Below, piece by piece: positions 1-35,408 of a DNA stretch of 35,408 nucleotides (position 1 is its first letter; each line of letters begins with the position of its first letter). The notes below the pieces were generated by a model, which was not told the origin of the DNA, made no database searches, and saw nothing but the letters and a program-made list of their open reading frames with translations. A program made the translations under genes and the position numbers. Source of the stretch: Synechococcales cyanobacterium bin59.metabat.ball.084 (GTDB taxonomy: Bacteria > Cyanobacteriota > Cyanobacteriia > Cyanobacteriales > Chamaesiphonaceae); NCBI GenBank assembly GCA_013297675.1, contig JAAFHZ010000037.1, forward strand, positions 1-35,408, given 5' to 3'.

Positions 1-583
1 CGAAACTGGTTTGCCCATGGATGCTATTGCGATTCACCTTTTGAAAATGAAGTAGAGAATCAATGCGCCTAAATACCCGCCTTATTGGCGTAATTCACTT
101 TACGCGAATCGGAATTGCTATAAAGCAGCTAGATTAGTAATTAATCACTGTATAGACAATGGGATTGGAACCTTGGTTTTTGGCTGGAATCAAGGTCAAA
201 AAGATGGGGTTAATATGGGAAGAAATAACAATCAAAAGTTCGTCCAGATCCCTACAGCTAGGCTGAAGGATAGGATCTCCCAATTGTGTGAACAGTATGG
301 AATTCGGTTTTTCGAGACAGAAGAAAGCTACACCAGTAAAGCAAGCTTTCTAGATTCGGATACTCTACCAAAATACGGTGAAAAACCCGAGCGGTGGAAA
401 GAATCTGGCAGGCGTGTACAGAGAGGCTTGTATCGTAGTGCTGATAAAGTAGAAATAAATGCTGACTGTAATGGTGCAGCCAACATTTTGAGAAAAGTAG
501 AGGTAACTTTAGGGCTATGCCTTGAGGGAATCAGTAGTGGCGCATTGACTACGCCTTTGAGAGTCCGAATATGGGCTGTTTAA
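1..583 (+). pseudogene. IS200/IS605-family TnpB (OrfB), C-terminal remnant
   Basis: The frame ending at 583 carries the C-terminal signature of cyanobacterial TnpB, the RNA-guided nuclease of IS200/IS605 elements: a block beginning FVQIPTARLKDRISQLCEQY, then the EESYTSKASF motif with the RuvC-like glutamate, and INADCNGAANI with the final catalytic aspartate. The same frame is open from about position 56 (RINAPKYPPYWRNSLYANRN, TnpB-like), but an in-frame TAG at 53-55 breaks it from the preceding bases, and nothing resembling the first RuvC block (DLG) is seen. The CxxC zinc-finger pairs of many TnpBs are absent, as in several cyanobacterial members. The copy is therefore 5'-truncated by the window edge and by decay. 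Just downstream, around 587-620, a short hairpin (GGCT/AGCC) followed by GAGAGTGTCAAT resembles the element's right end, where a guide RNA (omegaRNA) would normally end. No tnpA is visible. Confidence 0.75.
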
Positions 584-829
584 GAATCTTAGCGGCTTCA
601 GCCCTGAGAGTGTCAATGAAATAGTTATCTAAATCAATATTAGCAATTTTGGTATGTCTAATGAGATAAATTGAAAATAGTAGCTATAAATGCCAAAGCA
701 TTACCTTGCTAGGAAAAGGCTAGAGGTTTCATTCTTGCCAATTTTCATCAAACATAATGATCAAAGAATCGATCGAACCTGCCAAAATCGGTAATAATTG
801 GCAGCAGAGCACTACGAACAAAAGACTCC

Positions 830-2305
830 ATGGATATTAAGACGACAGAGACTTCTTTATTAGAATGGCGCGGCGATGGCTTGGCTATCGGTTTTTGGGA
901 AGATGAAGTTGCCCTCAGCGGTGACTTAGCCACCTTAGATCAGGCTCTTCAAGGCATTTTGCAAGCGGCGATCGAAGATGCCGAATTTAAGGGTGCCGTG
1001 GCTAGCACTGTGACTACCCGCGTGGGGGTAGGGGGTAACTTTAAAAAACTAATCTTAGTAGGTTTGGGCAAAAACGAAAAGGTGAAGGTCGATCGATATC
1101 GGCGGGCAGCGGCCAACATTGCTCGATCAGCCAAAAAAGAGAAATGTGAAACCCTGGCCGTTAGTCTGCCCACCAGTAGCGATATCTCTGCTGCGCTGTT
1201 TACTCAGGCCATTAGCGAAGGTTTGTGGTTGGCGTTGCACGAAGACAAACGGTTTAAATCGAAGCCCGAAGAAAGCAAAAAAAATCTGCAAGAGGTTCAT
1301 TTGCTGAGCTTAGCTGGCAATGACCCAGCCGTAGCGACAGCACAGTCGATCGTCTCGGGGGTTAACTTGGCCAGAGAATTGGTGGCTGCTCCGGCTAACG
1401 TGGTTACTCCAGCAGCTCTGGCGGCCACCGCTCAAGAGATTGCCACCGCTTACGGCCTGGAACTAAAGGTCTTAGAACGAGCAGACTGTGAAGCCTTGGG
1501 CATGGGAGCTTACCTGGGAGTTTCTCAGGCATCTGCATTACCGCCAAAATTCATTCACCTCACCTATAAACCAACCGGGACTCCCCGGAAGAAACTGGCG
1601 ATCGTGGGCAAAGGAGTCACGTTTGATTCTGGTGGTCTAAATATTAAAGGTGCTGGCAGCGGCATCGAAACCATGAAAATGGATATGGGCGGAGCAGCGG
1701 CTACTCTGGGCGCAGCTAAGGCGATCGGCCAACTGAAACCAGATGTAGAAGTCCATTTTATTAGCGCTGCTGCCGAAAACATGATTTCGGGTACTGCCAT
1801 CCATCCTGGAGATATATTGACGGCTTCTAATGGTAAGACGATCGAGGTCAACAACACCGATGCGGAAGGACGCTTGACCCTGGCCGATGCCCTGGTGTAT
1901 GCCGAGAAGCTGGGTGTGGATGCCATTGTAGATTTGGCGACTTTAACCGGGGCTTGTATTATTGCCTTGGGTGATGATATCTCTGGTTTGTGGAGCACTC
2001 AGCAAGATTTGGCCGACAGTATTTTGGCCGCAGCCGAAACAGCGGGTGAGAAGTTTTGGCAGATGCCCATGGAAGAAAAGTACTTCGAGGGCTTGAAGTC
2101 GCCGATCGCCGACATGAAAAACACCGGGCCTCGGGGTGGTGGCTCTATTACCGCCGCGCTATTTTTAAAGCAGTTTGTCAATGAGGTGCCCTGGGCGCAT
2201 TTAGATGTGGCGGGGCCGGTCTGGGCAGATAAAGACAACGGTGTAAATAACGCCGGAGCTACTGGTCATCCGGTGCGCACCTTGGTGAACTGGGTAATTT
2301 CCTAG
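830..2305 (+). CDS. pepA: Leucyl aminopeptidase (M17 family)
   Basis: A cytosolic, normally hexameric, two-metal aminopeptidase that removes N-terminal residues from peptides during protein turnover. The 491-residue length fits the family. The N-terminal macro-like domain covers roughly residues 1-165 and the catalytic domain the rest. The M17 signature NTDAEGRL is at residues 342-349 and supplies metal-binding Asp344 and Glu346. Upstream lie the lysine/aspartate metal-ligand block ([15 protein letters not shown]) and the second aspartate block ([10 protein letters not shown]); [10 protein letters not shown] follows the signature. The ATG at 830 has no clear Shine-Dalgarno sequence, which is common in cyanobacteria. 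It is a single gene, closed by a strong terminator about 30 nt after the stop, and nothing suggests loss of function. Confidence 0.95.
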
Positions 2306-2337
2306 ATTCTATCTATTTGAAAAAGGCTGATATGGAA

Positions 2338-2366
2338 AGAGACTGGATATCCCAGTCTCTTTTTTT
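2338..2366 (+). terminator. Rho-independent terminator of pepA
   Basis: A 9-bp perfect stem (AGAGACTGG, 2338-2346, with CCAGTCTCT, 2352-2360) and a five-base loop, followed by seven T. It lies 33 nt after the pepA stop, so pepA is probably transcribed alone. Confidence 0.85.
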
Positions 2367-2505
2367 GAGCAAAAAACTTTACAGATGCGTAACATTTTGC
2401 AATACAATCAAAAGAAACTTATCGAAGTAAGTTAATATCTCAAGTTCTCGATTCTGTTCAACGCTCTGAATTCAACTGTAATTTCAAACGGAAGAGATTT
2501 TTTTC

Positions 2506-4137
2506 ATGAATAAAAGTTTTTACGTGTCTAGCACGAATGGTAACGATCGCAATAGTGGCACAGATCAAAATTCTGCTTTTGCGTCTCTACAAAAAGCAGC
2601 CGATGTGGCTGGAGCCGGAGACACCGTTTATGTGATGCCAGGTAACTACAGTAATTCTGACCCCAGCCAAAATGTAGCAACTCTCAAAAAATCTGGCACG
2701 ATCGATGCGCCAATTACATTTAAGGCATTTGATTCCAACAATAAGCCCGTAATTAAGGTGCGTAACTATGTTGGTATTGAGGTAGTGGGATCTTATATCA
2801 ATCTGGATGGATTGATTGTAGAAGGCAATGCCAAAGAGTTCAGCAACATGACCGTGGAGCAAGTTGATGCTCTGCAAAAATCCCAGGGGCGTTTTGCTAG
2901 CCCCATTACTTCTGGGACTGGCATTGCGATCGGGGGCTTCTATCACAACGCTTCTCCTCACCATGTCACCATAACTAACTCGACCGTCAAAGATAACCCA
3001 GGCGGAGGGATTGCCGCGATTCGGGCAGATTATATTAAGATCGAAGACAATGAGGTTGCTGGCAATTCGTTTTATTCCCCTTACAATACTTCAGGAATTT
3101 CTCTTTACCAAAATAATAATTCTGACGGCAGTGATAGTCTGAAAAATATTATCCGAGACAATGTTGTCCATAGTAATAAAAATTTAATCAAAGATTTTAA
3201 TCATTTTAAAGAAGAAAATCTTGACCATCCAGACCCATCCCTACGGCCTAAGATTACTGATGGTAACGGTATTATTATCGATGATGCCGCTAGAACACAA
3301 GTAATTAATAGTGTTGATGGTGGTCAGTCCCCACAAAATTTGCCAGCATATCAGGGCAAAACGCTGATTGAAAACAATATAGTATATGACAATGGTGCAC
3401 GGGGCATTGAAGCCTTTAATAGTGCCAATGTAGAGATCAAAAATAATACTCTGGCCAATAATTTACTCACTCCTGGCATCTGGGGGGAAAACATCACGGT
3501 TAATTCTACCGATGTTGGTAAAGCCAAAGGGGCTAACCAAGGTGTAACTACGAATAACAATAATATTGTTTCTCGATCGGCTATTTTGGACATAGTTAAT
3601 GCTGCGGCAATTCCAGAAGCATCAGTTGTCGCAAAGGCCGTATTACCATCTTTAGCTGCAACCCCGGCTCCTAGCGCAGGATATACCAAGGTTGGTGCAA
3701 ACGGCAATGATATTTTAACGGGTAGTAATTCTGCTGATTTTAATGATCTATTTGGTGAAGCTGGGGATGATACTTTGAACACAGGCACTGCTTCAAGATA
3801 TAACTATTTGGCAGGTGGCACTGGTAACGATCAGATAAATCTCAACTCCACTGGATCTGTGATGGATATTATTAGCTATGAAAGTGGTGCAGGAAAAGAC
3901 ACTGTGGCTGGTTTTGTGCGTGGTCGCAATGAAATGAATGATCAAGTTCATTTCAAAGGTATCCAAAATGTTGATGTGATTTCTAAGGGTGGCAACACTG
4001 AACTTCGCAGCGGAGATGGCATTGCTGGCAATGCCGGATTTGGCACTGGAGAACTGCTGGTAGAGATCCAAGGAACCACTGGATTTAAGGCTAGTGATGT
4101 TGGCGTTAGCTTGTTTGGCAGCAATTTTGCTTTCTAA
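2506..4137 (+). CDS. Right-handed beta-helix protein with C-terminal RTX-like calcium-binding region
   Basis: A 543-residue protein. The N-terminus (FYVSSTNGNDRNSGTDQN, then a block reading AGDTVYVMPGNYS) matches the DUF1565/pectate-lyase-like beta-helix start. Repeated Asn-rich coils (IRDNVVHSN, IENNIVYDNGARGIEAFN, IKNNTLANN) are typical of parallel beta-helix proteins acting on polysaccharides. From about residue 395 it changes to RTX-type glycine/aspartate repeats (GANGNDILTG, GEAGDDTLN, GGTGNDQIN) that bind calcium outside the cell. There is no Sec signal peptide, and the RTX tail at the C-terminus suggests type I secretion (inference). A purine-rich GGAAGAGA sits about 10 nt before the ATG. 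Substrate and enzymatic activity cannot be assigned; it could be a lyase, an epimerase or a structural surface protein. It may be monocistronic, since a promoter-like sequence precedes the next gene. Confidence 0.8.
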   Translation: MNKSFYVSSTNGNDRNSGTDQNSAFASLQKAADVAGAGDTVYVMPGNYSNSDPSQNVATLKKSGTIDAPITFKAFDSNNKPVIKVRNYVGIEVVGSYINLDGLIVEGNAKEFSNMTVEQVDALQKSQGRFASPITSGTGIAIGGFYHNASPHHVTITNSTVKDNPGGGIAAIRADYIKIEDNEVAGNSFYSPYNTSGISLYQNNNSDGSDSLKNIIRDNVVHSNKNLIKDFNHFKEENLDHPDPSLRPKITDGNGIIIDDAARTQVINSVDGGQSPQNLPAYQGKTLIENNIVYDNGARGIEAFNSANVEIKNNTLANNLLTPGIWGENITVNSTDVGKAKGANQGVTTNNNNIVSRSAILDIVNAAAIPEASVVAKAVLPSLAATPAPSAGYTKVGANGNDILTGSNSADFNDLFGEAGDDTLNTGTASRYNYLAGGTGNDQINLNSTGSVMDIISYESGAGKDTVAGFVRGRNEMNDQVHFKGIQNVDVISKGGNTELRSGDGIAGNAGFGTGELLVEIQGTTGFKASDVGVSLFGSNFAF

Positions 4138-4197
4138 ATCAGATATATTCGCTGCGTTTAACCTGTGGATGCCGTGATTTTGTGGGGAAGATGAAAT

Positions 4198-4206
4198 TGC
4201 TATAAT
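4198..4206 (+). promoter_or_regulatory. Extended -10 promoter element before the P450 gene
   Basis: TGC followed by TATAAT is a perfect sigma-70-type extended -10, ending 26 nt before the P450 ATG. No good -35 is seen, which an extended -10 can tolerate. Confidence 0.45.
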
Positions 4207-4232
4207 GTTAGCAGCAACTATCTGAATAGCTC

Positions 4233-5579
4233 ATGACTCTCATCCCAGAAGTTAAAAATCCCAGTGCCATTCAGCTTTGGCAATGGATCACTAATCCGGT
4301 AAAGTATCTGCATGATTGCGATCGACAGTATGGGGACACTTTTGCCGTCCAAATGAGTGGCCTGTTTAAAGGAATCATTTTCACTAGCAATCCTGCCGCA
4401 GTGCAGCAGCTTTTAACCAGTGATACCAAGCAGTTTGCTGCGCCTGGTAGCATCAACCAATTCCTCAGACCCTTCCTAGGCGATCGCGGAGTGATTTTAT
4501 TAGATGAGCCAGAGCATCGTGAACGCCGTCAGTTGGTGATGCCTGCTTTTCATGGAGACAAGGTACGCAGCTATAACAGTTTGATTCAGAAAATTACTCG
4601 GGATTTAATTGCCCAGTGGCCAATCAACGCCACCTTCAATGCCCGTGAGCAGATGCAGTCTATTTCCCTATCGGTAATTTTGCAGACAGTGTTTGGTATC
4701 TATCAAGGTGAAAGGTTCGATCGAATTCGCGAAAAGCTGGTGCAACTGTTATCTTTAACCGATTCTCCTATTAAATCTAGCTACCTGTTTATCCCTCAAT
4801 TACAAAAAGACCTAGGAGCCTGGAGTCCTTGGGGCAAGTTTCAGCGCAATCTGCGCGAAATCGATAATTTAATTTATCAAGAGATTGCTGAACGGCGCAG
4901 TAACTACCAAGCTGATCGCACAGATATTTTGAACTTGCTGATCGGATCGAAAGACGCTGATGGTCAGGGAATGAATGATCTAGAACTGCGGGATGAGTTG
5001 ATGACCTTGCTATTCGCTGGGCATGAAACCACTGCTACAGCTTTGTCTTGGGCAATTTATTGGAGTACTATGCTGCCAGAAGTCCAGGCAAAACTGCGCT
5101 CAGAGATTGCGACTTTGGGTGAACAAAGAGATGGGATGACGGTTAATAAATTGGCTTATTTGGGAGCCTTTTGCTCTGAAGTGCTGCGAATTCATCCGGT
5201 GGCAATGTTGACTTTTCCGCGCATTGCTCAAGAGGCTGTGTCACTACAAGGATACGATATTGCTCCAGGCAATGTAGTGATGGGCGCGATGTATTTGACT
5301 CATCACCGCCCAGACTTATACCCCGAACCAGATGTTTTTAATCCTCAGCGGTTTTTAGATCGACAGTTTTCGCCCTATGAATACATTCCGTTTGGCGGTG
5401 GTAGTCGGCGCTGTGTTGGTTTGGCTTTGGCGCAGATGGAATTAAAGCTAGTAATTACCGAAATCTTGGCGAGCTGTGAATTAAAGCTCATGGATAAACT
5501 GCCGATCGCCCCAGCTAGACGAGGAGTTACTTTAGCACCCCAGACCGGTGTAAATATTCAGGTAATCAAAAAATACTAA
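4233..5579 (+). CDS. Cytochrome P450
   Basis: A heme-thiolate monooxygenase of 448 residues with all the family landmarks. The I-helix oxygen-activation motif is AGHETT at residues 262-267. The K-helix ExxR is EVLR in the block SEVLRIHPV. The heme-binding loop FGGGSRRCVG contains the axial thiolate Cys394. No signal peptide or membrane anchor is seen, so it is a soluble bacterial type that would need separate ferredoxin and reductase partners. The overall style (LTHHRPDLYPEPDVFNPQRF) resembles the cyanobacterial CYP110/CYP120 class, whose members act on fatty acids, terpenes or retinoids, but the subfamily and substrate cannot be settled by eye. No terpene synthase or other partner lies beside it. 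Confidence 0.93.
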   Translation: MTLIPEVKNPSAIQLWQWITNPVKYLHDCDRQYGDTFAVQMSGLFKGIIFTSNPAAVQQLLTSDTKQFAAPGSINQFLRPFLGDRGVILLDEPEHRERRQLVMPAFHGDKVRSYNSLIQKITRDLIAQWPINATFNAREQMQSISLSVILQTVFGIYQGERFDRIREKLVQLLSLTDSPIKSSYLFIPQLQKDLGAWSPWGKFQRNLREIDNLIYQEIAERRSNYQADRTDILNLLIGSKDADGQGMNDLELRDELMTLLFAGHETTATALSWAIYWSTMLPEVQAKLRSEIATLGEQRDGMTVNKLAYLGAFCSEVLRIHPVAMLTFPRIAQEAVSLQGYDIAPGNVVMGAMYLTHHRPDLYPEPDVFNPQRFLDRQFSPYEYIPFGGGSRRCVGLALAQMELKLVITEILASCELKLMDKLPIAPARRGVTLAPQTGVNIQVIKKY

Positions 5580-5676
5580 ATATCCAACCCCATCGAGAAC
5601 CAGACCAGACAATAAGATATACTCTTTCCTGAATCAGCCCATGGCTGGCATAAAATTTGTTATGAGAGAAAATATT

Positions 5677-7578
5677 ATGGCTAAATTCCCGATCGACCTC
5701 AGCGCCTATAAAAAAGTCACCCTAGAACCCAGCAAGCCCACTCTTACCGCCGAGCAGAAAGCTGATCTGCAATTCAATATTCAACTCTGCCGCGACGCGA
5801 TCGTTTTTTTTACCGCTACTGGTGCTGCCCGAGGCGTAGGCGGCCACACTGGCGGCCCTTATGACACCGTACCCGAAGTAATGATTCTGGATGCCCTGTT
5901 CCGCAGCCATGCAGACAAGTTTGTGCCAATCTTCTTTGACGAAGCAGGCCACCGGGTGGCCACTCAGTATTTGATGTCTACTCTGCATGGCGACCTACCT
6001 GCTGAACAGCTCATGCTCTACAGAGAAGCCAACTCTCACTTACCCGGACACCCTGAGTTAGGCTTCACTCCCGGTGTGAAATTCAGCTCTGGTCGTCTGG
6101 GTCACATGTGGCCTTATGTCAACGGCGTAGCCATGGCCAACCCTAGCAAGATTGCTTTTTGCTTAGGCTCCGATGGTTCACAGCAAGAAGGCAACGATGC
6201 CGAAGCTGCTCGGTTGGCTGTGGCTCAGGGCTTGAATGTCAAACTAATTATTGATGACAACGATGTGACGATTGCGGGTCATCCTTCGGCATATTTAAAA
6301 GGCTGTACAGTGGCGCAGACTCTTACCGGCCATGGTTTACAAGTGATTGAAGGCGATGGTGAAGATCTGGATAGTTTGTACAAAAATATCTGTACCGCCA
6401 TCAACACCCCCGGCCCGATTGCCGTGATCAACAAGCGTCCGATGTGTCCCGGCATCAAGGGCTTAGAAGGCTCCACTCACGGTCATGACGTGATTTCGGT
6501 GAAGCTGGCCCTAGAGTATCTCAAAGAGCGTGGTCACAATGAGGCTGTGGCTTTAATTGAAGCAGCTAAGCCTGCGAAGCAAAACTACACTTTCTTGGGT
6601 TCCACCACTACGATGGATGCCAACCGCAACGTGTTTGGTGATGCCTGTGTCTCGATCCTCAGCAAAATGAGTGAGGCCGATCGGGTGGCTAAGGTGCGGG
6701 TAATCGACAGCGATTTAGAAGGCTCTTGTGGTCTGAAAAAAATTCATGATGCTTACCCCGAAGTATTTATTGCTTCGGGCATTATGGAGCGTGGCAACTT
6801 CTCGGCGGCAGCGGGCTTTGGCATGGAAGCTGGTAAGCAGGGGATTTTTGGTACTTTTAGCGCTTTCTTAGAAATGTGTATTTCGGAAATCACTATGGCG
6901 CGGTTAAACAACTCCAACGTACTCAGCCACTTCTCCCACTCGGGAATTGATGATATGGCCGACAACACTTGCCACTTTGGTTTGAACAACATGTTCGCTG
7001 ATAATGGCTTGAGCGATGGTTATGCCACTAATTTGTATTTCCCGGCTGACCCGAACCAAATGCGGGCTTGTTTAGAGACTATTTTCCATAATCCTGGTCT
7101 GCGCTTTGTGTTCTCTACTCGATCGAAGGTGCCGAATATTTTAGGTACTGATGGTAAAGAGTTCTTTGGTGGTGATTACAAGTTTGTCTCTGGTAAAGAT
7201 GAAGTAATCCGTGAAGGCACTCAGGGCTATGTGGTGAGCTATGGGGAAGCGCTGTATCGCTCTTTGGATGCGGTAGAGCGGCTGAAGCAAGAGGGGATTG
7301 ATGTGGGCTTAATTAATAAGGCTACTTTGTCGGCGATCGATGAAGAAACTATGGCCAAAATTGGTAAGTCGCCAATGGTATTGGTGGTGGAATCTTTCAA
7401 CCGCAAAACTGGTCTGGGTAGCCGCTTTGGTTCTTGGCTGCTAGAGCGCGGCTATAAGCCTAACTACAATCACCTTGGTACTCACGTTGAAGGCTGTGGC
7501 GGTCTATGGGAGCAATTCCCTCACCAAGGTCTTGACCCAGTAGGCATCATGGCTGCTGTTAAAAAGTTGATGAAGTAG
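5677..7578 (+). CDS. Transketolase-like thiamine-diphosphate enzyme (second cyanobacterial type)
   Basis: A ThDP-dependent enzyme of 633 residues from the ATG at 5677. That start is preceded by GAGAGA about 6 nt away; in-frame ATGs at 5641 and 5662 would add 12 or 5 residues. The N-terminal pyrophosphate-binding region has the GDG-like motif GSDGSQQEGND at residues 164-174, followed by the IIDDND block. The Pyr domain contains the block GTFSAFLEMCISEI, which holds the likely catalytic glutamate, and the C-terminal domain follows. The sequence is transketolase-like but differs in style from the canonical Calvin-cycle transketolase (for example GGHTGGPYDTVPEVM and THGHDVIS). I recall such a second form as common in cyanobacteria. 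Donor and acceptor sugars are unknown. A strong terminator follows, so it is a single transcript. Confidence 0.85.
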   Translation: MAKFPIDLSAYKKVTLEPSKPTLTAEQKADLQFNIQLCRDAIVFFTATGAARGVGGHTGGPYDTVPEVMILDALFRSHADKFVPIFFDEAGHRVATQYLMSTLHGDLPAEQLMLYREANSHLPGHPELGFTPGVKFSSGRLGHMWPYVNGVAMANPSKIAFCLGSDGSQQEGNDAEAARLAVAQGLNVKLIIDDNDVTIAGHPSAYLKGCTVAQTLTGHGLQVIEGDGEDLDSLYKNICTAINTPGPIAVINKRPMCPGIKGLEGSTHGHDVISVKLALEYLKERGHNEAVALIEAAKPAKQNYTFLGSTTTMDANRNVFGDACVSILSKMSEADRVAKVRVIDSDLEGSCGLKKIHDAYPEVFIASGIMERGNFSAAAGFGMEAGKQGIFGTFSAFLEMCISEITMARLNNSNVLSHFSHSGIDDMADNTCHFGLNNMFADNGLSDGYATNLYFPADPNQMRACLETIFHNPGLRFVFSTRSKVPNILGTDGKEFFGGDYKFVSGKDEVIREGTQGYVVSYGEALYRSLDAVERLKQEGIDVGLINKATLSAIDEETMAKIGKSPMVLVVESFNRKTGLGSRFGSWLLERGYKPNYNHLGTHVEGCGGLWEQFPHQGLDPVGIMAAVKKLMK

Positions 7579-7596
7579 TCAATTAGGTTTTAAGCT

Positions 7597-7636
7597 GCAC
7601 GAGTTAGAAATATCTTCTAACTCGTGCTTTTTTTTT
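7597..7636 (+). terminator. Rho-independent terminator after the transketolase-like gene
   Basis: A perfect 13-bp stem (GCACGAGTTAGAA, 7597-7609, with TTCTAACTCGTGC, 7615-7627), a five-base loop and nine T. The T tract runs directly into the cutA remnant. Confidence 0.93.
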
Positions 7637-7637
7637 A

Positions 7638-7778
7638 GATTTTGCCGAGATTCAAGATTGCATCAAAAAAAATCATAGCTACGCAACCCCTGAAATCATT
7701 CAGATTCCCATCACCGATGGATCGCCGGAGTATTTTCAGTGGATCAATGAATCCGTGCATCGATCGGACATGATATAG
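7638..7778 (+). pseudogene. cutA remnant (C-terminal fragment of a divalent-cation tolerance protein)
   Basis: This frame reads a block beginning FAEIQDCIKKNHSYATPEII, followed by QIPITDGSPEYFQWINES, then a stop at 7776-7778. It matches the C-terminal third of CutA1 proteins (pattern HPYxxPEIIxxPIxxGxxxYLxW), the small trimeric copper-tolerance family. The first two thirds and the start codon are missing: the reading frame emerges from the T tract of the preceding terminator. The remaining piece is well conserved, so the truncation seems fairly recent. It is too short to make a functional trimer subunit. A complete cutA may exist elsewhere in the genome. Confidence 0.75.
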
Positions 7779-7915
7779 TTCAATTCAACTATTAAAGAGT
7801 CCACTAAATGAGGTAGGTGAGCAGATCTGATCGCTTCTCCCCGAACAGCTTTTCAGATCGCTGAGGCCGTTAGCATCTTGGCTGGACATGTAGCTGCTGC
7901 GGCAGCAAGACTTGT

Positions 7916-8779
7916 TTAAAAATCTAGCGCTAACTGGCTAACGGCCTCAGGCTCTGTCTCTTGCCAAGGTAAATTATGCACCTCAATTTGCTGCTCCCGC
8001 AGAATTTTTTGAAACAGACGAGCATTAGTCGGCGATAAATCTTCCATTGGGCAATGAACAAACAAATAGACCTCCTTGCCAGCCAATAGCAAAGGCTGTA
8101 GCCGCTCCGCCCAAGCTCGCATAAACGGCTCATTAATCGCAGTTCGAGGATGAGAAACATAGCGAATTAGCACCTTGTTGCCAACAATTTCCTCAATGAG
8201 CGGCACATTGGGCTTTTTGCAGATAAACGGAAAATCTGGATCTGTGGGAGTCTGATAAATTGGCTGAGTATCTAAAATCACTAAGTCAATACCGAGCTGG
8301 GTTAGCAGCTCCTGTAGATCCGCCATATTCTGGCGATCGAACCATTCAAGATTACGCACTTCCAGCGCCAAAGGCACCCCAATATCGGCCAAGCCAGTCA
8401 AATATTCGGCCAAATCATCCCAGTAGTCGGGGTTGTACTTGGGTGGCAACTGAATAAACACCATCGCCAGCTTGTCTTCTAGCCTGCTTACTAAGTCCAG
8501 AAAATCGATTGACTTATACAATTGGGGCAACAGTAAACCACTGTGGGTAAAATCGCGGGGCAGCTTCAAGCAAAACCGAAAACCATCAGGAGTCTCGGTT
8601 TTCCAGCGATCGATCACCTTCTCTTCGGGTACCGCGTAAAAAGTAGTATTTCCTTCGACAGCCGGAAAATAGCGACTGTAAAAACTCAGATACTTCTTCG
8701 ATCGAGTACCCGCCGGAAAAATATCTCCCTGCCAACCCGGAAAAGACCATACCGCACAACCCACATATAAATTCGACAT
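7916..8779 (-). CDS. DUF72 family protein (YecE-like)
   Basis: A 287-residue soluble protein of the DUF72/YecE family, predicted to fold as a TIM barrel. The family start MSNLYVGCAVWSFPGWQGDI is present, followed by the conserved YxxxFxxVExNxTFYxxP block (YSRYFPAVEGNTTFYAVP), the block FRFCLKLPRDFTH, and a C-terminal NARLFQKIL region. The family function is unestablished; a link to nucleic-acid or iron-sulfur chemistry has been suggested but cannot be judged here. The length is normal and the gene is intact. It is the last gene on the minus strand after the toxin-antitoxin pair, with about 60 nt between them, so co-transcription is possible but not shown. Confidence 0.88.
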   Translation of the reverse strand: MSNLYVGCAVWSFPGWQGDIFPAGTRSKKYLSFYSRYFPAVEGNTTFYAVPEEKVIDRWKTETPDGFRFCLKLPRDFTHSGLLLPQLYKSIDFLDLVSRLEDKLAMVFIQLPPKYNPDYWDDLAEYLTGLADIGVPLALEVRNLEWFDRQNMADLQELLTQLGIDLVILDTQPIYQTPTDPDFPFICKKPNVPLIEEIVGNKVLIRYVSHPRTAINEPFMRAWAERLQPLLLAGKEVYLFVHCPMEDLSPTNARLFQKILREQQIEVHNLPWQETEPEAVSQLALDF

Positions 8780-8839
8780 CTGGTTCTATCCAAGCTCTTC
8801 GCTTCCACAGTACCGCAACTCTACGGCAAAGCCATCATC

Positions 8840-9184
8840 TCAGCCGAAATCCTTCGCCCTAGAATTCAATTCAGTCAATGGGGGCAGCTTTTGAGGCGTA
8901 AGACGATATCCCATGGCATTCATAATGGCATTGACATTACCAAACTGCGGATTACCATTTTCTGAAAGGGCCTTCTGAACCCCTCTCCGACTCAACCCTG
9001 AAGATTCGGCAATCATGGTCACACCTTTGACTCGACTAACTATCCGTAATGATCGCAGGAGTGCGGCTGTATCACCACTCTCAGCATATTCATCAAATAG
9101 CACAGTAATATAGTCATCTATTTCATTTGGATGATCGCGAAGATACTCTTCTTCGATCTCGCCAATAGTTCTATACTTCGTCAT
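8840..9184 (-). CDS. HigA-type antitoxin (addiction-module antidote, TIGR02684-like)
   Basis: A 114-residue DNA-binding antitoxin. Residues 55-95 form a helix-turn-helix (MIAESSGLSRRGVQKALSEN then a block reading PQFGNVNAIMNAMGYRL), the hallmark of the 'probable addiction module antidote' family that pairs with Gp49/RelE-like toxins. The N-terminal part (DYITVLFDEYAESGDTAALL) is the usual dimerisation and toxin-wrapping segment. Its ATG overlaps the end of the toxin gene by 14 nt, giving a toxin-first order typical of HigBA-like modules with translational coupling. Antitoxins of this family usually repress their own promoter, which would lie upstream of 9515. Confidence 0.85.
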   Translation of the reverse strand: MTKYRTIGEIEEEYLRDHPNEIDDYITVLFDEYAESGDTAALLRSLRIVSRVKGVTMIAESSGLSRRGVQKALSENGNPQFGNVNAIMNAMGYRLTPQKLPPLTELNSRAKDFG

Positions 9185-9515
9185 GGCTCAGGTACTCCCT
9201 CCAATAAGCTTTTGCTTGTTCTATGTCTCGATCTTGGCTGTCTTTATCGCCACCACAAAGCAGGATAACTAGCGTGTTGTTGCGATTGCCAATGTAAACT
9301 CGGTAGCCACCTCCAAAAAACAGACGTAGTTCGCTCACGCCTTCTCCTACAGGTTCGCAGTCACCATAGTTCCCGTCTTGCAACCGGACAATCCTAGCAA
9401 GGATGCGTTTACGACCCATGGCATCACGTAACCCATTCAACCAATCGGTGAATGGTTCTTTGCCGTCTGGGGTCATATAGGCGATAACCAGCTTGGGTGT
9501 TACTTCTTCTGTCAT
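9171..9515 (-). CDS. HigB/Gp49-like (RelE superfamily) toxin
   Basis: A 114-residue toxin, probably a ribosome-dependent mRNA interferase. It shows the TIGR02683-type signature: FTDWLNGLRD, then ARIVRLQDGNYGDCEPVGEG, then VSELRLFFGGGYRVYIG, and LVILLCGGDKDSQDRDIEQA. The conserved arginines and the YRVY core are intact, so it should be active. The ATG at 9515 is chosen because AAGGAG lies about 12 nt upstream. An ATG at 9527 would touch that ribosome site, and the frame also extends to 9566. The gene is first in the pair and overlaps the antitoxin start. It diverges from the BrnA-type gene, whose start is about 100 nt away. Confidence 0.87.
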   Translation of the reverse strand: MTEEVTPKLVIAYMTPDGKEPFTDWLNGLRDAMGRKRILARIVRLQDGNYGDCEPVGEGVSELRLFFGGGYRVYIGNRNNTLVILLCGGDKDSQDRDIEQAKAYWREYLSHDEV

Positions 9516-9612
9516 ATTAGATCCCATCTCCTTGACCATAGCATAGCGAACTATGGTTCGCAACACATTTTAAGCTCCTCAACGGCCTATACCCATACCA
9601 CCTCCAGGAATT

Positions 9613-9898
9613 ATGAAGAAGATACAATCTAATCCTGTTCCGCCAGATGTCCAAGCTGAAATTAATGCCTTGGCTGCTTTGCAGGAAGATAAAATCAACA
9701 CTGATGATATTCCAGAAGTAAGAAGTTGGGATGATGCCAAGCGGGGGGGTATTTGATCGCCCAATTAAGCAGCAAATAACGCTGCGTCTGGATGCTGACC
9801 TTCTAGATTGGTTTAAGAATCATCATCAGCAGGGTGAAGGTTATCAGACTAGTATCAACCGTGCTTTACGGGAGTATGTTGCACAGCATCATTCCTAA
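9613..9898 (+). pseudogene. BrnA-family antitoxin, frameshifted in a G7 run
   Basis: The ATG at 9613 (AGGA 5 nt upstream) reads a block beginning MKKIQSNPVPPDVQAEINAL and ending in SWDDAKRGGI, then stops at 9754. In the +1 frame from the G run, the text continues FDRPIKQQITLRLDADLLDW, then EGYQTSINRALREYV, with a stop at 9896-9898. This is the C-terminal ribbon-helix-helix half of BrnA antitoxins. The break lies in a run of seven G at 9743-9749; six G would give one continuous frame reading KRGVFDRPIKQQ. No BrnT toxin lies on the 5' side, where brnT normally sits, so the gene is orphaned as well as broken. A sequencing or assembly error in the homopolymer, or real length variation, would explain it equally well. 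Confidence 0.78.
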
Positions 9899-9952
9899 AG
9901 TCTACGGGCAGGAGAAGCTTGATACTTTTTCTGGGCGCATGTAATCATTGGC

Positions 9953-10112
9953 ATGATCACATTGACGCACTTCGGGTAAGGAAACAGAATGTCTCTCAAA
10001 TGCTCACTTATCAAAGGTTTTGTCTGATTCCTTGCTCTGTGAAAGGCACTTTTTGAATGTGATCATTTGCAGGCTAATGTGATCATCTAAGCTCCAAATG
10101 ATCACATTAGCC
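9953..10112. repeat. Cluster of four ATGATCACATT / AATGTGATCAT elements
   Basis: The 11-mer ATGATCACATT (palindromic core TGATCA) occurs at 9953-9963 and 10098-10108, and its reverse complement at 10056-10066 and 10076-10086. The last two copies form a perfect 15-bp inverted repeat (10072-10086 with 10098-10112) around an 11-nt loop. The two adjacent direct copies start exactly 20 nt apart. No gene is recognised between 9899 and 10263, so this is otherwise the only structure seen there. It could be an operator array, a non-coding RNA hairpin or the ends of a decayed mobile element. No T tract follows, so it is not a standard terminator. Confidence 0.7.
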
Positions 10113-10263
10113 CAAACTCCACAGGCGATCAAGTCAATTAACTAGTTGAGCTACAAAATATCTTGACTTTGATATATTTATTAAGTTTCTTTCCCTATAG
10201 GATGGTGTCTGGCCATACTGTGGGAAAATCAGCAGAGGAAAGTAAAGAAAATGCTCCTTTTCT

Positions 10264-10467
10264 TTATTGCTGTCTAAATATTTCTTCGGCAGGAAAACCA
10301 AGAAATTTCCGCACTTTATTAGTTTTCATAACTGCTATTTTATAATCAAATCTATACCAAAGGTCAAATCTTTTGCCAGACTGCATAAAAATAATAGACA
10401 TAAAAGTATCATCACTTCCTACTAATACCTGTGTTTCTATTAACGGTAATTCAAACTTGTAAAGCAC
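10264..10467 (-). pseudogene. Duplicated C-terminal fragment of the adjacent membrane protein
   Basis: This 67-residue frame repeats the end of the protein encoded at 10551-11048: FMSIIFMQSGKRFDLWY, then a block reading VMKTNKVRKFLGFPAEEIF, against FVSIIFMQSGKRFDLWY and VMKTNKVREFLGFPADS. It lacks the two membrane segments and most of the soluble domain, and its first 13 residues or so are unrelated. It is best read as a leftover of a tandem duplication rather than a functional gene. The coding region is on the same strand as the intact gene and follows it after about 80 nt. Confidence 0.7.
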
Positions 10468-10736
10468 AGGAGAAATCTGCGCTGGATTTTTTTGCCAAGC
10501 ATTAATTGATCCTACTGAGCTGACTCTTATTCCTCCTCAGATCTGAATCCTTACTTTCCAGTAAACCTCACCAAGCGGGAATCGGCAGGAAAACCAAGAA
10601 ATTCCCGCACTTTATTAGTCTTCATAACTGCTGTTTTATAATCAAATCCATACCAGAGGTCAAATCTTTTGCCAGACTGCATAAAAATAATAGACACAAA
10701 ACCATCAGGACTTCCTGCTAATATCTGCGTCTCTAT
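10286..10736. repeat. Pair of 155-bp direct repeats (10286-10440 and 10582-10736)
   Basis: The two 155-bp segments align without gaps and differ at about 14 positions by eye. They are in the same orientation and separated by about 140 bp. They encode the C-terminal region of the gene at 10551-11048 and its truncated copy. Many of the differences are at third positions or conservative, so the copies may have kept coding for some time after duplication. Confidence 0.85.
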
Positions 10737-11048
10737 TTTCTTGATTTCCCGCAGATCAAAGGAGCATTTCTTTAAACCAAATACAGTTATGGAGCTAGCA
10801 CTGATTTTACTTTCGCATTTATCGATTCTCAGATTCGTAGTTCTCGATATATAATACATGAGACACAAACCAAATAAAGCTATGAAAATAGACTTAAATT
10901 CAAATTCATAAATTTGATTAGATAATTCTTTTAAAGTTGAGATTGCATAAAGAACTAATAGCATTAAAATTGGCAGATAAATGACTTGAAAAAATGTAGG
11001 CTTCAATTCAAGAACAAGTTCTGTCTGAGTTTCTTTGATAATTTTCAT
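10551..11048 (-). CDS. Uncharacterised two-TM membrane protein
   Basis: A 165-residue protein that I do not recognise as a named family. Residues 1-17 are a short cytoplasmic stretch. Two hydrophobic segments follow, around 18-40 (VIYLPILMLLVLYAI) and 51-68 (FIALFGLCLMYYIS). The rest is a soluble domain with a beta-rich, PH-like pattern (TNLRIDKCESKISASSIT, then CSFDLREIKKIETQIL, FVSIIFMQSGKRFDLWYG). Two-TM-plus-PH-like small proteins of unknown function are common in cyanobacteria. The neighbours give no functional clue. Its C-terminal 50 residues are duplicated downstream in a truncated copy. The base composition is AT-richer than the core genes around it, which fits acquired DNA. Confidence 0.65.
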   Translation of the reverse strand: MKIIKETQTELVLELKPTFFQVIYLPILMLLVLYAISTLKELSNQIYEFEFKSIFIALFGLCLMYYISRTTNLRIDKCESKISASSITVFGLKKCSFDLREIKKIETQILAGSPDGFVSIIFMQSGKRFDLWYGFDYKTAVMKTNKVREFLGFPADSRLVRFTGK

Positions 11049-11073
11049 AATTTATACATTTTTGATGCTGTAC

Positions 11074-11361
11074 TTAAAGTACATTTGGGAAGTTACTGGA
11101 GAATTTTGCAGTTTCTAGTTTTCGACGTTTTATAGGTTCCATAGTCCACATCATATTTGACATGATGTTATCAACACCACCAAGACAGAGTTTCAGGCCA
11201 TCAAAGCGCACTAATACTGCTGCCACCTCCCTCATAATCTCCCCTAGCGCCATCATCCCTGTTTCTCCTGCCAAAACCCGACCCGCCGCCTTCTGACAAC
11301 AATTGTTAAAAATCGTATCCTCTTCCCTAGTACTAGCCATCACCGCCAAACAAAACCTCAC
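11074..11361 (-). CDS. Small hypothetical protein
   Basis: A 95-residue frame I cannot assign. It starts at a GTG (11361) with a strong GGGAGG ribosome site about 8 nt upstream, the main reason to accept it; an ATG lies 8 codons in. It is Met- and Cys-rich: NCCQKAAGRVLAGETGMMAL, then REVAAVLVRFDGLKLCLGG. One amphipathic helical stretch is likely and no clear membrane helix or motif is seen. It lies immediately 3' of the membrane-protein gene's start, on the same strand and 25 nt upstream of it, so the two may be co-transcribed. Confidence 0.45.
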   Translation of the reverse strand: MRFCLAVMASTREEDTIFNNCCQKAAGRVLAGETGMMALGEIMREVAAVLVRFDGLKLCLGGVDNIMSNMMWTMEPIKRRKLETAKFSSNFPNVL

Positions 11362-11504
11362 GCGATCAACCTCCCTTCAGACAAAGCACAAATCGACTTC
11401 ACATACATCTTTAACCTCATTCGACGAAACACCATTCAAAACGGTGGTAAAATTGCCCTCAAATTGACTTATCAAATTCACTGTGTATCTATTCATAGGC
11501 CGCT

Positions 11505-12317
11505 ATGCAAACTCTGGCTAACGAAATTGAGGCCATCTTGTATCTCAAGGGGCAAGCCCTCAGCCTGGAAAACCTGGCCGAATTTTTGGGCTGCAACATC
11601 GATACTGTTGCCGATGGCATTATTGAACTAATGGGTGATTATGCTCACCGAGACAGCGCTTTAGAAGTGGTGGAATCCAGCGGTGGCCATTATGCTCTGC
11701 AACTAAAAGAATCTTTCAAAGACCTCCGCGATAAAATTATTCCCTCTGAGATTGGTACCGGTGCCCTACGGACTTTGGCCGCGATCGCCCTCAAAGGCCC
11801 AATCGTCCAGTCAGAATTGGTGGAAATGCGTGGTGGCAGCGCCTATCAACATATTCAAGAGCTAGTTGATTTGGGTTTGGTACGCAAAAAGCGTCAGGCC
11901 GGAAATCGATCGTCTCTAGTCCAAGTTACTGACAAATTCCGCCAAACCTACGAACTAAGTGAAGAGCTTCAGCCTTACATGGGCAACGCCAAAGCAGAGT
12001 TCCTGGGGCCAGAACTGCCGCCAGAAGACGCAGAGCTAGTTAATAGCCCGGGAGCCGAGCCAGAATTACCCCCAACAGCAACCGATGAATTAAGCGAAAA
12101 TCCTCCAGCAGAAGCAGAAACTCCCTCAGAACCCACCATTGAAAATTCAGTTGCTAGCGGAGCCGAACCAGAAAACGCCTTCACCGATACAGCAAAAAAT
12201 CCAATCACAGAGTCAGAGAGCCTCCTATTCAGCGCGATTGAGAATCTAACTGAAAGCCCTACGGAGGAACTGGAGACAGCCTTAACTGAAAACACCACAG
12301 AACTGGTTGAAAGTTAA
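11505..12317 (+). CDS. scpB: Segregation and condensation protein B, with long acidic tail
   Basis: ScpB is the winged-helix kleisin-associated subunit of the bacterial SMC-ScpAB condensin, needed for chromosome segregation. Residues 1-165 show both winged-helix domains: IEAILYLKGQALSLENLAEF at the N-terminus, then LRTLAAIALKGPIVQSELVE, and LVDLGLVRKKRQAGNRSSLV in the second. Typical ScpB proteins end soon after this. Here another 100 or so residues follow, very rich in Glu, Pro, Thr, Ala and Ser (for example ELPPEDAELV, ETPSEPTIENSV, ESPTEELETALTENTTELV), so probably disordered. The ATG lies after a weak promoter-like TTGACT at 11464. The next gene starts 21 nt downstream and is probably co-transcribed. 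Confidence 0.93.
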   Translation: MQTLANEIEAILYLKGQALSLENLAEFLGCNIDTVADGIIELMGDYAHRDSALEVVESSGGHYALQLKESFKDLRDKIIPSEIGTGALRTLAAIALKGPIVQSELVEMRGGSAYQHIQELVDLGLVRKKRQAGNRSSLVQVTDKFRQTYELSEELQPYMGNAKAEFLGPELPPEDAELVNSPGAEPELPPTATDELSENPPAEAETPSEPTIENSVASGAEPENAFTDTAKNPITESESLLFSAIENLTESPTEELETALTENTTELVES

Positions 12318-12338
12318 TCAAAAAGAAAAGTTTTGTTA

Positions 12339-12749
12339 ATGACCACAGAGATCGACTACAGTAGGAAAAGCATTAAAAAAACTGATCGCAAAGAATTAAA
12401 CCACAGTGTGGAGTTACCGATGACATCTAACTCAGATTTCCTCGAACCGAGAACTTCGGATGAAGTGCAAAGCAACCAATTACTCAAGTACCTTCAAACC
12501 CAATCCCCAGATGTGCTGTCACATGTAGCCAGAACAGCCAGCCCCCAAGTAAAGGACGTGATCTCACACAACGTTCAGGGTTTATTGGGCATGTTACCCG
12601 CCGATCGCTTTAACGTCCAAATCACCACCGATCGGGAGCATTTGGCACATTTACTGGGTTCAGCGATGATGACGGGTTACTTCTTGCGCCAAATGGAACA
12701 GCGGATGGAACTAGAAGAAACCCTGACAGAAAGCTTTTGGGGCGACTGA
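12339..12749 (+). CDS. DUF760 domain protein
   Basis: A 136-residue protein from the ATG at 12339, which has AAAGAAAAG upstream; an in-frame TTG at 12333 would add two residues. From about residue 45 it matches DUF760, a family shared by cyanobacteria and plastids: LLKYLQTQSPDVLSHVARTA, then VKDVISHNVQGLLGMLPADR, FNVQITTDREHLAHLLGSAM, and MTGYFLRQMEQRMELE. No biochemical function is established from sequence. The first 40 or so residues are polar and probably disordered; an ATG at about 12420 would remove most of them. The gene lies 21 nt after scpB. Confidence 0.85.
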   Translation: MTTEIDYSRKSIKKTDRKELNHSVELPMTSNSDFLEPRTSDEVQSNQLLKYLQTQSPDVLSHVARTASPQVKDVISHNVQGLLGMLPADRFNVQITTDREHLAHLLGSAMMTGYFLRQMEQRMELEETLTESFWGD

Positions 12750-12754
12750 CTGTT

Positions 12755-12780
12755 AAAAAAAGATTGGCCAGCAAGCTGGC
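12755..12780 (-). terminator. Minus-strand terminator for the 31-residue peptide gene
   Basis: On the minus strand GCCAGC-TT-GCTGGC (12780 to 12767) is followed after about five bases by seven T (12761 to 12755). There is no T tract on the plus-strand side, so it does not serve scpB/DUF760. The hairpin touches the stop codon of the small frame. Confidence 0.65.
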
Positions 12781-12875
12781 TAGCCGCCAGCAGCAAAAGT
12801 CACCATGACGATCACCGATAGCAGTAGCCCTGGAAGTAACAAAAGTCCGAGGGTCATCAGGTCTGGTAAATTCAT
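12780..12875 (-). CDS. 31-residue single-TM membrane peptide
   Basis: A short frame from ATG (12875) to TAG. The peptide begins MNLPDLMTLGLLLLPGLLLS and continues VIVMVTFAAGG. Nearly the whole length is one hydrophobic helix with a polar N-terminus, the design of the small subunits of photosystems, the cytochrome b6f complex and NDH-1. I could not match it convincingly to Psb30/Ycf12, PsaM, PsbM, PetN or PetL. Support for a real gene is the coding-like composition, a possible GAG ribosome site and the dedicated minus-strand terminator directly after the stop. It is convergent with the DUF760 gene. About 275 nt of non-coding DNA separate it from the AAA+ gene. Confidence 0.5.
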   Translation of the reverse strand: MNLPDLMTLGLLLLPGLLLSVIVMVTFAAGG

Positions 12876-13150
12876 AATCTTTACTCGATTCTTTTAAGGT
12901 TGGGTAGCGCACTGCCTATATGATGCGCGATCGAACCAAACATCTGGCCAAAAATACAGACTTTCTTCCAATTGCCCATTAATCACTCTGCGACCCTCGT
13001 AGGGATCGTTTAGCATAGATATTAATCCTTCTTACGGTAAACCCCTGGCTAGGGGACGGATAACTGTATCTGGGAGCAGAATCTTGGCTGGCGATACCTC
13101 AGTCTAATTATTTATAGAGACAGCAATCACCAAAACCCAACCCCATATCT

Positions 13151-14341
13151 ATGACAGATAATTATCGGCAGGGCAAAGACGGTGCCCAAAATAAAGGACT
13201 ACTTGCTTCTGGCTGGCGGCCACTTTCGCGCGACTTAGATCTGGGGTTTTTGTGGAATGTGGTCTGGAATGACCCGATTAACCTCGCCAAAAAAAGCCTA
13301 GACTTGTTGAGTGACATTGCCGATGCCACCGGCAGGCGCGAATATTCGCCGATCGCCAACTTTTTCAACCTGTTTTCGGACCATATTCATTACGAAATTA
13401 ATGAATTTTGGAACTTTATCACTCCCGAACCCGCTGCCCCCGACCATCGCCACCGGGAAACCTTGTCGGTGAGCACCCCGGTAGTCCAAATGGTGAGTCG
13501 AGACAGTATTCCGATCGATTACGTGCTCAACCGGTTAGAAGAAATCACGATCATGCGCAGCCTAGAAATTTTGGGCAAGCCCAGCTTGATTGTGCAGTAC
13601 TACTGGGATCGCTACTTCTTTTATCCACCCGATCGATTTACCACCTGGGAAAGATTAGAAGTTCTTGGTCAAGTCTCAGCTTACTGGGAAGAGCAAGATG
13701 TATGGCTGCAAATTCAAACCTACGAGCGGGGCAAGCGGGAATATAACCTATATGCCAATGATCTGACTCCGTTGGTGAGTAAAGCTACCTACAACTTGGC
13801 AGTGATTTTGAGCGGTTATAAGAGTCGGGTAGGGCAAGTAAATAGCCAATACACCCTCAGCTCTTTTACCCCCGAGGTCAAGGCTTTTACAGACGAAGTA
13901 CAGCAGGCAGTGTTTGACCAAAACCAAATTGCGGTGTTAGTCAGTGGTCAGCCCGGTACGGGTAAGACTGCCTGGGCACAAGCTTTTGCCAAGGAAGTGA
14001 TGATGCCATTGGGCTACACCATTTTTATTTTGGATCACGATGCGGTAGAAAACTTTGTGCCGCCGACCTATCTAGAAAAAATCTGTCTGATCATCAATGA
14101 GGCGGATAATTTAGCCAAAAATCGATCGCTGGAATCGGCGCAGGACAATAACAAAACTGAGCATATTCTCAGTTTGTTAGATGGCACCCTGTACCAAAGT
14201 GTGATCGATGAAAATGGTATTCAGATGAAGCAAAAACTGGCGGTACTCATGACTTGCAACACCACCGAACGAATGGACCCAGCATTACTGCGCAAAGGCC
14301 GGGTAGATTACACCTGCGAATTCACCCATAAGTTTGTTTAG
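13151..14341 (+). CDS. AAA+ family ATPase with unrecognised N-terminal domain
   Basis: A 396-residue protein. The C-terminal part is an AAA+ module: Walker A GQPGTGKT at residues 266-273, a Walker B-like strand CLIINEAD ending at 319, sensor 1 in LMTCNTTERM, and an arginine-finger-like ALLRKGR. Walker B is unusual: the normal hydrophobic-DE pair reads N-E-A-D (Asn316, Glu317), so the first Asp is Asn. Residues 1-240 are not a family I recognise. They are aromatic-rich (SLIVQYYWDRYFFYPPDRFT, QDVWLQIQTYERGKREYNL) with no membrane segment. The overall order resembles BCS1-like or CbbX-like remodelling ATPases only in general terms. It is followed by a terminator and has a probable promoter in the long upstream gap; its partners are unknown. 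Confidence 0.8.
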   Translation: MTDNYRQGKDGAQNKGLLASGWRPLSRDLDLGFLWNVVWNDPINLAKKSLDLLSDIADATGRREYSPIANFFNLFSDHIHYEINEFWNFITPEPAAPDHRHRETLSVSTPVVQMVSRDSIPIDYVLNRLEEITIMRSLEILGKPSLIVQYYWDRYFFYPPDRFTTWERLEVLGQVSAYWEEQDVWLQIQTYERGKREYNLYANDLTPLVSKATYNLAVILSGYKSRVGQVNSQYTLSSFTPEVKAFTDEVQQAVFDQNQIAVLVSGQPGTGKTAWAQAFAKEVMMPLGYTIFILDHDAVENFVPPTYLEKICLIINEADNLAKNRSLESAQDNNKTEHILSLLDGTLYQSVIDENGIQMKQKLAVLMTCNTTERMDPALLRKGRVDYTCEFTHKFV

Positions 14342-14352
14342 TATTCTTGCTT

Positions 14353-14387
14353 AATTCCCTTCAATATTTTTTGAGGGGAATTTTTTT
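14353..14387 (+). terminator. Terminator after the AAA+ ATPase gene
   Basis: A 12-bp stem with one T-G wobble (AATTCCCTTCAA, 14353-14364, with TTGAGGGGAATT, 14371-14382), a six-base loop, then five further T. It overlaps the last codons of the convergent CPBP-like gene. Confidence 0.8.
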
Positions 14388-14951
14388 ATGGCACCAGAGC
14401 AAATATTTACCGCCAAAAGGTAATAACCACAGAGACGCGATCGTCCAATGGAACCATAAGGTCAACCACAGAGAGTTGGTGAATAAGTAAGTCAAGATAC
14501 AAAACAGTTCCAGCAAAGCACCCAAAAACCCCAGCCTAGGCTTACGGAACAAACCATTGAGCTGTCCGTATAGGCAAGGATATTTTAAAGTTGAAAGCAA
14601 CCAGCTCAACAGCACCATTGACCACCAATAGCGGGTCGGCATCTGTTCCCAGTGGCTAGGAATAATCACCACTCGCAGCAAAATTTCTTCGATCGATAGC
14701 CACAGCAACAAGCCCACCATCAAAATAATGGCGCGGCGATTATTCCGCAGCCTCATGCCATAGGCGTAGAGTTGCAGATTCCACCAAACTTGAATGGTTT
14801 CCAAGCTAGCTAAGCCCCAATGCAAACCGGTAGGAATGGCGATCGAGCAGTACCCCGATAACAGCAGCCAAATCACCAATATTTGGGAAACACTGGGTAA
14901 GATGGTGGCGGCAACCCCCAGACGCAGAAGAATTGTGGATAATATCACCAA
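14361..14951 (-). CDS. CPBP-like intramembrane protease-related membrane protein
   Basis: A 196-residue polytopic membrane protein from the TTG at 14951, chosen because AAGGA lies 8 nt upstream. The frame stays open to 15026 but has no ATG and would overlap the convergent-side desulfurase start. It contains the EExxxR motif of CPBP (CAAX protease/bacteriocin-processing) proteins as SIEEILLRVV, with the Glu pair near residues 88-89, and a late helix with His at about 168 (LWFHWTIASLW). The usual central FxxxH motif is not clear, so activity is uncertain. At least four hydrophobic helices are present. The upstream region it shares with the desulfurase gene implies overlapping or very close divergent promoters. 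Confidence 0.65.
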   Translation of the reverse strand: MVILSTILLRLGVAATILPSVSQILVIWLLLSGYCSIAIPTGLHWGLASLETIQVWWNLQLYAYGMRLRNNRRAIILMVGLLLWLSIEEILLRVVIIPSHWEQMPTRYWWSMVLLSWLLSTLKYPCLYGQLNGLFRKPRLGFLGALLELFCILTYLFTNSLWLTLWFHWTIASLWLLPFGGKYLLWCHKKIPLKKY

Positions 14952-15006
14952 TGGATTATTCCTTGAGGCGCTGCAAAATTGTACATGGCCATTTGTGATT
15001 TGTTCT

Positions 15007-16137
15007 ATGGAGATATTTAAGCACAAACCTATTTATTTAGATCATCAAGCTACTACTCCTGTAGATGAACGGGTGCTGGCAGCCATGGTTCCTTTTTTTA
15101 CGGAATACTTCGGGAATCCGGCTAGCAATCATTTTTATGGTTGGACGGCCATGGCGGCGATCGATCAAGCCCGGTTACAAGTTGCGACGGCGATCGGTGC
15201 CCAGCCAGAGGAGATAATTTTTACCAGTGGTGCGACTGAAGCAAATAATTTGGCAATCAAGGGGGTTGCCGAAGCTAGCTTGCAGCGAGGTCGGCACATT
15301 ATTACTGTAAAAACTGAACATTCGGCGGTATTGGCTCCCTGTGGTTATTTGGAGAAGCTGGGCTTCAGCGTGACCTATTTGCCAGTAGATGATCGAGGTT
15401 TGGTGGCGATCGCCGATTTGGCGGCAGCGATTCGCCCCGATACGATTTTAGTGTCGGTGATGGCGGCAAATAATGAGATTGGGGTGATTCAGCCACTGGC
15501 AGAAATTGGGGAAATTTGTCGGCAACACCAAGTTCCTTTTCATACCGATGCAGTGCAAGCAATAGGATATGTACCGATAAATGTAGATGACTGCGGGGTG
15601 GATCTGCTGTCGCTGACGGCTCATAAGCTCTATGGGCCAAAGGGAATTGGGGCTTTGTATGTGCGATCGGGGCAGGCTTTGGCGGCTCAGCAACTTGGGG
15701 GTGGCGAGGAAAAACGGGCGGGGACTTTGGCTACAATGCTGATTGTGGGTTTGGGGGAGGCAATCACACTAGGAATGACGATGCGCGATCAGGAGTCTTT
15801 GAGGTTGAGAACTTTGCGGGATGCTTTGTGGCAGCATCTGCAAGAATTGCCCGATGTGCAGCTCAATGGTGATTTGCAGCAGCGGTTGCCTCATAACCTG
15901 AATGTTAGTTTTGCGGGGGTACAGACTAGTGGCTTGTTGCGGGAGCTGCAACCTTTGGTATCGCTGTCTTCGGGGGCGGCTTGCGCCAGTGGTCGGCCAT
16001 CCCATGTGTTGGCGACTTTAGGGCGGAGTAAAGCTGAGGCTAATTTACGGTTTGGGTTGGGGCGGGGAACTACACAGGTGGAGATCGATCGAGTTGCAGA
16101 GGCCACAATTAAGGCCGTCAGATTACTGCGTAGTTAA
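15007..16137 (+). CDS. Cysteine desulfurase (NifS/IscS class, PLP-dependent)
   Basis: A 376-residue PLP enzyme that moves sulfur from L-cysteine to iron-sulfur clusters, thiolated tRNA and cofactors. The start MEIFKHKPIYLDHQATTPVD is typical. The PLP lysine is Lys207 in SLTAHKLYGPKG, and substrate and PLP contacts lie in GATEANN and HTDAVQA. The catalytic loop carries Cys326 in SSGAACASGRPSH, the class I (NifS/IscS) type. The frame is open 5' to 14794, but that segment overlaps the divergent CPBP-like gene and has no homology, so the ATG at 15007 is chosen. No scaffold gene such as nifU or iscU is beside it, so it is a general desulfurase rather than part of a nif cluster. Confidence 0.92.
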   Translation: MEIFKHKPIYLDHQATTPVDERVLAAMVPFFTEYFGNPASNHFYGWTAMAAIDQARLQVATAIGAQPEEIIFTSGATEANNLAIKGVAEASLQRGRHIITVKTEHSAVLAPCGYLEKLGFSVTYLPVDDRGLVAIADLAAAIRPDTILVSVMAANNEIGVIQPLAEIGEICRQHQVPFHTDAVQAIGYVPINVDDCGVDLLSLTAHKLYGPKGIGALYVRSGQALAAQQLGGGEEKRAGTLATMLIVGLGEAITLGMTMRDQESLRLRTLRDALWQHLQELPDVQLNGDLQQRLPHNLNVSFAGVQTSGLLRELQPLVSLSSGAACASGRPSHVLATLGRSKAEANLRFGLGRGTTQVEIDRVAEATIKAVRLLRS

Positions 16138-16214
16138 TGGTAATTTAACAGACTACAAAAGAAAAACATTTCGAGTTAAGATGGCCTCGTTCACTCCGTA
16201 GGAATCTAAAGATC

Positions 16215-16601
16215 ATGACAGAACCAGCAGCTTCTCTGTATCAAAGATTGGGTGGGGTATATGCGATCGCCACGGTTGTAGATGATTTCATCGATCGAAT
16301 CATGGTCGATCCACGCTTAAATGCAAATCCATTAGTAGATGAAGCTCATCACCGGGTGTCTCCGGCTGGCTTTAAGTATTTGGTGACAGAGATGGCTTGC
16401 GCTGCTTGTGGTGGCCCCCAGCAATATAGTGGCAAATCAATGCACGATTCCCACGCTCATTTAAAGATCACCGGGGAAGAATGGGTGGCTTTCATGGAAG
16501 ATTTAGATCATACTTTTGATAAATTCAATGTCCCGGCTCCTGAACGCCAAGAATTTATCGCTATCATCGAAAGCACCAAACCAGATATCGTATTGGTGTA
16601 A
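16215..16601 (+). CDS. Group I truncated haemoglobin
   Basis: A 128-residue 2-on-2 haemoglobin, a family that binds O2 or NO and protects against reactive nitrogen species in cyanobacteria. The start SLYQRLGGVYAIATVVDDF matches the conserved YxxxGG pattern. The block GGPQQYSGKSMHDSHAHLKI holds the haem-proximal His, most likely His80 in MHDSHAHL. The conserved segment FMEDLDHTFDKFNVPAPE follows. The N-terminal half contains an unusual MACAACGG with two cysteines close to the haem pocket. The gene is free-standing after the desulfurase and ends 7 nt before the stop of the opposite-strand gene, a tight convergent pair. Confidence 0.88.
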   Translation: MTEPAASLYQRLGGVYAIATVVDDFIDRIMVDPRLNANPLVDEAHHRVSPAGFKYLVTEMACAACGGPQQYSGKSMHDSHAHLKITGEEWVAFMEDLDHTFDKFNVPAPERQEFIAIIESTKPDIVLV

Positions 16602-16608
16602 GGGCAGT

Positions 16609-17082
16609 CTAGTCTCTGTTTTTCCAGAATTCGATGCGGTCTTGGTTTGCTTTGTCAACTTTTACTTGTCTCAAGTTTTCGTTCAATACTTCTGCAATTT
16701 GTTGGCTCATGAAACTGTTGTAGTTTCCACTGATACTCTGGGCTGGTTGTAAGAGGCTAATTACATCGGCACTTAAACATTTCCACCAAGTATGCTGCTG
16801 AGAGGATAGGTTGATGCCATAGAGAACATAGTTGGCAAAGTGTTCGCAGTTGTTGATGGAAATATTATACTTGGCGGCTGAGATGAATTTGTTTATTCGA
16901 TCGAGTTCATCTCGGGTAACACGAACAACACCCCGCAATTCGATTCCATTTACATTCCAATCTACAGAATCATCCAAGCCAGAGGTTTCAGAAAGGTAAT
17001 AGTGTTCAGCAAAACCTAAAATTTCCCGAATTGAAATCTTGCAAATTTTCAACTGACTAAACTCTACAATAACAAAACTCAT
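16609..17082 (-). CDS. LRAT/NC-domain-like protein
   Basis: A 157-residue protein. Its signature is NNCEHFANYVLYG, with Cys79 and His81, which matches the nucleophile motif of the LRAT-like branch of the NlpC/P60 superfamily (thiol acyltransferases or hydrolases). His27 in FAEHYY could be the second catalytic residue. No signal peptide or anchor is seen, though the C-terminal part (ISLLQPAQSISGNYNSFMSQ) may form an amphipathic helix. Bacterial members are uncharacterised; acyl transfer or a peptidase-like role is only an analogy. It opens the minus-strand accessory island, converging on the haemoglobin gene, and could equally be a small effector or defence protein. Confidence 0.6.
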   Translation of the reverse strand: MSFVIVEFSQLKICKISIREILGFAEHYYLSETSGLDDSVDWNVNGIELRGVVRVTRDELDRINKFISAAKYNISINNCEHFANYVLYGINLSSQQHTWWKCLSADVISLLQPAQSISGNYNSFMSQQIAEVLNENLRQVKVDKANQDRIEFWKNRD

Positions 17083-17157
17083 TAATCACTTTAGAATAAA
17101 ATCTTACCCATAAAACCCGTTAAATTCCAGTACAGCCACGATCAAAATACACTATTC

Positions 17158-17373
17158 TTAAGAATGCGGCATCGATTCAATCAATCCCCGCAATACCTTA
17201 TTGACAGATTCTTGTGTAGTAAAGACTTGTGCCACATCTTCATCTAAAACCACAACCTTTAATAATGGCTGTTTAACACGAGCCGCAAAACGATTAGGTT
17301 TAGCTTTAGTATAATCGAAGTCATACTCAGGCAAAAGATCATCATGTAAATCTTCAGAAGGTATCGTACTCAT
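17158..17373 (-). CDS. Putative antitoxin of the BrnT-type toxin
   Basis: A 71-residue protein from the ATG at 17373, preceded by GAGAG; a GTG at 17382 would add three residues. It overlaps the toxin gene by 20 nt, as in coupled toxin-antitoxin operons. The sequence is small and charged: LHDDLLPEYDFDYTKAKPNR then FAARVKQPLLKVVVLDEDVA, with a C-terminal VNKVLRGLIESM. The centre (FDYTKAKPNRFAARV) resembles short antitoxins commonly found after DUF497 toxins, rather than BrnA. It lacks the BrnA KQQITLRLD ribbon-helix-helix. The position is the main evidence. Confidence 0.7.
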   Translation of the reverse strand: MSTIPSEDLHDDLLPEYDFDYTKAKPNRFAARVKQPLLKVVVLDEDVAQVFTTQESVNKVLRGLIESMPHS

Positions 17374-17638
17374 ATTTTTCACGCTCTCGGCGGGTGGCTA
17401 AACGGGCACTAATAATACGAATAGCAGTAGAACGCTCAGTGAAAGAAATTAGTAACAGTCGATTGTATTGGGAATGACCAACAATAATCTCTCGCCTTTC
17501 ATCCACCGAATGAGCTTCATCATGAAAAACAACAGCCAATTCATTAGCGAATACAGTTTTAGCTTCAGTAAAGCTAACATCATGCTTCTCTAGATTAGCA
17601 GCCGCCTTTAAATCGTCCCACTCAAAATCCATATCCAT
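17354..17638 (-). CDS. BrnT-family (DUF497) toxin
   Basis: A 94-residue toxin of the BrnT/DUF497 family, RelE-like ribonucleases that block translation. Family marks are FEWDDLKAAANLEKHDVSF at the start, EAKTVFAN, REIIVGHSQYNRLLLISF and the C-terminal IRIISARLATRREREKYE with the conserved arginine-rich end. The length is typical. The start is the ATG at 17638 or, two codons in, 17632; neither has a clear ribosome site. The downstream gene overlaps it and is presumably the antitoxin. The gene is intact, so toxicity must be controlled by that partner or by another antitoxin. Confidence 0.85.
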   Translation of the reverse strand: MDMDFEWDDLKAAANLEKHDVSFTEAKTVFANELAVVFHDEAHSVDERREIIVGHSQYNRLLLISFTERSTAIRIISARLATRREREKYEYDTF

Positions 17639-17667
17639 ATTATAGATGATCAGTTATCAATACTGCA

Positions 17668-17989
17668 CTAGAGACGAACAGTAACCCGCTGCCGATCGAG
17701 ATATTCCTTAATCTCAGCCACAGTCAGCTCACAGTTATGCGACAAAGAAGCCAACAGCGCCGCCTCCGCACCTCCAGCCGTCACCGCATCATAAATATAC
17801 TCACAATTAATTCCCCGCACCACCCGAAGCAATCACCGGAATTTCCACAGAGTCAACGATCCGCCAAATCGTAGCCCGCTTTCGTACCATCCGCATCCAT
17901 ACTGGTAATCAACAACTCCCCCGCCCCTCGGCGCACCACATCGATCGCCCAAGTTACTGCATCCAAACCAGTATTCTCCCGGCCACTAT
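17668..17989 (-). pseudogene. hisF remnant (C-terminal 40 percent, two frameshifts)
   Basis: Reading the minus strand gives [20 protein letters not shown], then a block [20 protein letters not shown], a frameshift, [16 protein letters not shown], a second shift, and NCEYIYDAV and ALLASLSHNCELTVAEIKEY ending in VTVRL plus stop. This is the C-terminal part of the cyclase subunit of imidazole-glycerol-phosphate synthase (histidine synthesis). The first shift, near 17860, reflects about ten lost bases between DLA and IVDS. The second is a duplicated AATT (AATTAATT at 17805-17812). The 5' part is missing and the remnant begins right at the stop of the DUF433 gene. A functional hisF must lie elsewhere. 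Confidence 0.85.
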
Positions 17990-18256
17990 TCAATCTTCCT
18001 CGTTTTCGCTGATTTCATGGGCGATTTCTTCACCATAAACCTCGGCATAGACCCAAGCATTTGCCAAGTCTGCGGCGGTCAATGTGGGGTAATCGTCTAA
18101 CAACAATGATTCGGAAATTCCTAAGTTACGAGCATTTACTAGTACCCAAACTGGAATTCTTGTGCCGGTGATGCAAGCGCTGCCACCACAAACACCTTCT
18201 TTTTTGGTGATTCCGCGCCAATTTTGGGTCAAGCTGTTGTTGAGGAGATCGATCAC
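17990..18256 (-). CDS. DUF433 antitoxin-like protein
   Basis: An 88-residue protein of the DUF433 family, usually the antitoxin of a toxin pair with a PIN-like DUF5615 toxin. The core [20 protein letters not shown] is the family fingerprint, followed by [20 protein letters not shown] and [13 protein letters not shown]. It begins at a GTG. The coding-like frame runs further upstream (LLSLTPGEKAQ, as in complete relatives) but has no start codon, so the N-terminal helix is probably truncated. No DUF5615 gene follows; the hisF remnant abuts the stop. It is an orphan antitoxin, or it regulates in trans. Confidence 0.75.
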
Positions 18257-18371
18257 TTGAGCTTTTTCCCCAGGAGTCAGGGACAGTAGGGTGTTTTCTC
18301 GGTGATCTTTGCCTATAGCGGTAAGAGCATGTTATGAGTATAGGCTACAGATAAGCAACAGGATTTTAAAC

Positions 18372-19190
18372 TTGCCACGAATCATTTTCTGGAACGTAAA
18401 TAAGAAAGATTTAACCAACTTGGTCTGTTCAATTACCAAATCGAACAACGCTGATGTTGTTATACTTAACGAAAATAAAGTTCCAATTTCAGATATGCTC
18501 AAAGCACTCCGGACAAGTGTTTCAAAAGATTTCTATTGTCCGGAATCAACCCCATCCACTGAGGAAAGATTTCACTGTTTTTGCAAAAATCGTGAGCTTG
18601 ATCTTTCTGAGATTCATTCTGACCGTCGTACTCGTACTAGCGTGCGCAAAATCAATATTGGACGGCACAGAGTAATGCTAGCATTGGTTCATGGGGTTGA
18701 CCCACGAAATTACGATCCCGCGACTCGACAATCCCGCGCTCAATCTCTTGCGGATGAGATGAAATTCGTTAAAGAGCAGCAAAAAACAAAGAAATTGGTA
18801 CTTCTTGGGGATTTCAATATGAATCCGTATGATACAGGAATGAACCTGGCTGCCGGATTAAACGCAATGATGACGAAATCCTGCGTAGCAAAGGGTTCCC
18901 GTCGAGATGGCTTTGAAGATTATGATTTTTATTACAACCCGATGTGGAGTCTTTTCGGTGATAATACAGATGGGCCTGCTGGAACCATTTATGACACCAG
19001 TAATCAGGGGCCTTATGGATGGAGCATGTTCGACCAGGTGTTGATTAATCATTCGATCGTAAGTCTTTTCCAAGATGTAAGAATTTTGACTGAGGCAGGT
19101 ACTCAATCACTTATGGATGGAAAGGGTCGCCCGAACTCTAGTACAGCGTCAGATCATTTCCCAATTCTTGTAACTTTTTGTGGAGAGTAA
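18372..19190 (+). CDS. Endonuclease/exonuclease/phosphatase (EEP) fold protein
   Basis: A 272-residue protein of the DNase I/EEP superfamily, metal-dependent phosphodiesterases that cut nucleic acids or phosphoesters. It starts at a TTG with AGGA 8 nt upstream, giving PRIIFWNVNKKDLTNLVCSI, where the WN Asn is a likely metal or substrate ligand. ILNENK supplies the metal-binding Glu. The central strand KLVLLGDFNMNPYDTG is the GDFN motif, and TASDHFPILV is the closing SDH motif with the catalytic His. All four landmarks are intact, so it is probably active. No signal peptide or membrane segment is seen. The frame also extends upstream to a TTG at 18309, but without homology. The next gene starts 2 nt after its stop. 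Confidence 0.85.
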   Translation: MPRIIFWNVNKKDLTNLVCSITKSNNADVVILNENKVPISDMLKALRTSVSKDFYCPESTPSTEERFHCFCKNRELDLSEIHSDRRTRTSVRKINIGRHRVMLALVHGVDPRNYDPATRQSRAQSLADEMKFVKEQQKTKKLVLLGDFNMNPYDTGMNLAAGLNAMMTKSCVAKGSRRDGFEDYDFYYNPMWSLFGDNTDGPAGTIYDTSNQGPYGWSMFDQVLINHSIVSLFQDVRILTEAGTQSLMDGKGRPNSSTASDHFPILVTFCGE

Positions 19191-19192
19191 AA

Positions 19193-19729
19193 ATGAGTAG
19201 TTTCTGGCCAGATGGCGTTGAGCTTAGTGATACACAATCACCAAAAGATATTTTGAAGACAGCTCAAGAAGAGTGGCAAGCTGCTAGTAATGGAGTTTTG
19301 GAGCTGGTTTTACAGAGTACAAAATCTGAATCTGGTAATTCCATGATTATAGTTCATGCTAAAAATGTGGCGAATAATCGGACAGCTACACTATTTTCGA
19401 TCGTTCATCAGCCTGAAAAGCCTTATCCAGTAACGATTCAACCGGAAAAGGAGGATTTGCCCACCTTTCTGAAAAAGTCATATTATGAACAGAATCCAAA
19501 ACTTAGTGCTATGGATGTTGGTTTGTTAATGAAGACAGAAAGAGATCAAGGTATGAAACAAGTGATTAATCAATGGGTTTCAGATACGCCGCCTGAATTT
19601 CGGAAAAACCTATCGAGGGCATTTAACCTTGGAATTGTTAAGCGTGAAATACTTAACCTGACATCAAGCAATACAAACATAGTCAATAACATGAATGAAG
19701 AGTTGATCGATCATCAAGACCCGAGCTAA
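19193..19729 (+). CDS. Unknown protein coupled to the EEP nuclease
   Basis: A 178-residue protein from the ATG at 19193, with GGAGAG about 7 nt upstream inside the end of the EEP gene. I do not recognise a family. The N-terminal half contains a predicted alpha/beta region (TAQEEWQAASNGVLELVLQS, then MIIVHAKNVANNRTATLFSI, then VHQPEKPYPVTIQPEKEDLP); the rest is helical and charged (AMDVGLLMKTERDQGMKQVI). It has no signal peptide, membrane segment or obvious catalytic motif. The 2-nt spacing implies a two-gene transcript with translational coupling. It may be a regulator, an inhibitor or a targeting subunit of the nuclease, but this is inference from position only. Confidence 0.65.
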   Translation: MSSFWPDGVELSDTQSPKDILKTAQEEWQAASNGVLELVLQSTKSESGNSMIIVHAKNVANNRTATLFSIVHQPEKPYPVTIQPEKEDLPTFLKKSYYEQNPKLSAMDVGLLMKTERDQGMKQVINQWVSDTPPEFRKNLSRAFNLGIVKREILNLTSSNTNIVNNMNEELIDHQDPS

Positions 19730-19860
19730 AGCAATAGGCAAATTTTATCTCTCACTGTCTTTGAATAGTTGAGACCATGGATCTTCTGATAAACTGATGG
19801 CGCAAACGATCCTAAGAAGCCTGCCACAGCAAGCGATCGACACCCAGAGGACAATCAACC

Positions 19861-21264
19861 ATGACAGAATATCGGCGGGAAAAAGACTCCATGGGCGATC
19901 GAGATCTCCCAACCACTGCTTACTATGGCATCCAGACCTTACGGGCGATCGAAAACTTCCCCATTAGCGGACTCAAACCCCTGGCCACCTACATCGATGC
20001 CTGCCTGCTAATCAAAAAAGCCGCCGCCCAAGTCAACGGCGACCTAGGCTGCATCACCAGCGAAGCCAGCCAATCCATCCAAACCGCCGCCGACGAAATC
20101 TTGCAAGGCCAACTCCGCGACCAATTTGTAGTCGATATCTACCAAGCCGGAGCAGGCACCTCCCATCACATGAACATCAACGAAGTCTTGGCCAACCGCG
20201 CCCTAGAGATTTTAGGCGATGTCAAAGGCAACTATCAGCGCATCAGCCCCAACGACCATGTAAACTACGGCCAATCCACCAACGACGTAATACCCACTGC
20301 CATTCGAGTCGGAGCCTTGTTGGCCTTGGACTATACCTTGTATCCAGCAGTGAATAAAGCGATCGCCGCCACCACCGCCAAAGCCCAAGAATTTCAAAAC
20401 ATCGTCAAATCTGGGCGCACCCACTTACAAGACGCAGTACCAGTAAGACTTGGTGATAGCTTCGCCGCCTTCGCCCAAATTTTGACCGACCATCAGCGCC
20501 GCCTGCAATCTGCCGCCCAAGATCTCACCCAGCTTGGACTAGGGGGCAGCGCCGCTGGCACCGGTTTAAACACCCATCCCCAATATCGCCAGCAAGTAGC
20601 GACAGTTTTGGGTGAACTCATTGGTCATCCCCTCACTCCTGCCCCCCAACTGATGGCCGCGATGCAGAGCATGGCTCCCTTTGTAGCGATGTCTGGAGCA
20701 GTGCGAAACTTGGCGCAAGACTTAGTGAAGCTCTCCCACGATTTGCGGTTGATGGATTCGGGACCAAAGACCGGGTTTAAAGAAATTCAATTGCCCCCAG
20801 TGCAGCCCGGTTCTTCGATCATGCCCGGGAAATATAACCCGGTGATGGCCGAAATGATCTCGATGGTTTGTTTTCAGGTGATGGGCTACGACCAATCGAT
20901 CGCCCTGGCCGCCCAAGCTGGTCAGCTAGAGCTAAATGTAATGATGCCGTTGATTGCTTATAACCTCATCCATAGCATCGAAATATTGGGTAATGCTTTG
21001 AATGCTTTGACCGAGCAATGTTTGGTGGGGATTACTGCTAACGCCGATCGATGCCGTGATTATGCCGAGGGTAGTTTGGCTTTGGTGACGGCGCTGAATA
21101 CCCACATTGGCTATTTAAACGCTGCCGCTGTAGCCAAAGAATCTTTGGAGACCGGAAAATCTTTGCGATCGATCGTCCTAGAGAAAAATCTGATGGAGCC
21201 GGAGTTATTAGCAGAAGTATTGGATTTAGAAAAAATGAGCCAGTTACCCAATGATCAACCGTAG
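19861..21264 (+). CDS. aspA: Aspartate ammonia-lyase (aspartase/fumarase superfamily)
   Basis: A 467-residue homotetrameric lyase converting L-aspartate to fumarate and ammonium. The superfamily signature GSSIMPGKYNP is present, with the flexible catalytic-loop Ser. The N-terminal block TAYYGIQTLRAIENFPISG, SPNDHVNYGQSTNDVIP and the block KSGRTHLQDAVPVRLGDSF are typical. The AIENFPISG start and the weak match to FumC favour aspartase over class II fumarase, but substrate cannot be proved by sequence. The last codon is followed by a TAG that is also the first three bases of a 255-bp MITE, so the native C-terminus may have been altered. No clear ribosome site precedes the ATG. Confidence 0.88.
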   Translation: MTEYRREKDSMGDRDLPTTAYYGIQTLRAIENFPISGLKPLATYIDACLLIKKAAAQVNGDLGCITSEASQSIQTAADEILQGQLRDQFVVDIYQAGAGTSHHMNINEVLANRALEILGDVKGNYQRISPNDHVNYGQSTNDVIPTAIRVGALLALDYTLYPAVNKAIAATTAKAQEFQNIVKSGRTHLQDAVPVRLGDSFAAFAQILTDHQRRLQSAAQDLTQLGLGGSAAGTGLNTHPQYRQQVATVLGELIGHPLTPAPQLMAAMQSMAPFVAMSGAVRNLAQDLVKLSHDLRLMDSGPKTGFKEIQLPPVQPGSSIMPGKYNPVMAEMISMVCFQVMGYDQSIALAAQAGQLELNVMMPLIAYNLIHSIEILGNALNALTEQCLVGITANADRCRDYAEGSLALVTALNTHIGYLNAAAVAKESLETGKSLRSIVLEKNLMEPELLAEVLDLEKMSQLPNDQP

Positions 21265-21516
21265 GGGTGGGTTTATCCAAAACCCAAGCACAGCAACAAA
21301 ATCCCCAAATAAAAACCCACCCACCCCACCAGCAAATAATCGCCCACTCCATCGTGGTTTAATAGAAGTCGCTGTCGCCAAGAATAATTCAGGAATTGTT
21401 GATATCGATCGGCTTCTTTTTAACGGAATTGATGCGCGGTGGTTGACTGGTGGGGTGGGCGGGTTTTTATTTGTGACCTTTTGAAAGGTCTTGGATTTTT
21501 GATAAACCCGCCCCTA
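21262..21516. mobile_element. MITE-like inverted-repeat element (255 bp)
   Basis: The element runs from TAGGGGTGGGTTTATC to GATAAACCCGCCCCTA. Its arms, 21262-21340 and 21442-21516, are imperfect inverted repeats of about 70 bp, including AAATAAAAACCCACCCACCC facing GGGTGGGCGGGTTTTTATTT. TA at both ends fits insertion at a TA dinucleotide, as in IS630/Tc1-type elements and their MITEs; the CCCGCCCCTAC end is common in cyanobacterial MITEs as I recall. There is no transposase gene inside, and the frames within it are by-products of the repeat. It fills most of the gap between aspA and 21643; from 21517 to 21642 only a weak hairpin (GCGAGG...CCTCGC followed by TTTATTT) at about 21602-21636 is seen. 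Confidence 0.8.
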
Positions 21517-21642
21517 CGTTGATACTCACTGCAACACCGCGATCAGCTTTGGTGTTTTGGGTATTAATTGCACTTTGATTAACCACTACAATTCTGTGGA
21601 CAGCGAGGAAGTCTGATCGAACTCCCTCGCTTTATTTACAAC

Positions 21643-22200
21643 TTAAGATACACCAAGTTTCGCAGCAATTTTAGCCAGTGCTTTGCCGTTGCCTACGAGC
21701 AGAGTGTTATTTTTATCTACAAAAGTACCAGTGAGTTCTGCCGGAGGAGCAGGGGGAATATCTAGTTTCTTCAAGATAGCCACTACGATCGACTTATTTT
21801 GCAGCAGCAAATTGTGGTTCTTTTCGGCTGGGTCAGCTCCAGTCGCTGGGCCTAAGGATGGAACGGTAGCGCCCACTTTAACCGCGATCGCCTTAAAAAC
21901 ATCTTGATTTTGCAGAATTAGAGACTGGTTTTGTTCAAGAGGCGTACCAGTTGTAGGAATTGAGGCTGGTGCAACAGTAGCTCCCAGTTTGGCTGCTATT
22001 TTTCGAGCCAATGCTCCGTTAGTGATTAAAAGCTCTCTGTTTTCTTTAACCAGCGCACTTTGATCAGCTTGAGAAATAATAAATCCGTGAGCGGAATTGA
22101 GCTGAGACGGCTGTGAAACCGAGGCTGTAGCAGATAAACACACACCGTTTAGGCTAGCTGCAAATATGCCTGAACCTAAACATAAAAACAATTTACGCAT
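21643..22200 (-). CDS. Exported protein with four 37-residue repeats
   Basis: A 185-residue protein from the ATG at 22200, with AGGAA about 12 nt upstream. Residues 1-25 form a signal peptide (MRKLFLCLGSGIFAASLNGV). After a linker there are four repeats of 36-37 residues starting near 51, 88, 125 and 161, each shaped xxxNxxLLxxNxxxxxxIAxKLG followed by a Pro/Thr/Ala-rich linker: NRELLITNGALARKIAAKLG, NQSLILQNQDVFKAIAVKVG, NHNLLLQNKSIVVAILKKLD and NNTLLVGNGKALAKIAAKLG. Each core is amphipathic helix. I recognise no named family. A periplasmic or surface location is inferred from the signal peptide. The gene stands alone between the MITE region and msrA. Confidence 0.75.
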   Translation of the reverse strand: MRKLFLCLGSGIFAASLNGVCLSATASVSQPSQLNSAHGFIISQADQSALVKENRELLITNGALARKIAAKLGATVAPASIPTTGTPLEQNQSLILQNQDVFKAIAVKVGATVPSLGPATGADPAEKNHNLLLQNKSIVVAILKKLDIPPAPPAELTGTFVDKNNTLLVGNGKALAKIAAKLGVS

Positions 22201-22473
22201 CGAAATAAAATTCCTATAATTTGAACAACTGTTTTTTGATTTCATCCGGGGAAAAACGATGTTTACAGCCAAATGAATTCGTTACATTGGCTACAATCTA
22301 CAATTCTCAGCGGACTTGTTCTGTATCTAAAAACACTTTCTCTTTGCAATTATTGACAACAAAAAACTTGCGTATTTTCGGATTTCCAAAAATTGCTTAT
22401 ACAGGTTAAATGCGTAATTATATCTGTCTTCTTTTATACATATTGATATTTCAAATCCTTTGTAGGATCTTAT

Positions 22474-23199
22474 TTAACGTTTAACTAATTCAGGAAAATC
22501 TCGCTGTAATTGATCGATCTTAGGCCGATCGTGCACCAAAATATAAGGATAATTTGGATTCTGCACCATGAAATCTTGATGGTAATCTTCCGCTGGGTAG
22601 AACTTAGTGAGATTAGTTAACTTCGTGGCGATCGGCTGGTCAAAGATTTTGGCTTGACTTAGTTGATCAATATAAGCCTGAGCCACTCGCTGCTGTTCCG
22701 CATCCGCAACAAAAATCTCCGATCGATATTGAGTTCCTTGATCTGGCCCCTGCCGATCGATCTGAGTGGGGTCATGTGCCACCATAAAGAAAATCTTCAG
22801 CAACTGACCAAAAGAAATCTGCTGCGGATCATAAGTAACCTGCACCACCTCAGCATGACCAGTCGCTCCACGGCTAACCGCCGAGTAGTTGGCCGTAGCA
22901 GCATTACCACCAGCGTAGCCAGAAACCACACTAGAGACTCCTTGCAATTTCTCAAAAACTCCTTCGACCCCCCAAAAACAGCCGCCCGCCAAAACGATCG
23001 TTTGTTGACCAGTAGTTTTGCCGGGTAAAATATCGGCCTGTGGGTTCAATTGCTTTTTTATAGCTAAGGTATTTGTCAAATTACCTGGGCGACTTGCAAA
23101 AATAGTTTGGTTTACACCATAAGCAATAGCAATAATTAGCAGTACAGATATTCCAACAGCGATGCCTTGGCGGCCAGTAAATTTAAAGTTTGACAGCAT
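22474..23199 (-). CDS. msrA: Peptide-methionine (S)-S-oxide reductase, membrane-anchored
   Basis: MsrA reduces methionine-S-sulfoxide in damaged proteins using thioredoxin. The catalytic motif GGCFWG places Cys74 in the active site; the MsrA core blocks include SGYAGGNAATANYSAVSRGA, GHAEVVQVTYDP and the block FFMVAHDPTQIDRQGPDQG, and the C-terminal part contains FYPAEDYHQDF. The 241 residues exceed the usual 160-210 because residues 1-70 add an N-terminal hydrophobic segment (GIAVGISVLLIIAIAYGV) that should anchor it to a membrane with the catalytic domain outside the cytoplasm. No msrB is adjacent. It is divergent from purC across a 154-nt gap. Confidence 0.9.
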   Translation of the reverse strand: MLSNFKFTGRQGIAVGISVLLIIAIAYGVNQTIFASRPGNLTNTLAIKKQLNPQADILPGKTTGQQTIVLAGGCFWGVEGVFEKLQGVSSVVSGYAGGNAATANYSAVSRGATGHAEVVQVTYDPQQISFGQLLKIFFMVAHDPTQIDRQGPDQGTQYRSEIFVADAEQQRVAQAYIDQLSQAKIFDQPIATKLTNLTKFYPAEDYHQDFMVQNPNYPYILVHDRPKIDQLQRDFPELVKR

Positions 23200-23353
23200 A
23201 TTTTAGTGATCAGGTATTCCGTTTTGGTAAAAGTCCATATTGATTGACATTCGGGCTTTCCTTTAAGATACACTTCACAACTCCTAGTGGATGGCTAGCA
23301 ACCGGGTGTCACAATCGCGGTAAAATTGCAAAGCTCCAGCGTTACACTTCTTT

Positions 23354-24079
23354 ATGTCTGACACTCCAGCCCTCTACGAAGGCAAAGCTAAGATCCTTTA
23401 CCCTACCGAAGATCCGGACGTGTTGCTCACCTACTTTAAAGATGATGCCACCGCGTTTAATGCTCAAAAAAAGGGCACGATCGTCGATAAAGGAATCATC
23501 AACTGTGAGATTACCACCCACTTATTTAAACTGATTGCTCAAAAAGGCATTTCCACCCACTACATTGATCGCCCTAGCCCCCGCGAAATGCGGGTAAAAG
23601 CAGTCCAAATTATTCCCTTAGAAGTGGTAGTGCGCAACATTGCCGCTGGCAGCCTCTGCAAACAGACCGGACTAGCGATCGGCACAGTCTTACCTCAGCC
23701 TTTGGTGGAGTTTTATTACAAAGACGATGCCATGGGCGACCCCTTGTTGACCCTCGATCGTCTCTATCTGATTAATGCGGCTACAGCAGCGGAGGTAGCT
23801 GAGTTACAGACTAAGGCATTAGAGATCGATCGAATTCTCACTGACTTCTTTGGTCAGTGTGGAATTACGCTAGTTGATTTCAAACTAGAGTTTGGCATCG
23901 ATAAATCTGGTCAAATCTTATTGGCCGACGAAATTAGCCCCGATAGCTGCCGTCTGTGGCTCGCCGACGAAAGCGATCCGGTCAAGCGCATTCTCGATAA
24001 AGATCGCTTCCGTCAAGATCTTGGCCAGGTAGAAAATGCCTACCAACAAGTGCTCGATCGAGTGCGCAGCCACAGTTAA
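23354..24079 (+). CDS. purC: SAICAR synthetase (phosphoribosylaminoimidazole-succinocarboxamide synthase)
   Basis: PurC condenses CAIR with aspartate using ATP in purine synthesis. The 241 residues match the bacterial family: YEGKAKILYPTEDPDVLLTY at the N-terminus (phosphate-binding lysine block), VVVRNIAAGSLCKQTGL, DDAMGDPLL, and the C-terminal LADEISPDSCRLW with the KxDxxR-like end. The ATG gives a protein of standard length with no ribosome site of note. The separate purS-purQ pair lies about 4.3 kb downstream. Only the omp85 gene follows, after a 180-nt gap with no recognisable gene. Confidence 0.95.
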   Translation: MSDTPALYEGKAKILYPTEDPDVLLTYFKDDATAFNAQKKGTIVDKGIINCEITTHLFKLIAQKGISTHYIDRPSPREMRVKAVQIIPLEVVVRNIAAGSLCKQTGLAIGTVLPQPLVEFYYKDDAMGDPLLTLDRLYLINAATAAEVAELQTKALEIDRILTDFFGQCGITLVDFKLEFGIDKSGQILLADEISPDSCRLWLADESDPVKRILDKDRFRQDLGQVENAYQQVLDRVRSHS

Positions 24080-24258
24080 TTACCCAATAGCAACGAGGTG
24101 GGATTTCAACAATTCCCATACTTTTCAGCTATTCCTCCCAAGCCAAAGCCCCCGGTGGTGCGTAATGATATCAAATTATATCGATGCTCCACCGGAACAC
24201 TATCCAGACCTAGTAGTCTTGGAACCAAGTCCATGTCCGCGTCAGGTGTATCGAAGTA

Positions 24259-26502
24259 ATGAAATTCTACTCAAAACTAATTCTTGTGCCCATGCTTGCA
24301 ACAGTAGGTAACGTCAATTCCGCCATGGCATCCCCCACCAACTCAGTTGCTGGGCTAGAAGCTGCCGCCACTCGGCTAGACCTCGCGTCTGTTGCAAATA
24401 GCGCCAAAATTCTGCAACCTGATGCTAATGCCACAGCACCAAAATTAGAAGATTCAGCTATTTTGGCGAAACGGAGCGTCAAGAAAAAGCCCCGGGTCAA
24501 TAAAGCGCCTGCGAAGCCACCAACTCGCCTGCCGGCTCCTACTGAGCAACCAGCAGATTCCACGCCCCCACCGGCTGAATCATCTTCAACCTCCAGTAAA
24601 CGGGTATTGGTGACGGCGATCGAGGTGCAGTCCACCACCGGCACGATTTCTCCCGAGCTGAAAACTCAGGTGCTAGGAGCAATTACCAGCAAGGTTGGCC
24701 AACCCACCACCAGCGAACAACTGCAACAGGATGTCAACGCCATTCAGGCTCTCGGCGCTTTCCAAGAAGTTCGCACCCAGCCCCAACAAAACTCTCAAGG
24801 AGTCAAACTCACCTATTTAGTCACGCCCTTTGGCAATGTCAACAAAGTGGTCATCAAAACACTGCCAGAAGGTACTTCTACGGTCTTGACCCAAGCTGAT
24901 ACCGATAAAATTTTTGGCAATGTCTATGGCCAAAGCTTAAATGCCGCTACCCTACAAGAAGACATCAAAGCCCTCAACGAGTTCTACAAAGATCAAGGCT
25001 ATGCCCTGGCACAAGTTGTAAAAGTCGAAAATATCGGTGCCGATGGAGTGCTGAACATTGTTGTGGCCGAAGGAATAATCGAAGATTTACAAGTGCGCTT
25101 TTTGAACAAAGAACGGAAGCCAGTAGATGATAAAGGCCAGCCGATTAAAGGTGCCACCCGCGAATTTATCATCACCCGAGAAATTGCTTCTCGGCCTGGT
25201 CAGGTTTTCAATAACAAAAAAATCCAACAAGATCTGCGCCGGATTTTTGCCCTGGGACTGTTTGAAGACCTCGCACTCACCCTGGCTCCAGGAACTACCG
25301 ATCCAGCCAAGGCCGTAGTACAAATCAATGTCATTGAACGAAAGAGCGGCTCCATTACTGCCGGGGGCGGGGTCAGTTCATCGAGCGGACTCTTTGGTTC
25401 GGTCAGTTATCAAGAGCAAAATTTGGGTGGCAATGGCCAAAAACTGGGCGGTGAAATCCAGATCGGTACCAGAGAAACCTTATTTGACATTAACTTAACT
25501 GATCCATGGATTGCCGGTGACCCCAATCGCACTTCTTACAACCTGAACGTGTTTCAGCGCAGTTCTAATTCGCTGATTTTTGATGGCGGAACGAATCCAG
25601 TGCGCCTGCCGGGCAGAATTACTACTACAACTGAAACGATCCCGGCAACTGAAGATAATGGTGTGGGTGATCCGCTTGTTACTGGAACAACTGTACCGCC
25701 TGGTACTGTAATTAATGGTGACACCCCCAGAGTGTTACGGAGCGGTGGCGGGATTACCTTTACTCGTCCCTTAGATGGTAATCCTTATTCTGATAGTCCC
25801 TGGCGGGCTTCCGCAGGCGTGCAATATCAGAAAGTCTCCATCCAAAATTCTAGCGGCAATGGTGCCGCCTTAGATGCGGCTGGTAGACAGTTGACCGCCA
25901 GTGGTACGAGCCAAGATGATTTATTACTATTGCAACTGGGTCTGAGCCAAGATTTGCGCAATAACTTTGCTGAGCCAACTCAGGGTTCGCTGCTCCGACT
26001 AGGCTTAGATCAAGCGGGACCAGTTGGCTCTGGCAGTATTTCTTTGACCCGAGTACGGGGCAGCTATACCCAGTACGTGCCCGTGAGCTTGGTGAACTTT
26101 GATAAGGGCGCTCAGGCACTGGTACTCAATGTCCAAGGCGGTACTATTTTGGGTAATGTGCCACCATACGAAGCCTTTAGTTTGGGCGGTACTACCTCGG
26201 TCAGAGGCTACGATGACGGTGCAGTGGGTTCTGGTAAGAGCTACTTGCAAGCCACCGCCGAATATCGCTTCCCGATCGCCTCAATTTTTGGTGGTACTAT
26301 CTTTGCCGACTACGGCACCGACTTAGGTACTGGCAACCAGGTAATTGGTGATCCTGCTGGAGTTCGGGGCAAGCCAGGTAATGGTTTTGGCTATGGAGCT
26401 GGCATTCGAGTCAACTCCCCACTGGGTGCGCTGCGCTTAGATTATGGATTTAACAGTCAAGGCAGTAGCCGTATTCAGTTTGGGATTGGCGAAAGATTCT
26501 AA
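24259..26502 (+). CDS. Omp85/BamA-family outer-membrane assembly protein
   Basis: A 747-residue outer-membrane protein that inserts beta-barrel proteins. A signal peptide (MKFYSKLILVPMLATVG up to NVNSAMA) and a Pro/Lys-rich linker (residues 75-112) precede three POTRA domains, from about residue 114 to 365 (RVLVTAIEVQ, GNVNKVVIKTL, GIIEDLQVRF). The barrel follows, with the loop-6 signature SVRGYDDG at residues 647-654 (VRGY at 648-651) and a C-terminal aromatic end (GIGERF). Three POTRAs rather than five are usual in cyanobacteria, as in chloroplast Toc75. The reverse gene overlaps the stop by 4 nt, so the two are convergent. Confidence 0.93.
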   Translation: MKFYSKLILVPMLATVGNVNSAMASPTNSVAGLEAAATRLDLASVANSAKILQPDANATAPKLEDSAILAKRSVKKKPRVNKAPAKPPTRLPAPTEQPADSTPPPAESSSTSSKRVLVTAIEVQSTTGTISPELKTQVLGAITSKVGQPTTSEQLQQDVNAIQALGAFQEVRTQPQQNSQGVKLTYLVTPFGNVNKVVIKTLPEGTSTVLTQADTDKIFGNVYGQSLNAATLQEDIKALNEFYKDQGYALAQVVKVENIGADGVLNIVVAEGIIEDLQVRFLNKERKPVDDKGQPIKGATREFIITREIASRPGQVFNNKKIQQDLRRIFALGLFEDLALTLAPGTTDPAKAVVQINVIERKSGSITAGGGVSSSSGLFGSVSYQEQNLGGNGQKLGGEIQIGTRETLFDINLTDPWIAGDPNRTSYNLNVFQRSSNSLIFDGGTNPVRLPGRITTTTETIPATEDNGVGDPLVTGTTVPPGTVINGDTPRVLRSGGGITFTRPLDGNPYSDSPWRASAGVQYQKVSIQNSSGNGAALDAAGRQLTASGTSQDDLLLLQLGLSQDLRNNFAEPTQGSLLRLGLDQAGPVGSGSISLTRVRGSYTQYVPVSLVNFDKGAQALVLNVQGGTILGNVPPYEAFSLGGTTSVRGYDDGAVGSGKSYLQATAEYRFPIASIFGGTIFADYGTDLGTGNQVIGDPAGVRGKPGNGFGYGAGIRVNSPLGALRLDYGFNSQGSSRIQFGIGERF

Positions 26503-27716
26503 TTTTTTGGATCATCAGCAGCAAAATCTCCTTTCTCACCGATCGGAGATTTTGCTAACTTGCTGGCATCGTTACTAGTTTTTGGCTCACTTTCTTCTAG
26601 AGGGTGAGCTATTTGCATTTGGCCTTTTTGTTGTCTGGCCGCAGCATTCCGCCACTTCACAGTAAAAGTCAACAGTGCCACTACTCCGATCGCCACCGTC
26701 CCGATCGCCATTGAGCTAGCCCCCTGCATTTGCATGGCCACCATATCGGCAGCCAGGGTAACTCCCCATAAAATAATTGCCGAATGTCCTTGAGATAATC
26801 CCCAAGACATCAAACCATGGTGCAGGTGATCTTTGCCCGGGGTACTCAGCGGGTTTTTACCAGCCATCACCCGCCGCACAATTACCTGAGTAGTGTCTAC
26901 GACCGGCACCAATAAAAACATGGCCGTCGGTACCAGTGAAAAAATAGTAGTAACTTTTACACTGCCCAAAATACTAGTAGCCGCCAAAACATAGCCCAAA
27001 AAATAGGCTCCGGCATCGCCCATAATAATCCGCGAGGGATGGTAATTGTGGCGCAGAAACCCCAGAGATGAACCAGAAACCGCCGACAAAATGAGGGTAG
27101 CAGCCGCCCGATCTCTAAACTGCGCTGAAGCTGCTAACAAACTCATCCCCGTAATAAAGCTAATACCCCCCGCCAAGCCATCCATGCCATCCATTAAGTT
27201 CACAGCATTGGTGATGCCCACAATCCAAAACACGGTAGCCAAAACCGAGAGGGTGCCATCGATCGGAGTGCCCAAAGTAACTTTGATGGTAATGCCCACC
27301 ACCACCAGCAACAGCGAAACCAAAATCTGTACCACCAGCCGAAATAGCGGTGGCAGGCCAAACTGATCGTCAATAAACCCTACCAACACCAAAATCGAAG
27401 CCCCCAGCAAAATTGCCAGGATTTGCACCAACACGTCATCCCATACCATTGGACTAAGGCAGGCCGCCAAAATCAGGGCGGCAATTACCCCCGCATAAAT
27501 AGCCAACCCCCCGGCATTGGGCAATGGTTCACGATTCAAACGGCGCTGGTTGGGTTGATCTGCCCAGCCTACTTTTATGGAAAAAGAGCGCAGTTTGGGA
27601 ATAAACCGATGCGTTACGCCCCATCCCAAAATAAAAGTCAAAACCACCGACAGCCAACCAGTCCCACGGGGATCACTGATGCCGATCGATCTCATGTAGT
27701 CAAAGATAATATCCAT
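26499..27716 (-). CDS. Undecaprenyl-phosphate GlcNAc-1-phosphate transferase (WecA/MraY superfamily)
   Basis: A 405-residue integral membrane transferase that loads a sugar phosphate onto undecaprenyl phosphate, the first step of many cell-surface polysaccharides. The ATG at 27716 follows zur's stop by 4 nt; the open frame runs to 27848 but overlaps zur. It shows NLMDGMDGLAGG (metal-binding Asp pair), then RIIMGDAGAYFLGYVL, and the cytoplasmic HLHHGLMSWGLS, typical of the WecA/TagO branch; MraY has no HHG of this form. About ten membrane helices are expected. The C-terminal 40 or so residues after the last helix are charged and variable. It is probably co-transcribed with zur. Which polymer it serves is unknown. 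Confidence 0.88.
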   Translation of the reverse strand: MDIIFDYMRSIGISDPRGTGWLSVVLTFILGWGVTHRFIPKLRSFSIKVGWADQPNQRRLNREPLPNAGGLAIYAGVIAALILAACLSPMVWDDVLVQILAILLGASILVLVGFIDDQFGLPPLFRLVVQILVSLLLVVVGITIKVTLGTPIDGTLSVLATVFWIVGITNAVNLMDGMDGLAGGISFITGMSLLAASAQFRDRAAATLILSAVSGSSLGFLRHNYHPSRIIMGDAGAYFLGYVLAATSILGSVKVTTIFSLVPTAMFLLVPVVDTTQVIVRRVMAGKNPLSTPGKDHLHHGLMSWGLSQGHSAIILWGVTLAADMVAMQMQGASSMAIGTVAIGVVALLTFTVKWRNAAARQQKGQMQIAHPLEESEPKTSNDASKLAKSPIGEKGDFAADDPKN

Positions 27717-27720
27717 GTTG

Positions 27721-28200
27721 CTAGTGATTTTCGGGTAGAGATACTGCGTGATCTGGCAAGTTATCAGGATAGTGATCTGGGCAATGAGGGGCAGGCTGAC
27801 CTTCAGCATCAGCCGGATGCTGGAGAGCGCAGTTTTTACAGACTCCAAAAAATTCTAAGGTGTGATAATAAATCCGAAATTGGTGATTGGCCTGAAATTC
27901 GGCTTCTAGTTGATGTACCGGACATTCCAAAATCGGAATAGATTCTTGGCAGTGCAAACAGGTTAAATGGTGGCGGTCTTCATGCACCGAGCCATACAGA
28001 GATTCGCCACTAGCCAAAGTACGCACCTGTACCACCCCCGCTAACTTCAGAGCGTCAAGGGCGCGGTAGACCGTGGCCAAGCCTACGCCCTGACTGCGAT
28101 TACGCAATTCTACATAAATGTCTTGCGCCGATACCGATCGCTGCATTTGTTTTAAAAGTTGCAGAATGCGGTCTTGGCTGCGGGTAAGTACCACTTTCAT
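27721..28200 (-). CDS. zur: Zinc-uptake regulator (FurB/Zur, Fur family)
   Basis: A 159-residue Zn-sensing Fur-family repressor. It matches the cyanobacterial FurB/Zur form: TRSQDRILQLLKQMQRSVSA, then LATVYRALDALKLAGVVQVR (winged helix), LASGESLYGSVHEDRHHLTC (metal-site HH and first Cys), CLHCQESIPILECPVHQLEA and the C-terminal EFFGVCKNC. Two CxxC pairs are present for structural zinc. The tail after CKNC is unusually long (about 33 residues, His/Asp/Pro rich). FurA and PerR have different N-termini. It is divergent from purS and precedes the WecA-like gene. Typical targets are znuABC and CobW-type GTPases; one such gene begins at 35231. Confidence 0.88.
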   Translation of the reverse strand: MKVVLTRSQDRILQLLKQMQRSVSAQDIYVELRNRSQGVGLATVYRALDALKLAGVVQVRTLASGESLYGSVHEDRHHLTCLHCQESIPILECPVHQLEAEFQANHQFRIYYHTLEFFGVCKNCALQHPADAEGQPAPHCPDHYPDNLPDHAVSLPENH

Positions 28201-28378
28201 GAGCAGCGAATGCTGGGAGCTAAAGATTTACGGCTAGTTTGCAGCCATGGCGTTATATTATCAGAAAGCCGACTTCAAACCCTGTGCTTCGCAGCCGGGA
28301 ATAAGCCCTTTTTTTCTAGTCAGAAGAGTGTTAAATGGGTCTTGATGGCGGGTTTTTATCTCCAGAATTTTACCAAAT

Positions 28379-28645
28379 ATGGCTCAAACTTATCAGGCTC
28401 GAATTTATGTTACTCTGCGCCCTTCGGTGTTAGACCCTGCTGGAGCAGCGGTGCAGGCGGGCATTAAACAAATGGGCTTTGCCGGAATTAGCGATGTGCG
28501 CATTGGCAAGTATGTAGAGATGTCGGTGGTGGCGATCGATCAAGCCACGGCTACTACTGAACTAGATAAAATTTGCGGCCAGTTGTTGGCCAACCCGGTA
28601 ATTGAAAACTATCGCATAGAGCTGCTAGCTCCTGTTGGGGTCTAG
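28379..28645 (+). CDS. purS: FGAM synthase small subunit
   Basis: PurS is the 80-90 residue scaffold of the three-part FGAM synthase (PurLQS), which passes ammonia between PurQ and PurL. It matches in size (88 residues) and in YQARIYVTLRPSVLDPAGAA, GIKQMGFAGISDVRIGKYVE and the closing block IENYRIELL. The gene overlaps purQ by one base or ends 2 nt before its ATG, consistent with coupling. purL is not in the window. Confidence 0.92.
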   Translation: MAQTYQARIYVTLRPSVLDPAGAAVQAGIKQMGFAGISDVRIGKYVEMSVVAIDQATATTELDKICGQLLANPVIENYRIELLAPVGV

Positions 28646-28647
28646 TG

Positions 28648-29322
28648 ATGAAAAGTGTCAAGTTTGGGGTAGTGGTTTTTCCGGGTTCTAACTGCGATCG
28701 AGATGTGGCCTATGTGACTCGGGATGTGCTGCAAATGCCCACTAGGATGGTATGGCACCAAGAAACCAACATTGATGATCTAGATGTGGTGGTGCTGCCC
28801 GGAGGCTTTAGCTATGGCGATTATCTACGCTGTGGGGCGATTGCCCGGTTTTCGCCGATTGTCCAGGCAATTGTAGATCATGCGGCTAAGGGTAAATATG
28901 TGTTGGGCATCTGTAACGGCTTTCAGGTATTAACCGAGATTGGTTTGCTGCCGGGAGCTTTGGTGCGTAACCGCGATTTGCATTTTATTTGCGATCGAGT
29001 GCCACTCACAATCAATCAAAGCATGGCACCTTGGACTAGCAGCTATCTTGAAAGTAAAATTACTCTGCCGATCGCCCATGGGGAGGGCTGCTATTTTGCA
29101 GAGGCTGATACTTTGGCTAAGCTAGCAGACAAACAGCAGGTGCTATTTAAGTATGCAGGCGAAAATCCCAATGGGTCTTTGCAGTCGATCGCCGGTATTT
29201 GTAATGACCAGAAAAACGTATTGGGCATGATGCCTCATCCAGAAAGGGCTGCCGACCCAACATTGGGCAGCACAGATGGCCTGGGGATTTTTCACAGCTT
29301 GGTCACAGCCTGCGCCAGTTAA
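28648..29322 (+). CDS. purQ: FGAM synthase glutaminase subunit
   Basis: PurQ hydrolyses glutamine to feed ammonia to PurL in FGAM synthesis. This is a triad class I glutaminase of about 224 residues. Cys89 is the nucleophile in LGICNGFQVLTEIGLL, and MPHPERAADP holds the His and Glu. The N-terminal block KFGVVVFPGSNCDRD is typical. The ATG at 28648 is used; the GTG at 28645 would add one residue and overlap the purS stop. A strong bidirectional hairpin follows the gene, so purSQ is a two-gene transcript. Confidence 0.95.
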   Translation: MKSVKFGVVVFPGSNCDRDVAYVTRDVLQMPTRMVWHQETNIDDLDVVVLPGGFSYGDYLRCGAIARFSPIVQAIVDHAAKGKYVLGICNGFQVLTEIGLLPGALVRNRDLHFICDRVPLTINQSMAPWTSSYLESKITLPIAHGEGCYFAEADTLAKLADKQQVLFKYAGENPNGSLQSIAGICNDQKNVLGMMPHPERAADPTLGSTDGLGIFHSLVTACAS

Positions 29323-29334
29323 GCTGCCCTAAAG

Positions 29335-29377
29335 ACACAAAAAAGAGCCGAGATATTTCTCTGGCTCTTTTTTGTGT
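29335..29377. terminator. Bidirectional terminator between purQ and the convergent exported-protein gene
   Basis: A 15-bp perfect palindrome (ACACAAAAAAGAGCC, 29335-29349, with GGCTCTTTTTTGTGT, 29363-29377). The A tract on one side and T tract on the other give a usable terminator for both strands. Confidence 0.9.
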
Positions 29378-29388
29378 TTAGCTAGATA

Positions 29389-30075
29389 TTAGCCGCGACC
29401 GCGAGGCTTAGTTCTAGGTTTGCGTTGCTCAGGAGCAAAAGGTTGATCAGGTGTAACTGGAGCAGTAGGTGCAATTGCACAACTACAACCATTAGCACCA
29501 CCAGCAATGATAACGAAGTCATTAAAGTCGTCATCATTTCTGGCAGCTCCAGTAACTTGCCTACCGACAGCTTGGTCATCCCAGTTGATTTTGACTCCTT
29601 GAGAACCTAAGCCCTCAAAGCCTTTATCAAATTTAGTCTGCTGGCGATTATTGGGGTTTTTCAGATCATTGGAGAACACCAAAGAAGCGACCCGACCACT
29701 GCCAGTTCTGGACTCTAGATAGAGAGTGTAGGGAGTGTTCGCTTTGAAGGTAAAGGTGTTTTTGGGTTGACTGACAGCATTGCCGGGAGTACCCAAAAAG
29801 TCGGTTGCTTTGTTGACAGCACGTTCGTTACTGTCAGAAGGCTTGTCTTCTTTAATCAGAGGAGTTTTTTCACCACTGTTTAAATCCATTACACCGAAGG
29901 TTGCCAAGAAAGAGCCATGAGATTCTAAGAACTCAAAGTCGATCGCGGTATCAGTGTCAAAGGTAATTGCATTACTGCCAAACTCATCGGCGGCGAAGGC
30001 TGCGGGGGCGGCCAAACCTAGAAGAGCAGCACCGGCGAAGCCAGCACCCAAAATAGATAGAAATTTGTTTGCCAT
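29389..30075 (-). CDS. Exported DUF4114-like protein
   Basis: A 228-residue protein with a signal peptide of about 29 residues (MANKFLSILGAGFAGAALLG, cleavage likely after AFA). The body is a beta-rich domain (DFEFLESHGSFLATFGV, NTFTFKANTPYTLYLESRTG) ending in NWDDQAVGRQVTGAARNDDD followed by FNDFVIIAG, a pattern seen near the end of DUF4114-type secreted domains. A GCSCA motif follows, then a Pro-rich tail ending in basic RKPRTKPRGRG. The function is unknown; the acidic DDDFND segment could bind calcium. It is the last of three closely spaced genes for exported proteins (33 nt from the next) and converges on purQ at a shared terminator. Confidence 0.75.
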   Translation of the reverse strand: MANKFLSILGAGFAGAALLGLAAPAAFAADEFGSNAITFDTDTAIDFEFLESHGSFLATFGVMDLNSGEKTPLIKEDKPSDSNERAVNKATDFLGTPGNAVSQPKNTFTFKANTPYTLYLESRTGSGRVASLVFSNDLKNPNNRQQTKFDKGFEGLGSQGVKINWDDQAVGRQVTGAARNDDDFNDFVIIAGGANGCSCAIAPTAPVTPDQPFAPEQRKPRTKPRGRG

Positions 30076-30108
30076 TGTTTTAGTTGTTTCAGGGTTTAGA
30101 GAGTGATA

Positions 30109-30600
30109 CTACCAAGTAGGGCCGACTTGAGCGCCAGATGTAGCAGCGCCTAATTTGTCCGGACCAGGATTCTTCACTGATTCTAAGAAAGCAGCCGCGT
30201 CAGCTTGCGCTTTCGCTAAGTTTGCTTCTAATTGAGCACGCTCTTGTGCTCCACCATCACCGGCTGGCTTGGCACAATTACATTCCTGACTACCACGTGC
30301 AAAGTATCTAGGGCCAGAAGGACCAGCAGGTGGTGGAGTAAAAGAATTCAAGGCATTTTGAGCCGCAGCTAACTGCTGTTGCAAAGACTGCGCTTGACCA
30401 AGGGTATTGGAATTAAACCCGGCACTGCCAGCAGAACCAGAAAAACCCTGCCCAGGAGTGGAACTATTAGAGTTGTTAAAACCCGAAAAGTTCGAGTTAT
30501 TGGTGCCTGTAGCGTTAGAGTTGTTAAATTGGGCGGAAGCTGGAGCAGCGAAGCAAGCGGCAGCCAGCACAGCAGCGGCGAGGCTATCACGTAATTTCAT
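30109..30600 (-). CDS. Exported Asn/Ser/Gly-rich protein
   Basis: A 163-residue protein that I do not recognise. A signal peptide (MKLRDSLAAAVLAAACFAAP, cleaved near ASA) is followed by an Asn/Ser/Gly-rich stretch (GTNNSNFSGFNNSNSS), a helical Gln/Ala segment (LGQAQSLQQQLAAAQNALNS), a Pro/Gly region, and GSQECNCAKPAGDGG. That is a CxCA motif like the one in the downstream protein. The C-terminus is another Ala-rich helix. A ribosome site AGGA sits about 9 nt upstream. It is the middle gene of the exported trio, 33 nt from both neighbours. Confidence 0.65.
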   Translation of the reverse strand: MKLRDSLAAAVLAAACFAAPASAQFNNSNATGTNNSNFSGFNNSNSSTPGQGFSGSAGSAGFNSNTLGQAQSLQQQLAAAQNALNSFTPPPAGPSGPRYFARGSQECNCAKPAGDGGAQERAQLEANLAKAQADAAAFLESVKNPGPDKLGAATSGAQVGPTW

Positions 30601-30633
30601 AATTTGTTTTCCTGAGAATTATAATTTGTCAAC

Positions 30634-31851
30634 CTAGAACTTAAAGGCAGTTCCAACACCCAGCACAAACCGCGCACTTTGATTATTGACACCAGATATA
30701 TCACGGAATGCTGGAGTAATAACTAGCGGAAAGCCATCAAAAGAGAACGAAAGACCAGCAGCCAAGTCTTGGCCAGTCCATTCCACAATTGCACTAACGG
30801 GCTTAGCTAAACGGAGAGCCGCCGAACCGAAAACATTTACACCCCCAGCATTTAAGTTGGTGCTAGTTGTGGTGCTAGACAAGAACTGTCCACCTCCGAC
30901 ACCTGCCGAGAGAGAAATTCTACTGAGGAAACTCTCAAGTTCTTCGGTGGTACGGAGCACTTGAGTGGCAACTGCATAGTAAGAGTTGCGGGGAAAGTCG
31001 CTGGCAGTGCCAGTGTTACCGAAAGTAACGTTGGCGAAACGATTCCAGCCCACGGCCACAGCACTATCCCCAAAACGCTTGTGTAGCTTGGCATTAAAAC
31101 CGCCGCTACCAAATCCTTGGCTAGTACCAAAACTATTAATAGTGTATGAAAGCTCTAAGCCCACGGCATCGTTAGCATCAAATAGACCCACTCCAACGCC
31201 TAGCTCACCATCGGACTGTGATGTACCACGAGTACGAAACTGATAGCTACCAGACAAGAAACCTACGCCACCATCAGCACCAAAGCCGACTGGGTTATTG
31301 ATGCTCAACGCTGGAGATATACTAAACCCTTGAGAGTTAGGTGCAGCTACTGGGAACTTTTGACTGTTCAGCTCTCCGAGTTGTCTGTCTAAATCAGCCG
31401 TAGTTTGAGAATTCTGAGACAATAGATTAGTATTTTCTGCTTTAGCTGGCTGCAACTGAGTGCTAGCTGGGGCAGATTTAAGAGCAGTTGGCTGTTTAGC
31501 TTTTTTCTTGTTGGTTGGTCTTCCTGCTAATTTAGTAGTAGCAAAAGGATTATCAAGGTTATCTACAGCTACTGGCTCAGAGAAAGTTACCGACTCTAAG
31601 GGTGCTACTGGCTGGCTAACAGTGCCAAAAGGATCTGCTGCGGCTATTTTTTGGGCAGGAGCAAAGCTTTCTGCACTAGCAAAAGGATCTGATAAGTTAG
31701 CACTGTTGTCTGCCAAACCATTTGCCTTGCTGTCAGCCAGATTAGTGGATGGATCGGCAACTACGTCGAAATTGCCTGCTGCCTGACTGGGCATTTCTGC
31801 AACTATGGGCAAAAAGCAAGCTAGGCTTACCGACCACAATAATCGTTTCAT
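30634..31851 (-). CDS. Outer-membrane beta-barrel protein
   Basis: A 405-residue protein with a signal peptide (MKRLLWSVSLACFLPIVAEM, cleaved near SQA), a low-complexity linker (residues 27-175: Ala/Asn/Lys/Pro-rich, with DPFA and DNPFAT repeats) and a C-terminal barrel of alternating strands from about residue 185 (VGFLSGSYQFRTRGT, LGVGVGLFDANDAVGLELSY, NSFGTSQGFGSG), ending in a typical aromatic end FVLGVGTAFKF. The ribosome site GGGAG is about 9 nt before the ATG. It is first of three genes for exported proteins, so it may be the outer-membrane partner of the other two. No known substrate family is recognised. Confidence 0.78.
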   Translation of the reverse strand: MKRLLWSVSLACFLPIVAEMPSQAAGNFDVVADPSTNLADSKANGLADNSANLSDPFASAESFAPAQKIAAADPFGTVSQPVAPLESVTFSEPVAVDNLDNPFATTKLAGRPTNKKKAKQPTALKSAPASTQLQPAKAENTNLLSQNSQTTADLDRQLGELNSQKFPVAAPNSQGFSISPALSINNPVGFGADGGVGFLSGSYQFRTRGTSQSDGELGVGVGLFDANDAVGLELSYTINSFGTSQGFGSGGFNAKLHKRFGDSAVAVGWNRFANVTFGNTGTASDFPRNSYYAVATQVLRTTEELESFLSRISLSAGVGGGQFLSSTTTSTNLNAGGVNVFGSAALRLAKPVSAIVEWTGQDLAAGLSFSFDGFPLVITPAFRDISGVNNQSARFVLGVGTAFKF

Positions 31852-32184
31852 ACTTGAATACTCCCTGTTTTGAGGAACCTAATCGATTTGAACTGTGTAA
31901 TCTAATTCATATATAAGCCCATACCAACCATAATACTTATGCTTCAAGTTACGAAGATTTGTAGTACTATCAGGTATGCCAACATATAAATTTTTACAAG
32001 CGAAAATTATTGGCTCATTATATTGTTTGTGAAGGTTTAAATCAATAGTTTTAACAAAAATTGTTAAGACTTATAGATTTTGACCGCGAGTTGAACTAAC
32101 TATGTACACAGTGCTGCCGACTTATGCTTTCCTATTTTTGTTCCATTAGTTGCCAGGAAGGACTAAAAATATTTGCTGGACATT
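31852..32184. other. Intergenic region with divergent promoters
   Basis: AT-rich gap between the barrel gene (minus strand) and the metallophosphoesterase gene (plus). It must hold both promoters. TATTAT and TATATA stretches at about 31905-31945 could serve the minus strand, but no convincing -35/-10 pair was found. No RNA gene, repeat or coding frame is recognised. Confidence 0.5.
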
Positions 32185-33132
32185 ATGACAAAATCTTCAC
32201 AGAGTAAATCGATGATTCATGAGACATCATCTGTTGATAATTCACTGCCCAGCCTACCGATCCAGATCGCGATTGTGGGTGATATTCATGGCGAATGGAG
32301 CGATCTAGATAACAATTTGTTATGTCAACTAGATCTAGATTTGGTGTTGTTTGTCGGCGACTTGGGCAACGAAGATGTGGCCGTGGCTAACCACATAGCC
32401 CAGTTAGAACTGCCCAAAGCAGTGATTTTGGGCAATCATGATGCCTGGTTTACAGCCAGTCCTTGGGGACAAAGCAAATGCCCTTACGATCGAACAATCG
32501 AAGATCGAGTACAGCAGCAATTAGATGTGTTAGGAATTCACCACGTGGGCTACGGTCAGCTAGATTTCCCGGAGTTGAATTTGAGTGTGGTGGGCAGCAG
32601 ACCTTTTAGCTGGGGAGGCCGAGATTGGCGTAATAAGGACTTTTATCAACAGCGGTTTGGAGTGAGTGGCTTTCCAGAGTCGATCGAGCGAATTACCAGC
32701 GCAGCCGCTCAGACCTCTACCGATCGACTAATTTTTATCGGCCACAATGGGCCCACTGGCTTGGGCGATCAACCAGAAGACATCTGTGGCCGCGATTGGG
32801 AAACTACCGGCGGCGACTATGGCGATCCAGACTTTGCGGCGGCTTTGACGGCAGTAAAAAATACCGGCAAAAGTATCCCTTTGGTCGCTTTTGGTCACAT
32901 GCACCATCGGCTCCGCCACACTCAGGAGCGACTGCGCACGGCTTATCGGCAAGTAAATGATACTTTGTATCTAAATGCGGCGCGTTGTCCTCGGCTGGTG
33001 GAAACGGCAGGCCAAGCTTTACGGAATTTTTCGGTGGTAACTTTGCGGGGCGATCGGGCGATCGGAGCCGGTTTGATTTGGGTGGATACAGCAGGACAGG
33101 TTTGCAGTGAAGAGCCATATTTGTTGTGCTAA
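32185..33132 (+). CDS. TIGR04168-type metallophosphoesterase
   Basis: A 315-residue calcineurin-like phosphoesterase of the cyanobacterial/plant TIGR04168 type. Metal-binding motifs occur in order: VGDIHGEWSDL, FVGDLGNED, LGNHDAWF, FIGHNGPTGLG and FGHMHHRLRH, the complete set for a two-metal centre. The ATG at 32185 is used; a TTG at 32173 would add four residues and neither has a strong ribosome site. Residues 1-25 (SSQSKSMIHETSSVDN) are poorly conserved. The substrate is unknown. Only 16 nt separate its stop from tRNA-Ser. Confidence 0.88.
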   Translation: MTKSSQSKSMIHETSSVDNSLPSLPIQIAIVGDIHGEWSDLDNNLLCQLDLDLVLFVGDLGNEDVAVANHIAQLELPKAVILGNHDAWFTASPWGQSKCPYDRTIEDRVQQQLDVLGIHHVGYGQLDFPELNLSVVGSRPFSWGGRDWRNKDFYQQRFGVSGFPESIERITSAAAQTSTDRLIFIGHNGPTGLGDQPEDICGRDWETTGGDYGDPDFAAALTAVKNTGKSIPLVAFGHMHHRLRHTQERLRTAYRQVNDTLYLNAARCPRLVETAGQALRNFSVVTLRGDRAIGAGLIWVDTAGQVCSEEPYLLC

Positions 33133-33148
33133 AATAGACATCCAATCT

Positions 33149-33233
33149 GGAGAGGTGGCAGAGTGGTCGATTGCGTCCGACTTGAAATCGGATGAAGTGA
33201 AAGCTTCCGAGAGTTCGAATCTCTCCTTCTCCG
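33149..33233 (+). tRNA. tRNA-Ser (anticodon UGA)
   Basis: A type II tRNA of 85 nt with a long variable arm. The acceptor stem is GGAGAGG with CTTCTCC, with one G-T wobble. The anticodon loop is CTTGAAA, reading UCA/UCN. The T arm is GAGAG-TTCGAAT-CTCTC. No 3' CCA is encoded. A strong hairpin follows at 33239. Confidence 0.95.
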
Positions 33234-33238
33234 TGTTA

Positions 33239-33284
33239 CAAAAAGAATGGTGGCTGAGATTTTTCTCAGCCACCATTCTTTTTG
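33239..33284. terminator. Bidirectional terminator between tRNA-Ser and cysS
   Basis: A perfect 20-bp palindrome (33239-33258 with 33265-33284; outer bases CAAAAAG and CTTTTTG) with a six-base T-rich loop and T/A tracts at both sides. It serves the tRNA on the plus strand and the convergent cysS on the minus strand. Confidence 0.93.
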
Positions 33285-33294
33285 TGCATACTAC

Positions 33295-35142
33295 CTAGTG
33301 GTAGCGCCAAGTGGTAGTACCTTTTTTGTCGATCAACTCAATACCCTTCGCCTCTAACTCTTGGCGAATTCGATCGGCCTCCGCAAAATTCTTATCCTGA
33401 CGAGCTTTGTTGCGCTGATCTACCAAAGCATCAATTTCTGCATCAGACTGATCGGAGAGCTGCTCGATAGCTGCTGCCGCCTTTACCTCTAAGCCCAACA
33501 CATGAGCCAAAACGGAGAGTTCTTGCCACTGCCGAAATAACACCCCAGATTCTACGGTCAGCTCAGCGCCATGATTTAGATTATTAGCTTGTTTACCCAA
33601 GCTCTTAGCTAACTCAAACAATACTGCTAAGCCACCGGCAAAGTTAAAGTCTTCATCTACCGCCATACAAAATTTTTGGAAGCTGGTACTTTGGGCATCG
33701 GCGGTTGCGATGGCTGCGGTCTGCATTACTGCTGCCTGAGTAGCGGGTTTTGGAGCAGATCGATCCTTAAAGATGGCGGTCAACAGTCCCCTCAAGGTGG
33801 CAAAAAATCTTTCCCGAGGAGCTTTAAACAAAATAGTGCGGGCAAATACGACTAAACCAACCACCTTGAAGAATTCTGGTAACACCGGCACGGTATTGAA
33901 ATTAGAGATAAAGCTGGCTAAGAACTTAATGGGGAACTGGGTGAAAAATAAAATCACCGCCAGCACAATTAAGCCTCGATATTCTAAGCCAAACTTGCGG
34001 GCATTATCAGGCAGAGTAACAAAAGGAGCCAAGGGCAACACGTCTTCTAAAGAGCTAAAAGAACTCTGGGGAGCAGCAGGCAGCTCAGGAGCCTTAGGCG
34101 CTTCCGCATTCAAATCCCAGCCTAGTTTTGCCCCAAATTGGGCACCAAAGAGCAGACCGGTTTTCAAGGTTTGCCAACTGGTGGCATTGCTGGCCAAGGC
34201 GGTTTTGGTGAAATCTAGGGGCTTCCGATATTGCGCCGTAAGAATAAACAATCGCACCACCATCGGATCTACCGGGTCAGGCGATCGATCCAATAGATCC
34301 TGAATAGTTGTGAAGTTACCCAAAGACTTGGACATCTTCACTCCATTTACTACCACCATGCCATTGTGCATCCAGTACTTAGCCAAAGGATGATTGTGAG
34401 CGCCTTCGGACTGGGCGATTTCGTTTTCGTGGTGAGGAAAGATCAGATCACTACCGCCGCAGTGAATATCAATTTCACCATCAAAAGCTGCATCAATCAT
34501 CGCCGAACATTCAATGTGCCAGCCCGGTCTTCCTTTACCCCAAGGGGAATCCCAGGAGGGTTCGCCCTCTTTGGCACTCTTCCACAGGGCAAAGTCGCCG
34601 GGGTTTTCTTTTTGTTCTGCGGAATCTTCTACTCGACCACTAGCTCCGGCCAGCATATCTTCTAGCTTGCGGCCAGAAAGTTTCCCATAGCCCGGAAATT
34701 TGGCCACTCGATAATATACATCTCCAGCAGCAGCATAGGCCAAGCCTTTGGTTTCGAGATCTTTAATCAGGTCAATAATTTGGCTAATGTGCTCGGTTGC
34801 CCGAGGGTAACTGGTAGCGGGCTTGACGTTTAAGCGTGCCAAGTCGGCTAAATAAGCCTCAATGTATTTACCGGCCACAGCTTCCATCGAAGAATCTTGC
34901 TCTCGGGCACGATTTAGAATTTTGTCATCAATGTCTGTAAAGTTTTGAATATATTTGACGCTGTAGCCGCGCCATTCTAAATAGCGTCGCACTGTATCCC
35001 AGACCACATAAGAACGACCATGACCCACATGGCATAAGTCATACACCGTCACACCACAGCAATACATATTCACCTGCTGCGGCACCAAGGGCTGGAACGG
35101 CTCTTTTTGAGAAGTAAGGGTGTTATAAATACTAATGCTCAT
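33295..35142 (-). CDS. cysS: Cysteinyl-tRNA synthetase with an inserted two-TM CAAD/CURT1-like domain
   Basis: CysRS charges tRNA-Cys. The class I signatures are intact: HVGHGR (HIGH type) at residues 38-43 and KMSKS at 269-273. Zinc ligands Cys28 and Cys212 and the HH pair at 237-238 align with E. coli. At 615 residues it is about 150 longer than usual. The extra segment lies at about 340-485, between the catalytic core and the C-terminal tRNA-binding domain, which resumes at FCMAVDEDFNFAGG. It contains two hydrophobic helices (LIVLAVILFFTQF, 390-402, and KVVGLVVFARTILF, 426-439) in the arrangement LPEFFKVVGLVVFARTILFK followed by APRERF, very like the CURT1/CAAD domain. This would tether the enzyme to a membrane, probably the thylakoid. 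Flanking linkers are Ala/Pro-rich. It is divergent from the CobW-type gene. Confidence 0.93.
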   Translation of the reverse strand: MSISIYNTLTSQKEPFQPLVPQQVNMYCCGVTVYDLCHVGHGRSYVVWDTVRRYLEWRGYSVKYIQNFTDIDDKILNRAREQDSSMEAVAGKYIEAYLADLARLNVKPATSYPRATEHISQIIDLIKDLETKGLAYAAAGDVYYRVAKFPGYGKLSGRKLEDMLAGASGRVEDSAEQKENPGDFALWKSAKEGEPSWDSPWGKGRPGWHIECSAMIDAAFDGEIDIHCGGSDLIFPHHENEIAQSEGAHNHPLAKYWMHNGMVVVNGVKMSKSLGNFTTIQDLLDRSPDPVDPMVVRLFILTAQYRKPLDFTKTALASNATSWQTLKTGLLFGAQFGAKLGWDLNAEAPKAPELPAAPQSSFSSLEDVLPLAPFVTLPDNARKFGLEYRGLIVLAVILFFTQFPIKFLASFISNFNTVPVLPEFFKVVGLVVFARTILFKAPRERFFATLRGLLTAIFKDRSAPKPATQAAVMQTAAIATADAQSTSFQKFCMAVDEDFNFAGGLAVLFELAKSLGKQANNLNHGAELTVESGVLFRQWQELSVLAHVLGLEVKAAAAIEQLSDQSDAEIDALVDQRNKARQDKNFAEADRIRQELEAKGIELIDKKGTTTWRYH

Positions 35143-35230
35143 GGTGATCTGTGGTTTGCTAGAATGTCGATCGATTGAATGCTCTACAACATCAAATCAG
35201 TAACATCATATCAACTCTCCCACCCCACCC

Positions 35231-35408
35231 ATGACTTCTGCCACCATTACTAGCACTCCCACCACTGCGGACAGCACTCGTAAGATTTTGCCTGTCACCA
35301 TCATCACTGGCTTTTTGGGCAGTGGTAAGACCACTTTGCTCAATCATATTTTGACCAATCAACAGGGGCTAAAAACGGCTGTGTTGGTCAATGAGTTTGG
35401 CGAAATTG
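35231..35408 (+). CDS. CobW/COG0523-family GTPase (partial, 5' end)
   Basis: The first 59 codons of a G3E-family GTPase; the rest lies beyond the window. The P-loop GFLGSGKT is at residues 27-34, after a block [10 protein letters not shown], and LVNEFGEI is the next conserved segment. Family members are metallochaperones for zinc or cobalt. In cyanobacteria several are controlled by Zur, but no clear Zur box was identified in the 88 nt upstream that it shares with cysS. The subtype (ZNG1/YeiR or CobW) cannot be told from this fragment. Confidence 0.9.

Follow-up and report, generated by a model that had tools for sequence, protein, structure and literature searches.

A divergent CAAD domain inside the cysteinyl-tRNA synthetase of a Chamaesiphonaceae cyanobacterium, a predicted membrane anchor for Cys-tRNA charging

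The cysteinyl-tRNA synthetase (CysRS) of a Chamaesiphonaceae cyanobacterium contains an internal CAAD domain, related to Curt1, and this predicted membrane hairpin very probably anchors Cys-tRNA charging to a membrane, which would most plausibly be the thylakoid. The gene was found in a contig stretch of 35,408 nucleotides, here called the window, and was compared with CysRS genes and CAAD domains of other cyanobacteria. It is a real, rare and conserved gene for a CysRS with a CAAD anchor (CysRS-C), and looks like a second CysRS-C lineage.

The cysS gene is an open reading frame of 615 aa at 33295..35142 on the minus strand and gave the sole CysRS match in a genome that is 99.59% complete. The second match of that protein search was Curt1, and no CAAD-less CysRS paralogue was found in this genome. 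The window CysRS scored 536.9 bits with the NCBIfam model TIGR00435 (cysS), well above the cut-off of 340, and Pfam placed tRNA-synt_1e at residues 16-318, DALR_2 at 490-551 and CysS_C at 567-613. Combined with PDB alignment, this delimits an N-terminal, catalytic part (residues 1-342; 34117..35142, minus strand) and a C-terminal part with DALR_2 and CysS_C (residues 487-615; 33298..33684, minus strand). HVGH (38-41) and KMSKS (269-273) are present, and C29, C212, H237 and E241 align with the zinc ligands of the E. coli enzyme (1li5 alignment). All four presumed ligands are invariant across the 25 CysRS rows of a structure alignment (A3), which held the window and 24 of 27 named loci after L041, L044 and L055 had been excluded as partial or chimeric. 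The top matches of a PDB sequence search were the CysRS chains 8qhp and 1li5, and the predicted model had as its top Foldseek match CysRS bound to tRNA-Cys (1u0b, E 1.9e-43). The window ORF encodes a single intact CysRS, predicted to charge tRNA-Cys. Just 3' of cysS, on the opposite strand, lies a tRNA-Ser gene with a TGA anticodon (33148-33234, plus strand); three ORFs of 228, 163 and 405 aa that lie next to one another (29389-31851, minus strand) gave no Pfam match at E 1e-5.

Between the catalytic part and the DALR domain sits an insert of ~144 residues (about 343-486; 33685..34116, minus strand), built as linker, CAAD domain and linker. It was delimited in an alignment of the best-scoring 30 CysRS loci (the window and 29 more) from the 58 genomes with a match, where it stands after ...KLGW and before F..A.D.DFNF, a site equivalent to that between about residues 323 and 334 of E. 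coli CysRS. A short linker fills this loop in 26 of the 30 rows, and roughly 135-160 residues fill it in the remaining four. The insert holds two 19-residue hydrophobic peaks, at residues 391-409 (33916..33972, minus strand; peak value 2.22) and 420-438 (33829..33885, minus strand; 1.71), so that, judged by hydrophobicity, it would possess the two membrane helices of a CAAD domain. No charged residues occur in the loop between the hydrophobic helices; on the C side of the hairpin there are 7 basic residues and 2 acidic ones, whereas the N side, with 3 and 2 respectively, is only slightly basic. In the full-length structure model, which is of low confidence over the insert (pLDDT 25-49 in most 10-residue blocks), helices span residues 384-400, 405-413, 421-438 and 443-458, and a model of the insert alone, also of low confidence (mean pLDDT 48), resembles it. 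The last of these helices, likewise predicted at low confidence, follows the second hydrophobic helix, is basic (33769..33816, minus strand) and has a hydrophobic moment of 0.33. The GC and GC3 contents of the insert are near those of the remaining gene.

The match to Pfam CAAD (PF14159) covers residues 387-457 (33772..33984, minus strand) and was obtained with the whole window CysRS (E 3.7e-5, 23.9 bits), with the insert alone (E 3.4e-6, 27.3 bits) and in a profile search of the genome (E 7.0e-6, 28.1 bits). Both members of the window genus miss the curated Pfam cut-off, with 23.7-28.1 bits vs 30.7 bits. The CysRS inserts of two genomes of another family, f22, lie at the same loop and exceed it (54.9 and 55.3 bits). 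Profile-profile comparison by hhalign aligned the inserts of the window and its congener with 11 Curt1 sequences at E 6.2e-6 (probability 85), and the match to Curt1 reached E 5e-15 (probability 98) once the f22 pair and flanks were included. A profile that we built from 7 Curt1 sequences gave no more than a weak hit to the window CysRS (E 0.0058, 12.7 bits) and none to the congener CysRS at E 0.01; direct protein comparison of the genome's own Curt1 with the window CysRS gave E 0.0023 at 29% identity. In the control searches, one of 14 non-cyanobacterial genomes, that of Corynebacterium glutamicum, gave a match below the cut-off at E up to 0.1. With the limit lowered to E 0.001, Synechococcus elongatus was the one control genome to match CAAD among the matches listed.

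Because of the profile-profile matches and the f22 inserts that score above the cut-off, we take the insert, on sequence comparison, to be a divergent CAAD domain related to Curt1. An unrelated membrane insert was considered and is ruled out by the CAAD and Curt1 profile matches. The sequence-only reading had described intact catalytic and anticodon-side parts of CysRS, separated by about 150 extra residues with two membrane helices and a resemblance to CAAD/CURT1. All of this holds: the TIGR00435 score and the Pfam domains of both halves bear out the intact enzyme, the ~144-residue insert and its two hydrophobic peaks the extra segment, and the Pfam match of the insert (E 3.4e-6) with the profile-profile matches (E 6e-6 to 5e-15) the resemblance. 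Curt1 (CURT1) itself is homologous to the insert at the level of the domain, but is a stand-alone protein with a full-length second helix, whereas that of the window CysRS is short. The window genome also holds such a stand-alone Curt1 (C156:10074-10325; 111 bits; open frame of 148 aa). In the Chamaesiphon genomes G003, G004 and G009 (L075, L079 and L080), Curt1-like ORFs are longer, at 272-335 aa, and have an N-terminal part that is long and acidic; in G003 and G009 they are accompanied by a Curt1 of about 150 aa.

An insert in a metagenome-assembled gene could be an artefact of assembly or gene prediction, and the window genome is indeed fragmentary (220 contigs). We regard this as a negligible risk because the same gene with the same insert is present in the separate genome of the congener (G001), at 92% identity overall and 82% over the insert with its flanks, and because the CAAD core is constrained. 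In addition, f22 carries another version of the insert at the same loop, in one member (G057) on a contig of 5.3 Mb. For dN/dS between window and congener, NG86 gave 0.03 and 0.05 (the two bodies), 0.075 (CAAD core) and 0.19 and 0.15 (linkers), and YN00 gave 0.04 (N-terminal body), 0.23 (CAAD core) and 0.46 (second linker). The CAAD core is under purifying selection. On the congener gene and this constraint, the artefact explanation was rejected.

The CAAD domains of tRNA synthetases are treated in a Front Microbiol paper by Santamaria-Gomez et al. 2016, cited here as PMC4893482. Its available text reports CAAD in Val, Ile, Glu, Leu, Arg, Cys and Met synthetases, describes internal insertion as usual, with the Arg, Met and Cys types all internal, and counts IleRS-C in 11 species and CysRS-C in one of 279 cyanobacterial species, combined there with LeuRS-C (PMC4893482). 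The statement in the sequence-only reading that CAAD is added to Glu, Ile, Leu and Val synthetases is thus confirmed and widened by Arg, Cys and Met; a copy inside CysRS, which that reading singled out as worth examining, is not a novelty, since a CysRS with CAAD is already listed there. By title, no further paper on a CysRS with CAAD came up in the literature searched. The published CysRS-C is the same enzyme and, like that of the window, has no paralogue, as far as the accessible part of PMC4893482 goes; it differs in that its species also has LeuRS-C, whereas the window CysRS carries the only synthetase CAAD detectable in its genome, and in that the window CAAD scores under the Pfam cut-off. 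Both f22 genomes have LeuRS-C together with CysRS-C (one LeuRS being assigned by NCBIfam) and so match the published combination, as the available text gives it. A CysRS-CAAD lineage without LeuRS-CAAD was not found in the literature searched.

CysRS-C is rare. When an order-wide draw was searched with a model covering the insert plus flanking sequence, 4 of 388 genomes and 2 of 149 genera had it, the carriers being the window genome, its congener and the two genomes of f22 (2/2 in that family). A class-wide draw gave the window genome itself (1/388), and the class survey repeated around the genome G031 gave G031 itself (1/388); these three draws scored at most 7 first-look candidates per genome, so that carriers may have been missed. 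Among the 27 named CysRS loci, the congener alone shared the insert. In the window genome just Curt1 and CysRS matched CAAD at E up to 0.1, with no other CAAD synthetase; because this absence rests on a profile search to that threshold, a strongly diverged second CAAD could be missed.

Other CysRS genes in the sample have oddities of their own. The Microcoleaceae-type CysRS of L048 and L050 and the CysRS of genome G042 (L116) contain about 40-50 extra repeat-like residues (NPPQPPLGKGGSKNEDSLGKGGSK...), placed after ...DLLEGNW, past the KMSKS region, and different in all three. The pattern looks like that of a short dispersed repeat spreading in frame. The CysRS of L051, L053, L054 and L058 are comparably long. 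In a Microcoleaceae MAG (UBA9251), one 945-aa ORF (L044:117-2951) joins a repeat-rich TPR-like protein to the C-terminal part of CysRS, and its junction lies at a similar repeat peptide (APTQGGSK); the repeat may have served as a recombination site, or the assembly may be chimeric here.

The history of the domain within CysRS was followed in two trees. In the tree of CysRS bodies, built from the same 30 loci with the insert removed, the f22 pair nests among non-carriers (97/88), and Chamaesiphon is where the window pair groups (95/84, on long branches that the tool flagged). A single clade of the four carriers was rejected (AU p 0.0019; 0.012 without Chamaesiphon), and these tests lend no support to lateral transfer of an entire CysRS from one carrier lineage to the other. 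In the CAAD tree (46 rows, without repeat loci of the same gene, one extra Curt1-like gene of G009 (272 aa) and an incomplete copy of another), the CysRS CAADs cluster at 98/99, again on long, flagged branches. They also share a change of length. Of 36 CAAD rows, 34 were compared, without the two of lowest significance (E 0.013 and 0.07); the match falls short of the Pfam model by exactly four residues, or about one helical turn, in all four CysRS and in none of the 30 others. The gap sits in the second helix, next to residues 434/435 of the window CysRS. This shortening common to both CysRS lineages was not found in the literature searched, and the CysRS version of CAAD can be traced by its shortened helix.

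That CAAD entered cysS once, with the present carriers left by descent and numerous losses, or with the part of cysS that holds the insert passed on by transfer, has in our judgement slightly less than an even chance. It would explain why both lineages use the same loop, share the same four-residue shortening and group at 98/99, but it has to be reconciled with CysRS bodies that are not sisters and with a weak CAAD tree. Because the domain is short and the branches are long, five other groupings are unrejected (p 0.06-0.31): the window CAAD with that of Chamaesiphon IleRS (p 0.14), with its own Curt1 (0.06) or with a ValRS (0.31), and the f22 CysRS CAAD with its LeuRS CAAD (0.14) or with Curt1 (0.16). 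Moreover, when one CysRS pair was omitted, the nearest rows of the other were GluRS-type CAADs, different for each pair. A tentative alternative, to which we give a somewhat lower probability, is that CAAD was inserted twice, independently, into a permissive loop and that the second helix was shortened by convergence. This would fit the separation of the carriers in the body tree and has a precedent in ValRS, for which the available text of PMC4893482 describes two alternative CAAD insertion points from separate events; against this, two separate events would have to agree both in the site and in the shortening by four residues. One origin, with loss or module transfer, and two origins are nearly level.

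Whatever its history, the domain suggests how the enzyme may be held. The two-helix hairpin would enter the membrane and return, leaving both halves of the enzyme in the cytosol, an arrangement that fits because the loop is uncharged and the C side basic, the N side being weakly so. A full crossing of the membrane is uncertain because the second helix is four residues short, and given this shortening a re-entrant loop is possible. Tethered in this way, CysRS would charge tRNA-Cys at the membrane. The thylakoid is the most likely one if the enzyme behaves like ValRS-C and LeuRS-C, both of which localise there according to the available part of PMC4893482. Because one CysRS was found in the genome, Cys-tRNA charging would be wholly membrane-bound. 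The closest studied case is ValRS-C of Anabaena PCC 7120, likewise a class I synthetase with an internal CAAD; it is a different synthetase, and one for which membrane localisation and activity are reported, including targeting to the membrane in E. coli (PMC4893482, available text). CAAD would probably alter catalysis little, as reported there for the Anabaena enzyme. The same paper reports that fusions of CAAD synthetases or their CAAD to GFP were for the most part toxic when expressed in Anabaena. Of the tethering of Cys charging that the sequence-only reading proposed, the CAAD assignment and the two predicted helices give support, and from them we infer the tethering itself.

The sister genus carries CAAD in another enzyme. 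In Chamaesiphon, the other genus of the window family, CAAD is found in IleRS in 9/9 genomes (two as contig-end pieces), the CysRS insert is absent from all eight readable CysRS, and no CysRS-C match occurs in any of the 9 genomes; G008, 77% complete, gave no CysRS match. The window genus shows the reverse, with CAAD in CysRS (2/2) and not in IleRS (0/2). The IleRS of G001 is intact, in a frame of 967 aa without CAAD, and that of G000 consists of two contig-end pieces in which the region matching the Chamaesiphon CAAD site is readable and lacks the domain. Chamaesiphon IleRS-C is thus alike in having CAAD in one class I synthetase within the same GTDB family, but differs in the enzyme and in a second helix that is not shortened; its CAAD did not group with that of the window in the tree, although such a grouping was not rejected (p 0.14). 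Chamaesiphon may be represented among the 11 IleRS-C species counted in PMC4893482. Sister genera with different enzymes anchored were not found in the literature searched.

This reversal would fit a generic anchor, by which one or another class I synthetase has to sit on the membrane in this lineage, the carrier enzyme is interchangeable, and the main role lies at the membrane, in ATP synthase contact or curvature, rather than in cysteine charging as such. The CAAD-dependent co-purification of ATP synthase subunits, described in the available text of PMC4893482, points the same way; however, that the window genome anchors a lone synthetase rests on the profile search to E 0.1, from which a diverged CAAD could escape. 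We hold this explanation to be rather doubtful as matters stand. Unlikely, in our estimate, is the more specific course of events in which the anchor switched host between IleRS and CysRS within one family and the shortened CysRS CAAD module also spread between unrelated cysS genes. If it did happen, selection would act on having any class I synthetase at the membrane and not on a particular amino acid.

PMC4893482, to the extent of its available text, does not settle what leads some cyanobacteria to fix one or two of their tRNA synthetases to membranes. We see the most useful new point in the difference between sister genera as to which enzyme is anchored. The window genome is a clean case, CysRS being its only synthetase with a detectable CAAD, and the two genera together form a natural experiment that sets amino-acid-specific explanations of the anchor against generic ones.
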